This document shows positions 1 to 57,682 of a DNA stretch of 57,682 bases, in pieces. Each line of letters begins with the position of its first letter. Positions within the stretch are counted from its first letter, which is position 1. Source of the stretch: a virus; IMG/VR virus record IMGVR_UViG_3300047276_000505, positions 1 through 57,682 of that record; one strand, given 5' to 3'. Both the position numbers and the translations under genes were made by a program. Under the pieces are notes generated by a model that saw only the letters and a program-made list of their open reading frames with translations, was not told the DNA's origin and made no database searches.

Positions 1-1290
1 GGGTGGTGTGAGTTCATTGCCATGGTCAAGGATACGGATTGCCATGGAGAATGTGTCATTCAGTTCATAGAATCCAATGCGTGCATAGCCAACTTCTGAG
101 TCAGGACGAAGTAAATCTTGTGATTCAAGATACTTACGCAGCATTGTGAACAACGATGCAACAGGCATGTGTTCACGCAACCAACCAGCAAATGCATTTG
201 AGTTGGTACTGATGCTGCTTGTACGTACTTGACTCAGCCTGATGTAACGAAGTTCTTTGTAATAGGTCTGGTAATAATCAAGTGGACATTCAGGCCATAG
301 CCTGTTAATCCAGTCAATTGAATCAATGACATGGACAAAGGTTCTAAAGCCTTGAGTAATTGGTTTACGCTCAGTGTTATTGGGATTGTTGTATGCAAGA
401 GTGCAGCGATCAAGCTCTGCTTGTAGCAGCTTCTTGATTGCTGGCTTGGAAATGATGTGACTGATTCTTTCCAGTACACAAAACGTTGAGGATGCAAAGG
501 TAGGGTTCTTGTTAAACTCAAAAGCTCCATTGAGTAAGTTGTCAACGGTTAGACCTTGCTCTGCATCAAAACACTTGATCATTGCTGAAGGAATGTCAGC
601 TGCATCAAAGATGTTCTTGCAACGCATACGATCAAACAATCCACGGGAGTCAGACCATGTAGGCATGTTTTCCCGTAGGCTTGCTTCGTATGGACGGACG
701 CAATGCTCAATGATCTCGCGTCCTTTCTGACAGTAAAGGTTAAAGGCTTGCCATTGGTAGGCACGCCAACCACTGCCTTCACTTGATTCAATGTCACCCT
801 TGGTGATGTTCATTGAGTAAGTAAAGGTCTGGACACCACGAGCACCTTCGTGCTCGATGCACTTGTCTTTGCTGGTCCAGATGTGATAGGGCGCAGTCTT
901 AGCAGCAGCCGCTGTATTCTTGAATGCGTAGGCATGGCCATACACATACTCATCAGCTTGCTGCTTGGGAGGTAGCCATGCTGCGTACCACACTTGTTCG
1001 TAGTGATACAAGATGGCAATAACTTTGAGGCGAGCCTGCGGAGTTGCTACGTCCACAGGCGTGGTAAATACTCTGTAACGATTTGGTGCTAGCTGCTGGT
1101 TGATGTGATCAATCGCAGCTTGCTGATCTGATTCACGCACCACGTTATGTGGGATGAGGTGCGGAATGTTACCGAGTGGGTACTTAGCTTTCTTGGTAGT
1201 TGTGTTCTTAGTTTGCTTAGCCAACACCTTGAGTGTTGGGTCATAAGCAAGGAGTTCAGTTTGCAGGTTGGAGGGTAAAGCAAATTGCAT
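1..1290 (-). CDS. Hypothetical protein, C-terminus beyond the window
   Basis: A continuous open frame of 430 codons runs from an ATG at 1290 to the window edge with no stop. I do not recognise the family. The visible part is soluble and mixed alpha/beta, begins MQFALPSNLQ, and has many aromatic residues (Trp, Tyr) and no membrane segment. It is the largest gene of the leftward early block, starting 3 nt after the HNH/AP2 gene stop at 1293. Its size and position suggest a replication or takeover role, which is inference only. Confidence 0.8.
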   Translation of the reverse strand, partial: MQFALPSNLQTELLAYDPTLKVLAKQTKNTTTKKAKYPLGNIPHLIPHNVVRESDQQAAIDHINQQLAPNRYRVFTTPVDVATPQARLKVIAILYHYEQVWYAAWLPPKQQADEYVYGHAYAFKNTAAAAKTAPYHIWTSKDKCIEHEGARGVQTFTYSMNITKGDIESSEGSGWRAYQWQAFNLYCQKGREIIEHCVRPYEASLRENMPTWSDSRGLFDRMRCKNIFDAADIPSAMIKCFDAEQGLTVDNLLNGAFEFNKNPTFASSTFCVLERISHIISKPAIKKLLQAELDRCTLAYNNPNNTERKPITQGFRTFVHVIDSIDWINRLWPECPLDYYQTYYKELRYIRLSQVRTSSISTNSNAFAGWLREHMPVASLFTMLRKYLESQDLLRPDSEVGYARIGFYELNDTFSMAIRILDHGNELTPP

Positions 1291-1292
1291 GA

Positions 1293-1880
1293 TTAGTTCT
1301 GAATTGAATTGATTTGATTGAGGCGAGCAAACTCACCAAAGTGTAGCGAAGCAGCTTGGTTGTAAGCCAAGGCTGCTTCTTCTTGTGTTGCGTACATACC
1401 AATGTGTTTGAATTGTTTATCAACACGAATGGATGCACGCCATCGACCAGTCGCTTTAATTAAACAAACACCTTTGTAAATGCTGCTTGTGTTTTTGCGA
1501 CCGTTGCGATTGTGAGAGTTTTGCAGTTTAGTGGCTAAACGCAAAGCTTTGTTGTTGTCTTTGTCATTGTGTACATGATCTACAAACATATTCCCTGGAT
1601 CAGAGCCATGTTGTAGTGCATACACAATGCGATGAGCCATGTAATCCACCGTTTTACCTTGATACTTCCAGCGAACACGCCAATAGTGATCCTTGGTACG
1701 TTGAACACCTGCAATAGAGTTAGCTTTGGTCCAAGCACTTGGCGCTTGAAGCCAGCGCAAACCACTAGGAGATGTTGAATCTAAATAAAACATCTGTTGC
1801 AAATAGTCAACAGGTGGAAGTGGCCTGGGCTTCATTGCATTGATTTGAGTAGGTAAATGGAATGGGCAGTTTAACGTCAT
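1293..1880 (-). CDS. HNH homing endonuclease with C-terminal AP2 domain
   Basis: A 195-residue protein. Residues about 60-125 form the HNH-type region, with a HRIVYALQHG helix, then VDHVHNDKDNN and the N-rich QNSHNRNGRKN segment. Residues about 130-190 match an AP2/ERF-like DNA-binding domain (SIYKGV, GRWRASI, HIGMYATQEEAALAYN). HNH-AP2 proteins are free-standing or intron-borne homing endonucleases that nick a target site. An internal Met at residue 16 is an alternative start. It sits between small early genes with almost no spacing, as expected of an inserted mobile gene. Confidence 0.88.
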   Translation of the reverse strand: MTLNCPFHLPTQINAMKPRPLPPVDYLQQMFYLDSTSPSGLRWLQAPSAWTKANSIAGVQRTKDHYWRVRWKYQGKTVDYMAHRIVYALQHGSDPGNMFVDHVHNDKDNNKALRLATKLQNSHNRNGRKNTSSIYKGVCLIKATGRWRASIRVDKQFKHIGMYATQEEAALAYNQAASLHFGEFARLNQINSIQN

Positions 1881-1895
1881 ACCCAGGACGATTGG

Positions 1896-2153
1896 TTAGT
1901 CTAGATCGAAGTCATCGCGTTCAACGAGTTCCCACTGAGGATCGAGCTGATTAAGATAGGCACAGAAGCCATCTTCATCAAGAGGGATTGGTTCCTCTGG
2001 ATCCAGTTCAACAGTTGTTGTACATAATGCAGGAGCCCATTCTTCAGGGTCGAGATGAGTTGCGTGATAAAGCAACCGCATTTCGTCAACAACTGCTGTA
2101 ACAGTGACATGGGTGTCAGTGAATAGGGTGTCTTCAATGGCTAAAACTGTCAT
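1896..2153 (-). CDS. Small acidic early protein
   Basis: 85 residues, rich in Asp and Glu (DPEE repeats, C-terminal ERDDFDLD) and strongly acidic, with no membrane segment. It starts 3 nt after the stop of the 60-residue gene at 2156, so the two are co-transcribed. Small acidic proteins of early phage blocks often bind host proteins; no specific function is supported. An overlapping frame of similar length over the same bases has unnatural composition and is rejected. Confidence 0.7.
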   Translation of the reverse strand: MTVLAIEDTLFTDTHVTVTAVVDEMRLLYHATHLDPEEWAPALCTTTVELDPEEPIPLDEDGFCAYLNQLDPQWELVERDDFDLD

Positions 2154-2155
2154 GG

Positions 2156-2338
2156 TTAGTTCTCAATGTAGGAATAGTTTGGTGTGTTGACGCAGCGGTA
2201 CTTCATCCACAGTTGAGCTGTGTGGTACTCGTTTTCAAATCGTGTTGTGTCCAACACGTTTGCACTTGCTCTGCGCCTTGCGCAGTCAGCAAGATTGATG
2301 CGGTCAAACAAGTTGATAGTGTCAATGAATGCAGCCAT
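2156..2338 (-). CDS. Hypothetical early protein
   Basis: 60 residues, beginning MAAFIDTINLFDRINLADCARRR, with no recognised domain. The ATG at 2338 follows a leader containing a CCTGGG/CCCAGG hairpin (about 2366-2395). The downstream 85-residue gene follows almost immediately, which supports an operon. Confidence 0.6.
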   Translation of the reverse strand: MAAFIDTINLFDRINLADCARRRASANVLDTTRFENEYHTAQLWMKYRCVNTPNYSYIEN

Positions 2339-2365
2339 GGTTTGAATTGATTTAGTGGACAGGAC

Positions 2366-2395
2366 CTGGGACTTACACCGTAAGGATGCCCAGGA
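2366..2395 (-). repeat. Leader hairpin, CCTGGG/CCCAGG type
   Basis: Nested inverted repeat: outer arms CCTGGG/CCCAGG and inner arms CTTAC/GTAAG. It lies between the stop of the DUF4236-like gene and the start of the next gene. A related hairpin with the same outer arms and a GTAAGTCCCAGG segment recurs at about 3236-3278. Confidence 0.5.
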
Positions 2396-2398
2396 TCT

Positions 2399-2596
2399 TC
2401 AGATTATCTTAATGTTTGGAATGCTAACTCCTGTGCCAGGAATACTGAACGATCCCTTAACACCATTAGGGTTAGCATTGAGTGTGACTTGGAAAGGACC
2501 AAGCTTAATTGCTTTGGTATAAGATTTAACACCGTGTTCAGTGATGTTCACACCATGGATGGTGCGATCAAAACTAATGAGTGAACGCTTGGTCAC
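2399..2596 (-). CDS. DUF4236-like small protein
   Basis: 65 residues. The segment KAIKLGPFQVTLNANPNG followed by SIPGTGVS resembles the DUF4236 pattern of a short beta-rich domain ending in a P-G-T-G-x-S motif. The family has no settled function. Its start overlaps the upstream gene stop by 4 nt (ATGA type), so translation is probably coupled. Confidence 0.65.
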   Translation of the reverse strand: MTKRSLISFDRTIHGVNITEHGVKSYTKAIKLGPFQVTLNANPNGVKGSFSIPGTGVSIPNIKII

Positions 2597-2799
2597 TTGA
2601 GATCCTCCGGCATGAGTGCTTTGTAATCGTCATCATCCATATTGGACATGACGAATTTCTCTCCATTGGGGGCAATGAAGCCCCCGATGAATCCCATGCC
2701 GAGACGATCGGATGTTTCCTTCATGCGAGCAACAAGTTGCATGGCTTGAAGTCTTTGCATATCCAGTGAGTCTGGTATGCGAGGAGTGTTGTCTTTCAT
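2593..2799 (-). CDS. Hypothetical early protein
   Basis: 68 residues, beginning MKDNTPRIPDSLDMQRLQAM; an amphipathic helix followed by a Gly-rich turn (GMGFIGGF) and an acidic tail. No family recognised. It overlaps the DUF4236-like gene by 4 nt. Confidence 0.62.
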   Translation of the reverse strand: MKDNTPRIPDSLDMQRLQAMQLVARMKETSDRLGMGFIGGFIAPNGEKFVMSNMDDDDYKALMPEDLK

Positions 2800-2939
2800 T
2801 GAGATGAGTTGAGTAAGTGTGTTGAGTCTACCAGGGTAGTCAAGGGGTAAGGAAGGGAAGTAACAGAGAGCAACAGATAAGTATGTCTTATCTAATAAAA
2901 GGTTAGCTCCTGGTACTCCCTTCGGGGGGTGCAGGGGGG
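2800..2939. other. Intergenic gap with inverted repeat
   Basis: No gene seen. The gap holds a 7-bp inverted repeat at 2875-2893 (AGATAAG / CTTATCT, 5-nt loop) and a C-rich hairpin-like stretch at about 2915-2940 that could end transcription of the 2940 gene. The repeat arms resemble those at 23788-23812 ahead of the capsid gene. Confidence 0.4.
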
Positions 2940-3215
2940 TTAGCTATGCATGGCTTGGTGTTCCCTCCATGCTGCACTATGCATTTCACTAAAAGTGATA
3001 GGAGGTTCACCCCCTTCGGAAGGAGTTGGGTCATAGTCGATCTCGTCTTCGAGCATGCCTATGACTTCCAGTACCACATCTGCGGTATGTGGAGTGAGAT
3101 GCTCGTCCATTTGATGGCGCTTACTCTCACGTTCTTGGATTGCTTTGAGGAGGTTCACCACCTCTTGCAGGTGGTGGTACTCATTCTTCTTCCAGTTGAT
3201 TTCAGGGTAGGTCAT
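2940..3215 (-). CDS. Hypothetical early protein
   Basis: 91 residues from the ATG at 3215 (MTYPEINWKKNEYHHLQEV). A start 36 nt upstream exists but would run into the leader hairpin. It is a helical, charged protein (LLKAIQERESKRHQMDEH) with an acidic C-terminal half (EDEIDYDPTPSEGGEP). No domain recognised. Confidence 0.62.
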   Translation of the reverse strand: MTYPEINWKKNEYHHLQEVVNLLKAIQERESKRHQMDEHLTPHTADVVLEVIGMLEDEIDYDPTPSEGGEPPITFSEMHSAAWREHQAMHS

Positions 3216-3235
3216 TGGTTTGTGTTGAGGTGAAT

Positions 3236-3278
3236 CCTGGGACTTACACACCGTACTTACGTCGGTGATGCCCAGGGT
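3236..3278 (-). repeat. Leader hairpin, CCTGGG/CCCAGG type
   Basis: Second copy of the nested leader hairpin. Outer arms are CCTGGG/CCCAGG and inner arms CACCG/CGGTG, and GTAAGTCCCAGG is shared with the copy at 2366-2395. Just upstream in transcription is a further inverted repeat, TTGGCA/TGCCAA. It lies in the leader of the gene starting at 3215. Confidence 0.5.
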
Positions 3279-3328
3279 TGTATTGGCAAATTTGACGTGC
3301 CAATCAATACTACGGAAGTGTTATAGCG

Positions 3329-3571
3329 TTATGCGGACTTGGGTTCAGTCATGATCCAGCCGGTGTAGTTATCACTGCACCGTTCAACGCGTATCAATCC
3401 GTATTGCTCAAGTTTAGTTAAGGCGTTGAGGTATTGATCAAGCCTTGATACTTGAGTTGTACATCTTGGTACAAAGCATGGTGTCTTTCCATGCTTCTTC
3501 CTGTGACCCAGGAAGTAGGTGTAGAGGTTGCGTTGATTGATTGTGAGTGCTGGCAGCGTTGCTGTTGACAT
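3329..3571 (-). CDS. Putative winged-helix DNA-binding protein
   Basis: 80 residues. Helical N-terminus (INQRNLYTYFLGHRKKHGK), a helix pair (TTQVSRLDQYLNALTKLEQYG) and a beta wing (LIRVERCSDNYTGWIMTE) form the order expected for a winged helix-turn-helix. It could be an early transcription regulator. Assignment is from this pattern alone; no catalytic motif is visible. Confidence 0.6.
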   Translation of the reverse strand: MSTATLPALTINQRNLYTYFLGHRKKHGKTPCFVPRCTTQVSRLDQYLNALTKLEQYGLIRVERCSDNYTGWIMTEPKSA

Positions 3572-3574
3572 GAC

Positions 3575-3943
3575 TTAGCAATAGTACGGACGGGACTCAG
3601 GGTACACAGTGGCGTACCTGTTGGCGAAACTTAGCTCGATGTTCGAGCTTGTTGTGGTGTCTCCAAGACTTGGCTGACCTTCGATCTCGTACTCTTCGAA
3701 GTACTGGATGTAGGTTTGGATCGCCTGCTTCTTGGAGAAGATGCAGTGGCTGAGGACCGGGTCACCTTGCTGGTACCACCATCCACCTTCCTCTGGACCG
3801 CCGTAGTTGAGCGTCGTTTGGTGGACGGTGATGACCGTTGGGTCTTCGTGTTCGAAGTACTTGTGCGTGTTGTAGGCGTTGACTGCGTAACGGACTTTGT
3901 AGGTTCTGGGGTAGAACTTACGGAGTTCTGAGATGTAAGACAT
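3575..3943 (-). CDS. Hypothetical early protein
   Basis: 122 residues, beginning MSYISELRKFYPRTYKVRYAV and rich in Tyr, with a GGPEEGGWWYQQGDPV turn. The ribosome site (GGAGG before the ATG) is good. Much of its length is overlapped in another frame by the membrane-protein frame 3631-4032. No family recognised. Confidence 0.7.
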   Translation of the reverse strand: MSYISELRKFYPRTYKVRYAVNAYNTHKYFEHEDPTVITVHQTTLNYGGPEEGGWWYQQGDPVLSHCIFSKKQAIQTYIQYFEEYEIEGQPSLGDTTTSSNIELSFANRYATVYPESRPYYC

Positions 3944-4032
3944 TGGAGTGCCTCCAGTAGTGTTGTGATCAGAATTGAGATGATTGTGATGATGACAATG
4001 ATGATGTCATCTTCATGCTTAGGCTTAGTCAT
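3631..4032 (-). CDS. Putative small membrane protein overlapping the next gene
   Basis: 133 residues. The ATG at 4032 overlaps the stop of the 43-residue gene (ATGACTAA). The N-terminus is MTKPKHEDD, then a clear transmembrane segment (IIIVIITIISILITTLLEAL). The remaining ~100 residues are Ser/Thr/Arg-rich and are encoded over 3575-3943 in a different frame. The start and membrane segment look real; the low-complexity tail may simply be what the overlap forces. Confidence 0.45.
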   Translation of the reverse strand: MTKPKHEDDIIIVIITIISILITTLLEALQCLTSQNSVSSTPEPTKSVTQSTPTTRTSTSNTKTQRSSPSTKRRSTTAVQRKVDGGTSKVTRSSATASSPRSRRSKPTSSTSKSTRSKVSQVLETPQQARTSS

Positions 4033-4156
4033 CGTAAGTCTCCTGTTCAGGTGGGTTGAGTTCATATTGTTCACGCATGGCTTGCTCTTGTTCGTATGCC
4101 ATGTCAGCCATGGCATCAAGCAAGTCAGCGTTGTAGTTGGGATCGAGTTGAGTCAT
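4025..4156 (-). CDS. Small acidic protein, 43 residues
   Basis: Starts MTQLDPNYNADLLDAM and ends in an acidic YDD. It is helical, Met/Glu/Gln-rich and has sensible codons. Its stop overlaps the start of the membrane-protein frame at 4032. Its leader contains CCTGGGCATG...TTAAACTGCCCA, also found before the gene at 1880. Confidence 0.55.
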   Translation of the reverse strand: MTQLDPNYNADLLDAMADMAYEQEQAMREQYELNPPEQETYDD

Positions 4157-4237
4157 GGTGAAATGTAAGTAAAAGGATTGGGCAGTTTAAGGACATGCCC
4201 AGGTCCAGTCGTAGTACTGATGTACTAGCGGCGGTAG

Positions 4238-4669
4238 TTAGATCTTTACGCCTCTCCAGGCCAGACCTTTGTGGATGTTGGAGATGGTGTGGTAACTGAC
4301 GCCAAACTTCTTGGCAATTGATTCGTAAGCTTGTTGCTTAGAACCAAATGCTTTCATAACCTTGGCATCAGACAATATCCATTTGATGTCACGGACTTTC
4401 TCCTTGGTCAGCTTGCAGTTACCAGGAGGACTAATCCTAGGCTTACCTTCGGGTTTAGTTGATAACTCCTGGTCCTTAACAGCCGTTACCTGTGGTGCTG
4501 GCTGTTGGTACAGGGGGAATCGGGGGGTAGTGTCAAATGTATTGCGGATAGGAAAACCAAGGGTTACGGATGCTCCGTCCTTGGTTACCGAAACGGTAAT
4601 CTTTCCATCGCGAGTGATGACACTGATGTGATCAGGGTTGTGAACGTCGAGCTGGCTGAGCGCTTCCAT
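4238..4669 (-). CDS. Helix-turn-helix protein
   Basis: 143 residues. The C-terminal ~60 residues (KLTKEKVRDIKWILSD..., then AYESIAKKFGVSYHTISNIH) form a resolvase/homeodomain-type helix-turn-helix like those at the ends of HNH endonucleases. The N-terminal ~50 residues are beta-rich and resemble no nuclease I know. It could be a regulator, or the DNA-binding part of a former homing endonuclease. The HTH assignment is good; the role is open. Confidence 0.7.
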   Translation of the reverse strand: MEALSQLDVHNPDHISVITRDGKITVSVTKDGASVTLGFPIRNTFDTTPRFPLYQQPAPQVTAVKDQELSTKPEGKPRISPPGNCKLTKEKVRDIKWILSDAKVMKAFGSKQQAYESIAKKFGVSYHTISNIHKGLAWRGVKI

Positions 4670-4712
4670 GGATCGTGTTGCGTTGAGTGCGTTGGATGCA
4701 GATGGAGAATAG

Positions 4713-4740
4713 CTGGTACAAACAAAGATGCAAGTACCAG
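4713..4740 (-). repeat. Leader hairpin upstream of the HTH gene
   Basis: Perfect 7-bp arms CTGGTAC/GTACCAG with a 14-nt loop, between the stop at 4780 and the start at 4669. No gene is seen in this ~110-nt gap. Confidence 0.5.
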
Positions 4741-4779
4741 TCGTAGTGGTTCAGGGAGTGAGGACACTATCGCTAGTGC

Positions 4780-4998
4780 TTAGTGTGGAAGGAAATCCGT
4801 ATCGCTGAGTAGCCGATGAACTGGCACGCAGTCTTCGGCGATCTCCTCCGGTGTGCAGCCGTCCCAGTCTTCGGTCTGGTTCTCGATCACCTCGCAGCCA
4901 ATGTCTTCGAGTTGATCGGTGAACTGAGACCAGGTACGGGCAGTGCCACAGACGTGGGCATAGCGCCCAGTGCGATCAGTAACCAGCGCTACGAACAT
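4780..4998 (-). CDS. Hypothetical early protein
   Basis: 72 residues with an alpha/beta pattern: MFVALVTDRTGRYAHVCGTA, then a helix (WSQFTDQLEDIGCEVI) and an acidic C-terminus. No family recognised. The start lies inside the end of the upstream membrane-protein gene (23-nt overlap), supporting an operon. Confidence 0.65.
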   Translation of the reverse strand: MFVALVTDRTGRYAHVCGTARTWSQFTDQLEDIGCEVIENQTEDWDGCTPEEIAEDCVPVHRLLSDTDFLPH

Positions 4999-5179
4999 TG
5001 GATTGCTCCTGGTTGGGAAGTTGGATGAGGTCTACGCCAACCATTGCAGAACCAGTGATGGTTGCAATGATGGCGATGAAGATTGCTTGCAAGACTTTGC
5101 TACACAGTGCTTCATGGTGTGTGCGGTAAGTATCTAAGGTGATGTACCTGTTCTTACCCATGGAGTAAAGGCGTTTCAT
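4976..5179 (-). CDS. Small membrane protein
   Basis: 67 residues from the ATG at 5179. A basic N-terminal ~30 residues precedes one hydrophobic segment (AIFIAIIATITGSAMVGVDL). No recognised family. The longer frame upstream crosses a leader hairpin and palindrome and is unlikely to be translated. Confidence 0.6.
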   Translation of the reverse strand: MKRLYSMGKNRYITLDTYRTHHEALCSKVLQAIFIAIIATITGSAMVGVDLIQLPNQEQSNVRSAGY

Positions 5180-5216
5180 CTGAGTTGAGATGTTGAGTGA
5201 ACTGAGTGCAGGATGT

Positions 5217-5240
5217 TGAGTCCTGCAGTAAACCCACCGC
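5217..5240 (-). repeat. Leader hairpin TTTACTGCAGGACTCAACAT type, copy 1
   Basis: Hairpin with arms GCAGGA/TCCTGC in the leader of the gene starting at 5179. The same sequence recurs at 5732-5757. Confidence 0.55.
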
Positions 5241-5243
5241 ACT

Positions 5244-5257
5244 ATACGAATTCGTAT
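5244..5257. promoter_or_regulatory. Perfect palindrome ATACGAATTCGTAT
   Basis: A 14-bp perfect palindrome in an intergenic gap. The same core reappears at 7147-7162, extended to 16 bp. Two copies of an exact palindrome in non-coding positions suggest a dimeric repressor operator. No binding protein can be named. Confidence 0.5.
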
Positions 5258-5281
5258 CAACGGAAGGGTTAAGTGCAGGCT

Positions 5282-5491
5282 TCAGTTCTGCTTAAAGTCT
5301 GCATTCTTGATGCAGTAGTATGTGTCGCCGAGGAAACCATCGACGTACACGAGGTTGTGGTTAGGTTGCTTGTGGCAATTGGCAACGTAGTGGCTGTTGA
5401 GTAGCTTCTGTCCAAAGACAGAGAGCAACAAGCCGATGCCAGTGCCCATGGTAAGAGCTAGCACAGAGTCAACCATGTGGTTCTTAGTCAT
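5282..5491 (-). CDS. Small membrane protein
   Basis: 69 residues. Hydrophobic segment near the N-terminus (VLALTMGTGIGLLLSVFG), then a polar Cys-containing tail (VANCHKQPN, YYCIKNADF). It could be a membrane-anchored early effector. No family recognised. It is 2 nt from the stop of the 71-residue gene. Confidence 0.62.
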   Translation of the reverse strand: MTKNHMVDSVLALTMGTGIGLLLSVFGQKLLNSHYVANCHKQPNHNLVYVDGFLGDTYYCIKNADFKQN

Positions 5492-5493
5492 GA

Positions 5494-5709
5494 TCAGATG
5501 TTGTTCTTGGGAGTGATGATGAATGCCATGTCGTTAGGCATCATGAGTGCTGCTGCACGACAGCGGATGTCATGTAGCTTCTCAGTAGCCTTAGTCTTGG
5601 TTGCAGTATCAGTGACTGCCTTGGTGACTACACGAGCGGTAGTCTGGCTAGCACTGATGGCCCAAGGCATAAACTCACGCATGTTCTTGCGGAAGTTGAG
5701 AGCTGTCAT
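5494..5709 (-). CDS. Hypothetical early protein
   Basis: 71 residues, basic and Ala/Thr-rich (VVTKAVTDTATKTKATEKL), with no clear transmembrane segment. Its leader carries copy 2 of the GCAGGA/TCCTGC hairpin and a GGCC-TTCG-GGCC stem-loop. No family recognised. Confidence 0.6.
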   Translation of the reverse strand: MTALNFRKNMREFMPWAISASQTTARVVTKAVTDTATKTKATEKLHDIRCRAAALMMPNDMAFIITPKNNI

Positions 5710-5731
5710 TGTGTTGAGATGAGTTGAATGG

Positions 5732-5776
5732 ACGGCAGGATGTTGAGTCCTGCAGTAAAGGCCCGAAGGCCCTTAG
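5732..5776 (-). repeat. Leader hairpin copy 2 plus GGCC stem-loop
   Basis: 5732-5757 repeats the leader sequence of 5217-5240 (arms GCAGGA/TCCTGC). 5757-5776 forms AAGGGCC-TTCG-GGCCTT, a stem with a stable UUCG-type loop that may end transcription of the upstream 44-residue gene. Confidence 0.5.
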
Positions 5777-5784
5777 AGCAGGAG

Positions 5785-5919
5785 TCATGCCTCAAGCTTG
5801 CAGATGTAGATGAGCAGCTGGTCAAGGATCTCGGTAAGATCCTGGTCGCCAGTGTCACCTACAACTTCGGCAAGCTTGGCGGCTGAGCCGTAGATCTTCT
5901 TGAGTTGATCGGGGTTCAT
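5785..5919 (-). CDS. Small helical protein, 44 residues
   Basis: Starts MNPDQLKKIYGSAAKLAEVV and continues as a second amphipathic helix (DLTEILDQLLIYICKLEA). The start sits just after the stop of the 82-residue gene at 5931. The composition is that of a real small helical protein. No family known. Confidence 0.6.
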   Translation of the reverse strand: MNPDQLKKIYGSAAKLAEVVGDTGDQDLTEILDQLLIYICKLEA

Positions 5920-5930
5920 GAGTTGTTGAG

Positions 5931-6179
5931 TTAAAAGATAGTCCCAGCCAAGGTATCGAGATGCATGGTGGCAATGTACTGGTAATAATCAGACATCGCA
6001 GCCAGCAACTCTTTGGTACCACAAGGGATACCACCCATGATTGTCTGGGAGTAACGTTCGATCCAGTCTGGATCTCCCTTGTAGTCATCGACCTGGACTT
6101 GGTAGTGAAGCATGGTTGATTCACCGCCATGCCAGGTGATGCGTTCAGTTGCACCTTCGTATGGGTAGTAGCAGAGCAT
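5931..6179 (-). CDS. Hypothetical early protein
   Basis: 82 residues, Tyr-rich (MLCYYPYEGATERITW... and AAMSDYYQYIATMH). Soluble; no domain recognised. Translation starts at the end of the first of three related leader elements (6180-6255). Confidence 0.62.
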   Translation of the reverse strand: MLCYYPYEGATERITWHGGESTMLHYQVQVDDYKGDPDWIERYSQTIMGGIPCGTKELLAAMSDYYQYIATMHLDTLAGTIF

Positions 6180-6255
6180 TGTATTGAGTTAAGCCACCCT
6201 CGGTGGGTGGCAATGACTGGACCAGGGTTTGCACCTGGTCACCCGCTTAGACGGA
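6180..6255 (-). ncRNA. Repeated structured leader element, copy 1
   Basis: Read on the minus strand it starts CCGTCTAAGCGGG. A hairpin with arms ACCAGG/CCTGGT and loop TGCAAA follows, then CCAGTCATTGCC, then a second hairpin with arms GCCACCC/GGGTGGC just before the ATG. Copies 2 and 3 share this order. The family is not recognised; it could be a regulatory RNA, processing site or translation-control element. Confidence 0.5.
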
Positions 6256-6534
6256 TCAGTCTGTATACATGTCGTCATCACGGTCCTTCTCGCGAAGGTA
6301 CATGATGATGCCACGTATTTCATCCAAGGTTAAATAACCTGTGGGGTTAGATAATCCTGGGAACCAGGCTTCGTAGGTCGTTGGCTGACCTGGAGCAATA
6401 GTGCCCATCAGTCCGGAACCTTTCGGTCCGGTCACGATGGAGATGTTGAATCCAGCAACGGGATCAACATATTCCAGATGCCAACCACCAGTTACGCCTG
6501 GGTGTGGTACCCAACCAAAAGTCAGGTCGATCAT
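6256..6534 (-). CDS. Hypothetical early protein
   Basis: 92 residues from the ATG at 6534, chosen because GGAG lies 6 nt upstream and the longer frame runs through leader elements. Gly/Pro-rich beta N-terminal part (MIDLTFGWVPHPGVTGGWHL), then a C-terminal helix (LTLDEIRGIIMYLREKDRDDD). No family recognised. Confidence 0.62.
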   Translation of the reverse strand: MIDLTFGWVPHPGVTGGWHLEYVDPVAGFNISIVTGPKGSGLMGTIAPGQPTTYEAWFPGLSNPTGYLTLDEIRGIIMYLREKDRDDDMYTD

Positions 6535-6620
6535 GGATCTCTCCATAGGTGCGGTACCCATCTCCGCTGTGGGTAATACTGAGCCTGGGGTTTGCACCCA
6601 GGCATGCCGCTTTAACGGAC
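6535..6620 (-). ncRNA. Repeated structured leader element, copy 2
   Basis: Minus strand: CCGTTAAAGCGG, then a hairpin with arms GCCTGGG/CCCAGGC and loop TGCAAAC, then CAGTATTAC, then a second hairpin with arms TACCCA/TGGGTA and loop CAGCGGAGA, then ACCGCAC before GGAG and ATG. It shares the loop sequences with copy 3. Confidence 0.5.
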
Positions 6621-6701
6621 TCAGTCGGTTACGTATCCGATTACGCAACTCACAATGAAAATCGTGATGAGTGCGACGGATTCGTAGGTAGTGAAGTGCA
6701 C
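6621..6701 (-). CDS. 26-residue single-pass membrane peptide, GTG start
   Basis: GTG at 6701 with AGGAG 6 nt upstream; stop TGA at 6621-6623. The peptide begins MHFTTYES and is then almost entirely hydrophobic (VALITIFIVSCVIGYV). It is flanked on both sides by leader-element copies 2 and 3, so the position between structured leaders is the same as for the neighbouring genes. Confidence 0.5.
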   Translation of the reverse strand: MHFTTYESVALITIFIVSCVIGYVTD

Positions 6702-6786
6702 AGGTAACTCCTGTGTGTGCGGTGCCTATCTCCGCTGTAGGCAATAACTGGGCAGGGGTTTGCACCCTGCCGCCCGCTTTAACGGA
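6702..6786 (-). ncRNA. Repeated structured leader element, copy 3
   Basis: Minus strand: CCGTTAAAGCGGG, a hairpin with arms GGCAGGG/CCCTGCC and loop TGCAAAC, CAGTTATT, a second hairpin with arms GCCTA/TAGGC and loop CAGCGGAGA, then ACCGCAC. Stem sequences differ from copies 1 and 2 while pairing is kept, which supports RNA structure. Confidence 0.55.
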
Positions 6787-7014
6787 TCAGTTGGTCTCCA
6801 GCATCTCGTCCACGTAGGACTTGATGACCTGGAGGTGTTCGGCAGTAAGTACCTGGCTGCGTCCGTGCTCAAGCAGGTCGAGGACCTGGAGCATGACGTT
6901 GTCGCCAGCTTCTTGCCGGGTTGGTACGCCACACATGTCGAAGATCTCCTCGTGTGACATCTCGGTGATGTCCACGCAGTCGATACGACGGACGGTGGCG
7001 ATGGTGTTGGTCAC
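6787..7014 (-). CDS. Hypothetical early protein
   Basis: 75 residues from a GTG at 7014 with CGGAG upstream (MTNTIATVRRIDCVDITEMS). Mainly helical and acidic (LLEHGRSQVLTAEHLQVIKSYVDEML). No family recognised. Confidence 0.62.
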   Translation of the reverse strand: MTNTIATVRRIDCVDITEMSHEEIFDMCGVPTRQEAGDNVMLQVLDLLEHGRSQVLTAEHLQVIKSYVDEMLETN

Positions 7015-7160
7015 GGTGTTACTCCGGTGAGCTTGGACTTACGCTGCGGGATTGCAGCTGCCAAGACCGTGACGTTGCGACGCTCCTGCTCGGAAACTGT
7101 TCTGTATGAACAAGTGGGGGGCGGGGAGCAGATCTTTCCCGTACGCGATACGAATTCGTA
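7015..7160. other. Intergenic gap
   Basis: No convincing gene. The left part holds GTAAGTCC and CGGAGTAACACC leader sequence for the gene at 7014. The right end holds the palindrome at 7147-7162. Confidence 0.4.
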
Positions 7161-7162
7161 TC
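7147..7162. promoter_or_regulatory. Perfect palindrome GATACGAATTCGTATC
   Basis: A 16-bp perfect palindrome overlapping the stop codon of the gene at 7161-7460. It contains the 14-bp palindrome also found at 5244-5257. Candidate operator for a dimeric regulator. Confidence 0.5.
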
Positions 7163-7460
7163 AGGCAGGGATTTTGTGGATGGACACCGCCTTGTAACCT
7201 TCCTCGGTGGTCCAGATGCGCATGCTTAGCTTATGCTCACACATGTCACAGACCACCTGGAAGAGATACTGGGGTTGGCAGACTTGCCTGACTTCGCTAT
7301 AAATAAAGTCGGCTGAGCTAAACTCCTCGAGCAACTGATACGCCATCTCCACATAGCTGTGGAAAAGCTTGGCGTTACTCTCGGTCGGCCGCTCGCCTAC
7401 TTGACGCCGCCAGTCATGCTGCCAGCGCTGTCCCTTGGGGCTAACTTTGACTTGAGTCAT
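7161..7460 (-). CDS. Hypothetical early protein
   Basis: 99 residues from the ATG at 7460, chosen because AGGAG lies 5 nt upstream. N-terminus MTQVKVSPKGQRWQHDWRRQ, a helix (AKLFHSYVEMAYQLLEEFSS), then a beta-rich end with two Cys (VVCDMCEHKLSMRIWTTEEG). It is the first gene of the leftward block after the gap at 7461-7718. No family recognised. Confidence 0.65.
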   Translation of the reverse strand: MTQVKVSPKGQRWQHDWRRQVGERPTESNAKLFHSYVEMAYQLLEEFSSADFIYSEVRQVCQPQYLFQVVCDMCEHKLSMRIWTTEEGYKAVSIHKIPA

Positions 7461-7718
7461 GGTTCTCCTGTAGGAATTGACTTGATTTGCCTGCGTTCTT
7501 CGGATGCGCAGCCCCCGCCCTTTCTTTTTTTCTATACGCAACTCGCGTCGCGTGGGGTGTTGGAGAAGCGTCAGGAAATTTTTTATCCTTTTTAGCCCCT
7601 ATAGGGGGCGGTCCTTGCAAAAAGTGTCATTCCCACAGGGGTTTTGCCCAAGAATTTAGACAAAAATGCCGGGGTTTATGGCCCCGGCTATCAACAAAGA
7701 TTCAATTAACGCCTTTAC
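7461..7718. other. Intergenic gap
   Basis: No gene seen. It contains a CCCCTATAGGGG palindrome-like hairpin at about 7600-7613 and the terminator at 7661-7688. Confidence 0.4.
7661..7688 (-). terminator. Rho-independent terminator
   Basis: Arms GCCGGGG/CCCCGGC with a 7-nt loop, followed on the minus strand by ATTTTTG. It lies downstream of the 69-residue gene at 7719-7928 and is oriented to end its transcript. Confidence 0.7.
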
Positions 7719-7928
7719 TTATTGATTTGCTTCGTTAAAACGGGAAGAAGCTGCGTAAGCCTTGGCGTATTTCTCGTAATCCGGACGTTCTTCCGACAAT
7801 TTATCCCTGGCACCCGTAATAAAGGCCTTGACTTCAAAGTCTTCAGCCCCTGCTTTCTTCAAATCTTTAGCTGCGTCTGCAATAGCGTACAGAGCAGTGG
7901 CTTTTTCTAAGGCGTACTTGGGGTCCAT
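7719..7928 (-). CDS. Small helical protein
   Basis: 69 residues, Ala/Lys-rich and mostly helical (YALEKATALYAIADAAKDL, AYAASSRFNEANQ). It lies alone between the early and late blocks, with its own terminator. No family recognised. Confidence 0.62.
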   Translation of the reverse strand: MDPKYALEKATALYAIADAAKDLKKAGAEDFEVKAFITGARDKLSEERPDYEKYAKAYAASSRFNEANQ

Positions 7929-8005
7929 CGCGTTATTAACCCAAATGTCCAGCGATTCTTTTGGTAATAGTCTACTGTATTCACTTTTTCCCTAAGTTTC
8001 CCGCC

Positions 8006-8013
8006 TTAAAATA
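8006..8013 (+). promoter_or_regulatory. TTAAAATA motif, candidate late promoter
   Basis: TTAAAATA 35 nt before the first virion gene. The same TAAAAT(A) motif occurs 13-24 nt before several other late genes (15056, 19773, 20031, 27183, 44236) and at 14577 and 23775. This is inferred from recurrence only. Confidence 0.4.
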
Positions 8014-8048
8014 CAAAGAACAAGAAATTCATAGCTAATAAGTACCCA

Positions 8049-10847
8049 ATGGCCCTGTCACCTGCCGATTTTGCTGCCTACAGCCGCGCCACTGGTACCC
8101 CATACCCAGAAGATCCGGAGGAAAGGGCTGCTTTAGCCCCGGCAGTTCGTGATTTTCGCGCTAATCAGCTCCGTCAACCGCAACAAGAGTCCCCATTGGC
8201 GGGAATTTTGGGTGCCGCAGCCCTGGGCTTAGGTGCATTAGGGGCTGGTGCGTTTGGTTACCGGGCATTACGCGGTCGTCAGGCGCCTACTCCCGTTGGA
8301 AAGCCTCGTGTTCCGCGTGAATCTGATCTTCGGGCCATATCTCAAGCACCCTTGGTCCGTCCTTCCAAGATTGCAGCACCTGAAACGGCAATTCCGCAGG
8401 CAACTGTAGATCTTACGACGATTCAACAGAGCGAAACGCCTGAAGTTGTCCTTCAACAGAACCAAAGCAACGATACGGGCCTAGATCAACAGGCTGCACG
8501 GGTAACAACCCAAGTAGATCAACGTGATATCGATTCAACTCGCGTAGGCTTTGGCTCACGTCAAGCTCGTTTGATGCAAGAGTTTGGCCAACTTGGTGCG
8601 CCGAGTACTAGTCTTGATGATCCTTCCGTTGCACAAAAACGTGCGGCCTATCAAGCACAGGAAGCTCTTGCTGTTCAAAAGAGTAAAGCTCCTCGTACGG
8701 CCAAAGTTCTTCAAACTCTTGGTCCTCAGTACGGATTAAGTCAAGAAGAAATTTTCCACCGCATTACCGCTTCAGCCAGCGATTATCGCCCTGGCTCCAT
8801 GACGCCGTTGAGTGAACTTGACATTGCTGCTTTACTTGATCCAACAGTTCCGACCAAAGCGGTTTCAGATCTCCTTGGCACTACCCTTGCAGTGCGTGGT
8901 GGCCGCGTTGGTCGGAATTTGGATTATGAAGTTATGGCCGAAGGCGCTGGCATGACGGAACGTGGTTCGGATGTTGAGATTGTCGGTGACACTGGCTCTG
9001 ATGCATATGCTTATAACCCAACGACTGGAAACTTTGAGCTTGACACCAATGCTGACTTAGAAGATCTCAACTTACGTGGCGGTCGTACTAGTGATTACGA
9101 CAATAATGCTGCTGATTATGGTGACGTAGAAGGTCCCGGTGGTTTTGTTTCAACACGAGGATTTAAAGAACGAACTAAAAGCGGTACGACCATTATTCCT
9201 GGTCTTGCCTCGGAAGCAGAAGGTATGGCACCAGGCTCTTTGCGGCAGGAGCGCATAGCTGATCGTGTTATTCCAGCACGCGAAACCGTAGAGGGAGATC
9301 CCGCTGCAGGTTGGACGTTTGATGAAGCAGGCAACGCGGTTCTTGTCGGTACAGGTAAGCGCCTGGTCGAAACACGAACCAATGTTGCAGGTAAGCCAAT
9401 CCGCGTCGTAGATACACGAACTGGTCGTGTGCGTGAACCAGGTTCCTACCAAGGGCGCATCGCTGTTGACGACCCAAGTTATGATCCAACCAGTGGTGGC
9501 AAGTACTCTGGACGTTTACAGCCGGCAACATCAGAAGTATCGCCTGTTATCAATACTCAACCCGTTGTTGAGTTTAAAACAGCTCAAGAACGTTTGATCC
9601 AGGATCCCAAAGGTCGCTGGTGGGTTGACGATTCAAAAACAAAAAAAGTTGGTGAATCGCAACTGCGTGGTCGCGTAGGAAGTGATCCAAACCTCAGGGA
9701 TATTTCCTTAGATCGTCGCGAAGTTAATGCAGTTCTTAGTAAAGCCATTGATCAATGGGATGTTATTAATGCCAGAGGGGAACTTGGACCCATTGATCGT
9801 CAACAACATTTAATTGACAGTCTTAACGGTTATCTTGTTACGCAAAAACGAATTTCTATCCCAATTCTTCAAAGAGATAAAAGTGGCCGTTTGCCTTCTG
9901 AAGCTTATAAGTTCATCAACGACATTACTCCTGGAACTAAAGAATCAAATGTTTATGGACGGCCTGCAAAGCTGAGCCAAAACAACTTGCCAATGATGGT
10001 GAGAAAAGGAGATAAAATTACTTTACTTGTTGATCCTGCTTATAAAAACATGAAGGCAGTACCACTGCCTGGTGTTACAAAGATCAGTGGTACTGGTGGA
10101 GTTTCGGCGCAGGAAGTTGACGCTGATACTTACGAGGGAGATATTTCGTTTTTCTCGCCAACTACTGAAACTGCCCCTCAGGTTGTACGCAACAGAAAGA
10201 CAGGAGAAGTTTTAAGCGCTTCTCAATCAGCGCAAAGCGCTATGGGACAACTCTCCACTGGTGAAATTGTTCCACAACAAGTAGCAGCACCTACTCTTCA
10301 ATTCCAAATTGGTTCTCCTTATTCGCAAAGAACTATTCAAAGAGCTGGTTCTACGTATGTTGCAACTGACTTTACTCCGTTAAATTACTTGCTTCCCGCT
10401 GGCGCCCCGCCAAGTGCCTCTACGACTTATGGCGGTTATTCTCCACGGAGACAATCAACTTCTTCCAATGTTGGAGTACAACTTGTCAATTTACGCAACG
10501 CTCTGGAAACGCCACAGGTTGGTGAAGGCATCAGCCAAATTCCAACGATCAATCAAGCCACTGGTCAACGCGTAGGCTTCTCCCCTGTTTCCAATATTCG
10601 TATTGGCTCATTTGCTCGGACGCAGAATCCATATACTGGAGCTGCCGCTGCTGCCATGGGTCCAGCAGGTCGCGTTTTAACAGGCGATTATCAATACCGC
10701 CCTGACCAGTTAACTATTGATGCTCCTGATTTACCCAATGCACCTGAAGTTTCTGAATACCGCCCTGGTTCGTCTAACGTAGAATCAATGATGCAGAGAA
10801 GCCTGGCTCAGGCTGGTCGTCGTGCAGCAAAACGTCGTAATCGCTAA
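8049..10847 (+). CDS. Large virion-associated protein
   Basis: 932 residues. After a short helical N-terminus (SPADFAAYSRATGTPYPED) comes a Gly/Ala hydrophobic stretch at about residues 57-80 (ILGAAALGLGALGAGAFGY). A long polar, repeat-poor body follows, rich in Thr, Gln and Arg, and a basic C-terminus (AQAGRRAAKRRNR). No enzymatic motif is visible. First gene of the rightward late block; size and position suggest an internal or tail-associated virion protein. Family not recognised. Confidence 0.8.
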   Translation: MALSPADFAAYSRATGTPYPEDPEERAALAPAVRDFRANQLRQPQQESPLAGILGAAALGLGALGAGAFGYRALRGRQAPTPVGKPRVPRESDLRAISQAPLVRPSKIAAPETAIPQATVDLTTIQQSETPEVVLQQNQSNDTGLDQQAARVTTQVDQRDIDSTRVGFGSRQARLMQEFGQLGAPSTSLDDPSVAQKRAAYQAQEALAVQKSKAPRTAKVLQTLGPQYGLSQEEIFHRITASASDYRPGSMTPLSELDIAALLDPTVPTKAVSDLLGTTLAVRGGRVGRNLDYEVMAEGAGMTERGSDVEIVGDTGSDAYAYNPTTGNFELDTNADLEDLNLRGGRTSDYDNNAADYGDVEGPGGFVSTRGFKERTKSGTTIIPGLASEAEGMAPGSLRQERIADRVIPARETVEGDPAAGWTFDEAGNAVLVGTGKRLVETRTNVAGKPIRVVDTRTGRVREPGSYQGRIAVDDPSYDPTSGGKYSGRLQPATSEVSPVINTQPVVEFKTAQERLIQDPKGRWWVDDSKTKKVGESQLRGRVGSDPNLRDISLDRREVNAVLSKAIDQWDVINARGELGPIDRQQHLIDSLNGYLVTQKRISIPILQRDKSGRLPSEAYKFINDITPGTKESNVYGRPAKLSQNNLPMMVRKGDKITLLVDPAYKNMKAVPLPGVTKISGTGGVSAQEVDADTYEGDISFFSPTTETAPQVVRNRKTGEVLSASQSAQSAMGQLSTGEIVPQQVAAPTLQFQIGSPYSQRTIQRAGSTYVATDFTPLNYLLPAGAPPSASTTYGGYSPRRQSTSSNVGVQLVNLRNALETPQVGEGISQIPTINQATGQRVGFSPVSNIRIGSFARTQNPYTGAAAAAMGPAGRVLTGDYQYRPDQLTIDAPDLPNAPEVSEYRPGSSNVESMMQRSLAQAGRRAAKRRNR

Positions 10848-10849
10848 TC

Positions 10850-11071
10850 ATGGCTGAAAAGAAAAAGAAAGACAAAAAGTGGATTCAAGGCATGGAGATG
10901 AAGGAAGGCGCCTTCACTGCCAAAGCCAAGCGCAAAGGGATTACCTCTGCTCAGCTCCAGGCAAATGTCCTTGCCAATCCTGATCAGTACGATGAAAAGA
11001 CCGTGAAACAAGCACGGCTTCGTAAGACGCTGGTAGGCTTAAAGAAGAAGAAAGACAGTAAGGAAAGCTAA
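10850..11071 (+). CDS. Small basic KGAFTAKAKR-type protein
   Basis: 73 residues, Lys-rich. The core GAFTAKAKRKGITSAQLQ followed by a conserved-looking TVKQARLRKTL resembles a short basic protein seen in many large phages and viruses, usually near structural genes. Its function is unknown; DNA association is plausible from charge. It overlaps the next start by 1 nt (TAATG). Confidence 0.68.
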   Translation: MAEKKKKDKKWIQGMEMKEGAFTAKAKRKGITSAQLQANVLANPDQYDEKTVKQARLRKTLVGLKKKKDSKES

Positions 11072-11604
11072 TGGCTAAAGACCATAGGCTTGAGTTAGAT
11101 CGTTATCTTGATTACGGTAAAGATCTTTTCGCCAAAAAGAAAAATCTTAACTTTGACGATCTGTTCTCTGTCAAAGCAAACAGTGGTGCCCCACCCTGGA
11201 ACCTCAACCGCTTTGATAGTACCGATTTACTTCGTCGGATTCAAACCAAGAAGTTGATTCAGAACCCAGGCCTTCAGCAAGTTGGCGAAGGCCCCACTGA
11301 AGTCTTCGCTGGTATCGGTCGCTTTGATCGCAACAAAGACTACGACTTCATGAATGGTCGAGCCAAGACAAACCAGCGTCCAGAAGAACAACCAGGTTTT
11401 AATACCACCTGGGGCGAGTTCTACTCCCTCAGCCCAACCATGGATCCTGGTAAAAGAATCAGCAACCCAATGCCTCGTGCGAAGAACCCAGATCCCAAGG
11501 GCTACATCATGGCGCAGATGGAGCAAAAAGTTGAGAACGAAGCGGAGGATAAAAAATCAGTTGCCCAGCTTCTTTCTGACGATAAAGAAGACGATAAAGA
11601 CTAA
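11071..11604 (+). CDS. Hypothetical virion-block protein
   Basis: 177 residues, polar with Pro/Asn-rich linkers and an acidic C-terminus (SDDKEDDKD). No membrane segment or known domain. It starts within the stop of the upstream gene, so translation is coupled. Confidence 0.7.
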   Translation: MAKDHRLELDRYLDYGKDLFAKKKNLNFDDLFSVKANSGAPPWNLNRFDSTDLLRRIQTKKLIQNPGLQQVGEGPTEVFAGIGRFDRNKDYDFMNGRAKTNQRPEEQPGFNTTWGEFYSLSPTMDPGKRISNPMPRAKNPDPKGYIMAQMEQKVENEAEDKKSVAQLLSDDKEDDKD

Positions 11605-11634
11605 CAATTTATAATGAGTAAAAAGGATATGTAG

Positions 11635-12156
11635 ATGGCAGCGCTAGCGGGACGTTGGTTAAGTCAAAACCTAGGACCTGTACTTAAGTCGGTACTTCCC
11701 GGCAGTGCGTTAAGTGCAGGTTTTGGTTTGCTGGCTGGCGGCCCAAAAGAAGCTCTTGTGTATGGAGCTAGTGATGTTGTAGGTGCACTGCCTTTAACCC
11801 TATTGGGACGTTATGGTGCTCGCAATATAAAAAACGAAAGTCTGCGCAAAGCAATCGAAGGTGGCGCAAATATTGCCGGTTCAATTGGTGGAACTATGCT
11901 TGGCGCTTCAGTTCTTCAAGGAGGTCAACCTCAGCAAATTGCACAGCAAGTCGAACAACGCTCTGTTGTCAATGATTTGCCTTTAGCGGCACAGGAAGTT
12001 GACCTCTCCCCTGGAACCCAATATCAAATAAAAGGTCTACCAAGTTCTCAACCATTTGAGGAACTTTTAAGTCAAATACCGCGCAATAATTGGATGCAGT
12101 ATTTAGATCCTGCAGACCAAGCAATGCTTCAGGGCGCTCTTAACCCGAGGCTGTGA
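11635..12156 (+). CDS. Gly/Ala-rich hydrophobic virion-block protein
   Basis: 173 residues. The N-terminal ~110 residues contain several Gly-rich hydrophobic stretches (SALSAGFGLLAGG, ASDVVGALPLTLLG, GGANIAGSIGGTMLGASVL) with glycine-zipper spacing. The C-terminus is polar and Gln/Pro-rich. It could be a membrane-active internal protein delivered during DNA entry. No family recognised. Confidence 0.65.
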   Translation: MAALAGRWLSQNLGPVLKSVLPGSALSAGFGLLAGGPKEALVYGASDVVGALPLTLLGRYGARNIKNESLRKAIEGGANIAGSIGGTMLGASVLQGGQPQQIAQQVEQRSVVNDLPLAAQEVDLSPGTQYQIKGLPSSQPFEELLSQIPRNNWMQYLDPADQAMLQGALNPRL

Positions 12157-12157
12157 T

Positions 12158-13084
12158 ATGTTTCAGAATTTCTTGAATGAATTAACGACGGGTGCGCGTA
12201 AAAGCGCAGAGGCCAGTCGTCAGGCTTACTTAAAAGGTGAGTACAACCCAAGCATTCTCAAGGACATCCCAGGGCTCCGTGGTGAATACCACCGCAACCT
12301 TAAGTCCTTAGGAGTGTCGATGCAGGAGACGCCTACTCAAGCAGTGGGCGCCTTCGGCGCAAGGTTGTTAACTGACATCACAAACGACGGCACCCGTGGT
12401 ATTTATTGGCGTTACAACCACCCCTTGGCGATCATGGGTGCAGGGGCAGAGGCGGCCATTGGTAAAGAAGCATACCGTGCATTAGGCCCAACCAAGACAG
12501 GCTTGATTGGCGCAACAATTGCCGTTCCAACCACTGCATTGGCTGGCGCTTACGACATTACCAATGTTGGTGAAATGTTTAGGCCAAAGGGTTTCTCCCA
12601 GGCCTATGCAGAAGAAGGTTCTGAGGATCGTAGGGAGACTTCTCAACCAGCTAGTGAGTTATTTGAGCGTTTCTTCTTGGGACGTACGGGACGCCCCTTA
12701 AAGTATGAAACCGCTAAGGAAGACATCCCCTCCTTGACGCCTGAACGCTACGGGAACTATCTTCAGAACTACTACCAAGACAAGGGCTTCCTTGGCATTG
12801 TCAAAGCAACTCCAGAAAATTTACAAGGTGTTCCAGAAGCTCGTGTCCTTGGTTATCCAGTCACTATTCCTTCTGTTACTACTGCTGTTGGTGGAATCGT
12901 GGGTGCTGGTGCCGCTATTAGAACAGCACCGTTAGTGAAGAATGCGTTCCGACGTGGGATTGCAGGTGCAGCTGGTGGCGCCGCAGCAGGAGCAATGTTG
13001 GGTAACTTAGCCAATACAGTTCTTGCCGCAAAGCCTGTAGAGAACCAGTTGCCAACTACTGCTCAGTATGAAATGATGCAGTGA
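12158..13084 (+). CDS. Gly/Ala-rich hydrophobic virion-block protein
   Basis: 308 residues. Hydrophobic stretches occur at about 110-140 (LIGATIAVPTTALAGAYD) and near the C-terminus (TAVGGIVGAGAAIRTAP, GIAGAAGGAAAGAMLGNLAN). It starts 1 nt after the preceding stop. The same style as its neighbours suggests one set of co-expressed virion proteins. Confidence 0.65.
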   Translation: MFQNFLNELTTGARKSAEASRQAYLKGEYNPSILKDIPGLRGEYHRNLKSLGVSMQETPTQAVGAFGARLLTDITNDGTRGIYWRYNHPLAIMGAGAEAAIGKEAYRALGPTKTGLIGATIAVPTTALAGAYDITNVGEMFRPKGFSQAYAEEGSEDRRETSQPASELFERFFLGRTGRPLKYETAKEDIPSLTPERYGNYLQNYYQDKGFLGIVKATPENLQGVPEARVLGYPVTIPSVTTAVGGIVGAGAAIRTAPLVKNAFRRGIAGAAGGAAAGAMLGNLANTVLAAKPVENQLPTTAQYEMMQ

Positions 13085-13116
13085 TAGAATTTATCTTATA
13101 AAAGACTTATTCATAA

Positions 13117-14031
13117 ATGACGCCGCAAGAATTAGCCGCTATGCAGGCGGGCTTAGATCCACGAGCTTACTATCAGGATCCGTATGCAGCTGCGCGTGCT
13201 GGTCAAGTGGATCCTGAAACACTGCCGCCCCGTGGAGCAACTCCTATTGTTCCTAAAGGTCCTCGTCCTACAGGTCAGGAACAACTCCAAAACTTCATGA
13301 GCCGCGCAGGCCAAGCAGCAAGCGCCATTCCTAGTCAAATTGGACAGCAATACGCACAGTTAAAACAGCGCTTTCCACAAGCTGGTGGTTATGGTCGTAC
13401 TGCACTTGGAGTTGCAGCAGCCGTTCCCGCCCTTGGCGCTTCTTATCAGGAACTGCAAGAAGGTCGTCCTTTAGGTGCAGTTGCCGCCCTTGCTCCCGCA
13501 GGTTTATCGGTCCTTGGCTCTCGTTTAATTGGTAAAGGTCCTATCGGAACTGCAGTTGGCGTTGGTTTAATGGGCCTTGGCGCCGTTCTCCCCGGTGCTG
13601 CAGCCCAAGGTGCGGAGTCTGTGCGTCAAGACGTGACCGGCAAACCAACCAAAGGCAAAGAGGGTGAGTTCTCTACCCAAATGGCAATGGCCCAGCAGAT
13701 GGGTGAACTAGGCGCCACTCAGTACCGTACCAATATGGGCACTTATACCAGTGCCATGAAAGATCTGTCGAAGTTCTATTCAGATCAAAGTTATTATGAC
13801 CTTCAGCGCAATGTTCCCATCATCGAAAAGATGAAGAACTCTGAGCTGACTCGTCAGCAAGCTTTAATGAACACTCAGGGTCAGCTCCAAGGCATGCTCG
13901 GTGTTCTTGCTACCGGCGGTGCTCTGGCACAAGGCGCACAAGCTAATACTGCTGGTCTGATTGGTACTGCACTGACCGCTGCTCCTTACGCAGGTTCTGT
14001 GCTGCAGGCTCCTCAAATTCGCTTCGGTTGA
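13117..14031 (+). CDS. Gly/Ala-rich hydrophobic virion-block protein
   Basis: 304 residues. Pro-rich N-terminus, a central hydrophobic region at about residues 88-165 (GVAAAVPALGASY, VAALAPAGLSVLG, AVGVGLMGLGAVLPGAAA), a helical polar segment, and a final hydrophobic end. No enzymatic motif. Preceded by a TCTTATAAAAGA-containing gap. Confidence 0.65.
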   Translation: MTPQELAAMQAGLDPRAYYQDPYAAARAGQVDPETLPPRGATPIVPKGPRPTGQEQLQNFMSRAGQAASAIPSQIGQQYAQLKQRFPQAGGYGRTALGVAAAVPALGASYQELQEGRPLGAVAALAPAGLSVLGSRLIGKGPIGTAVGVGLMGLGAVLPGAAAQGAESVRQDVTGKPTKGKEGEFSTQMAMAQQMGELGATQYRTNMGTYTSAMKDLSKFYSDQSYYDLQRNVPIIEKMKNSELTRQQALMNTQGQLQGMLGVLATGGALAQGAQANTAGLIGTALTAAPYAGSVLQAPQIRFG

Positions 14032-14036
14032 TTGAT

Positions 14037-14579
14037 ATGGCCCCCTTCAAAACCCCATTTAACCTGTCAGAGGTTAATTATTCGATGCCAGGCATTAAAC
14101 CCCTGGAACTAAATGCCAATACGTCTGGCTTGGCTGTTGGTCAGGGTTTTGCTTTAGGGACCGAACCTCAACTTGCCGGTCGTTATGCTGGTCTTGCAGA
14201 AGAAGCAACGACAACCAAGAAGAAGAGCCCAATCGATAAAACAAAAGAAACTATCGAGGCGATGGGCATTGATCCCAACTCCAGCATGGGCAGCCTTTTC
14301 GCTATGAATCTTCTCCAGAAGTACGAAGAGCAAGATAGCGATAAATTCAAAGAAGAAGCTGAATACTTCTTTGACTTAATGCAACGGAATGCTGATCGCG
14401 CTCAACAGCGTGGTGAGCGTTCTACCTTAATTGCAGGTCTCGTTGATCTTCCCAATAAGATTCAACAGGCTCAGGATCGTCAATACGCCTTCTTCCCGGA
14501 GCAACTTGAAGCGATTCGCGCCAGCATTAGCCGACCTCAATTCTTTGGCAACGCAGGAATTTCTCAATACCTTAAGTAA
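14037..14579 (+). CDS. Hypothetical virion-block protein
   Basis: 180 residues from the ATG at 14037 (MAPFKTPFNLSEV); a TTG at 14028 overlapping the upstream stop is an alternative. Mostly helical in the C-terminal half (FKEEAEYFFDLMQRNADRAQ). No family recognised. Confidence 0.65.
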   Translation: MAPFKTPFNLSEVNYSMPGIKPLELNANTSGLAVGQGFALGTEPQLAGRYAGLAEEATTTKKKSPIDKTKETIEAMGIDPNSSMGSLFAMNLLQKYEEQDSDKFKEEAEYFFDLMQRNADRAQQRGERSTLIAGLVDLPNKIQQAQDRQYAFFPEQLEAIRASISRPQFFGNAGISQYLK

Positions 14580-14600
14580 AATAATTAAAAAGAGGTAGTT

Positions 14601-15044
14601 ATGAGTATTTTTGATAACCCATCTTTTGGTGTTGATACTGCAGGCGCCTTCGGTGGTGTTGGCGGTGCCTTAGGAAAAGATCCTTTTGGCGGGTTTGGCG
14701 GTTTAAACGTCGGTAATTTTACGGGTGCTACACCCAGCTATGGGGGAGGCGGTGGCTTTGGTGGGTTTGCTCAATTTGCTCCACTCCTCGCTGGCCGCTT
14801 TGGTTCCATGCTGATGGGTAATGCGAATACCGCTCAGTCAGCACAAAACGCCATGGGCACTTCCATTGGTATGTTTGATGTCAACCAGGGCGTTACTGCA
14901 GCCAATCGTCGTCAATCTATTTATGACGAGATGATGGCTCCTATTTACGCTTCTCGTGTCAAGATGAATCCTGAGTATCGTCGTGGTCAGGTTCGTGACA
15001 TGATGTTAAGCAATTGGAGCCCAACATCTGCTCTCCTGGCTTAA
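14601..15044 (+). CDS. Glycine-rich virion-block protein
   Basis: 147 residues. The N-terminal ~70 residues are Gly/Phe-rich (FGGVGG, GGFGG, YGGGGGFGGF), followed by a helical, Met-rich domain. AAGAGG precedes the ATG. No family recognised. Confidence 0.62.
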   Translation: MSIFDNPSFGVDTAGAFGGVGGALGKDPFGGFGGLNVGNFTGATPSYGGGGGFGGFAQFAPLLAGRFGSMLMGNANTAQSAQNAMGTSIGMFDVNQGVTAANRRQSIYDEMMAPIYASRVKMNPEYRRGQVRDMMLSNWSPTSALLA

Positions 15045-15088
15045 ATCCAGACGGGTTAAAATAACAGAAGAAGTAGCCGCCGGTAGAA

Positions 15089-15724
15089 ATGGCTTTTAAT
15101 TTTGGCAGTTTTGGTGGAGGCGTAATATCGGGCGCAGGCGCCGGATCTGCCTTTGGTCCAATTGGTGCTGGTATTGGCGCTGTACTTGGGGGTGCCTCTA
15201 GTCTTTTTGGTGGCGGGGGCAGTGGTGGTACTCAGTTCCTTCCTTCGGAACTGATGCAACGTTACATGGACATTGGTTTGGCGGAAGTCAAACCTCCAAA
15301 GTGGCAAAAGAAGTTAGATAGGCAAGAGTTCCAAAACCTTGTTCGGTATGGAGACCGTGGCGCTGCGGAAGACATGTTCCGTGGTCTTGCTGAGCTTTAT
15401 CCAACTGAAAAACTCTACGCAAAAAAACTAAAGAAAAGTCTTAACAAGCCAGTCGATTTAACTTCTACAGGTTGGGACACCGCTAATCGTATTTACGAAA
15501 ATGCTGGCCTTAGTTTTACGGATGATCAATTCCGTAGCATGGCTAATGAGGCTCAACGTGCTGGCGTAAGGGGCTCCGCTCAGTTTGGTGATTTCATTAA
15601 ACAAAACTTAATGGCTCAAGGCAAAATCTTGACACCTTATCAGCAAGCTCTTGCCCCTATCTTTGGTACACCAAGGCGTACGGAAGAGGGAACTTATACT
15701 AATGATTACATGTGGAGTCGTTAA
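15089..15724 (+). CDS. Glycine-rich virion-block protein
   Basis: 211 residues. Gly-rich hydrophobic N-terminus (GSFGGGVISGAGAGSAFG, GAGIGAVLGGASSLFGGG) typical of glycine-zipper membrane-inserting segments, then a charged helical domain. Preceded by TTAAAATAA at 15056. Confidence 0.65.
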   Translation: MAFNFGSFGGGVISGAGAGSAFGPIGAGIGAVLGGASSLFGGGGSGGTQFLPSELMQRYMDIGLAEVKPPKWQKKLDRQEFQNLVRYGDRGAAEDMFRGLAELYPTEKLYAKKLKKSLNKPVDLTSTGWDTANRIYENAGLSFTDDQFRSMANEAQRAGVRGSAQFGDFIKQNLMAQGKILTPYQQALAPIFGTPRRTEEGTYTNDYMWSR

Positions 15725-15727
15725 ATC

Positions 15728-16390
15728 ATGGCTAATAAAAAGAAAAAACAAGATCCCAAACAAAGCGCTCAACAGCTTTTAAAGAGCTTTGGCTCAAGAA
15801 TTGGTGGGAAAGAAGTTAAAACATTTGAAACACAGTTTCCCAATAAACCCCTTAAAAGCGTTACTAAGTACGCAAAGAAAGAAAAAGGTGTCAAGCTTGG
15901 TCCTAATGCCAAGAAGTACATAAACAGCAAAAAACCTATTGTTCCTGGTGATCTTGATAAAAGCGGTGGCGGTAACGCAAACGACCAATCTGGCGGCGGC
16001 ATTTTTGATGTCGTCGCAGGGCATGAAATAGATGTAGCCAACATCTACGCAGATGCTGATAAATACATTGCGGATGCCGAAGTTCGTGGTATTGATATCA
16101 GCTCTGGTCGCGCCCTGGAAGGCACTAAGTACGCTGCCGACAAGGAATCAGAATGGCGTCAGGCAGTAGCCAATATTGAAGTTAAAGGTCGCCTTGATCT
16201 CCAGCCCATCATCAATGCTGGTCTTGAGAAAGTCGCTGGCATTGAAGCACAAGCTCAACGTGACGTGGCTGACATCACTGGTAAGTACGATGTGGAAGGC
16301 ATTCGCGTCCGTGGCGAAGCTGATAAGCAAATCGGTGGCATGCAGCTTGCGGGCAACATGTATAACCTGATTAACGCTGCCTTCGGTTAA
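15728..16390 (+). CDS. Lys-rich hypothetical virion-block protein
   Basis: 220 residues. Very basic N-terminus (MANKKKKQDPKQSAQQLLKS), a Gly/Asp linker, then a long helical region (about 95-200) with coiled-coil character (YADADKYIADAEVRG, EAQAQRDVADITGKYD). No family recognised; 3 nt after the preceding stop. Confidence 0.65.
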   Translation: MANKKKKQDPKQSAQQLLKSFGSRIGGKEVKTFETQFPNKPLKSVTKYAKKEKGVKLGPNAKKYINSKKPIVPGDLDKSGGGNANDQSGGGIFDVVAGHEIDVANIYADADKYIADAEVRGIDISSGRALEGTKYAADKESEWRQAVANIEVKGRLDLQPIINAGLEKVAGIEAQAQRDVADITGKYDVEGIRVRGEADKQIGGMQLAGNMYNLINAAFG

Positions 16391-16425
16391 TACTCTTAGA
16401 ATAAGGACATTAATAGCGGAAAACC

Positions 16426-16590
16426 ATGACTACTTCGAGTTCTCCTACTGATTATTTTGATATCAGTAAGTTCCAGCAACTGCTTGATAAACTTGAGGCT
16501 TCCAAGGGTCGTCAAAAGCGTCAAGAGTCCCTGGAAAACCGCCGCGATCAATTCGCCGCTGGTATTGCCAACGTGATGAGCAACTTCTGA
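16426..16590 (+). CDS. Small helical protein, 54 residues
   Basis: ATG at 16426, stop at 16588-16590. Begins MTTSSSPTDYFDISKFQQLL and is helical and Gln/Arg-rich. Its start resembles the next gene (MTSS..., then DWFDLDKYKQA), suggesting the two are related by duplication. Confidence 0.62.
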   Translation: MTTSSSPTDYFDISKFQQLLDKLEASKGRQKRQESLENRRDQFAAGIANVMSNF

Positions 16591-16607
16591 TTTAGGTATA
16601 CTGAACA

Positions 16608-16865
16608 ATGACTTCAAGTCTCCCCAGCGTACCAGCTGGTCAAACAGATGTCGATGACTGGTTTGACCTAGATAAGTACAAACAGGCAGCCGAGGTTGCT
16701 TACGGTTTCTCCAAGCAAAAAATGGAAGAAGCCGGTTTACAAGAACGTGAGACGATTGGTAAAGGTGCCACAGAACAAAGAACCTCTGCTGAACAAGCGC
16801 AACGCTTTAAAGAAGGCGACGAGGCCCGCGACTACAACCAGGCCCAACGAGCTTATCGATATTGA
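16608..16865 (+). CDS. Small helical protein related to the preceding one
   Basis: 85 residues. N-terminus MTSSLPSVPAGQTDVDDWFD, then a Glu/Gln/Arg-rich helix. Its stop lies exactly where the terminase-small-subunit-like frame becomes coding, with no ATG for the latter; see the next feature. Confidence 0.62.
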   Translation: MTSSLPSVPAGQTDVDDWFDLDKYKQAAEVAYGFSKQKMEEAGLQERETIGKGATEQRTSAEQAQRFKEGDEARDYNQAQRAYRY

Positions 16866-17355
16866 GTTATTCGACCAATGGGTCGATAACTTAACATCCG
16901 CTGAGCAAGAGTCGTTCACGCAATTTGCTGCCGATAATTTTTCGGTTATTGAGTCCTACCTCTACGCCAGGTTTCTTGGTTACAGAGGCAGCATTATTCC
17001 GTGTGAGCAGTGGGTAAAGTCTCACTATCCAAAGCCTGATCACCGCAAAAAACTCCTCTATGAAATTGAGGAGATGCAGGAGGATATTCGGAAGTTACGG
17101 GATGACGTAGATAACGGCATTGTGAAACGGGATGCTGGTGTCGCACGAATCGCTGGCATGCAGAAGGAACTACGTGGGACGATTGCCCAGGTCGAAGCTG
17201 CTACTGGCAGTCGTGATCGCAAGGGCTTACTGATGGCTGGTGCAGACCGCGCCATTCGTGAGTTGATGGCCATCTTTAAAGATGACCCCATTGAGCTTCC
17301 ATTGGAGGAGGCATCAATGAGTGTGTGGGCTAAAATGCAATTTGAAGAAAGTTAA
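16861..17355 (+). CDS. Putative terminase small subunit, start unclear
   Basis: About 164 residues of convincing helical protein. LFDQWVDNLTSAEQESFTQF is followed by a helix-turn-helix-like region and a long coiled coil (LYEIEEMQEDIRKLRDDVDN), as in terminase small subunits; position just upstream of terL agrees. No ATG, GTG or TTG lies near the point where the frame becomes protein-like. The coordinate given uses an ATT overlapping the upstream TGA (ATTGA). Alternatives are upstream GTG/TTG codons inside the 16608 gene, a +1 frameshift from that gene, or a one-base assembly error. The role is inferred from context. Confidence 0.5.
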   Translation: MELFDQWVDNLTSAEQESFTQFAADNFSVIESYLYARFLGYRGSIIPCEQWVKSHYPKPDHRKKLLYEIEEMQEDIRKLRDDVDNGIVKRDAGVARIAGMQKELRGTIAQVEAATGSRDRKGLLMAGADRAIRELMAIFKDDPIELPLEEASMSVWAKMQFEES

Positions 17356-17373
17356 GTTGAATTAAATTAAGTA

Positions 17374-17682
17374 ATGAACCCTTCACCTCAAGCACAATCA
17401 GCGCCAGATGCACGACTTGCCGGCGGCATGATCAATATTGTTCAGCAGCTGCAAAAGAATCGTTTTTCTGGTTCTCGTCAATTACAAGGCGCACCAATCG
17501 GTGGAGAGTCGCAGCAAGGAGCAGAAGTTCTAAACGCCCTCCGCAATAATCGCCCTGATGTCCAAAAACAAGATGCCACCTCAACTCCTCGCCCACTTCA
17601 AGGGAAAGGAGAACAAGAACAAGGACGGCAGCGAAATGTCGGACAAAGACAAGCGCAAAGCGGCTCTCGACAAGGCGCGTAA
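17374..17682 (+). CDS. Gln/Arg-rich hypothetical protein
   Basis: 102 residues. The first ~60 (DARLAGGMINIVQQLQKNRF) look like a normal helical protein. The C-terminal ~36 residues are Gln/Arg/Gly-rich and overlap a Lys-rich small gene in another frame (17573-17710). No family recognised. Confidence 0.55.
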   Translation: MNPSPQAQSAPDARLAGGMINIVQQLQKNRFSGSRQLQGAPIGGESQQGAEVLNALRNNRPDVQKQDATSTPRPLQGKGEQEQGRQRNVGQRQAQSGSRQGA

Positions 17683-17710
17683 ATATCAAGAACAAAAGAA
17701 AAAGAAGTAG
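17573..17710 (+). CDS. Small Lys-rich protein overlapping the previous gene
   Basis: 45 residues, beginning MPPQLLAHFKGKENKNKDGS and ending DKARKYQEQKKKK. The pattern (short hydrophobic start, then DKDKRKAALDKARKYQ) looks like small basic proteins I have seen in cyanophages. It overlaps 17374-17682 by 110 nt in a different frame and ends 33 nt before terL. Confidence 0.5.
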   Translation: MPPQLLAHFKGKENKNKDGSEMSDKDKRKAALDKARKYQEQKKKK

Positions 17711-17711
17711 G

Positions 17712-17738
17712 TTAGTATTCATTAATAGTGAATACTAA
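17712..17738. repeat. 9-bp inverted repeat just upstream of terL
   Basis: Perfect arms TTAGTATTC/GAATACTAA with loop ATTAATAGT, ending 5 nt before the GTG start of terL. No Shine-Dalgarno lies between it and the start. It is one of a group of start-proximal inverted repeats with AT-rich loops. Confidence 0.6.
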
Positions 17739-17743
17739 ACATT

Positions 17744-19270
17744 GTGCCTGCATATCAGCATCTTGCCTACCGACGTAATGCGCGAGCGGCTGCACGCAGG
17801 CAACAGATTCGTCCACCAAAGAACCTGGAGACTCTTCAACAAGCCAGGGATGACTTTGGTTTCTTTTGTGATTATGTAGCAGATAAACCACCGGCCGAGC
17901 ATCACAAAGAATGGCACCGGCACTTTGTAACAAAAGAGGATAGTAATTGCCTCCTTAAGATTGCTGGACCCAACATCGATCTACTTGCACCACGGGGTTC
18001 GGCTAAAAGCACGATCCTTGGCCTGTTTACGGCGTGGGCTATTGGTGTACACACCATGGCCAAGAAGCCACTGCAGATTCTTTACTTGTCGTACACGGTT
18101 GATATTGCACGTTCTAAGTCTGCAACCATCAAACGAATCATTGAAAGCAAGCGATACCAAGAAGTCTTTCCTACCGTACGTCTTCTGAAAAACGTCACGA
18201 GTAATGAGTACTGGTCGATTGATCACAAGTTTGCTGGCATCGACACCACCGGTGAAGAACAATTCACACTCTGCGCCGCTGGTCTTAAAGGTTCGGTGAC
18301 CTCCAAGCGTTCTCACCTGGTCATCATTGATGACGCCATCAAATCCGCAGCGGACATCTCCAACCCTGACATTCGTAAACAGATGCAGGACAACTGGAAT
18401 GCTGTGATTGCACCCACCATGTTTGAAGGTGGTCGTGCCATTTGCCTTGGGACCCGTTTCCGTCATGACGACATTCATTCCACGACTTTCAACCCACAGA
18501 ACAACTGGATGCAGATTGTTCTCTCCGCCATCCTGAACGATCCCAAAACCGGAGAGGAAAAGTCGTATTGGCCGGAGATGTGGTCTCTGGACTACCTGCG
18601 GGAAAAGAAACGGCAGGCGCCGATTGCCTTCTCGTTCCAGTACATGAATCAGATCGTCAGACAGAACGAGCTGTCCCTGGCGCCAGAGCTAATTGTTAAG
18701 GCGGAGATCGCTACGGAATTTGATGCGCTTGGTGTGGGTGTGGACCTGTCGGCGGGCACGAAGGAGAAGAATGACTACACGGTGATGGTTCTGGGGGGAA
18801 GAATCGGAGATCAAGTGCACATCATTGATTACCGCCGTCTGCGCGTCATGGGCAACCTGGAAAAACTGGACGCCCTCAAGGAACTTCTGAATGATTGGTC
18901 AATCCTTGGCAAGGATGACAACGGTAATTACTTCCCAACTTACTCAACGTGTGACATCTGGAGTGAGGCGGTTCAGTACCAGGCATCATTGGAAGCTGAC
19001 TTCAAGCGTGTTTGTTTGAATAACGAAAGCCTTTACAACCTGATTTGGCATCCCGTCAAAGGTTTCCGTTCTGACAAGTTGGCACGCTTCCGTGGAATTA
19101 TGGGCATGTTCGAGGATCGCAAGATTATCTTTAATCGGTTCCGTAACTTCACGGCTATGTTTGAGGAATTAACTAACTTTGGTGTCAGTAGTCACGATGA
19201 CTGCGTAGACGCTTTGGTTTGGTTGGTGACCGGTCTGGCAAGAAAAGGTCAGCTCCAAATTGATTACTGA
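17744..19270 (+). CDS. terL: Terminase large subunit
   Basis: 508 residues, the usual length. The ATPase domain has Walker A near residues 84-90 (RGSAKST) and Walker B (HLVIIDD). The C-terminal RNase H-like nuclease has GVDLSAGTKEKNDYTV as first acidic strand and HDDCVDALVWL as last. The protein docks on the portal, pumps DNA into the procapsid with ATP and cuts the concatemer. GTG start at 17744. It follows the putative small subunit and precedes the portal gene. Confidence 0.96.
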   Translation: MPAYQHLAYRRNARAAARRQQIRPPKNLETLQQARDDFGFFCDYVADKPPAEHHKEWHRHFVTKEDSNCLLKIAGPNIDLLAPRGSAKSTILGLFTAWAIGVHTMAKKPLQILYLSYTVDIARSKSATIKRIIESKRYQEVFPTVRLLKNVTSNEYWSIDHKFAGIDTTGEEQFTLCAAGLKGSVTSKRSHLVIIDDAIKSAADISNPDIRKQMQDNWNAVIAPTMFEGGRAICLGTRFRHDDIHSTTFNPQNNWMQIVLSAILNDPKTGEEKSYWPEMWSLDYLREKKRQAPIAFSFQYMNQIVRQNELSLAPELIVKAEIATEFDALGVGVDLSAGTKEKNDYTVMVLGGRIGDQVHIIDYRRLRVMGNLEKLDALKELLNDWSILGKDDNGNYFPTYSTCDIWSEAVQYQASLEADFKRVCLNNESLYNLIWHPVKGFRSDKLARFRGIMGMFEDRKIIFNRFRNFTAMFEELTNFGVSSHDDCVDALVWLVTGLARKGQLQIDY

Positions 19271-19302
19271 TTTTAGAATTAGAAGAAAAGTAATTCAGAT
19301 TC

Positions 19303-19596
19303 GTGGGTCCGGAATACATAGCCATTGGCTTAACAGCCATTATTTCCGCAATTACTGGCGGGGGTTGGGCTGCTAACCGATTACTTGACCGTCAACGCGA
19401 ACGCATCCAACAAGCGTTTGATTACACCGGATCCCAAAAACGGAGGATTGACCTTTTGGAAGATCAAATTAATCGCATGCCAATGGAGTATGTACTTAAG
19501 GTTGACTTCCTAAGGGAGATCCAAGAAATGCACAATAATTTTCGCGAAATAAATAATAAGCTTGATAAGCTAATGGAAAAGATTTTGTCCAAATGA
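19303..19596 (+). CDS. Membrane-anchored coiled-coil protein
   Basis: 97 residues, GTG start. N-terminal membrane segment (YIAIGLTAIISAITGGGWAA), then a charged coiled coil (RRIDLLEDQINRM, NNKLDKLMEKIL). The layout is that of a spanin-like or holin-accessory protein or a packaging-region membrane protein; function is not settled. It overlaps the next gene by 4 nt. Confidence 0.65.
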   Translation: MGPEYIAIGLTAIISAITGGGWAANRLLDRQRERIQQAFDYTGSQKRRIDLLEDQINRMPMEYVLKVDFLREIQEMHNNFREINNKLDKLMEKILSK

Positions 19597-19775
19597 CCTA
19601 CGTCGTTGAAGTACAAGAAGACGAGAACGGAGATCAGTTCATCGTCTTACCAGACGAAGTAATCGAAGACCTTGGCTGGTTAGAAGGCGATCTACTTAAC
19701 TGGGACGTACGTGGTGAAGGCATCATCCTTTCCAAAGTAAACGATCCGTCTGGCTACGAAGTTATAGAAGACTAA
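19593..19775 (+). CDS. AbrB/SpoVT-fold-like small protein
   Basis: 60 residues. FIVLPDEVIEDLGWLEGDLL followed by NWDVRGEGIILSKV matches the swapped-hairpin AbrB/MazE pattern (x-LP-x-x-x-x-x-LG-W-x-x-GD). Such proteins usually bind DNA as dimers. No toxin partner is seen next to it. Confidence 0.65.
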   Translation: MTYVVEVQEDENGDQFIVLPDEVIEDLGWLEGDLLNWDVRGEGIILSKVNDPSGYEVIED

Positions 19776-19799
19776 AATAAAAAGATCAAGGAAGAGGGC

Positions 19800-20018
19800 A
19801 TGGAACTAGCGGGACGTTATTTTGGTACTGGTTTTGATTCGGCACCGATCATGATTATGATGCCAGTAGAGCCAGAGCAAGAAATGTCAACGAAGCCCTT
19901 TGAGACAATGGGCGGCGTAACATCTCCCCGTGTGCCTTCCCCTCTGAAAGCATATGAGTACATGGCGGCCCGTAGGCCTCCAGGCAAATTCTCAACGGCA
20001 CCAAAACAAAAGCGTTAA
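19800..20018 (+). CDS. Hypothetical virion-block protein
   Basis: 72 residues, Met/Pro-rich, with start MELAGRYFGTGFDSAPIMIM and a basic C-terminus. GGAAGAGG precedes the ATG. Its LAGR(Y/W) start resembles the 11635 gene product. No family recognised. Confidence 0.58.
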   Translation: MELAGRYFGTGFDSAPIMIMMPVEPEQEMSTKPFETMGGVTSPRVPSPLKAYEYMAARRPPGKFSTAPKQKR

Positions 20019-20059
20019 AGGATAGCGCAGTAAAATAGAAAGATTGCAGTAAGCCAAAG

Positions 20060-20401
20060 ATGACAGTTCGTTATTACGGAGAACAAAACGTACCGGGTGC
20101 ACCTGGCCAAACTTTTTTGGCTGGTAATCCAAGTTTTGATATTAATCGTCGCCAAGGAGCCTTGGGTGGCCGTTCTGGCGAACAACTTAAGCGTCTTTAT
20201 GAGGGCGGTACCCAACAGAATCAGCAGTTAAACGAAGAGTTACGTCTTCGTAATCTTCTTCCAGGCGTTCAATTACCTATGTCCATGGGTGGCATGCAGC
20301 CAATGGGTAATGCAGGCGCATTTGTCGATAACGCTCAAATGTTTATGGGGCCTCAGTTTGGTCAAATGCCAGTGGGTTTCCAGAACAAGTTTGTTTCCTG
20401 A
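20060..20401 (+). CDS. Hypothetical virion-block protein
   Basis: 113 residues, Gly/Gln/Asn-rich. The N-terminus is MTVRYYGEQNVPGAPGQTF and the C-terminal half is Met-rich (PMSMGGMQPMGNAG). TAAAATAG lies 21 nt before the ATG. No family recognised. Confidence 0.6.
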   Translation: MTVRYYGEQNVPGAPGQTFLAGNPSFDINRRQGALGGRSGEQLKRLYEGGTQQNQQLNEELRLRNLLPGVQLPMSMGGMQPMGNAGAFVDNAQMFMGPQFGQMPVGFQNKFVS

Positions 20402-20437
20402 AAACTGCTACCATTAAAGAAAAAGAGGAAATAGTTA

Positions 20438-22726
20438 ATGGCCGACGCCAAAGCCAGGCTTCAAGAAATCATCAACGCTTATCTTGATAAAGATAGCAAT
20501 ATTGTTGTTGATACTGGCATTGTGGCGGCTCACATCGCCCAGATGAAACTTTTTGGTATTCGTCAGGGCGTTGAGTTTTTCCCCGGTCAAGATAACTTCG
20601 GTGCACAGCGCAAAGATTTTATCGACCGGGTGTTGAAGTACAACCGGATGGATACGCGCCTGGATTCCATCTGGGAGTATTTCCTTTGTGATGGCCAGGG
20701 CCTTTTCTACATCCGCCCAACCAAAGCAAACTATCGCCTCTATTACTTCCGTCAACATGAGTACCGTGCGTACTACAACGTTGATGGAGAACTGGATGAA
20801 GTGGTGATTATCTACAGTTATAAGGTCAAGCGTGGAAACGGTTTTGGCGATCAAATTAATACTACTAACCTGACCGGCAACCAAAGTACTTACAACCCTG
20901 GGGCAAAGCGTTATATCCGTCTATCGATCAAAGCAAACGAAATCGAAGAAACCCATTCAGAATCCGAACTGACGTTCGACATGCCGACGTATTCCATCAC
21001 TGGTAATACCAAACAACTCAAGAATTCTCTGGGCTTCATTCCTTGTGTTGAGATTCTCAATAATCCACAAGGTTTCTCGTCCGAGGGTGTTGGTGAGTTT
21101 GATTCCATGGCGAATCACATTGTCACCCATGACGACTTAATGCGAACTATTCGCAAGAACATCACATTCTTCGGTAACCCAACGCTGCTTTCCTCCAGGC
21201 CCAAGACCGATCTGATTGAGTCCGGTGGCGATGGCATGGTCCAGCGTCCATCAATTGCAGCAAACTCTGGTTTTGCCAGCCCATCACCGATGAGTCGGTC
21301 GATGTTTAAGGCCGATCCTGTTAGCCGTGGTGTTGACGGTCAACTTCGTGTTCCACGCGTTATCGCAAACCTGGAGCCAAACGACCGTGTTGGTTACATC
21401 GTTCCTGATGCAATTACTGGTGACCAGAATGCTTTTGCCCGGCAGTACCGCGAGGAAATTCGTACTGCTCTTGGCGGTGTGGATGAGCTGTCGATTTCTG
21501 CTGGTGTTACTGCAACTGAATACAAATCCCTATTTGGGCGCGTCGCTGCGACATCTAAGAAAAAAGCAAATGCCATTTATACCCACGGCATCTGTAGGTG
21601 CCTTGAGTTAATTATTTATCAGGAAGAACAACTCTTCCGTTCCACACTTGCAGCTGCAGCTGGAATTGAGAAGCCAGTGCCTCTGCCTCCTGGTGCACCA
21701 CCGGATGCTGAGCAAGGTTATCAGGATGCTCTTCAGGCTTATAACGACCAGCTCAAAAAGCTTATGATGGCTTTAATTGAGACCCAGATGATTCCACCTG
21801 GGGTTACTGGTCTCATTCCTGATGGTGATGTCACCGTTCAGTGGCGTTGGTTAGGTCCTGTTTATGAGGACTCAACCCAAGACGTGCTCAACAACTCAAT
21901 TGTTGTAAGAAATTTGCAAGAGTTAGGTGTTGATAGCATTGAAGCACTGAAATACCTCTTCCCGTCTAAGACGGATGAGGAACGGGCCTCGATGCTCTCG
22001 GGGTTCCCGTTCAGGATGGTGAACGAATTACAGGGTGCATACTCTCAGTTCGCTCGCCTTGTGGGGGGAATGATGCAAACTCCCCACCCGCAGGCACCGG
22101 ATCTACCGATGGCTGCGGATCCAAGATTGGATTTAACTCCATATCTGTATCGCACCTTAGAAGCTCTACAAAAGGAGATGAGTTATGCAGGACGCTACCG
22201 TCCAATCGATCCCACAGACGAGCCAAGTTCCGGCAGCGGTGGCTCCCAGCAGCTACGTGGCACCGGCACCCAGCAGCTACCAAGCAGCTCCGGCCCCACA
22301 GGCAGCTCCAGTGGCGTATCAAGTGGGTACGAGTTACCCCCAAGCCGTTCCGCAGGCGGCCCCCAGCTACCAATCCGCCCCTACTCAGTACGCCCCCCAA
22401 TCCCAGTCGGAGGCTCCGAGCAGCCCATGGGAATCGGCGTTCAACAAGGTGGTGAACCTGCTGAGCAGTCCAGTTCAATCCCCGTTCCAGGGTCAACAAT
22501 CTCCGACGACTCAGTACAGTCCAGCCAACTACGGTCTGGCCAGCGGCCAACCTACGCAACAATCGGCTCCGCAGACCTGGCAAGCCAACCAGACATTCTC
22601 GCCCAACTCTTCCCCAACCTCCTCCAATCTATCCTTGGAGCAGGTGTCGGAACTCCTGGGGTGGAGCCCGGAAAGCCAGTACGTGGTAAGCGCGTACGGT
22701 CTGGAAGCACCCGCAATCCTAAATAA
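20438..22726 (+). CDS. Portal protein with overprinted C-terminal tail
   Basis: 762 residues. The first ~580 are portal-like: a helical N-terminus, DSIWEYFLCDGQGLFYIRP beta segment, the ITHDDL/IRKNITFFGNPTLL helix, and a long stem region ending MSYAGRYRPIDP. Portals form the dodecameric vertex ring that TerL docks on. The last ~180 residues are Ser/Gly/Gln/Pro-rich and are encoded over the start of the scaffold-like gene in another frame. GAGGAA precedes the ATG. Portal assignment rests on position between terL and capsid, length and domain pattern. Confidence 0.85.
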   Translation: MADAKARLQEIINAYLDKDSNIVVDTGIVAAHIAQMKLFGIRQGVEFFPGQDNFGAQRKDFIDRVLKYNRMDTRLDSIWEYFLCDGQGLFYIRPTKANYRLYYFRQHEYRAYYNVDGELDEVVIIYSYKVKRGNGFGDQINTTNLTGNQSTYNPGAKRYIRLSIKANEIEETHSESELTFDMPTYSITGNTKQLKNSLGFIPCVEILNNPQGFSSEGVGEFDSMANHIVTHDDLMRTIRKNITFFGNPTLLSSRPKTDLIESGGDGMVQRPSIAANSGFASPSPMSRSMFKADPVSRGVDGQLRVPRVIANLEPNDRVGYIVPDAITGDQNAFARQYREEIRTALGGVDELSISAGVTATEYKSLFGRVAATSKKKANAIYTHGICRCLELIIYQEEQLFRSTLAAAAGIEKPVPLPPGAPPDAEQGYQDALQAYNDQLKKLMMALIETQMIPPGVTGLIPDGDVTVQWRWLGPVYEDSTQDVLNNSIVVRNLQELGVDSIEALKYLFPSKTDEERASMLSGFPFRMVNELQGAYSQFARLVGGMMQTPHPQAPDLPMAADPRLDLTPYLYRTLEALQKEMSYAGRYRPIDPTDEPSSGSGGSQQLRGTGTQQLPSSSGPTGSSSGVSSGYELPPSRSAGGPQLPIRPYSVRPPIPVGGSEQPMGIGVQQGGEPAEQSSSIPVPGSTISDDSVQSSQLRSGQRPTYATIGSADLASQPDILAQLFPNLLQSILGAGVGTPGVEPGKPVRGKRVRSGSTRNPK

Positions 22727-23150
22727 CTATGCTCTCCAACTGGAGAACATGCTGGATAGCGCTGTCACCTGGGGCACTGAAGCCAAGGGTCTGATCGAAC
22801 AGTACGCTGAGTTCGCTGTGAACGAGCGTCAGGAGAACCAGGCTTACAACGAGATCCTGACCAATCCTGACATCCTGAGCGATTACACGCTGCAGTTCTT
22901 TGGCCCCGAAGGTCCGTACCCTGTGTACGAAAACGAGCAGGAACTGGTGACCCCTGGTTACCCGACCCAGCAAGTGGATCCGAACGCCAACTACATGCCG
23001 GCTCCTCCTTCCGCTGCTGCCCCTCAGCAGCCCGAGAACTTCTGGGGTACCTTCAAACAACAGATGGATTACGATCCTTCGCAAGCATGGCGGATTCTGA
23101 ACCAGGCTCAGCCTCAGGTTGTTGCTAACAAACTATTTGTGATGGAGTGA
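22185..23150 (+). CDS. Putative scaffolding/head-assembly protein
   Basis: 321 residues with a good ribosome site (AGGAG, 6 nt before ATG). The N-terminal ~150 residues are Pro/Gln/Ala/Ser low-complexity (SSYQAAPAPQAAPVAYQ). The C-terminal ~170 are acidic and helical (LSLEQVSELLGWSPESQ, then YALQLENMLDSAVTWG). Position between portal and capsid, acidic helices and disordered Gln/Pro regions fit a scaffold. It overlaps the portal frame by 542 nt in the +1 frame. Confidence 0.72.
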   Translation: MQDATVQSIPQTSQVPAAVAPSSYVAPAPSSYQAAPAPQAAPVAYQVGTSYPQAVPQAAPSYQSAPTQYAPQSQSEAPSSPWESAFNKVVNLLSSPVQSPFQGQQSPTTQYSPANYGLASGQPTQQSAPQTWQANQTFSPNSSPTSSNLSLEQVSELLGWSPESQYVVSAYGLEAPAILNNYALQLENMLDSAVTWGTEAKGLIEQYAEFAVNERQENQAYNEILTNPDILSDYTLQFFGPEGPYPVYENEQELVTPGYPTQQVDPNANYMPAPPSAAAPQQPENFWGTFKQQMDYDPSQAWRILNQAQPQVVANKLFVME

Positions 23151-23154
23151 TGCC

Positions 23155-23754
23155 ATGCGTGGCGCTCTTAAATATGGTGTGCCAATTGCTGCTGGTTTAG
23201 GACTGGCGGCTTATGGTGCTCAACAAGGAGCTACGCCAGGAGAAGCTGCACTGATGGGTGGCGGTGCCGCCCTCGGTGGTGCAGCAGGTCTTCTTGGTGC
23301 TCGCGCACTTGCTGGTAAGTACAACCCTGCGTTGATTGCAGCAGCACAAAAAAGCGTAACCGGTCTTGGCAACAAGATTGGTGACGTTGCCCGCGATTTA
23401 CCTGAAAAAGGTTTACGTCGTGCAGCTGCTAATGTCGCAGCTGATGTTACTTCTGCAGTTGATACTCGCCTTTTTGGTGATCCCAACGCTGGTATTTCTG
23501 CGGCGATTCCTTTCCCAACCCAAGGCGTCCAACGTAATATTGGCAAAGGCATTGCTGCTGGCTTAGTACCAGCTTCTGCTTTAGCTGCTGGTATTGGTGG
23601 TGCTGCGGCTGCCCAAATTCCAGGTGCACTTGGCGTTCCAGGATTTGCGCCTCAACCGATTGACTTAGGTACGGATCTTATTGATCCCGAATCCTATGGT
23701 TCCAGCAACTCTTTGGGTGCTCGTTACAAGGCCCCAACTATGCAGTACGTGTAA
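23155..23754 (+). CDS. Gly/Ala-rich hydrophobic virion-block protein
   Basis: 199 residues. It opens with glycine-zipper-like hydrophobic stretches (GVPIAAGLGLAAYG, GEAALMGGGAALGGAAGLLG) and has another near the C-terminus (LVPASALAAGIGGAAAAQIPG). Same style as the 11635-15724 group, but placed between scaffold and capsid. Starts 4 nt after the preceding stop. Confidence 0.62.
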   Translation: MRGALKYGVPIAAGLGLAAYGAQQGATPGEAALMGGGAALGGAAGLLGARALAGKYNPALIAAAQKSVTGLGNKIGDVARDLPEKGLRRAAANVAADVTSAVDTRLFGDPNAGISAAIPFPTQGVQRNIGKGIAAGLVPASALAAGIGGAAAAQIPGALGVPGFAPQPIDLGTDLIDPESYGSSNSLGARYKAPTMQYV

Positions 23755-23787
23755 CTTTTAAGTTCACTACCTGCTAAAATTTGTGTT

Positions 23788-23812
23788 AGATAAGACGTAA
23801 ATGTCTTTATCT
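23788..23812. repeat. Inverted repeat upstream of the capsid gene
   Basis: Arms AGATAAGAC and GTCTTTATCT (one bulged T) around loop GTAAAT, in the gap before the capsid start. A TAAAAT motif lies at 23775. The arms resemble the repeat at 2875-2893. Confidence 0.5.
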
Positions 23813-23852
23813 TTCACCCGATAAAAACATCGACACTGGAGGATAAACCAAG

Positions 23853-23861
23853 GTGTTTATT
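23853..23861 (+). CDS. Proposed exon 1 of the major capsid gene (3 codons)
   Basis: GTG TTT ATT, 10 nt after a GGAGG at 23838-23842. No longer upstream frame can supply the missing N-terminus before the intron, and this frame would close at TAG 23868. Joined to exon 2 at 24687 it gives MFI-ENDFPKILGAELYRPHP in frame. Proposed from context and the P1 pairing described for the intron; not demonstrated. Confidence 0.5.
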
Positions 23862-24686
23862 GATAGCTAGTTCAGATCCTGGTAGGTATAACCTTTCAAG
23901 ATTTGGTAAATAGCTCCGTGGTTGCAGTCAAACTTTTCCGCAATCTTTCGATAAGAAAGTCCTGCTTCTTTTAAAGCTTTGATCTGAGCCACATCCTCCG
24001 AAGAAAATTTTCTCAAAGATTTCTTCGGTGCTCCTTTACTGGCAAAGCCATTGTTTTTATAACAACCGCTCTTCCAGGCTCTTGTTAAATTCTCTTGTTT
24101 GGTAACGATCTCAAGATTGTCAAGTCGATTATTCCTCTTGTCGTTATCTTTGTGATCAACTTGCAGGGAAAAGTTACTGGTTCCGTGAGAACGCAGATCT
24201 AATCCCAAAAAAGCAACAGCCATCAAGACATGAAGATGAAAACGCTTTCTCTTCCCATCGACAAGAACTGAAACACGGTCATAAACACTGGTCGAACGAA
24301 TTGGGATCTCTTGAAAATATTCTTGGTTATCGGGATCAAGTTGTTTTTCAAAAGCTTTTCCTTCTTCTGTTAAGTAAAGATTACCAAATCCAGGGACAAG
24401 TTTTGGATCCATGTTGTTCATGAACAGCTTTCCAAAGCGTAACATACCTCAACTGAACGCTCAACGTTGTCACCCCACCGAGCAATCGATGGGTGCAAAC
24501 CGGATGAATTCAGGGAAGCCCTAACGTAAAGACGAGGGTAATCCTGAGCCAAGCCAATCAAGTCGTGATTGGAAGGTGCAGAGACTACTGGGTGTAACAC
24601 GATCTTGTTACGTAATACCAGATTTAGCGTCCGGCATCCCACAGGGATGAAGAGATAGTCCACCCCTCTAAGAAACTAGAGACCAG
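23862..24686 (+). ncRNA. Group I intron in the major capsid gene
   Basis: The catalytic core is recognisable at 24500-24680. TTCAGGGAAGCCC and AATCCTGAGCCAAGCC give the Q/R elements pairing as P4. GGTGCAGAGACTA gives the P3/P7 5' strand, and AAGAGATAGTCC the P7 3' strand. The capsid reading frame stays open upstream of the first ATG to just after this core. A 12-pair P1 (six of them G-U) can form between 23853-23864 and 24485-24496, with U23861 opposite G24488, the expected splice-site wobble. An intron end at G24686 keeps frame. Exact boundaries are inferred. Confidence 0.82.
23867..24421 (-). CDS. HNH homing endonuclease, antisense within the intron
   Basis: About 184 residues from the ATG at 24421 (GGAAAG upstream); an ATG at 24445 is possible. 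HNH core near the middle: QVDHKDNDKRNNRLDNLEIV followed by TKQENLTRAW, as in HNH_3-type homing endonucleases. The C-terminal ~50 residues form a helix-turn-helix (FSSEDVAQIKALKEAGLSYR, then KIAEKFDCNHGAIYQIL). Unlike most intron endonucleases it is coded opposite to the intron and host gene, filling the loop between the 5' splice site and the core. Confidence 0.88.
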   Translation of the reverse strand: MNNMDPKLVPGFGNLYLTEEGKAFEKQLDPDNQEYFQEIPIRSTSVYDRVSVLVDGKRKRFHLHVLMAVAFLGLDLRSHGTSNFSLQVDHKDNDKRNNRLDNLEIVTKQENLTRAWKSGCYKNNGFASKGAPKKSLRKFSSEDVAQIKALKEAGLSYRKIAEKFDCNHGAIYQILKGYTYQDLN

Positions 24687-25841
24687 GAGAACGACTTTCC
24701 AAAGATTCTGGGTGCGGAACTTTACCGTCCTCACCCTGCTTACATTGCTGAAATGGCAGTGGAGCCTGTGGTGGTCCACGACTTCACCCGTCAGCCTGGT
24801 CAAACCGTTCAGTTAGACCGCTATAAGTTCTGGGGTACCCCTGGTACTAAGGACAGCCGTGAGCGCGTGTCCGACCAGACCATCGGTACGGCCAACAGCC
24901 GTAACATCACCAAGGAGAAAGTCCTGGTGGTGCTTAAGGAGTACACCGGTCCTGCGGATCCGGGCGACCCCACCCAGCCTTCGACCTTTAAGATCGCTCG
25001 TGAAACTCTGATTACCGCCCAGCGCCTGCTGCTGGACACCGGTAACCTGAACATGTTCCACCAGTCGATCGGCAGCCTGACCCTGCTCGACGACTATCGC
25101 CGTTGGCGTGACCGCGTCTTCATTGACGAACTTGCCAAAGCAGAAGCTAATGGTGCTGCTGGCACTACCCAAGGCGGCTACTACTTCGCTGGTGGCAAGA
25201 CCAAGGATTCCTCTGGTCGCGTGTCCTACACCACCACTGAGTACGGCAACGAAGTTCAGCAGTTCCAGGTTCGTACCGACCTGCTGACCGTTGTTAAGGA
25301 TCTGCGTAAGCGCAACGTGCCGACCTTCGCTGATGGTCTGTATCGCTGCATCTGCGATCCTACTTTCATGATGCACCTGCGTCGTGATCCTGACTTCCGT
25401 GAGATCGCTCGCTACAGCGGCAACCCTGGCCAAGGCATGTACATGGGCAACCCCATGATGCCTAACAACGCCAGCTTCTACATGGGTCCCCAAGCTGGTC
25501 AGGGTTACTTCCTGGCTGGTGAGCCCGTGATGCCTACTGGCGTCCAGTTTGAAGGCGTGAAGTTCTTCGAGTCGACCAACTTCCCGGTCAAGAACGTGAC
25601 CGCCTCCTTCGACGGTGGTTCCACCTACGCTTCCAAGGAAGTGGCTCAGGGTTACTTCTTCGGTCCTCAGTCCGTTGGCGTGGGTATCGGCGGTCCTAAC
25701 GCGCAGGTGCTCATCAACAACAACGATGACTTCAGCCGCTTCATCATCCTGATCTGGCAACTGTACGCTGGTTTCGAGATCCTGAACAAGGACTTCGTGA
25801 CCACCGCCTTCAGCTTCGTCCAGGACGACGGCACCGTCTGA
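24687..25841 (+). CDS. Major capsid protein (exon 2)
   Basis: 385 codons including stop. The frame starts ENDFPKILGAELYRPHP before the first ATG at 24753 (MAVEPVVVHDF), and that upstream part looks like a genuine capsid N-terminus, so the ATG is probably not the start. HK97-fold capsid is inferred from position after the scaffold, size and abundance-type codon use (more GGT, CTG, CGT and AAC than its neighbours). It is followed by the probable decoration protein. A long antisense frame over this gene is a shadow. Confidence 0.88.
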   Translation, partial: ENDFPKILGAELYRPHPAYIAEMAVEPVVVHDFTRQPGQTVQLDRYKFWGTPGTKDSRERVSDQTIGTANSRNITKEKVLVVLKEYTGPADPGDPTQPSTFKIARETLITAQRLLLDTGNLNMFHQSIGSLTLLDDYRRWRDRVFIDELAKAEANGAAGTTQGGYYFAGGKTKDSSGRVSYTTTEYGNEVQQFQVRTDLLTVVKDLRKRNVPTFADGLYRCICDPTFMMHLRRDPDFREIARYSGNPGQGMYMGNPMMPNNASFYMGPQAGQGYFLAGEPVMPTGVQFEGVKFFESTNFPVKNVTASFDGGSTYASKEVAQGYFFGPQSVGVGIGGPNAQVLINNNDDFSRFIILIWQLYAGFEILNKDFVTTAFSFVQDDGTV

Positions 25842-25877
25842 TAATCAACCATAAATCCACAACATAGGAAAAGATAA

Positions 25878-26669
25878 ATGACCTATTTGTCCGCTAAAAA
25901 AATCTATCCAGGTAACTGGGCAGAGCCTCTGAACGGTTGGTACAAGAACATCGATAACGATGGTAATGGTACCAATGATGGTTCCAAGGGTGGCCCCACT
26001 TCGGTGCTGGCCGTCCCTGGTTATCGCTACTTCCAGCAGCGTGGTTATGTCCCTGTGACTACCACCTCTGGTGCAGGTGCAGTTGCTTCCGGCAGCGTGA
26101 TCGTTCCTTCCCCTTATCGGAATGACGATACCCGTACCGACATCACCGGCATGGTGATCTCTGGTAACAGCACCCTGCCTGCTTATGTGTATCGCGCCGC
26201 TGTTTCCGTGGCCTCTGGTTGGGGTGACGGTCGTGTTGCTTCCGGTATCTACGCTGCTACCGGCAACGTGATCACCTTCGGTCCTGGCCTGACCTCCACC
26301 GGTACCGCTGGTGAGGCTGTGGCCCAAGCCAACCTGACCTCCACCACTGCTGGTGCACAAGGCGGCGAAATCTTCTTTGCTGGTGGTTCTGCTGCTTACA
26401 GCGCCAACGCTCTTCTCACCGCTACCGGCGCCGCAGGTGTTGGTGTGGATAAGGTGTACAAAGTGGTGACTGCTGCCACTACCTACACCGTGCAGGCCCG
26501 TGGTTCGCAGACCGCTACCTCCACTTCCGGTGGCTGGTACATCTCCAACGATGACTCCAACGCTGGCCGCACTGGTTACTTCGTAGTTGAAGTGTGCTAC
26601 ATCCAACCTGATGAAGCACCTGGCTACGAGGATATCGACGGCTACCTGCTTGGTCGCACCGTCAGCTGA
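25878..26669 (+). CDS. Probable capsid decoration or second head protein
   Basis: 263 residues, rich in Gly, Thr, Ala and Ser with beta-strand character (TTTSGAGAVASGSVIVPS; YTVQARGSQTATSTSGGWY). Its codon use matches the capsid gene, implying high expression. AGGAAAAG precedes the ATG. Decoration or head-fibre role is inferred from position and composition. Confidence 0.65.
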   Translation: MTYLSAKKIYPGNWAEPLNGWYKNIDNDGNGTNDGSKGGPTSVLAVPGYRYFQQRGYVPVTTTSGAGAVASGSVIVPSPYRNDDTRTDITGMVISGNSTLPAYVYRAAVSVASGWGDGRVASGIYAATGNVITFGPGLTSTGTAGEAVAQANLTSTTAGAQGGEIFFAGGSAAYSANALLTATGAAGVGVDKVYKVVTAATTYTVQARGSQTATSTSGGWYISNDDSNAGRTGYFVVEVCYIQPDEAPGYEDIDGYLLGRTVS

Positions 26670-26681
26670 TTGAGTTAAACT

Positions 26682-26704
26682 AGGACCAGTAAATAACTGG
26701 TCCT
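26682..26704 (+). repeat. Inverted repeat abutting a start codon
   Basis: Perfect 8-bp arms AGGACCAG/CTGGTCCT around loop TAAATAA, ending directly at the ATG at 26705. There is no Shine-Dalgarno. The same layout occurs at 36781-36803. Confidence 0.65.
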
Positions 26705-27133
26705 ATGACAACTCTTCCAGCGATGCTTTTTCAGCATAAAAAAACTGGGGCTCGTGTCAAAGTTGTAAGTGAATGGGATAACGGCGATTGGTTCATGGTC
26801 GAAGATCAGGACGGTCGCCTTTTCACCGTTTATAAAAACGAGATCGAGCCCGACGAAGCGGCAACCAAAAAGGTTCAGACCCTTCAGGTAAAAGATAAAG
26901 CAGCAAAGGAAGAGCCTCGTACTTTCCCCCCGGACAACCGTTTAAATATCAATGGCGCTACCGCCCAAATGATCGCTGATCATATTAAGGGTATCGGATT
27001 GAAAACAGCCCGTGAGATTAAAGATCTTCAGATGTCCTTATCGGGTGAAAGGTTCAACAATCTCGAACAGTTAAGGCAAATTAAGCGTGTTGATTGGGAT
27101 GCTGTTCTTGCCGCTGATCTTATTCGCGTCTGA
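26705..27133 (+). CDS. Helix-hairpin-helix head-completion-like protein
   Basis: 142 residues. The N-terminal ~55 form an SH3-like beta domain (GARVKVVSEWDNGDWFMVED). The C-terminal ~60 (LNINGATAQMIADHIKGIGL, then KTAREI) form a ComEA-like helix-hairpin-helix motif that could bind DNA. It follows the capsid genes, so a head-completion or neck role is possible (inference). Confidence 0.68.
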   Translation: MTTLPAMLFQHKKTGARVKVVSEWDNGDWFMVEDQDGRLFTVYKNEIEPDEAATKKVQTLQVKDKAAKEEPRTFPPDNRLNINGATAQMIADHIKGIGLKTAREIKDLQMSLSGERFNNLEQLRQIKRVDWDAVLAADLIRV

Positions 27134-27150
27134 TACACTCATCTCCTCCT

Positions 27151-27177
27151 CAAGCCCCTGGGAAACCGGGGGTTTTT
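27151..27177 (+). terminator. Rho-independent terminator
   Basis: AAGCCCC...GGGGG stem with GGAAAC loop, followed by TTTTTC, 18 nt after the helix-hairpin-helix gene. It separates the head genes from the M23 peptidase gene. Confidence 0.72.
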
Positions 27178-27203
27178 CAGTCTTAAAATAAAAAGAAAAA
27201 GAT

Positions 27204-27899
27204 ATGGCTACGGGTCCAGCTCTATACCTAGGCAAAGTCGGAACCACAGGAACATCCACTGGTCCACACGCTCACTGGGAAGTCATGAAGGACGGGAAGC
27301 GTTTTGCGCTTTCTCAGGCACGTAGTGATATTGGTCAGTATCTCCAGTTCAAGAAGCCTGGCGCTACTATTTGGGAAAACCTTTACTCCAGGCAAGGGGA
27401 TGGCTTTGCATTAAACCCAAATGCAGCCCTCACCAGTCCCATGGGAATGAGGACACATCCGGTTCATGGTGACCAGCGTATGCACGGTGGCGAAGACTAT
27501 GGTCTTCCAGAAGGAACTCAACTGCGTTTCCTTGGCCCTGGTTCCGTTGCGACTTATTCCAATCGCGGTGGTGCAGGCAATGTTTCCAGCCTTCGCACCG
27601 GTCCTTACGAACTCCAGACGTTCCATTTGAGCGAGCTTCCAGGGTCTTCAACAACCCGTGGAAAATACCCGGAAAAAGAAGAGGCAACCACAACGGAAGA
27701 AAGTCAGACAAGCTCAACTTCGTTTGATGATTTGTTGAATAGTTATTTAGAGAGACAGGCTATTGATCAGTTTGCACAGCAAATGTTCCAACCCAAGTCT
27801 TCTCGACTTTCTCAATTTGCTCAGTTACTGAATATGTTCCCTACGGAAGCAATGTATAACCCTCTGGTAGATGCGCCAAGACAGCAGCAGCAAGGCTGA
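27204..27899 (+). CDS. M23-type peptidase with motifs in permuted order
   Basis: 231 residues. M23 zinc endopeptidases normally run RxHP...HxGxD first, then HLS, then TGxSTGPHxHxEV last. Here GTTGTSTGPHAHWEV is at residues 13-27 (H22, H24). RTHPVHGDQRMHGGEDYG follows at 83-100 (H94, D98) and FHLS at 140-143 (H141). All metal and catalytic residues are present but the last strand comes first. The C-terminal ~80 residues are linker and helix. Probably a virion-associated enzyme that opens peptidoglycan. TTAAAATA precedes it at 27183. Confidence 0.85.
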   Translation: MATGPALYLGKVGTTGTSTGPHAHWEVMKDGKRFALSQARSDIGQYLQFKKPGATIWENLYSRQGDGFALNPNAALTSPMGMRTHPVHGDQRMHGGEDYGLPEGTQLRFLGPGSVATYSNRGGAGNVSSLRTGPYELQTFHLSELPGSSTTRGKYPEKEEATTTEESQTSSTSFDDLLNSYLERQAIDQFAQQMFQPKSSRLSQFAQLLNMFPTEAMYNPLVDAPRQQQQG

Positions 27900-27941
27900 T
27901 AATTCAGTTCCTTTATAATGAAAAACATACGGAAATAAGCG

Positions 27942-28403
27942 GTGCAGTTATCCGACTTTGATAAAAGTAGGGTCCGGTATCACCTGGGCTACTTCACGGT
28001 TTCCGTGCCAGCGGGCGACTACAGTCGTCTTGAGGAAGCAATGAATACGGTCCCAGATTCGTACTTCTACGACAAGATTGCTATTCAAATTGGCCGTTGT
28101 GATACCGCCGAGAAAAAGACAGAAGTTGCGACTTCTCCTTCCACTCGGTTAGAAAGCATCGCTGGCGACGTGGATCGTACGATCCGCTCCAGTAACGCTA
28201 AAGAAGCGTTAAAGGTTTGGGACGAGGTTTACCTCTACGAAACCAACCGTTTAGCCGGCATCCTTTACGTTCCAAACTACAAGGATCCGTTCCAGGCCAG
28301 GTACCGTTACGAACGCTCTGGTGCTGAATTCATCCAGGCATTGCCTGGTCCCGCCGACACCGCTGTTGGTTCTCGTCTTTATCTACATCAGGTTTGGAGG
28401 TAA
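27942..28403 (+). CDS. Hypothetical structural protein
   Basis: 153 residues, GTG start at 27942; TATAAT lies about 28 nt upstream. Beta-rich with YHLGYFTVSVPAGDYSRLEE and a helical middle. The form resembles head-tail connector or neck proteins, but I cannot assign a family. Confidence 0.62.
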   Translation: MQLSDFDKSRVRYHLGYFTVSVPAGDYSRLEEAMNTVPDSYFYDKIAIQIGRCDTAEKKTEVATSPSTRLESIAGDVDRTIRSSNAKEALKVWDEVYLYETNRLAGILYVPNYKDPFQARYRYERSGAEFIQALPGPADTAVGSRLYLHQVWR

Positions 28404-28405
28404 TT

Positions 28406-29227
28406 ATGGCTGACATTTTCCCGCGTCCTTTTGGTAATCCCTTTGGTGGGATTCTTGGGAATGAATTAGCTTATATGGGAAGAGTTCTGAGCCAAGGACG
28501 AATTCCTTATGCCGCTCCCCCTTCTACGTTGAAGCCACAACAAACAGCCCAAGAAACTGGGATGTATGGCCGGTACGTTCCTGGTGCACAACAGAGCCCC
28601 ATCCAAAAACCACTTGGTGGTGCCCCTGAAGAACGTGCACTTGCCGCTGAAAAGTCTCGGGTTGCTCAGCTGACTGCTCAAGATCCAGAACTGAAACGTT
28701 ACGAAGAAGCAAGTAAGAAGGCCAAGACGCAAGAGGAAATGAATGCCGCTCGGGATATCGGGATGGCAATCTGGGCACGCTCCAATCCAAAACTTGCTGC
28801 GAAAGTAAAGCCTGGTCAGTCTGGTTACGAAGTAATCCAGAACGAAATTAACGCTGGACAAATGGGTCCAGTATTGGATCTTCCTTTTGACAGCACTAAG
28901 CCATTCAGCCCAACTCCAATTCCTCCTGAGCAGCGCTCTGTTACTTACGAAGGTGTCCGTCCTGTATCCCTGGGCGACGTAACCCCAATTACTGGTGGAG
29001 GCTTCCCAACTCAACAGTACGCCGCCTTTGATCGTTTCCGTCAAGCCATTGCCCCCGGTCCCAACTTCCAAGGTTCTCCCCTTGGCACCGCGTCGCCATT
29101 AGTCGGCAATCTTTCTTACACCGGCTCAGTGACGCCGATTGGTACCGCAGTAGAGGAAGGTGATTTCCGTTCTGCAAAAGCCCAGCAGCTTGCAGAAGCA
29201 TTCAAGAAAGCCCGATTCTCTAGCTGA
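28406..29227 (+). CDS. Hypothetical structural protein
   Basis: 273 residues from the ATG at 28406 (GGAGG 6 nt upstream). Pro/Gly-rich N-terminus, a charged helix (AEKSRVAQLTAQDPELKRYE) and Pro/Thr-rich C-terminal half. No family recognised; probably virion. Confidence 0.65.
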   Translation: MADIFPRPFGNPFGGILGNELAYMGRVLSQGRIPYAAPPSTLKPQQTAQETGMYGRYVPGAQQSPIQKPLGGAPEERALAAEKSRVAQLTAQDPELKRYEEASKKAKTQEEMNAARDIGMAIWARSNPKLAAKVKPGQSGYEVIQNEINAGQMGPVLDLPFDSTKPFSPTPIPPEQRSVTYEGVRPVSLGDVTPITGGGFPTQQYAAFDRFRQAIAPGPNFQGSPLGTASPLVGNLSYTGSVTPIGTAVEEGDFRSAKAQQLAEAFKKARFSS

Positions 29228-29319
29228 TTGAAGTACATTGGCATTGCTCAGCATGTAAGTCCAACCAACTGGATACGAATCTTCTGATTCACGGAGGCCA
29301 GTGTTGTTGCTTTAGAACC

Positions 29320-29436
29320 ATGATTCTTTGTCCTAATTTCGTCAAACGCCTGACCACTAAACTCAGTTTGGTTGTTGCATTACAAACTGTCTTTACTCCT
29401 GGTCTCCGTGCAGAGTCGAATTGGGTAGGAGAATAA
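29320..29436 (+). CDS. Possible 38-residue secreted/membrane peptide
   Basis: Reads MILCPNFVKRLTTKLSLVVA, a signal-peptide-like start (basic, hydrophobic, then PGLRA), and ends after 38 residues. Lies in the 222-nt gap 29228-29449, which otherwise shows nothing. No good ribosome site; weak call. Confidence 0.3.
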   Translation: MILCPNFVKRLTTKLSLVVALQTVFTPGLRAESNWVGE

Positions 29437-29449
29437 CGAAGTAAACGCC

Positions 29450-30103
29450 ATGGCTACACCGCGAGTTGGTACTCTTTCTTCAGCTGATCGGATGGCAATC
29501 TTTGATGCCGCCCGCAAGCTAAAGCTGGATCCTTATGAATTTGGTGGATTTCTCTCCCTGGAATCAGGTCCAAATATGGATCCAAACATCCGTGGTGGTG
29601 CCGGCGGTAATTACTACGGCATGATTCAATTTGGTCCTTCTGAACAAAAGAAGTACCTGGATTCTTCTCGCATGGGTCAATACACCCGTGCCGAGCAAGT
29701 ACCTAAAGCCGTTCAATTTTTGCTTGATCGAGGTTTCAAGCCCGGTCAGATGGGAATTGATCGTGCTTATGCAACCGTCTTAGGTGGTAACCCGAATGTT
29801 TCTTTGACAGCCAAAGATTCTTTTGGTACTTCTGTAGCAGGTGCTTTGCCACGTTTCAAAAAAGGTGGTGATCTGTACGCCAACGCCCAACGTGTTTTGG
29901 GTGATCTCCCTTCTGGTTTTGGCGCACCGCCGGCAGATGTTGCAGCCAAACAACCACAAAAGAAACAAGAGCTTGCAGGTCAAGATCCAGCGTTGCTAAT
30001 GATTGCTCAGCAGTTGTTTGCACCACTGGTTAAACCAGCCGCCTCTAGTCCCATGAACAAGCTTACGAACTTTATGCAGCTCTTTGGAGCCATGGGACAA
30101 TAG
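29450..30103 (+). CDS. Lytic transglycosylase-like protein
   Basis: 217 residues. The N-terminal ~100 show the SLT/lysozyme-like pattern: helix with FLSLESGPNMDP (probable catalytic Glu) followed by GGNYYGMIQFGPSEQ. The C-terminus is Lys/Pro/Gln-rich. It would cut glycan strands, probably as a tail-associated enzyme. Second of four peptidoglycan enzymes in the window. Confidence 0.75.
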   Translation: MATPRVGTLSSADRMAIFDAARKLKLDPYEFGGFLSLESGPNMDPNIRGGAGGNYYGMIQFGPSEQKKYLDSSRMGQYTRAEQVPKAVQFLLDRGFKPGQMGIDRAYATVLGGNPNVSLTAKDSFGTSVAGALPRFKKGGDLYANAQRVLGDLPSGFGAPPADVAAKQPQKKQELAGQDPALLMIAQQLFAPLVKPAASSPMNKLTNFMQLFGAMGQ

Positions 30104-30118
30104 CTTATAATGACTATT
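30099..30118 (+). promoter_or_regulatory. TATAAT within a short inverted repeat
   Basis: Arms AATAG/CTATT around CTTATAATGA, 18 nt before a GTG start. TATAAT is a perfect -10 hexamer. It overlaps the stop of the transglycosylase gene. Confidence 0.45.
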
Positions 30119-30135
30119 AAATAGGAAGCAGTAAA

Positions 30136-30909
30136 GTGTCATCTACAGCCACTAATAAGCAGCCACTGTTAGTTGACCGTCCCCTGGTGGATACGGTCCG
30201 AGTGACGACTCAGACGGTTGGTACGCCCACCACTCTGTTTGTGCAGGGTGGCCAGGCTCCTTCCGTCCTGGTGGACATGGATGCTGCCCTGGAAGAAGAC
30301 AACAATAATGGCGGCGTTATTGATTCCATCTCTATTGTTCGCAACGATTACTATCGTGATGCGGACTATGTTATTTCCAGCGGTACTTCTGGTACTGTTA
30401 TTTCACTGACCAGTGGTCAGGTTGTGTTGGTCTTTGATACTGGCGTTGTTACAACCCCGGCGGCTAGTGGTTTTGGTTACTACACCTACACTGGTACAAC
30501 CACGCTGACCGGTGTTAATACCAAGCTTTTATATTCTGGCGGTACCTCCAGCGGCTTTGCTTACAACGGTGTGAACTACGGCTACCAGCCGGAAGTTACT
30601 TTTGTGTTTTACCACACCCGTGGCACTACCCAACCCATTCCCGCATCGGGCGACTACCGGGTTCTGTTTGCCAAACAAGTCCCTGCCAACACCCAGCGTG
30701 TTGATTGTTCCGACGTAATGCCTGAATTGGCAGCTCCTACTGTGTCTGCTGGCAACACCACTGGTCTTGGTAACGGTACTCCTCTTCGCAACCGTGGTAT
30801 TTACCTTGAGCGTGGTGACCGTATTTATGTGGGTGTCTACGCAGACGGCGTGAACTCCTCTGGTTACACCGCAGGTGCTCACATCATTGCTCAAGGCGGG
30901 TTCTTCTGA
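30136..30909 (+). CDS. Probable structural (tail/head) protein
   Basis: 257 residues, GTG start at 30136 (AGGAAG upstream). Rich in Val, Thr, Gly and Tyr with beta pattern (SGTVISLTSGQVVLVFDTG, FGYYTYTGTTTLTG). Codon use suggests good expression. No family recognised. Confidence 0.65.
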   Translation: MSSTATNKQPLLVDRPLVDTVRVTTQTVGTPTTLFVQGGQAPSVLVDMDAALEEDNNNGGVIDSISIVRNDYYRDADYVISSGTSGTVISLTSGQVVLVFDTGVVTTPAASGFGYYTYTGTTTLTGVNTKLLYSGGTSSGFAYNGVNYGYQPEVTFVFYHTRGTTQPIPASGDYRVLFAKQVPANTQRVDCSDVMPELAAPTVSAGNTTGLGNGTPLRNRGIYLERGDRIYVGVYADGVNSSGYTAGAHIIAQGGFF

Positions 30910-30911
30910 TC

Positions 30912-32441
30912 ATGGCCAAAAGGAGCAGTAACTCCTTTGGTAATTTCAGTCAAACACCTTTCATCGAACCGGCGGGCGTCAAGCCAATTACGACTGAATT
31001 CTCCAAAGGTTCAGTTCCAGATTCTGTTTATAGTGCAAACCGTGAGTCGGCTTGGTCTCGCTGGAGGCGTGGCTTTGAAATAGCCTGCGCGACGTTTTAC
31101 GACAATAACTACACTTATCCATTTCAGTATCAAATCCCGGTACCTTCTGGTACTCCCAGTTCCGTTGCAAACCCTTCACCCATTATTTCTGGAACGTTTG
31201 TTGGGTTTCCAACCACAAACAAAGAAATGGGAATGCACTGGGCTGGCTGGCGTTACGCCGGGTCCATGCGTAGCGATAATTTAACAGATCCAAGTTCTGG
31301 CAAAAAGCTTTACATCGAATCCATTACAGAAGACGCCACAAATTGGTACGTCAAACTAGCGGGGAACTGGAGCGCAAGCAATCCACTTCCACCGCCTTTT
31401 TATGTTGCTGTTCCAGGCATCCCAGGCGGTCTTAAGCCACTTAACAGCGAAACCCTGGAAGACCGCATTATTACTCCAGGTGGTGCCATTATTGACCGTG
31501 ATTCAATTGATCCTACAACTCAAAAAAGATACGGCTATATCCAAGCCGTCTTGGTCGATACAAACCCATTTACTGGAGTTTTGACTGTTCGCAAAGCAGG
31601 CTCAGTTCAAACAACTCCAGATAAAGAGTATTTCACACCGTCTCCCCAATCTTTTGCCGTTGGACGTTACTTAATTACCGGCGCTCGCTTCTGTTGTTCA
31701 TGTCAAGATTTCACGCATCGTGACTATGCATTTATGCGTGATATTTCCAAACCCACAAGAAAACGTTATCCCAGAAGCAGCGCGGCTTCCATAAAACCTG
31801 GACGATCAGAAGTAACAAAACTCAATGGGATCTTGGATAACAGCGCCATGACAAGTGCAGCTGTTAATCGAAAAATAGAAGTCTATGCCCCAGAGGGCTT
31901 TGAATTACCTCCTACAGTGGCAAAAACCATTGTTGATCCCAATGCAGGACGCGATGATCCTGGAGTCTTTAGAGATTTTGGAGCCACTTACCTCAGGAGC
32001 AAAGGAGATCCTGCTATTCCTGGATCTGCGGCTGAAGGCATGGTTTCCTACGAGGATTACAGCTCCTCTCAAGGAGTTATCACATCATTAACGGACAACT
32101 GGGAACCGTTACTTGATGAGATGCGTTACTGCAAACATATTTACGCTCTTAAATTTGCCGACAAAACATTTCCGCCTGAACCTTCTGATTTTCCCGTGCA
32201 AGAAGGGAGCATGGCTGATTGGGAACAAAAGTTAGTTGATGAAACGGAGAGTGAACAAGTTTCATTAAAAGCTTCTCTTGTCAATCGTTTTGCTTTGTCT
32301 CAAATGGATGTTCCTCCTTACAACTGTCAAGGACCAATGATGATGCCGATGATGCAAAAACTGTTTAATATCCCTACAGACTTTGTCTTGATGCAAGGCT
32401 TTACGATGTTTGATAAGGATGGAAAACCTTACAAACCTTAA
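30912..32441 (+). CDS. Large structural protein
   Basis: 509 residues, mixed alpha/beta, aromatic- and Pro-rich, with FCCSCQDFTHRDYAFMRD in the middle, a Cys cluster that may bind metal or an Fe-S centre. The C-terminus is Met-rich (PMMMPMMQKLF). 2 nt after the previous stop. Position suggests a tail or baseplate component; family not recognised. Confidence 0.7.
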   Translation: MAKRSSNSFGNFSQTPFIEPAGVKPITTEFSKGSVPDSVYSANRESAWSRWRRGFEIACATFYDNNYTYPFQYQIPVPSGTPSSVANPSPIISGTFVGFPTTNKEMGMHWAGWRYAGSMRSDNLTDPSSGKKLYIESITEDATNWYVKLAGNWSASNPLPPPFYVAVPGIPGGLKPLNSETLEDRIITPGGAIIDRDSIDPTTQKRYGYIQAVLVDTNPFTGVLTVRKAGSVQTTPDKEYFTPSPQSFAVGRYLITGARFCCSCQDFTHRDYAFMRDISKPTRKRYPRSSAASIKPGRSEVTKLNGILDNSAMTSAAVNRKIEVYAPEGFELPPTVAKTIVDPNAGRDDPGVFRDFGATYLRSKGDPAIPGSAAEGMVSYEDYSSSQGVITSLTDNWEPLLDEMRYCKHIYALKFADKTFPPEPSDFPVQEGSMADWEQKLVDETESEQVSLKASLVNRFALSQMDVPPYNCQGPMMMPMMQKLFNIPTDFVLMQGFTMFDKDGKPYKP

Positions 32442-32451
32442 CAATCATGTA

Positions 32452-32487
32452 TACTTATATTAAGTCTCACGAGACTTATTAAGGAAT
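32452..32487 (+). promoter_or_regulatory. Promoter-like TATACT followed by inverted repeat
   Basis: TATACT at about 32450-32455, then arms TAAGTCTC/GAGACTTA with a 2-nt loop at about 32460-32477. It is upstream of the TTG start at 32498 and could be a promoter with an operator. Confidence 0.4.
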
Positions 32488-32497
32488 CCTTTACCCG

Positions 32498-32974
32498 TTG
32501 CCAGCTGGTGCCACCGCTGTATATGGTGCCGGTATCCAGCTCATCTCAGTTATGACTCACCAGCCGCCTCTGGATCAGCGGATTGTAGATGAGTATTTCC
32601 GCCTGGTCCTCAACCGTAAAACTAAAGACATTGCTTGGCTCTATGGCATGATTGCCACCTATGGCCTTAAGCCTGAAGAGCTTTCCACCTTCGATTGGGG
32701 ACCAGAGGACTCCGTCCTGGTACCACAAAAGAAACGTCCCGTTCGCCCGCTGCACCCTCAGTGGGTTCCGCTTTTTGGTCTCAAAGAAAAGCAGCCCCGC
32801 GTAATGCAGAGCTGCTGGGATACCCTTTGCTCTCGTCTGTACGAAGCCATGGCATACCAGGACTTTCAGCTGAACATCACTGATTTAATCCTGGCCCATC
32901 GCCTTCGGAAGGACTGCTATCGGTCCCTCAAGAAGCCATCGGCATCATCCCTTGCTTTTGCAGGTGCTTCCTGA
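32498..32974 (+). CDS. Integrase-like protein lacking the catalytic tyrosine
   Basis: 158 residues, TTG start. Residues 47-66 (AWLYGMIATYGLKPEELSTF) resemble the catalytic-domain opening of tyrosine recombinases, with Lys where the catalytic Arg of GLRxxEL normally sits. Residues 77-93 (QKKRPVRPLHPQWVPLF) match the K-beta region, and HRLRKD at 134-139 the HxLR box. The protein ends before a tyrosine nucleophile. Its 3' end overlaps the opposite-strand gene 32928-33188 by 47 nt. It is a degenerate integrase-like DNA-binding protein or a coincidental likeness. Confidence 0.6.
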   Translation: MPAGATAVYGAGIQLISVMTHQPPLDQRIVDEYFRLVLNRKTKDIAWLYGMIATYGLKPEELSTFDWGPEDSVLVPQKKRPVRPLHPQWVPLFGLKEKQPRVMQSCWDTLCSRLYEAMAYQDFQLNITDLILAHRLRKDCYRSLKKPSASSLAFAGAS

Positions 32975-33188
32975 CGGACTTGGTGTTCCAGCGGTAGCCG
33001 TCACGGGAGAGGCAACCAGGGAACGCTGCGAAGTGCGGACCAAGCTTGAGGGTGCCATCATCGCGGTACTTGAATAGAGTCTTGCGGTCAATGCCCAAGA
33101 TCTCTTCTGCCTTTTGAACGGACACCCATCCGTTGGTGGTGGTCATGGCGCGGAATAACGCGTGCCTCAATACCATATCCGGTGTCAA
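32928..33188 (-). CDS. Excisionase/MerR-type DNA-binding protein
   Basis: 86 residues; MTTTNGW at 33146 is an alternative start. WVSVQKAEEILGIDRKTLFK then YRDDGTLKLG is a MerR/excisionase-like winged helix (SVxxAAxxLGIxxxTLxxYRDDGxL). The C-terminus is basic. Lying opposite the integrase-like gene, it may be a directionality factor or regulator. Confidence 0.75.
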   Translation of the reverse strand: MTPDMVLRHALFRAMTTTNGWVSVQKAEEILGIDRKTLFKYRDDGTLKLGPHFAAFPGCLSRDGYRWNTKSVRKHLQKQGMMPMAS

Positions 33189-33283
33189 GTGCCTGTCAAT
33201 ACCCTTAAGGAAACTTTCATCTCTTTAGTTTGTTCGAGTAAATGTGTGTTGAATTTAGAATGAATTAACGGCAATTGAAGAGC

Positions 33284-33622
33284 ATGTTTTGCAACGAGCA
33301 CGAGCCCCTCGCCCTGCTAGTTGAAATCACGCCCAAACTTGCAAAGAAAAAATTTAGAGAAAGCATATACGAAGCTTGGCATTACAAATGCGGTTATTGC
33401 GGAGATTCCGCCACAAGCCTGGATCACATTGTACCCAGGTTTAAGTCCGGTTCCTCTAACCGCCACAACTTACTTCCTTGTTGCAGGCGTTGTAACGCCC
33501 ACAAAGGATCAGAGGAAATGAAAAGCTGGTACCAAAAACAAACCTTCTTTTCTTCCGAAACCCTTGGTAAGATTGAAGCCTGGGTCAAACAAGAATCAAC
33601 GTTTATTTTTGGTGAGTGCTGA
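33284..33622 (+). CDS. HNH endonuclease
   Basis: 112 residues from the ATG at 33284 (a TTG at 33275 is possible). Compact HNH fold with two Cys pairs: CGYCG, SLDHIVPRFKSGSSNRHNLL, then CCRRCNAHKGS. HNH nucleases of this size serve as homing or packaging-associated nicking enzymes. It is placed among structural genes, its TGA overlapping the next ATG (TGATG). Confidence 0.88.
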   Translation: MFCNEHEPLALLVEITPKLAKKKFRESIYEAWHYKCGYCGDSATSLDHIVPRFKSGSSNRHNLLPCCRRCNAHKGSEEMKSWYQKQTFFSSETLGKIEAWVKQESTFIFGEC

Positions 33623-36345
33623 TGGGTACCTTTGCGAATTATGTTGATACTTACAGTGACCTAGGAAATGCGTTTGCTGGCGCAGAGCGAGCTAACGGTT
33701 TGTATGTTGACAATAATTCAGACTTACTTGCTCAATGGGAAAGCAATAAAGATAAGCCAAAATTTAGGGAAAAATATCCAACCAAAGGTTCTTACGGCGC
33801 CTGGCATTACGACACCTACGGGAGGAACGAAGGTCGTGAGATGTTTTACCACACGATGGTAAAAGATCCAGGAATAGGTACTGTGTATTGGGATCGTTAC
33901 GTTGATAACAACTCAGCCGTAAACAAGGCTTGGCGTGATGCCGGCCAACCAGACAAAGCTTCCTTTGGAGAAAGATACTGGAATCGAACAGGCAGAGCAA
34001 ATGGCGACCTAGTTCCCACTCGTGTTCAGGGCATGGAGGGCTGGGGCCAAGCCCACTGGGAGACGTATGGAAAAAATGAAGATCGAATTTTAGAAGGAGC
34101 TAAGATTTCCGTCGACAACAATGGCAACGCTTACTTATCGGGAAAGAATTTAATTGGTTCACAAGCACTGAATAGGTATAACAACGTTATTAATACTTTT
34201 AATAATGCTAAAGAAGGAACATATAAACAAATAGTAGAAGGACTTGGAAATCAACTAAACTCTGTTCAGCTTCAAGACCTGCTTGACTACAACGGTGAAG
34301 AAGCTTTGTCAGCTTCTTACCAAAAGAAATTAACTCCTTGGGATTCAAGTAAGGGCGCTCAACCATTAACCGGTGGTTTTGATGCCAGTTATTACCGTTC
34401 TTTTACTCCAGGTGGGCAACAAGCTGAAGAACAGTGGGACGCGGCACAATCAGGGATAAGCATAGGAGGTATCTCGATTCCAGACCTGGATATAGTTGGA
34501 CGCTTTAGTCCTGATACGTATATGCATTGGCATTACACGACTCAGGGCAAGGCAGCTGGATACCGAGGAAATGAAGCTCAATACGCGTCGCTTTCCGATG
34601 AATATCAAGAGTATTTAACTGATGCCGAGTACGAACTTTATCGCGATAAAGTCCTTGGCGGTGGAGATGAAACTATTCTTGGCAAAAAAGTAAGCACTGA
34701 ATTAACAGCAAAAGAACAGCAAGTTCAACAGCAATTTGGTTCACTGACAACTGATTCTCTCAAGAAAGCTGCAGATGAACTTGTCAAAGCTAAACAACAA
34801 GAGCGCGACTTAGATTTCTACCGAAATCTTGAGGGTTTTGATGAAGTTCTTACAATCAACGAAACAATTGCAAACTCACTCCTGGGAGATAGCGGCATTG
34901 GTGGTATTCTTGGCTTCGTCACAAATCCGGTCAAAGCTCAAGAAAGTCTTGAGAAAAGTCTTGCCAGTGCAACGGGCATTCCAACTTTTAATGGCGTCAC
35001 CTATAACTGGCAGAAGTGGTTTGATGAGCAGCTCGCTGGTAATTACGAAAAAGGTATTACGGTAGCAGATCCTCTTGATCCAAATAAAACATATCAATTG
35101 ACGGGTGATTTTGCTAAACGTTACATTGATGAATACTTGAAGCCTCGTTTTGATAGTTCCAAGTCGATGAGTGAATTTATTTCAACATTGGAGTTGCAGC
35201 AACAAGATAAAAACGTTTTTGATGTTCAAACAGCTTTAACAAAGCTAAAAGACATTGCTGAAATCAGAGCACAAGCTTATTTGGACGATGTGTATTCCAA
35301 GGACCCGCTTAATTTCAACGCTGATTTCTACATGAATCCATCCGGCAACTTTGAAACGGATGATCCCAAAATTGCCAAGTACAATGAGCAACGAGATCAA
35401 GTTGCTGCTGATTGGGAAACCGCAAAGCGTAATGGCTCAAGTGTTGTCCCAGGTACCAATTGGACCTGGGATCAATGGGCATACCATTACGGCCTAGATG
35501 TTAATGATAAAAATCAATTTGCTCAACTTCATTATCAAGTACTTGGTTCATCCAAAGGATTTGATCCTGCTCGTGATGTTTTAACATTGAAGGACGCCAC
35601 TGATTACATCAGCACAAAGATTCTTCCTGAGATTGCAGCCAAGGATATTGACTTGGCAGACGTTCAGTTCTTGCAGTTTGTAACACCTGAGGAATTTGCC
35701 GACAGTGTTATTGAAGGTGTCAGCCCTGAAACAAACAAGGCTGAATGGGACAAGATGCTTGGTACGCTTGGAATTGCCGGCGAAGGAATGGGTATTGATG
35801 AAGTTAAGCAATATATTGCTGATCAATTCCGCACTGGTAACGCCATCAATATTCGTCAGTCGATTAAATATCTCAATGAAAAGGGAAAGACCCCAACACA
35901 AAAGGAACTGGGTGTTGAGTACATCCAACGAGAAAGTGATGCTGCTCCATCCACGTCTCCTTACGCCACCACCCTCTACAAGATCTTTAAGAACGCTGGA
36001 TACCAGGGGAGCGAAGATGACTTCTACGGCAGTTTCATGACTGATGTAGACAAGGGTGAAATGCAACTCCTGGAGCAAGGGGCATCTGAGAAAGGCTTAC
36101 AACTGGGAGGTGCTTACGCAGGGCTAACCAGTGATGATCCGTTCCAGGCACTTAGCTCGATGACAGGACTATTTGGTGATACCAGTTCAACTACCAAAAC
36201 ATCTACTGATAGTACCAAGACTGGTTCTGTATCCTCCGGATCCAGTTATTTTAAACTGTTAGATGACGAAGAAGAACCAACAAAATCCAAGAGTGCTGAA
36301 AAGATTCTTGGTGAATTTACTTCCCTGTTTAAAGGGTTTACTTGA
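33622..36345 (+). CDS. Large virion protein with HYxxxG repeats
   Basis: 907 residues from the ATG at 33622. At least five repeats of an aromatic-HY-xxx-G-xx-xG/E-GR type: AWHYDTYGRNEGRE, RYWNRTGRANGD, AHWETYGKNEDR, MHWHYTTQGKAAGY and LHYQVLGSSKG. Similar repeats occur in bacterial surface and adhesin-like proteins. The middle is helical, the C-terminus Ser/Thr-rich. Probably a tail or tail-tip protein, inferred from size and place. Confidence 0.75.
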   Translation: MGTFANYVDTYSDLGNAFAGAERANGLYVDNNSDLLAQWESNKDKPKFREKYPTKGSYGAWHYDTYGRNEGREMFYHTMVKDPGIGTVYWDRYVDNNSAVNKAWRDAGQPDKASFGERYWNRTGRANGDLVPTRVQGMEGWGQAHWETYGKNEDRILEGAKISVDNNGNAYLSGKNLIGSQALNRYNNVINTFNNAKEGTYKQIVEGLGNQLNSVQLQDLLDYNGEEALSASYQKKLTPWDSSKGAQPLTGGFDASYYRSFTPGGQQAEEQWDAAQSGISIGGISIPDLDIVGRFSPDTYMHWHYTTQGKAAGYRGNEAQYASLSDEYQEYLTDAEYELYRDKVLGGGDETILGKKVSTELTAKEQQVQQQFGSLTTDSLKKAADELVKAKQQERDLDFYRNLEGFDEVLTINETIANSLLGDSGIGGILGFVTNPVKAQESLEKSLASATGIPTFNGVTYNWQKWFDEQLAGNYEKGITVADPLDPNKTYQLTGDFAKRYIDEYLKPRFDSSKSMSEFISTLELQQQDKNVFDVQTALTKLKDIAEIRAQAYLDDVYSKDPLNFNADFYMNPSGNFETDDPKIAKYNEQRDQVAADWETAKRNGSSVVPGTNWTWDQWAYHYGLDVNDKNQFAQLHYQVLGSSKGFDPARDVLTLKDATDYISTKILPEIAAKDIDLADVQFLQFVTPEEFADSVIEGVSPETNKAEWDKMLGTLGIAGEGMGIDEVKQYIADQFRTGNAINIRQSIKYLNEKGKTPTQKELGVEYIQRESDAAPSTSPYATTLYKIFKNAGYQGSEDDFYGSFMTDVDKGEMQLLEQGASEKGLQLGGAYAGLTSDDPFQALSSMTGLFGDTSSTTKTSTDSTKTGSVSSGSSYFKLLDDEEEPTKSKSAEKILGEFTSLFKGFT

Positions 36346-36617
36346 TGGCTGAGAAACACCGTAAAGCTGCTGGTGCAGCCAAGATTGCTAAAGACAAGAT
36401 GGCTTGTAACAAGCCAAGGCGCGATGTTCAAGGCGGCAAGAAATCTGTCGTAAAAGCTTGTGAGAATGGAGAAGAAAAGATCGTGCGCTTTGGTGATGCC
36501 AATATGGAAATCAAACGCGACGACCCTGAGCGCCGCAAGAATTTCCGTGCCCGCCATAATTGTGACGAACCTAAAAGTAAGCTTACGGCTGGGTACTGGT
36601 CCTGTAAAGCCTGGTAA
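36345..36617 (+). CDS. Conserved small basic protein (RRKNFRARHNC type)
   Basis: 90 residues from the ATG at 36345 (TGATG overlap with the preceding stop). The C-terminal segment DPERRKNFRARHNCDEP, then AGYWSCKAW, matches a motif I have seen in many large phages and some giant viruses, where its function is unknown. The N-terminus is Lys-rich. It ends within the left arm of an inverted repeat. Confidence 0.78.
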   Translation: MAEKHRKAAGAAKIAKDKMACNKPRRDVQGGKKSVVKACENGEEKIVRFGDANMEIKRDDPERRKNFRARHNCDEPKSKLTAGYWSCKAW

Positions 36618-36642
36618 ATTATATGAGCTGATTCCTTACCAG
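36611..36642 (+). repeat. Inverted repeat spanning stop to start
   Basis: 7-bp arms CTGGTAA/TTACCAG with an 18-nt loop containing TTATAT. The left arm includes the TAA stop of the upstream gene; the right arm ends 1 nt before the ATG of the 40-residue gene. Confidence 0.5.
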
Positions 36643-36643
36643 T

Positions 36644-36766
36644 ATGGCAAAACCCAAGTCCAGCACCATTCAAATTGAGTCCAAGCCCAAGAAGACACGT
36701 CAAGGTGACGGGAAACATTCCCGTCCTAACCACGGACGTAAGTTGTCCCGTGGTCAAGGCAAGTAA
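36644..36766 (+). CDS. Small basic protein, 40 residues
   Basis: Begins MAKPKSSTIQIESKPKKTRQ and ends GRKLSRGQGK. Highly basic with Gly/Ser. Similar small proteins ending in RGQGK-type motifs occur in T4-like cyanophages (from memory, not searched). Function unknown; nucleic-acid binding plausible. Confidence 0.65.
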   Translation: MAKPKSSTIQIESKPKKTRQGDGKHSRPNHGRKLSRGQGK

Positions 36767-36780
36767 AAGTTATGTATATT

Positions 36781-36803
36781 GAGGGTAATAAATAGTTACC
36801 CTC
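36781..36803 (+). repeat. Inverted repeat abutting a start codon
   Basis: Perfect 8-bp arms GAGGGTAA/TTACCCTC around loop TAAATAG, ending directly at the ATG of the lysozyme gene. No Shine-Dalgarno. Same layout as 26682-26704. Confidence 0.65.
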
Positions 36804-37469
36804 ATGTCGGATCTTTCGCATGCGATTAACCTGATTCGTAAATACGAAGGGTTCAACGAAAAGGCATACCCGGATCCGACCACAGGTGGAGAACCTTATA
36901 CCATTGGGTTCGGAACTCAGTTCTACCCCGATGGTTCTCCCGTCAAAAGAGGCCAGTGCTGCACCAAGGAAAAGGCACTGGAATACCTTTTTCACGAAGT
37001 TTCAATCATTGACACCCAGCTGGTCAAACTGAACCTGGGGCTTGATACACACATGCGTCAGGCCTTGATTTCATTCATTCATTCCGTTGGTTGGGATCCT
37101 TTTCTGTACAGCAGCGTGATCGACAACATCGAGCACGAAGACTTCTGTGCTGCCACTGGAGAAATCGGTCGGTGGATCTTTGACCAAAACCACAACGTCA
37201 TCGGTACTCTTGTGGACCGCAGGCGAGAGGAGATCAGCCTGTTTTTGAACGAGATCAACGCAAATCCCTGGTCGTCTACACAAGTTCTTCTGACTGCTTT
37301 CCGTAATTACACTGCTGCCCCCCACCAAGTCAGAGCCATCCGTGCATTGGAAGAAAGCATTAATCCTTACGTCCTTTCAAAATTTGCCAACGACTTTGAC
37401 ATCGACGAAGATCCATGGTCGACTTACGACACAGACGACATCGATTTGCTGTTTAGCAGCTACCATTAG
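36804..37469 (+). CDS. GH24 phage lysozyme (endolysin)
   Basis: 221 residues. The T4-type muramidase pattern: Glu15 in LIRKYEGF, then AYPDPTTGGEPYTIGFGTQ holding the catalytic Asp/Thr region, ALISFIHSVGW helix, and the VDRRREEISLF C-terminal box. The last ~60 residues are an acidic extension. It cleaves the glycan backbone of peptidoglycan at lysis or entry. Confidence 0.9.
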   Translation: MSDLSHAINLIRKYEGFNEKAYPDPTTGGEPYTIGFGTQFYPDGSPVKRGQCCTKEKALEYLFHEVSIIDTQLVKLNLGLDTHMRQALISFIHSVGWDPFLYSSVIDNIEHEDFCAATGEIGRWIFDQNHNVIGTLVDRRREEISLFLNEINANPWSSTQVLLTAFRNYTAAPHQVRAIRALEESINPYVLSKFANDFDIDEDPWSTYDTDDIDLLFSSYH

Positions 37470-37487
37470 AATAATTGCTATGAATCG

Positions 37488-37796
37488 ATGCAAAGTGGCA
37501 TGGAGCGATCGGTAGAACCACGAGAGTTTGAACTGCCACTTGAGCTGCAATTCGCCATGCGGAAAGCAGAACTTCAGGCCCAAGAGATGACGTGGGAAGA
37601 ACTGTATTCGGCTCTTTTGAATCTCTATCACCAACGTTTGATGGAATGGCACGCCATCAAAGACATCATGGCTGGTGAGAACATTGAGTTGGATATGGAC
37701 TGGCCAACTGATCTTGAATTAGCAGAACTCGCCGCCGCCTGTATTCAAGGCGACGACGAGGACGATGACGAAGAAGAAGATTTTCAGCCGTTCTGA
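37488..37796 (+). CDS. NblA-like protein with acidic tail (tentative)
   Basis: 102 residues. Residues about 12-62 (FELPLELQFAMRKAELQAQE, then EELYSALLNLYHQRLMEWHA) follow the NblA/Ycf18 layout of LExQFxxRxxExQxxxxxxEE then a second helix. NblA directs phycobilisome degradation in cyanobacteria and occurs in some freshwater cyanophages. The protein is longer than NblA (about 60) and ends in DDEDDDEEEDFQPF. The likeness is by pattern only. It overlaps the convergent DUF3310 gene by 13 nt. Confidence 0.5.
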   Translation: MQSGMERSVEPREFELPLELQFAMRKAELQAQEMTWEELYSALLNLYHQRLMEWHAIKDIMAGENIELDMDWPTDLELAELAAACIQGDDEDDDEEEDFQPF

Positions 37797-38014
37797 GCTT
37801 CGTCAAGTTGGATTAGACGGTCCAGATACCACTGGGCCTTTTTTAATGATTCAATTCCACCTTTGTGACGCTCACGCCAAAGATACTTGGCGATATTGCC
37901 CTTGAGATAACCACGGAATTCTTCAAGGGTTTGCTGAGCTTCAATTCCTTCAATACACTCGATTGCACCATCGGTGTAGTGAGGCGGATGGTTAACTTGA
38001 TCCTCTTGGATCAC
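37784..38014 (-). CDS. DUF3310 protein
   Basis: 76 residues from a GTG at 38014 (GAAGAG upstream). VNHPPHYTDGAIECIEGIEA, then FRGYLKGNIAKYLWRERHKG and ESLKKAQWYLDRLI, is the complete DUF3310 signature, a small phage protein of unknown function often near nucleotide-metabolism genes. The frame stays open to an ATG at 38278, but that extension overlaps 38080-38424 and is low-complexity, so the GTG is preferred. Confidence 0.85.
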   Translation of the reverse strand: MIQEDQVNHPPHYTDGAIECIEGIEAQQTLEEFRGYLKGNIAKYLWRERHKGGIESLKKAQWYLDRLIQLDEAQNG

Positions 38015-38079
38015 AGGACGCTCTTCTTTCGTGGCCCAGGGAACAGGACAGACTCCACCTGGGCACTCACTAACTTCGT

Positions 38080-38424
38080 CTATCGGCTCAAACCACGACG
38101 TTGGGCTGACAGAATCCTCTCTTCCTCGTCCGGTTCCTCCAGTTCCAAAACTAAGGACCGGGGCTTCGGAGAAGCTCCCATTGCCAATCCCTCTTCCATC
38201 GAAGGAATCAATCCGGTCACCCCCGGACGCTTCATCCCCTCCAAGAATAACGGGTTCCGTTCGAGTCCTTGTTCGCATGCAACTAAGCCCCTGTTGTACA
38301 TGTCATACAAGGGTACATCATTTTCTTCGTTATCGAGAGGTTGACCGAAGTCTTCTTCGTCAAGACACCGACACATAACCTCGTCTTGCACGAATGCATC
38401 TAAGAATGCAGCGGCATGATTCAT
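38080..38424 (-). CDS. Hypothetical acidic protein
   Basis: 114 residues: MNHAAAFLDAFVQDEVMCRC, then acidic and Leu-rich with no known domain. Its codons are more protein-like than the overlapping N-terminal extension of the DUF3310 frame. It lies just upstream of DUF3310 in the same operon. Confidence 0.58.
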   Translation of the reverse strand: MNHAAAFLDAFVQDEVMCRCLDEEDFGQPLDNEENDVPLYDMYNRGLVACEQGLERNPLFLEGMKRPGVTGLIPSMEEGLAMGASPKPRSLVLELEEPDEEERILSAQRRGLSR

Positions 38425-38464
38425 GATATTAGGGCTTTTGATTCACTCCTTTTACAATGATACT

Positions 38465-38890
38465 ATGGCAAGATTCTATAACCCACGGCAAGGAGAGGAA
38501 CGTCGTCCGATTGAGGTCGGGTACGATCCCACTACCGATGCTGGTACATCTGGAGCAGAAGTTTCAGACCTCAGGCCAGAGCAGGCGTATGACACTGACT
38601 TGCGTCGCCTTCCTGCTGATGAACGGCCAGAAGCCGAGTCTTTAAACGACAATCAGAATCGTGTTGCCAAATTTATGCGTGCCGCCAGGAGTGCCGGCGC
38701 ATACAAGCAACGCGCCTCAATCGATGAGCCTATGATTCGTGGTCGTACACCACGGGTGCCTGCATCGATTAACGGTGTTGCATTACCAACCAGAGGAGAT
38801 TCCGGTGGACGGTCAGGGGCTATTGGCTATGCCGACAAACCCCGACCTCTCTCCGGTAAGTCTTACAGTTACCTGGATTCCTTCGGTTGA
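38465..38890 (+). CDS. Hypothetical protein
   Basis: 141 residues from the ATG at 38465 (MARFYNPRQGEERRPIEVGY). Polar, Arg/Asp/Pro-rich and probably disordered. TACAAT/GATACT sequence precedes the start. It ends at the base before the stop of dcd (convergent). No family recognised. Confidence 0.62.
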   Translation: MARFYNPRQGEERRPIEVGYDPTTDAGTSGAEVSDLRPEQAYDTDLRRLPADERPEAESLNDNQNRVAKFMRAARSAGAYKQRASIDEPMIRGRTPRVPASINGVALPTRGDSGGRSGAIGYADKPRPLSGKSYSYLDSFG

Positions 38891-39478
38891 TTAAACCTGG
38901 GAGAACACGACATTATTTGGTTGATCTTGATACTTACCTTTGCGGTCTTGGTAAGTTACATGACACGGATTGCCGCGATAGAAGAGGAGTTGCGTAATCC
39001 CTTCATTGGCATAGATCCGATTGAAAAGCCCAGTGCAGTTGCTGATCTCTAGGGTCAGGTAACCTTCCCAGCCACTTTCAGCAGGGGTAATGTTCACCAA
39101 GATACCTGAGCGTGCGTAGGTGGATTTACCTACAGCAACGACAGTGACATCTCTGGGGAGCTTCAGACGTTCTTGCGCTACACCAAGGCAATAGCCGTAC
39201 GGAGGAAGCAAGAAGTATTGACCACGTTCATCCTCCAGAAGATCGGCAGGCTTCAGGATGTCAGGATCAAAATCTTTTGGGTCACAATCGCCAGCCTGAA
39301 CCTTACCAAAAATCAGGCATTGTTTAGGAGATAAACGGATGTCATAGCCGTAGGAACTTAAGCCATAGCTCAGTAACTTGCGACCGTCTTCTTTGCTGAC
39401 CAGATGATCGACAAAGGGTTCGATCATTTCCTCGTTTTCAGCCAGATGTTTGATTTCCCAGTCGGCAAGAACGCTCAT
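38891..39478 (-). CDS. dcd: dCTP deaminase
   Basis: 195 residues. Shows the dCTP deaminase/dUTPase trimer fold: GKSTYARSGILVN at about 117-129, TPAESGWEGYLTLEISN at about 131-147 with the catalytic Glu, and EGITQLLFYRG at about 158-168. It converts dCTP to dUTP for thymidylate synthesis. The N-terminus (LADWEIKHLAE) is also typical. Confidence 0.95.
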   Translation of the reverse strand: MSVLADWEIKHLAENEEMIEPFVDHLVSKEDGRKLLSYGLSSYGYDIRLSPKQCLIFGKVQAGDCDPKDFDPDILKPADLLEDERGQYFLLPPYGYCLGVAQERLKLPRDVTVVAVGKSTYARSGILVNITPAESGWEGYLTLEISNCTGLFNRIYANEGITQLLFYRGNPCHVTYQDRKGKYQDQPNNVVFSQV

Positions 39479-39511
39479 GGTCCCCTGTAATCGTTCTTCA
39501 GTATACGGAAC

Positions 39512-40108
39512 TTAAACGAGAATATGCCCGCGTTCCGTGTAAATATCCACGAATCTTTCGATGGCATCATCCGAACGATCCGTAGGTGGCAAGTAGACAA
39601 TTAAAGAGGTGCACGTACGCTGCATCTTTTCTCCTTGACTTGTAATCCGCCTTAGGACAGGCGCAGAGCGAAGGATGCAAACAGGAAAGCTAAAGATCTT
39701 TGGTTCGTATCGAATCATGTCAGGGCAGTTGCTAAAGTACAAACCCTGCTTAATCTCTTTCGCCAACCAGGCGTGGTAGAGCTTACGAAACCACACGGCA
39801 TGAGATGACGTAAGTGACGGAGAAGAAGCCCGTGTCATTTTCCATCGCTCGTTCTTCTTGTCCCAGAAGTATGCACCCGCTGGTGGAAACAGGTAAACAT
39901 TTCCGTACCACTGCTGGGCGTTCAATCCATCATCCGATGGTGTGAAAAAGTTAGGAGCCTGAACGTAGCTATTGGCCTTTTTGCTGCTGGCCACGTCCAA
40001 CTCAATACCATCCATTAGCTCGTTAGCGGCAACAATCAGATCTGAGTTCGTGATTAACTCAACGTCTTCGTTGCGGGCAGAAATGGAGCGAACGCCTTTT
40101 TCGTTCAT
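39512..40108 (-). CDS. Dam-like adenine methyltransferase homologue, altered motif
   Basis: 198 residues. LDVASSKKANSYVQAPNFFT, then SDDGLNAQQWYGNVYLFPPA, parallels phage Dam proteins (DPASsxxANxxVxAxxFFTxxDDGLxxxWxGxVxxNPPY). The catalytic (D/N)PPY tetrapeptide reads FPPA here. It may be inactive as a methyltransferase and keep a DNA-binding or host-defence role. It is followed by dcd. Confidence 0.65.
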   Translation of the reverse strand: MNEKGVRSISARNEDVELITNSDLIVAANELMDGIELDVASSKKANSYVQAPNFFTPSDDGLNAQQWYGNVYLFPPAGAYFWDKKNERWKMTRASSPSLTSSHAVWFRKLYHAWLAKEIKQGLYFSNCPDMIRYEPKIFSFPVCILRSAPVLRRITSQGEKMQRTCTSLIVYLPPTDRSDDAIERFVDIYTERGHILV

Positions 40109-40491
40109 TTGCCAGAAACCTGGTTGTAGTCAATTTCTATATAGCGAATGCCATCTTTATCATTGATGACATACCCTGCTTTTTCCACAGGGTCGATCTT
40201 CTGAGCAGCTGAGAGGATACGTCTGAATGTCTCCGCTAGATCACCGTCGTTCTGACGTTCGCAATCTTCCTGTGCAGCGTGGATTTCCTTGAGGGTCCAG
40301 AAGAACATTGACCTTTCTTTGTTGTCAGGCTGGAACACCATGACGCCAGGACCTTCGATCTCCCACATCTTGCAGTACTGTTCACCCATGTCACCAAGAA
40401 TCAACTTAATGGTGGCATCAAGCATCTTTGCTTTTGTTTCGTCCAGCTCTGGACCGATCACAGAAGCGATCAATTTTTCACGTCGTTGCAT
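40105..40491 (-). CDS. Hypothetical protein
   Basis: 128 residues, helical and charged (ETKAKMLDATIKLILGDMGE), with a C-terminal beta segment (IRYIEIDYNQVSG). It overlaps the Dam-like gene by 4 nt and the upstream gene by 22 nt, forming a tight operon. No family recognised. Confidence 0.68.
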   Translation of the reverse strand: MQRREKLIASVIGPELDETKAKMLDATIKLILGDMGEQYCKMWEIEGPGVMVFQPDNKERSMFFWTLKEIHAAQEDCERQNDGDLAETFRRILSAAQKIDPVEKAGYVINDKDGIRYIEIDYNQVSGK

Positions 40492-40946
40492 TTCTCGATC
40501 AGTCCTTGGCGCAGTAGGGATTCAAGCAATTTGTCAGTAGGTTGGTACAAGACAACTAATTTGCCAAGCACACCACGTTTTTTGACAAGCTTCCCGTTTT
40601 CATCACGTACTTTATCAAATTCTCCAGAGCGTATCAGATATTCAGCCACGCACCGTAGCCGACGCTTCAAAGGGAGTTCTGCTTGCGGAAATTTGCCGCA
40701 GATGGTATCGGGCTGTAGATCCTGGAAAGCGAGACGCAATCTGTTGGCAAGAGTCATACCAGAGTTAACGTCTTCTTCTTCATAGTTTTTTAAATTTTCC
40801 AGGTAGCGCCTGAGGCAGCCATCATCAAAAGAGCCTTCGGGAGGCAAGAACATTACTACTTGATTTACAAGGGATTCAGGCAACAACTGAACGTGGTTCT
40901 CAATCGTTACGGAATCAATGTCAACATTGCGAAATCGATGGGCCAT
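40470..40946 (-). CDS. Hypothetical protein
   Basis: 158 residues. Mixed helices with RLRLAFQDLQPDTICGKFPQ and a C-terminal winged-helix-like section (LRCVAEYLIRSGEFDKVRDE). Its ATG overlaps the upstream stop by 1 nt. No family recognised. Confidence 0.68.
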   Translation of the reverse strand: MAHRFRNVDIDSVTIENHVQLLPESLVNQVVMFLPPEGSFDDGCLRRYLENLKNYEEEDVNSGMTLANRLRLAFQDLQPDTICGKFPQAELPLKRRLRCVAEYLIRSGEFDKVRDENGKLVKKRGVLGKLVVLYQPTDKLLESLLRQGLIEKCNDVKN

Positions 40947-41368
40947 TATTCTAAAAAGCCCCGCTCAGCTTTATACATATTTGAGGTTCGGTCTCCTTTG
41001 CCTCTCAGGTCAGCTGATTCCAGTTTTTTGGCCTTAGAGAACGATTGAACCAGTTGGTTCCAGGGAATCCTGAGCATTGCCTTACGTCCAGGATCAGGGG
41101 AGACGTTGACGAAATGAATGCCCTCCACCCAGCCCTTCTCGGGGGTTCGTTTGCCGATTGCAATCCAGTTGCGAATCGTCTGGTCCGATACCCCAAGCCT
41201 GCGTCCACACTCCTCAGTGGTGATGTACTCATCTGCGTACGCCTCAGGGTTTAAGGCGTCGGTTTCACCTGTGGAATAGCGGCTGTGCCACATGGAACTT
41301 AAGACGTTTCGTATCCCCTTAAGTTCAAAGGCAACATCCTCTAAACCTTTACGCAATCCGTATTTCAT
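40946..41368 (-). CDS. Excisionase/MerR-type HTH protein
   Basis: 140 residues. YITTEECGRRLGVSDQTIRN, then WIAIGKRTPEKGW, is a MerR/excisionase-like helix-turn-helix with wing; the C-terminus is basic. First gene of the leftward 37784-41368 operon, so it may regulate it or act on attachment DNA. Confidence 0.75.
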   Translation of the reverse strand: MKYGLRKGLEDVAFELKGIRNVLSSMWHSRYSTGETDALNPEAYADEYITTEECGRRLGVSDQTIRNWIAIGKRTPEKGWVEGIHFVNVSPDPGRKAMLRIPWNQLVQSFSKAKKLESADLRGKGDRTSNMYKAERGFLE

Positions 41369-41422
41369 GTCAGCAAACCTTTTGCGTAGATGCTAGTGTA
41401 TGGGCAAATCTTTTGCACCGTT

Positions 41423-41788
41423 ATGGAAGAGCAAATTCCTTCCAGTACTCCACCTCAGGCTATTGAACCGCCTGCAATTCCCCCTGGTATTACCCCAGAA
41501 ATGCTTGAGGCCATGAAGGCCCGCGCTCGGGAAGAAGCAGTGCGAATGACTTTGCTTCAGCAGCAGCAACAACAACAGGTGGCACAAGAGGAAGTTCCTG
41601 TGGCACCTCGTATGCCAATGCCGAGTTTTGCTCCACCCCAACCTCAGGTTGTTTACCTGCGCCGCAACCTGACGGTGGCGGAGTTAATTGTGGTGTTTGC
41701 TATCTCCTGTGGCCTTGTTGTAGGCATCCAGGGAGCCTGGAATTTTGCGTCTAACCATCTGCCGCGCATCGAAATTAAGGCCCGGTAG
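41423..41788 (+). CDS. Single-pass membrane protein with poly-Gln stretch
   Basis: 121 residues from the ATG at 41423. Pro-rich N-terminus, a helix with seven consecutive Gln, a Pro linker, then a C-terminal membrane segment (LTVAELIVVFAISCGLVVGI). A holin-accessory or structural membrane role is possible; no family recognised. Confidence 0.65.
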   Translation: MEEQIPSSTPPQAIEPPAIPPGITPEMLEAMKARAREEAVRMTLLQQQQQQQVAQEEVPVAPRMPMPSFAPPQPQVVYLRRNLTVAELIVVFAISCGLVVGIQGAWNFASNHLPRIEIKAR

Positions 41789-41841
41789 GTTAAACACACT
41801 GCGACTATAATTCATTTTATGGGGTTTTTGTGATTTAATAG

Positions 41842-44226
41842 GTGGCCAACAGAAGGATATCCGAGCTTCAAGAGATGGCCGGCATCAATCTGGCTGATGC
41901 CGACCTTCTGACGGTTGTTGATGTTGGTGAAGTTGACCCCGCGCTTAAAAATAAGAAGCTGACAATCTCTGGTACCAAGGCGTACCTAAATATCTACTAT
42001 CTTCCGCGCACTGGCGGAACGATTAGTGGTTCTCTGCAAGTCGACGATAACCTTACGGTTTTAGATCAGGTCACTACCTCTGGCCTTAATGTCACTTTTG
42101 TTGTTAACGCTGGGAGCTTAAATGTTTCCGGCAATACCAATATCAGCGGTACCTTAAGCGGGACGACTATTACAGGTACCAATATCAATGCAACCAATAT
42201 CAATTCAGTAAACTTCGCGACCACTGGTTTTAGTGCGGCGTCGATTACTGGTGTTTCCGGTACGTTTACTTCACGGGTATCTGGACAAACCGTTACCGGT
42301 ATCACGGGTTCCTTTACACAACTCTTTGCTGTTAGTGGAGACATCTCTGATCGCCTACAGGCAGGCACAGTTACTGGTGCCTTTGGTGCCTTTGGAACCA
42401 TCACTGGTGCCACTGGGATCTACACCCTTTTATCTGGTGTAACGGTCACAGGCACAACTGCTAATTTCACCACTGGTAACTTCCAAGTTCTTAACGCTGG
42501 TAGCCACACAATTACCGGTAACTTAACTGTTACAGGTGATTTGATTGTCCGTGGATCGGGCTACTTCAGTTCCGGTATCCAAGTCACGGGTACACTCAGT
42601 GGCACCACGATTACTGGATCGAACGCACAATTTACGAACGTCACCGGATCAACTGTTGTCGGAACAACGCGTGTCTCTGGTGCCATTGTTACGGGTGACG
42701 CTGGCCAGTTCTCTACTGTTACTGGTAATACTGCTGGTTTTACAACAGTTACCGGTCAAACCGTTACAGGCGTAAGCGGTGTATTTACAACGTTAAACGC
42801 TGTTACCGCCATCTTCACTACGGGCATTGTCCGTCAGAACATCACTGTCACTGGTAACGCGATCGTTAATAGTGATCTGTTTGTTTTCGGTTCTGGTTAT
42901 TTCAGTTCTGGAATTTCAGTCACGGGTCGGGTCAGTGGTGTTCAAATTACCGGTACAGCAGGCGCGTTTACTTCCGTCACTGGCACTACATTTACAGGAA
43001 CTTTTGTTAACGCAGTTAGTGGCGTCTTTACCACCCAGGTTTCGGGTCTAAATATTACAGGTGAGTACGCACGATTCCTTAGTGCAGAAGCCTCCGTTAT
43101 TACTGGCGTTAATGTCATCGGTACCACCAGTGTTTCTGGTGGTACCGTCTCTGGTAATGCCGGTGTCTTTGGGACTGTAACAGGCAATACCGCAAACTTT
43201 ACTACGGTTACTGGTGGCACCGTTACAGGAACAACTGCAAACTTTGTCAGTGGGGTCTTTACAACTCAAGTATCAGGTCGAACAATAACCGGTGTAACGG
43301 CTCAGTTCACCACCGGTATCTTTAATACCCTTGTTGCGTCATCTCATACAGTTACCGGTAATCTTGTTGTCTCGGGCAATTTAATTGCACAAGGTTCTGG
43401 TTTCTTTAGCTCCGGCGTTCAAGTCACCGGAACCCTTAGTGGAACGACTATTACCGGGGCGGCGGTTCAGGCGACAACATTAACCGGTGTAACCATTGTT
43501 GGTACTACATCTGTTTCAGGTGCAACCGTTACAGGTAACGCTGGCCAATTCACAACCGTGACAGGTGGTGTTGTCCAAGCAACAACAGGTGTTTTTGGTA
43601 CGGTTTCTGGCACACAGTTTGTCGCAGGTGGAGCAACCTTTGTTATTGGTTCTGGAAACGTTCGTCCTTACGGATTGTTCTCCTTTCCGTCTACCGTTGG
43701 GACATCTGGCTTTGTTCTGGCAACGGATGCAGCCGGTGCAACGTACTGGGCTGCTGCAGCCACTGCCTATACCGGCGGTAATTTCTCTATCTACAGCGGA
43801 AACCTTTTAGTTTCTGGCTCTGGATTCTTTAGTTCAGGCATCCAGGTTACTGGTGCAATCAGTGGACAAACATTTACTGGTGGTATCGTTCAAGCTACTA
43901 ATATCACAGGTGTCAATATTGTTGGCACGACTCAAGTTTCTGGAGCGACAGTTACAGGGAACCTGGGCCAATTCATAACACTGACTGGCGGCACCGCTGG
44001 TTTCACTACGATCACGGGAACTACGGTCACAGGAACCACTGCCAACTTTGTCACTGTTTCTGGCACTACGATCACAGGTAACACTGCTAAGTTCACAAAT
44101 ATCACTGGTGTAACTCTTGCAATCACCACCCCCTCTGGCTCTACCCCGGCTATTGTTTGCTCTGGCGTGGTATCAGGTAGTACGACAGGTTTTGTAATTC
44201 AAGGTCCACTGATTATCCTTCCTTAA
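41842..44226 (+). CDS. Tail-fibre protein with TVTGTT-type beta repeats
   Basis: 794 residues, GTG start. After an N-terminal adaptor-like region (ISELQEMAGINLADADLLTV) the protein is dozens of short repeats around TVTGTTANFTT and SGTTITG, spaced about 10-20 residues, expected to form a triple-stranded beta-helix fibre. The N-terminus has the LxxLxxAxxLxxxDLLxVVD pattern common to cyanophage tail fibres. Confidence 0.85.
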   Translation: MANRRISELQEMAGINLADADLLTVVDVGEVDPALKNKKLTISGTKAYLNIYYLPRTGGTISGSLQVDDNLTVLDQVTTSGLNVTFVVNAGSLNVSGNTNISGTLSGTTITGTNINATNINSVNFATTGFSAASITGVSGTFTSRVSGQTVTGITGSFTQLFAVSGDISDRLQAGTVTGAFGAFGTITGATGIYTLLSGVTVTGTTANFTTGNFQVLNAGSHTITGNLTVTGDLIVRGSGYFSSGIQVTGTLSGTTITGSNAQFTNVTGSTVVGTTRVSGAIVTGDAGQFSTVTGNTAGFTTVTGQTVTGVSGVFTTLNAVTAIFTTGIVRQNITVTGNAIVNSDLFVFGSGYFSSGISVTGRVSGVQITGTAGAFTSVTGTTFTGTFVNAVSGVFTTQVSGLNITGEYARFLSAEASVITGVNVIGTTSVSGGTVSGNAGVFGTVTGNTANFTTVTGGTVTGTTANFVSGVFTTQVSGRTITGVTAQFTTGIFNTLVASSHTVTGNLVVSGNLIAQGSGFFSSGVQVTGTLSGTTITGAAVQATTLTGVTIVGTTSVSGATVTGNAGQFTTVTGGVVQATTGVFGTVSGTQFVAGGATFVIGSGNVRPYGLFSFPSTVGTSGFVLATDAAGATYWAAAATAYTGGNFSIYSGNLLVSGSGFFSSGIQVTGAISGQTFTGGIVQATNITGVNIVGTTQVSGATVTGNLGQFITLTGGTAGFTTITGTTVTGTTANFVTVSGTTITGNTAKFTNITGVTLAITTPSGSTPAIVCSGVVSGSTTGFVIQGPLIILP

Positions 44227-44248
44227 TTCCTTCGGTTAAAATAAGGAA
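44227..44248 (+). promoter_or_regulatory. TTAAAATAA inside an inverted repeat
   Basis: Arms TTCCTT/AAGGAA around CGGTTAAAAT, 15 nt before the next ATG. Combines the late TAAAATA motif with flanking symmetry. Confidence 0.42.
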
Positions 44249-44263
44249 AAAGTATCAGAAGAA

Positions 44264-45316
44264 ATGTCGTACGGCACTATAAAAGTTGACACCATCACTT
44301 TTACAGATGGTGGGGTAGACAAGAGCGTGTCGGTGTCTGGTCTGACGCAAAACCCGACAATTACAGGCAATCTTACTGTTACCGGCACCGCAACGGCTGC
44401 AGCGCTGATCCCGAGTGGCAGCAGCGTTCCCACGAATGGGGTTTATCTACCTTCCGCAAACAACGTAGCCATCAGCACGGGTGGCACGGGGAGGTTGTTT
44501 GTTAACAGCACTGGTCAAGTTGGCATTGGAGACACCCCCACAGCTCGTTTAGATGTCCGCGGTCTTGTAAAGATCGGAAACTATCCCGGAGTTTCTTCGA
44601 GTACTTTTCAGGGGCTTGTAATTCAGAACGGTATTGACAGCTCGTCCACGGAATCACTAAGCATCATTGATTCGCAAAACAACCTGGGCACGACAGACGC
44701 ATCTATTTTTCTGCAGCACGGCACCGATGGCGGAAGTTATGTTTCTCTATCAACAACACCTGCAGGCAGTCGATCAACCGACAGGAGACAAGAACGCCTC
44801 CGCATCACATCGGACGGGAAGCTGCTGGTGGGGACGAGTAGTGCAATTACGACAACAAATGCTCTAACTGCAAAGCTGCAGTCCGCTGGCAATAACGTTT
44901 TTGATACAGGAATCTCAACATCTCTATTCACTGCCGACACCAATCCAGCAGTTTTGCAGCTTGTAAAATCACGCAATGCAACAACTGGTAGTCACACTGT
45001 TGTTCAGAGCGGCGACGGCCTAGGTCGCATTGCTTTTGGTGGTTCAGATGGTGCTGATTTTAAACCCGCTGCATGGATCGAAGGGCGGGTAGACGGCACC
45101 CCCGGCGCTAACACGATGCCGGGCATACTTGTCTTCAGCACGACCAGTACGACGCCAGGAGCCAGCCCGACGGAGCGGATGAGGATCAAGAACAATGGAA
45201 TCATCAATTTCTCCAACGTCCCGACCTACGCCGATAACACGGCGGCAACAACTGGCGGTCTTGTTGTCGGAGATGTTTATCGCACCAGCACTGGCCAGTT
45301 AATGATCCGCTACTAA
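44264..45316 (+). CDS. Tail-fibre/receptor-binding-type protein
   Basis: 350 residues. N-terminus SYGTIKVDTITFTDGGVDKS is an attachment segment seen in cyanophage fibres; next a repeat ITGNLTVTGTAT shared with the upstream fibre. Then LFVNSTGQVGIG...ARLDVRG modules and a C-terminal domain typical of cyanophage fibre tips. Confidence 0.82.
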   Translation: MSYGTIKVDTITFTDGGVDKSVSVSGLTQNPTITGNLTVTGTATAAALIPSGSSVPTNGVYLPSANNVAISTGGTGRLFVNSTGQVGIGDTPTARLDVRGLVKIGNYPGVSSSTFQGLVIQNGIDSSSTESLSIIDSQNNLGTTDASIFLQHGTDGGSYVSLSTTPAGSRSTDRRQERLRITSDGKLLVGTSSAITTTNALTAKLQSAGNNVFDTGISTSLFTADTNPAVLQLVKSRNATTGSHTVVQSGDGLGRIAFGGSDGADFKPAAWIEGRVDGTPGANTMPGILVFSTTSTTPGASPTERMRIKNNGIINFSNVPTYADNTAATTGGLVVGDVYRTSTGQLMIRY

Positions 45317-45335
45317 GTCAGTAGTCCTACTCACT

Positions 45336-45379
45336 ACTTGCTCGGTACTTGCTCGGTACTTGCTCGGTACTTGCTCGGT
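45336..45379. repeat. Four tandem copies of ACTTGCTCGGT
   Basis: Exact 11-bp direct repeats, flanked by an 8-bp inverted repeat (CTACTCAC at 45327-45334 and GTGAGTAG at 45378-45385). Non-coding, between convergent genes and beside the KilA-N/integrase region. Possible protein-binding iterons or replication slippage. Confidence 0.9.
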
Positions 45380-45411
45380 GAGTAGTCACCTTCACAATTG
45401 CTCTCAAAAAG

Positions 45412-45440
45412 AAAGCCCCTTTACGGGGCCTTTTTTATTT
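45412..45440. terminator. Bidirectional Rho-independent terminator
   Basis: Stem GCCCC/GGGGC with loop TTTAC, flanked by AAAAAGAAA and TTTTTTATTT, between the convergent tail-fibre and KilA-N genes; works in either direction. Confidence 0.8.
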
Positions 45441-46193
45441 GCCAATAGAAGATAAGGTCCTAATTAACCAGTTTTTCTGGTAACTTTTGACTTTCCTTGG
45501 CGCACCATCAACGTATTGAATACGAGTAGGGGGCTCTTGTTGAAATTCTTTGCGATATTCGTTTGCGATTGCTTTTCCAATGGCACTAGATCTGTTTCGC
45601 GTCAGCCGTTCTTGGTACACCTCCAGATACGCATCGCTGATTGTCATCTCCTCATCACCTGGAGGAAGAAGAAAATCAGAATTGACACGCATAGCATTAT
45701 TGCGTGCTAAATCAGAGAACAAAATTTTATCGCGATCATCAAAGCAGCCAAGCTCTTTAATAAAGTCAGCCGACTCTTTCAGTAGATTTAGTACGTTGGT
45801 ACCAGATATTTGTGGCTGCGGGGTCTGAGGTTCTGGTTTTTGTTGTGATTGACGCTCTAATTCTTGCAATAACCAACCGTCCATCCAAACAGCGAAGGAG
45901 GGACTGACCCAACGGGCAAGGTCAACAGCAACTCGTGGGTGAATCCAGGTCTCGCCTCCATCTGCACCTCCTGTCCGGGACTCTATCAAAGCGTGGACCG
46001 AAATTCGGGCTTCGGTTGAAAGGGCCTCCAAATACTCGGCAGCTCGGTCGGACTCGCGGTACTTGGTCCATCGTTTACCATTAGCCTTGCACATGGCAGT
46101 TGCGTTGACGTAGCCGTCGATACTGCGCCGTGCGATGGGCGTGTCATTCCAGGTGCGGACGACCAATGCGTCCTTCGGTGCTAAGCTATCCAT
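45435..46193 (-). CDS. KilA-N domain protein (antirepressor-like)
   Basis: 252 residues. The N-terminal ~110 residues are a KilA-N domain (IDGYVNATAMCKANGKRWTK, then WIHPRVAVDLARWVSPSFAV and LQELERQ). The C-terminal half has a second helical domain (AYLEVYQERLTRNRSSAIGK). KilA-N proteins act as antirepressors or DNA-binding regulators. Next to an integrase, a lysis-lysogeny role is likely (inference). Confidence 0.88.
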   Translation of the reverse strand: MDSLAPKDALVVRTWNDTPIARRSIDGYVNATAMCKANGKRWTKYRESDRAAEYLEALSTEARISVHALIESRTGGADGGETWIHPRVAVDLARWVSPSFAVWMDGWLLQELERQSQQKPEPQTPQPQISGTNVLNLLKESADFIKELGCFDDRDKILFSDLARNNAMRVNSDFLLPPGDEEMTISDAYLEVYQERLTRNRSSAIGKAIANEYRKEFQQEPPTRIQYVDGAPRKVKSYQKNWLIRTLSSIGK

Positions 46194-46205
46194 GTTTGGT
46201 GTGCA

Positions 46206-46230
46206 GGGCGGGGTAACAGCCGCCCTTTTT
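46206..46230 (+). terminator. Rho-independent terminator
   Basis: Stem GGGCGG/CCGCCC with loop GGTAACAG, followed by TTTTT on the plus strand, between the divergent KilA-N and integrase genes. It would stop rightward readthrough into the integrase. Confidence 0.65.
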
Positions 46231-46300
46231 CATGGTATCAGGTCACAGATGGACTTGGTAGCCTAGGTACTGTAGTATAGACGCCAACTCAACTCAGCTC

Positions 46301-47155
46301 ATGACAAAGACCCTTGCTACCCTTTGGGATGCCTTTCTGGAAGAGCGTTCCATTTCTTTGTGCCCGACAAGCCTTACCTCTGATTACCGGCAGGTTGGTA
46401 AATGGCTACGTCGTTGTCCTGTTCAAGACATCAACGAAGCACGCAAAATCATGATTTGGGTACTTGGTGAGAAGCCGGTACTTTCTTCAAGACGTGTGGC
46501 CATGTACACAAAAACGATGTTTCGTTGGGCAGCACAAGAAGATGTTGGGTATCTGGAAAAGAATCCTTTGGCAAGTTTTAAGATGCCAAAAGCTCCACAA
46601 AAAGATGAAGAAATTATTGTTATACCGCGTGCTGAAGTTGGATTAGTACTTGCAGCCTTGGAGGCAAAACGAACTTACCGAAATGTCAACTGGGCTTGGT
46701 ACACAGAGTTTATGCTTCAAACTGCTATGCGTACAGGCGAAGTACGAGCACTGCGTTGGGACGATATCAAAGATAATAAAATCCTGGTACATTCCAACTG
46801 GACATTGACGCACGGCCTAAAAGACAGCACTAAAACAAACAAGAAACGGTGGGTACCGCTTAACAATAAGTGTCAGGAAATCCTAACAAAACTTCCGCAA
46901 AATGAAGAATACGTTTTCCCTTGGGACCGCCTTGCGTTTCAGAGTTATTTCAGAAAAAAGCTAACACCTCTCCACAATGTACAGTTAATTTCGCATTTAT
47001 ATCGTCCATATGATTGTCGACATACAGCCATTAGTCGATGGATTGAAGCAGGTATTCCTGTGCCACAAGTCGCCTCATGGGCTGGAAATACTTCAGAAAT
47101 TATTTTCAAGCATTACTGCAACAGCACCAAAGAATATGAGATGCCAGAGTTGTAG
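46301..47155 (+). CDS. Tyrosine site-specific integrase
   Basis: 284 residues. N-terminal SAM-like core-binding domain (to ~105); catalytic domain with R144 (MRTGEVRALRW), Lys near 180, R240 in YDCRHTAISRW and Y272 (HYCNS). The usual His of the HxxR box reads Tyr237. It would insert phage DNA at an attachment site; no attP core could be identified. A candidate promoter (TATAG-like) lies at about 46270. Confidence 0.9.
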   Translation: MTKTLATLWDAFLEERSISLCPTSLTSDYRQVGKWLRRCPVQDINEARKIMIWVLGEKPVLSSRRVAMYTKTMFRWAAQEDVGYLEKNPLASFKMPKAPQKDEEIIVIPRAEVGLVLAALEAKRTYRNVNWAWYTEFMLQTAMRTGEVRALRWDDIKDNKILVHSNWTLTHGLKDSTKTNKKRWVPLNNKCQEILTKLPQNEEYVFPWDRLAFQSYFRKKLTPLHNVQLISHLYRPYDCRHTAISRWIEAGIPVPQVASWAGNTSEIIFKHYCNSTKEYEMPEL

Positions 47156-47174
47156 AATATAGAAAAACTAGATC

Positions 47175-47492
47175 ATGTCTGACACCTACACTTGGGGCAT
47201 TGCTAACCTTGAACGCCATCTTTCTGATGGTATTGTTTACACTGTTCACTGGACTCTGTCCGCAGAACGTAACGTTGGTGATAACACCTATAACGCTGGT
47301 GCTTACGGCTCCTTAGGCCTTGCCGCTCCAGAAGGAAACGTTATTCCTTACGAGGATTTAACTCCTGAAATCGTCATTGGTTGGACGCAAGACGCCCTGG
47401 GTGAAGAAAAGGTTGGCGAAATGGAAGCAGCTTTGTCTGCAGCCCTGGACCAACAAGAAAATCCCACCGATGCATCTGGTGTGCCTTGGTAA
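47175..47492 (+). CDS. Conserved cyanophage-type protein
   Basis: 105 residues. Beta-rich: TYTWGIANLERHLSDGIVYT, then YTVHWTLSAERNVGDNTYNA, ENPTDASGVPW at the C-terminus. I recognise this pattern (SDTYTWxIA...HW...Y...YG...NPTxASGxPW) as a small protein common next to tail fibres in cyanophages; function unknown. Confidence 0.72.
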   Translation: MSDTYTWGIANLERHLSDGIVYTVHWTLSAERNVGDNTYNAGAYGSLGLAAPEGNVIPYEDLTPEIVIGWTQDALGEEKVGEMEAALSAALDQQENPTDASGVPW

Positions 47493-47526
47493 TTTTTGTT
47501 ATACTTTTTGAAGTTATTGTTTCGTT

Positions 47527-47700
47527 ATGGCTTGCAAAAAGGCTGACCTAATCAGCGCTATCAATTCATTTGGTTCGGCTCGTGCTACTGGTGATCTCAA
47601 TCTCATTAATTATGCTGGTCGGTTGATTGGTGAATTGATTGATAGCCTTGAGTTTGCACCAGAAGAGTCAGAAGAAGCTGCAGAAGAAGCCGCTGAGTGA
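47527..47700 (+). CDS. Small acidic protein, 57 residues
   Basis: Begins MACKKADLISAINSFGSARA and ends in an Ala/Glu-rich tail (EESEEAAEEAAE). Helical. Starts 34 nt after the previous stop with TTATAC upstream. No family recognised. Confidence 0.62.
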   Translation: MACKKADLISAINSFGSARATGDLNLINYAGRLIGELIDSLEFAPEESEEAAEEAAE

Positions 47701-47742
47701 AAAATAGACCTGGCCTAGAGTTGTACTAACGACTCTGGGTCG

Positions 47743-48855
47743 ATGTCTATAAAACTTACGGATGCTGCCAAGTTCTTCAAAGAAGAACAACACCAGATCG
47801 ACGCATGGAATTGGCTCCAGGGCACTCTCTCCGCAGAGACCCTGGAGACTTTTGCGTTTAAGTACCGTGCCGCAGCAAAAGAAGATCCCAAAACAATCAA
47901 CACTTGGGACGGTGTGCACGCTGCTGCAAAGAAAGCGGGGGCTAAATTTCCTGAATGCGTTTGTGCACAATGGGCACTTGAGTCAGGCTGGGGTAAACAT
48001 TTTTCTGGTACCTGGAACGCATTCGGCCTGAAGGGAAGTGGTAGCGCTGTTAGTACCAAGGAGTTTGTCAACGGTCAGTGGATTACAATCACGGCAAGTT
48101 TCATTGATTTTCCTGACTTAGAGACCTGCATTGTCTACTTGGTTGACCGCTGGTACAAAGACTTTGGTAAATACAAAGGTGTTAACCGTGCAACCAGTAG
48201 GAATGAATGTTGTCAACTGTTGGTGAAGGAAGGATACGCTACAGATCCTGACTATAGTACAAAATTAATACAGATCCTTGACCGGCAACTTGGTACGCCA
48301 GGTACTTCAGTCCCAGCAACTGACACCAAAAAGATCCTTAATGTACCTTATGAGTACCAGTTGGATAACCAGTCAGGCACTGGATACCGCGAATGTTTCT
48401 CGTCGACATGTGCCATGATCGCACGCTATTACGGCAAGGTTAAGAGCGACGATGAGTACAACAAGATCCGTGCTAAGTACGGAGACACAACCAGTAAGGA
48501 TGCTCAGTTAACGGCACTGCGTAGCCTAGGACTTGTGGCCAGGTTTATTACCAACGGCAATGCTGCGTTATTGGAAAACGAGATCCGTAACAACAGGCCT
48601 GTAGCCGTTGGTTGGTTACATAAGGGCACCGTCTCTTATCCAACTGGTGGTGGCCATTGGACTTGCTGCATTGGTTTCACGCCAGATTCGTTTGTCTTCA
48701 ACGACCCGAATGGGGAAGCCGACATGATTAACGGTGGTTACGTCAGCAATAGCTCCAAGTCAGGTGCAGGTGTAAAGTACAGCCGTAAAAATTGGCTTAG
48801 GCGCTGGGAGTGCGACGGCAAGAATACAGGATGGGCAATCCTTGTGACGAAATGA
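47743..48855 (+). CDS. Bifunctional endolysin: GH73-type glucosaminidase plus C39-like peptidase
   Basis: 370 residues. The N-terminal ~190 residues match FlgJ-type glucosaminidases (CVCAQWALESGWGKHFSGTW with the catalytic Glu, NAFGLKG). A short linker is followed by a papain-like C39 domain (VPYEYQLDNQSGTGYRECFS with catalytic Cys, and GGGHWTCCIGF with His). The first cleaves glycans, the second peptide cross-links. Confidence 0.88.
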   Translation: MSIKLTDAAKFFKEEQHQIDAWNWLQGTLSAETLETFAFKYRAAAKEDPKTINTWDGVHAAAKKAGAKFPECVCAQWALESGWGKHFSGTWNAFGLKGSGSAVSTKEFVNGQWITITASFIDFPDLETCIVYLVDRWYKDFGKYKGVNRATSRNECCQLLVKEGYATDPDYSTKLIQILDRQLGTPGTSVPATDTKKILNVPYEYQLDNQSGTGYRECFSSTCAMIARYYGKVKSDDEYNKIRAKYGDTTSKDAQLTALRSLGLVARFITNGNAALLENEIRNNRPVAVGWLHKGTVSYPTGGGHWTCCIGFTPDSFVFNDPNGEADMINGGYVSNSSKSGAGVKYSRKNWLRRWECDGKNTGWAILVTK

Positions 48856-49013
48856 AATGCAAGAAAGATCCGCACATCCGCGTCAACATGTGCTGGGAAG
48901 TAAATGGCGAAAAAAAGTGCGTCACTCTACATAAGAACAACGCATTTGCAACTCGTGATTGGGTAGAAGAACAGGGTGGAACAGTGTGGTGGTTTGTTCC
49001 CTTACAAGATTAA
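48852..49013 (+). CDS. Small Cys-containing protein, 53 residues
   Basis: Start chosen at 48852 where ATGA overlaps the endolysin stop; an in-frame ATG at 48831 is possible. MKCKKDPHIRVNMCWEVNGE is beta-rich with several Cys; ends VWWFVPLQD. It may be a lysis accessory. No family recognised. Confidence 0.6.
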   Translation: MKCKKDPHIRVNMCWEVNGEKKCVTLHKNNAFATRDWVEEQGGTVWWFVPLQD

Positions 49014-49201
49014 GTTTTTGTGTAGTTTGATCTTGCATTTTTCAAAGTTTTAATGGCTTCTTCTTTGGTTTTAAAATAGCCCAGTTGCTTTGTGGCAAGT
49101 TTGGCTTTCCATCGTTTGCGACAATTCATATAAAAATAACACCCTTTTGGTTGTTGAACTCTTTTTTGTTTTCTTACATTTTCAGCAAAAGTTAATATTT
49201 G
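49010..49201 (-). pseudogene. AP2-domain remnant of a homing endonuclease
   Basis: An open stretch without a usable upstream start. It encodes GCYFYMNCRKRWKAKLATKQ, then LGYFKTKEEAIKTLKNA, an AP2 pattern like that of the 1293-1880 enzyme. No HNH part precedes it; the frame is closed at 49202. An internal ATG at 49129 would give 39 residues. Probably a decayed HNH-AP2 gene. Confidence 0.6.
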
Positions 49202-49211
49202 TCATTCCATG

Positions 49212-49249
49212 AAAAAACACCTCCAACACAATAGCGCGTTTGAGGTGTT
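49212..49249 (-). terminator. Rho-independent terminator
   Basis: Arms AACACCTC/GAGGTGTT with T-run on the minus strand, 30 nt past the holin-like gene stop; ends the leftward transcript. Confidence 0.75.
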
Positions 49250-49278
49250 CGCTGTGGTTCCAAACTTTGCCTGATTGA

Positions 49279-49449
49279 TCAGCGCTGCTTGGCGCGACCG
49301 ATCACAAGTCCTGCGATCTCGATCAACTTGTAGAGCTTACCCACAAGATTATCGTCTTTAGGCGTGGGAGTTAAAGCGCAAATGGCAGATGCTGCGGCAT
49401 GAATAGCCAGAGCAACTTCGAGATACTGGTTAAGGTGTTCCATGGGCAT
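49279..49449 (-). CDS. Holin-like small membrane protein
   Basis: 56 residues; an ATG at 49443 gives 54. A helical hydrophobic N-terminus (LEVALAIHAAASAICALTPT) followed by PKDDNLVGKLYKLIEIAGLV resembles small phage proteins often annotated as holin or lysis-associated. It lies near the endolysin, on the opposite strand. Family from memory only. Confidence 0.62.
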   Translation of the reverse strand: MPMEHLNQYLEVALAIHAAASAICALTPTPKDDNLVGKLYKLIEIAGLVIGRAKQR

Positions 49450-49467
49450 ATTCCCGTTTCTTGTATT

Positions 49468-49596
49468 CTAACGGTCAAATATATTTTCTTCTTGCACTGA
49501 GAAGAAATCTTCCCAATCTTTTTCGGTAGCTTCTGTAATATTTGGACTTTTGTATTTGCTTTCTTCCTTTGTTTTCTTTTGATTGTCTTCAGACAT
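49468..49596 (-). CDS. Small acidic protein, 42 residues
   Basis: Begins MSEDNQKKTKEESKYKSPNI and ends WEDFFSVQEENIFDR. The C-terminal DWEDFF motif is a possible protein-binding peptide. Overlaps the preceding 37-residue gene by 8 nt. Confidence 0.6.
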   Translation of the reverse strand: MSEDNQKKTKEESKYKSPNITEATEKDWEDFFSVQEENIFDR

Positions 49597-49702
49597 CGTA
49601 AATACGGCAGCAAGGAGCACTTGGATTCTTTTTACAATAACGCTCCCAAGCCACAGTAGGCGTGCTTTGTTTTTTAAACAAAGACAAGAAAGTTTTAATC
49701 AT
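49589..49702 (-). CDS. Small Cys-containing protein, 37 residues
   Basis: Begins MIKTFLSLFKKQSTPTVAWE; Cys pair near the C-terminus (KNPSAPCCRIYDV). Its ATG overlaps the stop of the 305-residue gene (ATGA), indicating translational coupling. Confidence 0.6.
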   Translation of the reverse strand: MIKTFLSLFKKQSTPTVAWERYCKKNPSAPCCRIYDV

Positions 49703-50616
49703 GGTCTATTCGTCAATGGAATAAACAGATCCGGGAATCGATCATCAGGGTGATGTTGTGCGATCCAGGCGTCTTTCCATTCTGACAGTGTATGGTCGTG
49801 AATTGTCTCCAAGTATCCTTCTCCAAACTCAAGCAGGAAGTAATCATTGGCAACATCGACGCCACTGCCCGACTGTTCACCGATCAACCATTCAGAGCCA
49901 TCTAGAACTGTGACAGTAACGCCAGAGGTGATTTCACAAAGAGTTTGAGTAAAACCATTGGGCCTACCTGGCTCGTTGGAAATAATCGTGTCGACTGTAA
50001 CAGGTGAGTCAACCGTTACAGTTGTAACAGGATCAACTGTTGTGTCCTGGAGATAAAGCGTAAAGTCTTCCAGTGCCAAGTACAGCTCGGACTGAACAAA
50101 CTCAACAACAACGCCAACGGAATAATCAAGGCGTTCATTACGTGTAGATGACACACAAAGTAAGTAGCTTCCCTCTGGTAGTGGGTAGTAACGGTCGTCA
50201 CCACGATCCAGGCGAATCCTGTCGTATGTATTGTATAAATCCGACTGGGTACTCATGACAGTATCCAGATACGGAATATAAATTTCTCCCGTAGTTAAGC
50301 TTCTTCCTTCCGTAATGGAGTCGGCTTGGAAAATAGCCCGTCCGTTAATTGGCGTGATATTTAGATCATAAACAGAGGTTTGAATGTAGTTAGGCCTTGG
50401 GCCACCTTTGGCGACAATAATCCAGGCTGGACGAATTAAGTTGATTTGAAACCAATGGTTATAGGTGCCACCGCCATAACCATTCAATTCAACCTGGTTA
50501 ACAGGGCCAAGAGTACCTGTTAAATAACGCAGAGCAAGATCACCAAAGGTACCAAGGACCAATGGATTTTCTTTTGAACGTTGACGTTGATTGATTTGGT
50601 TTGAAACCCTAGACAC
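49699..50616 (-). CDS. Probable virion/fibre-associated protein
   Basis: 305 residues, beta-rich and Thr/Val/Tyr-rich. It has an N-terminal LALRYLTGTLGPVNQVELNG, a middle domain (YPLPEGSYLLCVSSTRNERL resembling pre-peptidase-type beta-sandwiches) and a C-terminal HDHTLSEWKDAWIAQHHPDD. A virion or fibre role is plausible though it is coded leftward; family not recognised. Confidence 0.65.
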   Translation of the reverse strand: MSRVSNQINQRQRSKENPLVLGTFGDLALRYLTGTLGPVNQVELNGYGGGTYNHWFQINLIRPAWIIVAKGGPRPNYIQTSVYDLNITPINGRAIFQADSITEGRSLTTGEIYIPYLDTVMSTQSDLYNTYDRIRLDRGDDRYYPLPEGSYLLCVSSTRNERLDYSVGVVVEFVQSELYLALEDFTLYLQDTTVDPVTTVTVDSPVTVDTIISNEPGRPNGFTQTLCEITSGVTVTVLDGSEWLIGEQSGSGVDVANDYFLLEFGEGYLETIHDHTLSEWKDAWIAQHHPDDRFPDLFIPLTNRP

Positions 50617-50636
50617 TTCTACCCAACAATCCCTAT

Positions 50637-51290
50637 TTATTCATTGTACTCGGGGCGAGCTTTGACAAATTCAGGGTTGGCAATAGGGTTCTTGTGGGTT
50701 TTACGCACAATAGTTTCGATTACATCTTGCTTCAATCCTTGGCTATACAACATCAGTTTTTCAGCTTGGAACTGAAGTTCGCAAGGAACAATTGTCTGTG
50801 GTGGATAGTTCCTGTTAAAGCTGGAAACCATGTGCAGTGGATTGCAACACCGCTTGTTCCCGCACAGACGTGTCACGACCATGGTGCCAACATCACCCCA
50901 AGCACACTGGTATATAGCCTTGTGCATGTTGACGTTCTCCGACTTCTGTTTGCTGTACTCAGATCGGTAGGACGGAAGGCAAACACGTTTAGGTGTCGTC
51001 CTGATGTCCCAGCATTCATCAGGGAAAGTGACGTTGACCTGTGCCCAGAGCTTGGCGTACTTGTGTTTGTAGTCGGCATGCAAATAGTTGATGTCAAATC
51101 CACAGACGTTACTGAGGATCTTCTTTGCACACTCGTAGCACCAATGGTGGGTGGAGTCACGGATGACGTGGTTATGGGGGCATGGGAACCCCCGGTAATA
51201 ACCAAGGTCGTTGAGCTTTGCTTCCGGTAGTTTCTCAATGCCGTCAACGTGCCGGAACTGAGCTGGTACCGAGTCGATCAGATTGGCCAT
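50637..51290 (-). CDS. HNH endonuclease (CGNxxCxNPxH type)
   Basis: 217 residues from the ATG at 51290; a longer in-frame extension runs over the upstream gene and is rejected. Zn-binding N-terminal Cys/His pairs (CPHNHV, HHWCYECAKK), then TRLCGNKRCCNPLHMVSSFN, the HNH core of the type found in many phage homing endonucleases. One nt after the preceding stop. Confidence 0.82.
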   Translation of the reverse strand: MANLIDSVPAQFRHVDGIEKLPEAKLNDLGYYRGFPCPHNHVIRDSTHHWCYECAKKILSNVCGFDINYLHADYKHKYAKLWAQVNVTFPDECWDIRTTPKRVCLPSYRSEYSKQKSENVNMHKAIYQCAWGDVGTMVVTRLCGNKRCCNPLHMVSSFNRNYPPQTIVPCELQFQAEKLMLYSQGLKQDVIETIVRKTHKNPIANPEFVKARPEYNE

Positions 51291-51291
51291 A

Positions 51292-51678
51292 TCAAGAATC
51301 AAGCGGTTCGAGTTTGAAGTCGTAATACCAGTCTGTTTTGCGACGGTTGCGACGACTGGGTTGTTTACGGTCTTTGCGTTGTTCCAGGACCATCTCGCCG
51401 GGCTTTTCATCCTTTGGTGATTCGGGCCGCAGCACATCCGCGTTTCCTGGGTCTTCGCCAGTACGTAAGTAGTACACGAGACGGTGGGCGTGGTACCTCG
51501 TGCCCTTAATGGACACAACGTAATAACGGCGGTGGTGCTCCAGGAACCCTGCCATCTCACCAGCAGCGTGATGCCCGTTGGTCTCAACCCACTCCAAACC
51601 ACTGGGATGGTCGTCTGAAAGCTTGAGTTTTTTTTCCAGCTCTGGCAGCGGAGGCATGGGTTTGTACTGACGTGCCAT
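51292..51678 (-). CDS. HNH-like protein lacking catalytic residues
   Basis: 128 residues. SGLEWVETNGHHAAGEMAG and RYHAHRLVYYLRTGEDPGNA parallel the 1293-1880 HNH/AP2 protein (SGLRW, MAHRIVYALQHGSDPGN), but the VDH catalytic step is absent (it reads DVLRPES). The C-terminus is basic (RKQPSRRNRRKTDWY). A truncated or repurposed HNH family DNA-binding protein. It is paired with the HNH gene downstream. Confidence 0.65.
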   Translation of the reverse strand: MARQYKPMPPLPELEKKLKLSDDHPSGLEWVETNGHHAAGEMAGFLEHHRRYYVVSIKGTRYHAHRLVYYLRTGEDPGNADVLRPESPKDEKPGEMVLEQRKDRKQPSRRNRRKTDWYYDFKLEPLDS

Positions 51679-51699
51679 GGAATTCAGGTGGAAATGTGT

Positions 51700-51945
51700 A
51701 CTATACCACGGGTTTAGGGCGGACTTTTGGGACTTTACTTTATTTCTATTCCTTTATTAGTCCAAATGACACTTTGAAGGAAAGTGTAATGTCTCACTCT
51801 GAGTCTCAACCTAAGAAATTACACTTTCATCCATAGTGTTATTTAGGCCATAGAGGGTTTAGAAACCCACTAAAGCACTGTTTTTTGCACTAAAGTCCGA
51901 CTCCAGCCCACCTCACCTAAGTCTTGAACTGAGACTAAGTCCCCA
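51700..51945. promoter_or_regulatory. Intergenic regulatory region with inverted repeats
   Basis: No gene seen in ~245 nt. Contains GAAAGTGTAAT (about 51779) and ATTACACTTTC (about 51818) as an 11-bp inverted repeat, ACACTTT/AAAGTGT close by, GGGTTT-AGA-AAACCC-like symmetry and repeated GAGTCT/GAGACT. AT-rich spacing suits promoters for the leftward HNH-like pair. Confidence 0.45.
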
Positions 51946-51974
51946 TGAAAAAGCCCCCTGGTTTGACAGGAGGC
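51946..51974 (-). terminator. Rho-independent terminator
   Basis: Arms GCCCCCTG/CAGGAGGC with loop GTTTGA, T-run (TTTTTC) on the minus strand, 32 nt after the glycosyltransferase stop. Confidence 0.78.
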
Positions 51975-52005
51975 TCGTTCCCCATGCGGATCGTCCGACC
52001 AGAGC

Positions 52006-53268
52006 TTAGACAGTTGCCAGTTCTTTGGCTGCTTTCTTCGCCTTTCCTTTCTTTTTCTTCGGCTCCACCAGTACTTCAGGCTCGGGAGGGTTCAATGCCT
52101 CTTGGAACACCCCATCAAATTGAGCAGCGACCGTATCCCAGTTGAACTGGTCGTCAGTCACGCGGATGTAGCACAGCTCTGCAACGGCATCCAGCTTGTC
52201 GCGGTCCTCGTAAAGCTCGGTGAGAATTTCTGCAAGGTGGGCGTCGGAGGGACAGGGCATCTCCCGTGCGTAGTTGGTATCCACGTCAACGTGGTCGCAG
52301 CGGATCAGGCGTCCATAGCCCTCAAAGATTTCCTTGCAGGAGGTATGGTCAGGCACCACTTGGGCCACACGACAGGCTGCGTGCTCGAAGTTCACCAGTC
52401 CCCAGCCTTCCCCTTTACAGGTATTGACACCCACATCGACCGCTTGGTAGATAGTCTCCAGCATGTCCACAGGTACGGACGGCGGTCCTGGATTAGGAGA
52501 GGTCATGATCAGCCGACCGTCTGCTTCCAGTCCACGCTTAGCCATCTCCTTCCCAAAGACCGGCATCACATCCCAGCCCTGATCCTTAGTCCCCATATGG
52601 AGGTAGAGCTGAGCATCCGGCTTGTCCTTGGCGAACTCAGCAAAGGCACTGATCGTGATGTCGATCCGTTTGCGGAACTGGTTCCTATTTCCGTTGAACA
52701 CAATGAATGAGTCTTCTTTGAGACCCAGCTTCTTACGTGCCTCCAGCTTGTCGCCAGGCTTGAATTGACCTGCCGTCACGCCATGGGGAACAACATGCAC
52801 AGGCTTCTGGATACCACCCCGAATGAATTCGTGTGCACCAAATTCCGTATACGAGACAATCCCATCCCAGTTGTTGGCGGTATCAGCCAGGCTTCCGATC
52901 CACCCATAGGAGTCCATTGGCATGTAGCCCACAAACTTAAAGAGTCCCTGCTGGTGCAGATCAGCAATCTGACCGTACTGAGCATTGATGATCCAGCAGT
53001 CATTAATCGTGAACACCACGTCAGGACGTTCACGCTCTACGATTTCGCGGATGCGTTCCTCACCGAAGGGCGCCTGTTGGAACCGGTTGGATGCTGGGTA
53101 CATCTTGAAGCGTTGCTGCATGGGATCCGGGTCCCCATACCAGTTGCAGCCCAGCACCACAACTTCATACTTATCTTTCAGTCTTTCAATGACGTTGTGG
53201 GTAACGCGTGCAAAACCAGTGGTTGCAACAATGTCACCAACCCATAAAAGCTTTGGTTTTTTGTCCAC
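52006..53268 (-). CDS. GT4-family glycosyltransferase
   Basis: 420 residues, GTG start. GT-B fold: N-terminal LLWVGDIVATTGFARVTHNV, linker VVPHGVTAGQF (typical VVPxGV before the second domain), FNGNRNQFRKRIDITISAFA donor site region, and EGWGLVNFEHAACRVAQVVP in place of the EGFGLPxxEAMACG motif. The last ~25 residues are Lys/Ala-rich. It probably glycosylates a host surface or phage product; target unknown. Confidence 0.88.
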   Translation of the reverse strand: MDKKPKLLWVGDIVATTGFARVTHNVIERLKDKYEVVVLGCNWYGDPDPMQQRFKMYPASNRFQQAPFGEERIREIVERERPDVVFTINDCWIINAQYGQIADLHQQGLFKFVGYMPMDSYGWIGSLADTANNWDGIVSYTEFGAHEFIRGGIQKPVHVVPHGVTAGQFKPGDKLEARKKLGLKEDSFIVFNGNRNQFRKRIDITISAFAEFAKDKPDAQLYLHMGTKDQGWDVMPVFGKEMAKRGLEADGRLIMTSPNPGPPSVPVDMLETIYQAVDVGVNTCKGEGWGLVNFEHAACRVAQVVPDHTSCKEIFEGYGRLIRCDHVDVDTNYAREMPCPSDAHLAEILTELYEDRDKLDAVAELCYIRVTDDQFNWDTVAAQFDGVFQEALNPPEPEVLVEPKKKKGKAKKAAKELATV

Positions 53269-53272
53269 AGTA

Positions 53273-53291
53273 AATCGAATTATTCTCGATT
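53273..53291 (-). repeat. Inverted repeat upstream of the glycosyltransferase
   Basis: Arms AATCGA/TCGATT with a 7-nt AT-rich loop, 4 nt before the GTG of the glycosyltransferase; no Shine-Dalgarno. Part of the start-proximal inverted-repeat group. Confidence 0.5.
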
Positions 53292-53353
53292 AACTATACA
53301 CAAACCAAAGGGTTTAACGACAGTAGACTGAGTAAATATAGAAGTAGTAATCA

Positions 53354-54220
53354 ATGCTTGCGGGTAAGTACGACGAATTGCTGCAAGAGTCTTTAGAGGG
53401 TATTGGCGGTGGCGCCATGGCTGGCGTTGGTTTACTGGGAGGAAATGTCCCCTTATCTCAAGTAGGTATTCAAACTCTTGCTGCAATGGCAGGCGGCGTT
53501 GGTGTCGGAATGTTGGGAACAAGACTTGGCGCAGCCCTTGGAAAACGATTACACCCTCAAGCCTTGAAAAATCAAGCAGGGCCAATTGCGACCTTTGGTA
53601 GAGGCGCGGGACAAAAAACTTTGATCAGTGGACCCGCCGAGATAATGCGTTATGGAAAAGGCCAGATTAAGCAGGAATTACGTGAACAAACAACTTCTCA
53701 GTTGATGGATCAAGCTTTGCAGAATCCACAAGCTTTTGCAAATAAATACGGTGTAGATGCTGAAATGTTTAAAAAGTATCAAAGCTCGGTCTCGATGGCC
53801 GGACAAGGAAGAGCTTTAATGGAAACACTAGAGCGCATACCTCCAGAAGCGAAAAAAGAAATGGCGGGCAATGTTCGCGAATTAATGAATCAAGGTTTTA
53901 ATCAAGTCGAAAACCTTATTAATACACAAGCCGCTTTGCGAATGGATGACAACCTTGCAAAAATGGCAATGTTACAAAAAGGAAAAGTCTTGCCCGGTAC
54001 CAATATTGATCTTGGTAGCGCTTTTGAGAGCTTGTTAAAAGATCCGCAGGTAATTACAGGAGAGCATGTTGGACGTGCAGTGGGCCGATTTATTGGCGAT
54101 GAAATAGGTATTATCGGAGGATTAACAGCCGGAGGAGCCTTGGCTGGGGCCGTGGGAATAAAAAATGATAAGGACAAAAAAATTGAAGAGTTAGAGCGTC
54201 AACTTGGAAGGAGTTACTGA
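53354..54220 (+). CDS. Gly/Ala-rich hydrophobic virion-type protein
   Basis: 288 residues. N-terminal (IGGGAMAGVGLLGG, LAAMAGGVGVGMLGTRLGAA) and C-terminal (IGGLTAGGALAGAVGI) glycine-zipper-like segments flank a helical polar middle. Same style as the 11635-15724 and 23155 proteins, but isolated from them. Its 3' end overlaps speD by 30 nt on the opposite strand. Confidence 0.65.
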   Translation: MLAGKYDELLQESLEGIGGGAMAGVGLLGGNVPLSQVGIQTLAAMAGGVGVGMLGTRLGAALGKRLHPQALKNQAGPIATFGRGAGQKTLISGPAEIMRYGKGQIKQELREQTTSQLMDQALQNPQAFANKYGVDAEMFKKYQSSVSMAGQGRALMETLERIPPEAKKEMAGNVRELMNQGFNQVENLINTQAALRMDDNLAKMAMLQKGKVLPGTNIDLGSAFESLLKDPQVITGEHVGRAVGRFIGDEIGIIGGLTAGGALAGAVGIKNDKDKKIEELERQLGRSY

Positions 54221-54553
54221 TCGCAACAACTCTTTCTCCTCCGTAGTTTTGGCTTTCAGTTTTGTCTGGAGGAACTGAGCAGCCTTATGCGTATTTGTTG
54301 TATCCCCGCAGGTATAGAGGTCGATGGCGGCATAGCCCAACTCCGGCCAAGTGTGGATACTGGCGTGGGATTCAGCTAAGAGTGCAAGCAACGTCACACC
54401 CTGTGGCTGAAACTTCTCACCAAAGATCCGGAGGATGGTTGCATTCGACATGCGTAATGCAGTTTCCAGGTACTCCGAGAGCAGGTCGTAGTTGTCCAAG
54501 ATTTCTGCATCGCAGTCGTACAGATCCAGGATCATGTGGCGCCCATTAGACAT
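54191..54553 (-). CDS. speD: S-adenosylmethionine decarboxylase proenzyme
   Basis: 120 residues, prokaryotic length. The ESHASIHTWPE motif holds the self-cleavage site (Glu61-Ser62) that makes the pyruvoyl group; Cys82 lies in DLYTCGD. It makes decarboxylated SAM for spermidine synthesis. Viral speD is a known cyanophage auxiliary metabolic gene. Overlaps the start of the primase-helicase stop by 8 nt. Confidence 0.95.
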   Translation of the reverse strand: MSNGRHMILDLYDCDAEILDNYDLLSEYLETALRMSNATILRIFGEKFQPQGVTLLALLAESHASIHTWPELGYAAIDLYTCGDTTNTHKAAQFLQTKLKAKTTEEKELLRSVTPSKLTL

Positions 54554-57185
54554 CTTGAATTGTTAGTTCATCCTCCATTTTCGCATCAACATCGGCCTGT
54601 AGTGTCATCCCATAAAACTCTTTGTATGTTTCCTTATCAGCCGACACTTCCACAATGGACGGCCAACCCTCGTACTTAGGATCTGACTCCCGTACCGCCA
54701 GGTTCACGATCCGCATGCCCTTAGTATTGCGAACTGCATAGGCGTTGATCTTGAGCTGGTGCTTACAGATATCAATTAGTAACGGCTCGAAGCGGTTACG
54801 CGACATGATGCCCACGTTGCATTGACGGCAGAACTCCGCATAGCTCGCGTACAACCACTTGTCCTTATTGGCATAGATATAGGACGAACCCATCGGTGCG
54901 TTCTTCGTAAAGCCAATGGCCGAGCTGATACCTGGATCAAACACGATCTTATGTTCCATCCAATCCAGCAGTGGGTTGGAACGCAGAGTTTGCATGCGCT
55001 CGTACTTCTGGAAGAACTTCACCTTCTTGGCGGTTTCCATCAGGTAGTCACGCATTTCTTCCTCCGTCATGTCTAACAGCCAGTTCACCAGACCCGGCAG
55101 CAGCGGAGCAAAGACACCTTGCGGCTCACCTTTGGAATTGAACTTGATCAACTCCTTTTGTTCATTCGGCCCGCCCGTAAACGGACGGTCGAAAGGAATA
55201 GTGAGACGACGACGGGCCAAACCAGAGGTGTAGTCGGTGGACTGGATTGCCTCGTTGGCAGTAATCATCACCATGCCGTGGTACTGGAATGGATCCAATG
55301 CCTCGCCCTGATACTTGCGTTCACTACGGATCCAGTCATTACCAGTGATGGCTTTCAGACGAGAGACCGATCCACCCCAACGATCTGCATCCTGGAACAA
55401 CAGAAGCTTTTTACCCATGTAGGCCGCTGCTTCAAAGCGGTTCTTCTCCATGTTCTCAAAGTCCGTGGAGTAGGTGTTGCTCTTACCTACCAGTGCCACA
55501 GCCAAGTTGGCGTAGGTGGATTTACCTGACTTACCTGGACCCACAATCTCCACAAACTTTTGAATTTCGTAGCGCCCCAGCAGTGACGCCCGAAGCCAAG
55601 CACGCAGCACCTGAGTACGTTCCCAGCTGTCATGTTGCGTGTGCTTCAGCCACTTCACAATTTCTTCACAGGTGGCAGCAGGGTTGTAGGCATAAGGCAT
55701 CTGCTGCAGCATGTGCAGTTCCCGGTTGAAGGGAAGCAGCTCTTTTGTCTCCACATTCAACACACCGTTGGTGAAGAGCAGGAGATCGGTCCCGTCATAC
55801 CATTCGTCAAACGCCAGGACGGACTGCAGCTGGCTGTAGACATCATTCATCAGATTACTGGTGAACCCACTGGGCAGGTAGTCACCCAACATCCGTAACT
55901 TATGGCGAATATCACCGAGCGCCTCAATCTTGGTCAGAGGAGACCAGAGGCCAGCCGATTCTTTAGCGTACATAAAGAATTGACCGTGCGGCTGGCTGAA
56001 CAGCAGGTTCCCCTTATACTCCTGCAGAAGTACATCGGTTATGTCACCAGATGAAGGGTTACGCGAGCGTTGGTCTTTGCCTTCTTTCTTTCCTCGCCTG
56101 GAGCCCAGCGTACGGGAAGGGGTCTGATCAACAGCAAACTCTGCAACTTCTTCAACAGCTTCAAGGGGCATGGCAAGATCCTGTTCTAATTCAGCCAGTA
56201 TTTGCGACACATGTTCAAGTGTCTCATCATCAATATTCAGAGCACGGGAATTATCCGGGGGAGGATTCCAGCCATGCTCCTTCGCAATGTGAATAAGGGA
56301 GCCGATACCACGGCCACCGTCTTTTGAGAAGGAACGCCAACGCCTGTGGCACTCACCTTCCCGATATTTTTCTGATTGTTTGGACCAGTTATCCCAGTCT
56401 TCCAGCAAGGAATCATCCAAGCTGTGCATGGTCTGGCCAATGGTGATCCAGATGTCGTAGTCGTCGGCAGCATCCGAGGGCAGTGCCCACATTGCTTCGA
56501 CGGCTAGTTTCATGTCCCGCTCAAGCGAGACTTGCGATTGGACAACAAAACCAGGACCAACAATCCTGGTGCACTCCTTAGCCGGAGTCCCTTGTCGGAC
56601 ATTCTTATTGATGATGGCATTGAGTAGCCAGTCCGGCAGTTCAGGCAGTTCAGTCGCCCATTCAAAACCCTGGTCTTCTGCAGTGAAGTAACCGTCAGTC
56701 TCAGGGTGTAGTCCCATGAGAACGCCCTGGTGTTTTTTCCAGAGGATCTCCAGTTTTTCTTTATCTTCTTCTGCGTGCCAGGTGTACTTATTACGAGCAA
56801 AGTGCTTGTGTTTCTCCCGGCTCAACCGATACAATTTTCGTTCACGACCAATCTTTCCGCTCTGAATCGTTAGTGTTGGCGGCAGTGCTTCCTGAAGCGG
56901 AAGCCCAGAGATTTCCTCCAGAAGCTTGTAGACGCTTGGGCCATCGACATCAACCCATACCAATCCGTAGGGCAGATTGTAGACAGGGCCGCCAAGGAGT
57001 CCAATAGCACGACATTCACCGGTTGCAATCTCCTCTTCGACTTCTTTAACGCTGAATGGTTTGTTCTGCCAACCACTGACATACGGATCTTTCTTGGCGC
57101 CCAACGGAGTCAGAGGCCAGTCAAGAGGGATGTAACCCAGGTTGATTTCACCTGGTTTTAACGCCTGTTGATTACGACTGGTCAT
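54546..57185 (-). CDS. Prim-Pol primase / SF3 helicase
   Basis: 879 residues. N-terminal ~200: bifunctional primase-polymerase region (LVWVDVDGPSVYKLLEEISG with the acidic metal site). About 235-310: PriCT-type domain (DDYDIWITIGQTMHSLDDSL). Residues about 400-800: D5-type/SF3 helicase with Walker A near 548 (VGPGKSGKSTYANLA), LLFQDADRWGG as Walker B, and an arginine-finger-type SGLARRRLTIPF. Makes primers and unwinds phage DNA. Confidence 0.92.
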   Translation of the reverse strand: MTSRNQQALKPGEINLGYIPLDWPLTPLGAKKDPYVSGWQNKPFSVKEVEEEIATGECRAIGLLGGPVYNLPYGLVWVDVDGPSVYKLLEEISGLPLQEALPPTLTIQSGKIGRERKLYRLSREKHKHFARNKYTWHAEEDKEKLEILWKKHQGVLMGLHPETDGYFTAEDQGFEWATELPELPDWLLNAIINKNVRQGTPAKECTRIVGPGFVVQSQVSLERDMKLAVEAMWALPSDAADDYDIWITIGQTMHSLDDSLLEDWDNWSKQSEKYREGECHRRWRSFSKDGGRGIGSLIHIAKEHGWNPPPDNSRALNIDDETLEHVSQILAELEQDLAMPLEAVEEVAEFAVDQTPSRTLGSRRGKKEGKDQRSRNPSSGDITDVLLQEYKGNLLFSQPHGQFFMYAKESAGLWSPLTKIEALGDIRHKLRMLGDYLPSGFTSNLMNDVYSQLQSVLAFDEWYDGTDLLLFTNGVLNVETKELLPFNRELHMLQQMPYAYNPAATCEEIVKWLKHTQHDSWERTQVLRAWLRASLLGRYEIQKFVEIVGPGKSGKSTYANLAVALVGKSNTYSTDFENMEKNRFEAAAYMGKKLLLFQDADRWGGSVSRLKAITGNDWIRSERKYQGEALDPFQYHGMVMITANEAIQSTDYTSGLARRRLTIPFDRPFTGGPNEQKELIKFNSKGEPQGVFAPLLPGLVNWLLDMTEEEMRDYLMETAKKVKFFQKYERMQTLRSNPLLDWMEHKIVFDPGISSAIGFTKNAPMGSSYIYANKDKWLYASYAEFCRQCNVGIMSRNRFEPLLIDICKHQLKINAYAVRNTKGMRIVNLAVRESDPKYEGWPSIVEVSADKETYKEFYGMTLQADVDAKMEDELTIQDV

Positions 57186-57370
57186 GCTGTTTCTTGTTCC
57201 TTGACTTCTACTTTAAAGTTTCGATCAGCAAAAGAGCCCTCCTTCAAAAGGTTGTAGGCATGGAGGTGCATTGTAGACGGAAGGACAAAAAGATCCCCAT
57301 CAACCGCACTATCCATGCGGCATGAAAGGGTCTGCATCCATTCGCCTACGCCAATAACGTAGGTGCTCAT
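57182..57370 (-). CDS. Small hypothetical protein
   Basis: 62 residues (MSTYVIGVGEWMQTLSCRMD), with ATGA overlap to the primase-helicase gene, so translationally coupled and probably in the same operon. No family recognised. Confidence 0.65.
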   Translation of the reverse strand: MSTYVIGVGEWMQTLSCRMDSAVDGDLFVLPSTMHLHAYNLLKEGSFADRNFKVEVKEQETA

Positions 57371-57454
57371 GGGGCTTGTTTGCTGTTCCTTTATCCTAGA
57401 CGGAGTAAACCAATGACACTGCTAAGGGATCTTTAATTTTTGGGTCTTATAAGA

Positions 57455-57682
57455 CTAATGCTGTTGGCATTCAAGCTGGCCAGGCCAAGTACGGTTGCCT
57501 TTGGCTAGATTTTCTTTTTTGGTTAAAATTTGTAAATTATTTTCTACGTGCAGACCACACATATATTTGTTTTGTAATGGGTATATGTGATCCACTTCAT
57601 GCAATACACCTGTAATCTTGGTCAGTTTATGTGCGTTCACATATATCTCTTTTATTTTTTGCATGTTTGCCCACAAAGGAAT
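57455..57682 (-). CDS. HNH endonuclease, N-terminus beyond the window
   Basis: C-terminal 75 codons of a gene that enters from the window edge. [19 protein letters not shown], then [20 protein letters not shown] and [19 protein letters not shown], matches HNH proteins with the HxVDHIxPL...VCGLHVxxNLQxxxxxxNxxKGN signature. A free-standing homing endonuclease next to the replication genes. Confidence 0.85.

Follow-up and report, generated by a model that had tools for sequence, protein, structure and literature searches.

M23 peptidases are among the best-studied families of cell-wall hydrolases. Their zinc-binding and catalytic residues usually follow each other in the linear order HxxxD, His, HxH, and in ordinary members the catalytic histidine lies approximately 30 residues before the HxH motif (PMC9662197). 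The M23 enzyme NMB0315 (3slu) is a D-Ala-mDap endopeptidase, and the virion-associated lysins gp13 of phi29 and Tal2009 are discussed as ordinary M23 domains (PMC9662197). In the open-access literature on permutation in combination with M23, LytM or tape-measure proteins, we found no account of a circularly permuted natural M23, and permutation is not mentioned in a dedicated 2022 review of the family (PMC9662197).

Here, we analyze a gene in a viral DNA stretch of 57,682 nucleotides (the whole of it referred to as the window), the product of which carries the M23 motifs in the order HxH, HxxxD, His.

Motif order and lobe reordering

The gene is located at 27204–27899 on the forward strand, as are all the elements within it, and encodes 231 amino acids from an ATG start. 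The N-terminus of the protein, GPALYLGKVGTTGTSTGPHAHWEV, is the sequence that normally closes an M23 domain. This C-terminal lobe, placed first, covers residues 6–34 (27219–27305; GxVGTTGTSTGPHAHWEV); residues 13–27, GTTGTSTGPHAHWEV, contain H22 (codon 27267–27269) and H24 (27273–27275), by homology the catalytic histidine and a zinc ligand, respectively. A linker of residues 35–75 (27306–27428), kept within the HxH cyanophage type, joins the original C- and N-termini. The N-terminal lobe is placed second (residues 76–154; 27429–27665), and its residues 76–145 (LTSPMGMRTHPVHGDQRMHGGEDYGLPEGTQ...YELQTFHLSE) form the stretch that normally opens an M23 domain. It contains TSPMGMRTHPVHGDQRMHGGEDYG, with the putative zinc ligands H94 (27483–27485) and D98 (27495–27497), followed by QTFHLS with H141 (27624–27626), which by homology would be catalytic. 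Residues 160–231 (27681–27896) form a C-terminal tail, an exchangeable module that we propose to be a docking tag. Thus, both the H(x)3D zinc motif (H94/D98) and the HxH motif (H22/H24) of M23 are present, and their usual linear order is absent. The original prediction had placed HxH within residues 13–27, ahead of H94/D98 and H141, and translation and scripted numbering place them there as well.

The Pfam profile PF01551 matches the native protein with 32.1 bits (gathering cut-off 28.7) in two separate stretches, the best of which aligns residues 9–33 with profile positions 69–93 of 96. As the end of the profile falls at the start of the protein, the C-terminal lobe comes first. Judged from its sequence, the product is a permuted M23 variant and not an ordinary PF01551 member.

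When the native protein was compared to PDB sequences (phmmer), the top M23 structures were matched as separate pieces in opposite order. With residues 64–154 set ahead of residues 5–42, the match to 3slu changed from two stretches (E 1.7e-11) to one stretch spanning the domain (E 5.7e-15), and E values decreased from 2e-3 to 4.1e-7 for LytM (2b0p) and from 2e-5 to 5e-9 for ShyA. In total, 23 distinct M23 sequences from the PDB align with the reordered query as one domain, and the Pfam match becomes a single stretch of 39.7 bits over profile positions 1–93 of 96. The domains in tape-measure proteins and those of a third type (see below) also score better after the same reordering. Rejoining the lobes places H141 approximately 30 residues ahead of HxH (13 from H141 to residue 154 and 17 from residue 5 to 22), the spacing of ordinary M23 enzymes.

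Predicted structure

AlphaFold2 modeling of residues 1–155 with 33 diverse permuted sequences gave one compact domain (pLDDT 90.3, pTM 0.86), with all five models at pLDDT 86–90. The modeled strands, including E6–12, E23–29, and E32–34, follow the M23 strand pattern in permuted order. In the full-length model, the tail is predicted to contain two helices (173–194 and 200–211), with low pLDDT. Foldseek searches of the PDB with the domain-only model gave matches to 3slu (probability 0.75, TMq 0.39) and 6muk (probability 0.96, TMq 0.37; 84 columns, 5.2 Å), none of the PDB matches reaching E ≤ 0.001. These matches are partial because Foldseek aligns in sequence order and consequently covers only part of a permuted fold. 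A full-length model built earlier from a shallower alignment returned no M23 among the top 50 listed. Matches among viral models included a long one (TMq 0.66, 170 columns, E 7e-7), a tape-measure fragment, and a virion protein of S-TIM5.

The models suggest that the two lobes fold together in cis. They would close within one chain to form the usual active site of an M23 (LytM-type) zinc endopeptidase, the linker of approximately 40 residues joining the original termini; the new termini of the domain would fall in the loop that precedes the last conserved GxVG strand. Good support for reading the motif order as circular permutation, and not as decay, comes from the single full-domain match after reordering, the normal His-HxH spacing, and the confident single-domain model.

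Permuted relatives

Relatives were found at 41 IMG/VR loci, and every full-length one agrees with the window protein in its lobe order and its short N-terminus; an assembly artefact is therefore excluded. The expectation that all catalytic and zinc-binding residues are kept was borne out, with H22, H24, H94, D98, and H141 invariant in 21 distinct sequences that are 44–96% identical to the 231-aa protein, a degree of conservation that exceeds chance. In the window and in most relatives, the ATG is preceded by an in-frame stop only a few codons away, leaving no room for a hidden upstream half.

The window belongs to the lineage of cyanophage S-EIV1, with a virion protein (phrog_20475) that is 73% identical and a marker neighbor that is 86% identical to their S-EIV1 counterparts. 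Searched with the 231-aa protein, the collection of isolates yielded no close relative, and the S-EIV1 homolog was reached through the neighboring genes. This syntenic gene (AHV82231.1), annotated as 'peptidase M23 family', encodes a diverged permuted domain. The permuted order is common to both proteins, but that of S-EIV1 has HxD instead of HxH and a different tail, and its record is silent on permutation.

From the S-EIV1 homolog, the search extended to tape-measure proteins in phages of Acinetobacter and Moraxella (e.g., YP_009593409.1 and AKI27805.1). These have the same lobe order and the same breakpoint as the window protein, but here the domain lies in the middle of a tape-measure protein of 1400 aa, with a linker of approximately 25 aa and HxD. 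A further case, reached through Foldseek, is gp111 of S-TIM5 (L412:6128-9118), a virion structural protein with an HLH lobe ahead of an HTGVD/AHLL lobe. As in the window protein, the HxH lobe precedes the HxxxD lobe; gp111 differs in having a degenerate M23 N-lobe fragment (Pfam profile 45–79) before the permuted pair, and a Phage_lysozyme2 domain after it. From its domain order, gp111 could be a duplication/deletion intermediate, which is only suggestive, as relatives, too, retain the catalytic-type histidine of the first copy.

Searches of bacterial genomes at E ≤ 1e-13 identified one Acinetobacter tape-measure protein in 299 genomes of the Acinetobacter phylum and one permuted HxD locus in 292 genomes of the cyanobacterial phylum, suggesting that the permuted form is phage-borne and rare in bacterial chromosomes. 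A 208-aa permuted HxD M23 protein is encoded in a cyanobacterial genome (L416:1252-1878), probably in a prophage.

A cassette slot and a shared tail

The gene adjoining the permuted M23 gene (27942–28403, forward strand; phrog_29158, 153 aa) is conserved, and was used as a marker for the position upstream of it (the slot). The 161 loci surveyed yielded 99 distinct upstream proteins, of which 77 are permuted M23 proteins by a strict motif test (42 with HxH, 27 with HxD, and 8 of a third type). M15-like peptidases, recognized by motif, account for another 12 and a further type for four, whereas in the remaining six the neighboring open reading frame is another gene. By the same strict test, neither a normal-order M23 nor an intact ancestor occurs among the 99 syntenic proteins. 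A full normal-order domain upstream, the case named in the original prediction as the one that would refute it, is likewise absent from all 99, and a hidden upstream or downstream lobe is ruled out by this survey together with the upstream stop.

The M15-like cassette carries the motif H...D...HxH, from which alone it takes its name, as there is no Pfam match. A fifth type of cassette (L332, L349, L359, and L362) reads GFTGPSAKIGGSTDYHxDLKLL...GGGYGYYSE...GHGN, also with no Pfam match; it could represent a permuted M23 that has diverged further, and was left out of the permuted count because it fails the motif test.

Exchange of the catalytic part is apparent from a pair of loci, one with an M15-like peptidase (L344:2293-2785) and one with a permuted M23 (L363:2293-2785), whose upstream flanks (2286 bp) share 99.8% identity and whose downstream flanks share 96.9%. 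Only the catalytic cassette differs and the tail is the same, which on sequence comparison is a recent cassette exchange. In three such pairs, tails that are 89–95% identical lie beneath unrelated catalytic domains, and tail clusters are common to different cassettes. In this lineage, the catalytic part is thus swapped between near-identical flanks while the C-terminal tail is kept. Just 5' of the slot gene lies a terminator-like hairpin, GCCCCTGGGAAACCGGGGGTTTTT (27154–27177, forward strand), that is kept in the relatives inspected. In these relatives, the hairpin, with an A-rich leader after it directly ahead of the slot gene, lies at the left border of the cassette exchange.

A second protein, with a related tail in some genomes, is encoded nearby. 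The gene at 29450–30103 (forward strand) specifies a transglycosylase/tail-lysozyme-like protein of 217 aa with an ESG motif and a weak match to PF18013 (E 0.09), and some of its homologs have C-terminal tails related to the one on the permuted M23 in the same genome. The clearest case is L242, in which the tails of the permuted M23 and the transglycosylase-like protein (L242:4318 onward) align over 67 columns with a score of 153, against a best of 50 in 1000 shuffles, and the catalytic parts score 34. For the S-EIV1 pair the tail score is 54 (shuffle maximum 40), and for the two proteins of the window it is 34, not above the shuffles (maximum 42). Among 13 less redundant genomes, tails pair within a genome more than at random (p about 0.007), a value that is only indicative as the genomes are related and one slot gene is mis-assigned. 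Both the recurrence of the permutation in other phages and the exchangeable cassette with a shared tail go beyond what had been predicted for this gene.

Discussion

Taken together, we consider it probable (at roughly 0.72) that the gene encodes a genuine, cis-folding permuted M23 zinc endopeptidase, carried in the virion as an entry enzyme, of which the exchangeable catalytic cassette is docked by the tail. By analogy with its closest solved relative, NMB0315 (3slu), the domain would cut the D-Ala-mDap cross-links of cyanobacterial peptidoglycan. The tail may dock the cassette on a virion component that is also used by the transglycosylase-like partner; the latter would cut the glycan, and the common type of tail would place both enzymes on the virion. 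From the gene context, a virion-carried D,D-endopeptidase docked by its tail is the most likely role. It is supported by the position of the gene downstream of that for the major head protein, among head and structural genes, by the separate lysozyme and endolysin genes, and by the permuted homologs in tail and virion proteins.

A real permuted fold could also serve in exit, as an endolysin or auxiliary lysin. A large number of M23 proteins from phages have been assigned as endolysins (PMC9662197), ORF123 of PaV-LD is a normal-order M23 adjoining an annotated endolysin, and the placement of the window protein in the virion is indirect, from the gene neighborhood, the homologs, and the shared tail. 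Nevertheless, we consider a role in lysis unlikely. The permuted M23 gene is found inside the structural cluster, apart from the lysozyme-type gene (36804–37469), which is 9 kb away, and from a separate endolysin gene (phrog_10051; 47743–48855). In addition, homologous permuted domains occur in tape-measure and virion structural proteins, and the shared tail implies assembly. The product of the endolysin gene is 370 aa, and the gene lies far from the structural genes.

Motif order alone does not discriminate between an active site formed in cis and one formed in trans, in which the HxH lobe of one subunit would complete the HxxxD lobe of a neighbor in a domain-swapped ring or chain that works only when assembled, for instance on the virion. 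The tail, which suggests docking at a multimeric site of the virion, would be compatible with such an arrangement. We nevertheless find it highly improbable, as the monomer is predicted as one compact and confident domain, the linkers of the window protein and of the tape-measure versions are ample for closure in cis, and the same order is found in unrelated carrier proteins.

Still less probable is that the protein is what remains of a decayed M23, a pseudo-enzyme with swapped lobes that is retained for a structural role only. In permuted sequences outside the group of the window gene itself (those of the S-EIV1 and tape-measure types included), aspartate takes the place of the second histidine of HxH, which could be taken as a sign of decay. 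Aspartate is able to ligate zinc, and HxD is also present in a normal-order M23 (L047) and is thus not tied to permutation. Moreover, in the alignment of 33 permuted sequences from three groups of cyanophage and tape-measure proteins, H22, H94, D98, and H141 are invariant down to approximately 20% identity. The alternative cassette in the slot has an M15-like motif, suggesting that catalysis is under selection. Apart from the unusual order itself, nothing favors an artefact, whether a normal-order gene that was truncated or wrongly assembled or a pair of half genes that overlap. This reading is already refuted by independent loci: dozens of contigs, as well as isolates (S-EIV1, Acinetobacter, Moraxella, and S-TIM5 phages), share the order, and a stop lies in frame upstream.

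We further suggest, tentatively and at slightly less than even odds, that the permuted M23 proteins are an unrecognized branch of M23 that originated within the tail proteins of phages through tandem duplication and deletion, with gp111 of S-TIM5 preserving an intermediate, and that in S-EIV1-like cyanophages they are one of several interchangeable peptidoglycan-hydrolase cassettes. These would be loaded onto the virion through a docking tag at the C-terminus that a transglycosylase also carries. If so, phages would swap their wall-cutting chemistry while the docking site remains unchanged. The slot with its near-identical flanks offers a natural experiment on such exchange of wall-degrading chemistry. 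The occurrence of one kind of tail on different proteins suggests a virion-docking tag that can be transferred, which is directly testable. Profile searches split permuted M23 proteins into partial matches or miss them, as for the S-EIV1 type; consequently, the annotation of many phage entry enzymes may be incomplete.

Compared to the M23B peptidases (PF01551; NMB0315 [3SLU], LytM, and lysostaphin), the window protein has the same zinc ligands and catalytic residues and the same strand motifs and predicted fold, but its lobes are permuted, with a new linker between the original termini, and it has an exchangeable C-terminal tail instead of a recognized cell-wall-binding domain. By analogy, its proposed role is similar to that of phi29 gp13 and Tal2009, wall cleavage at entry. 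Unlike these lysins, the permuted M23 of the window stands alone, with a tail that can be swapped.
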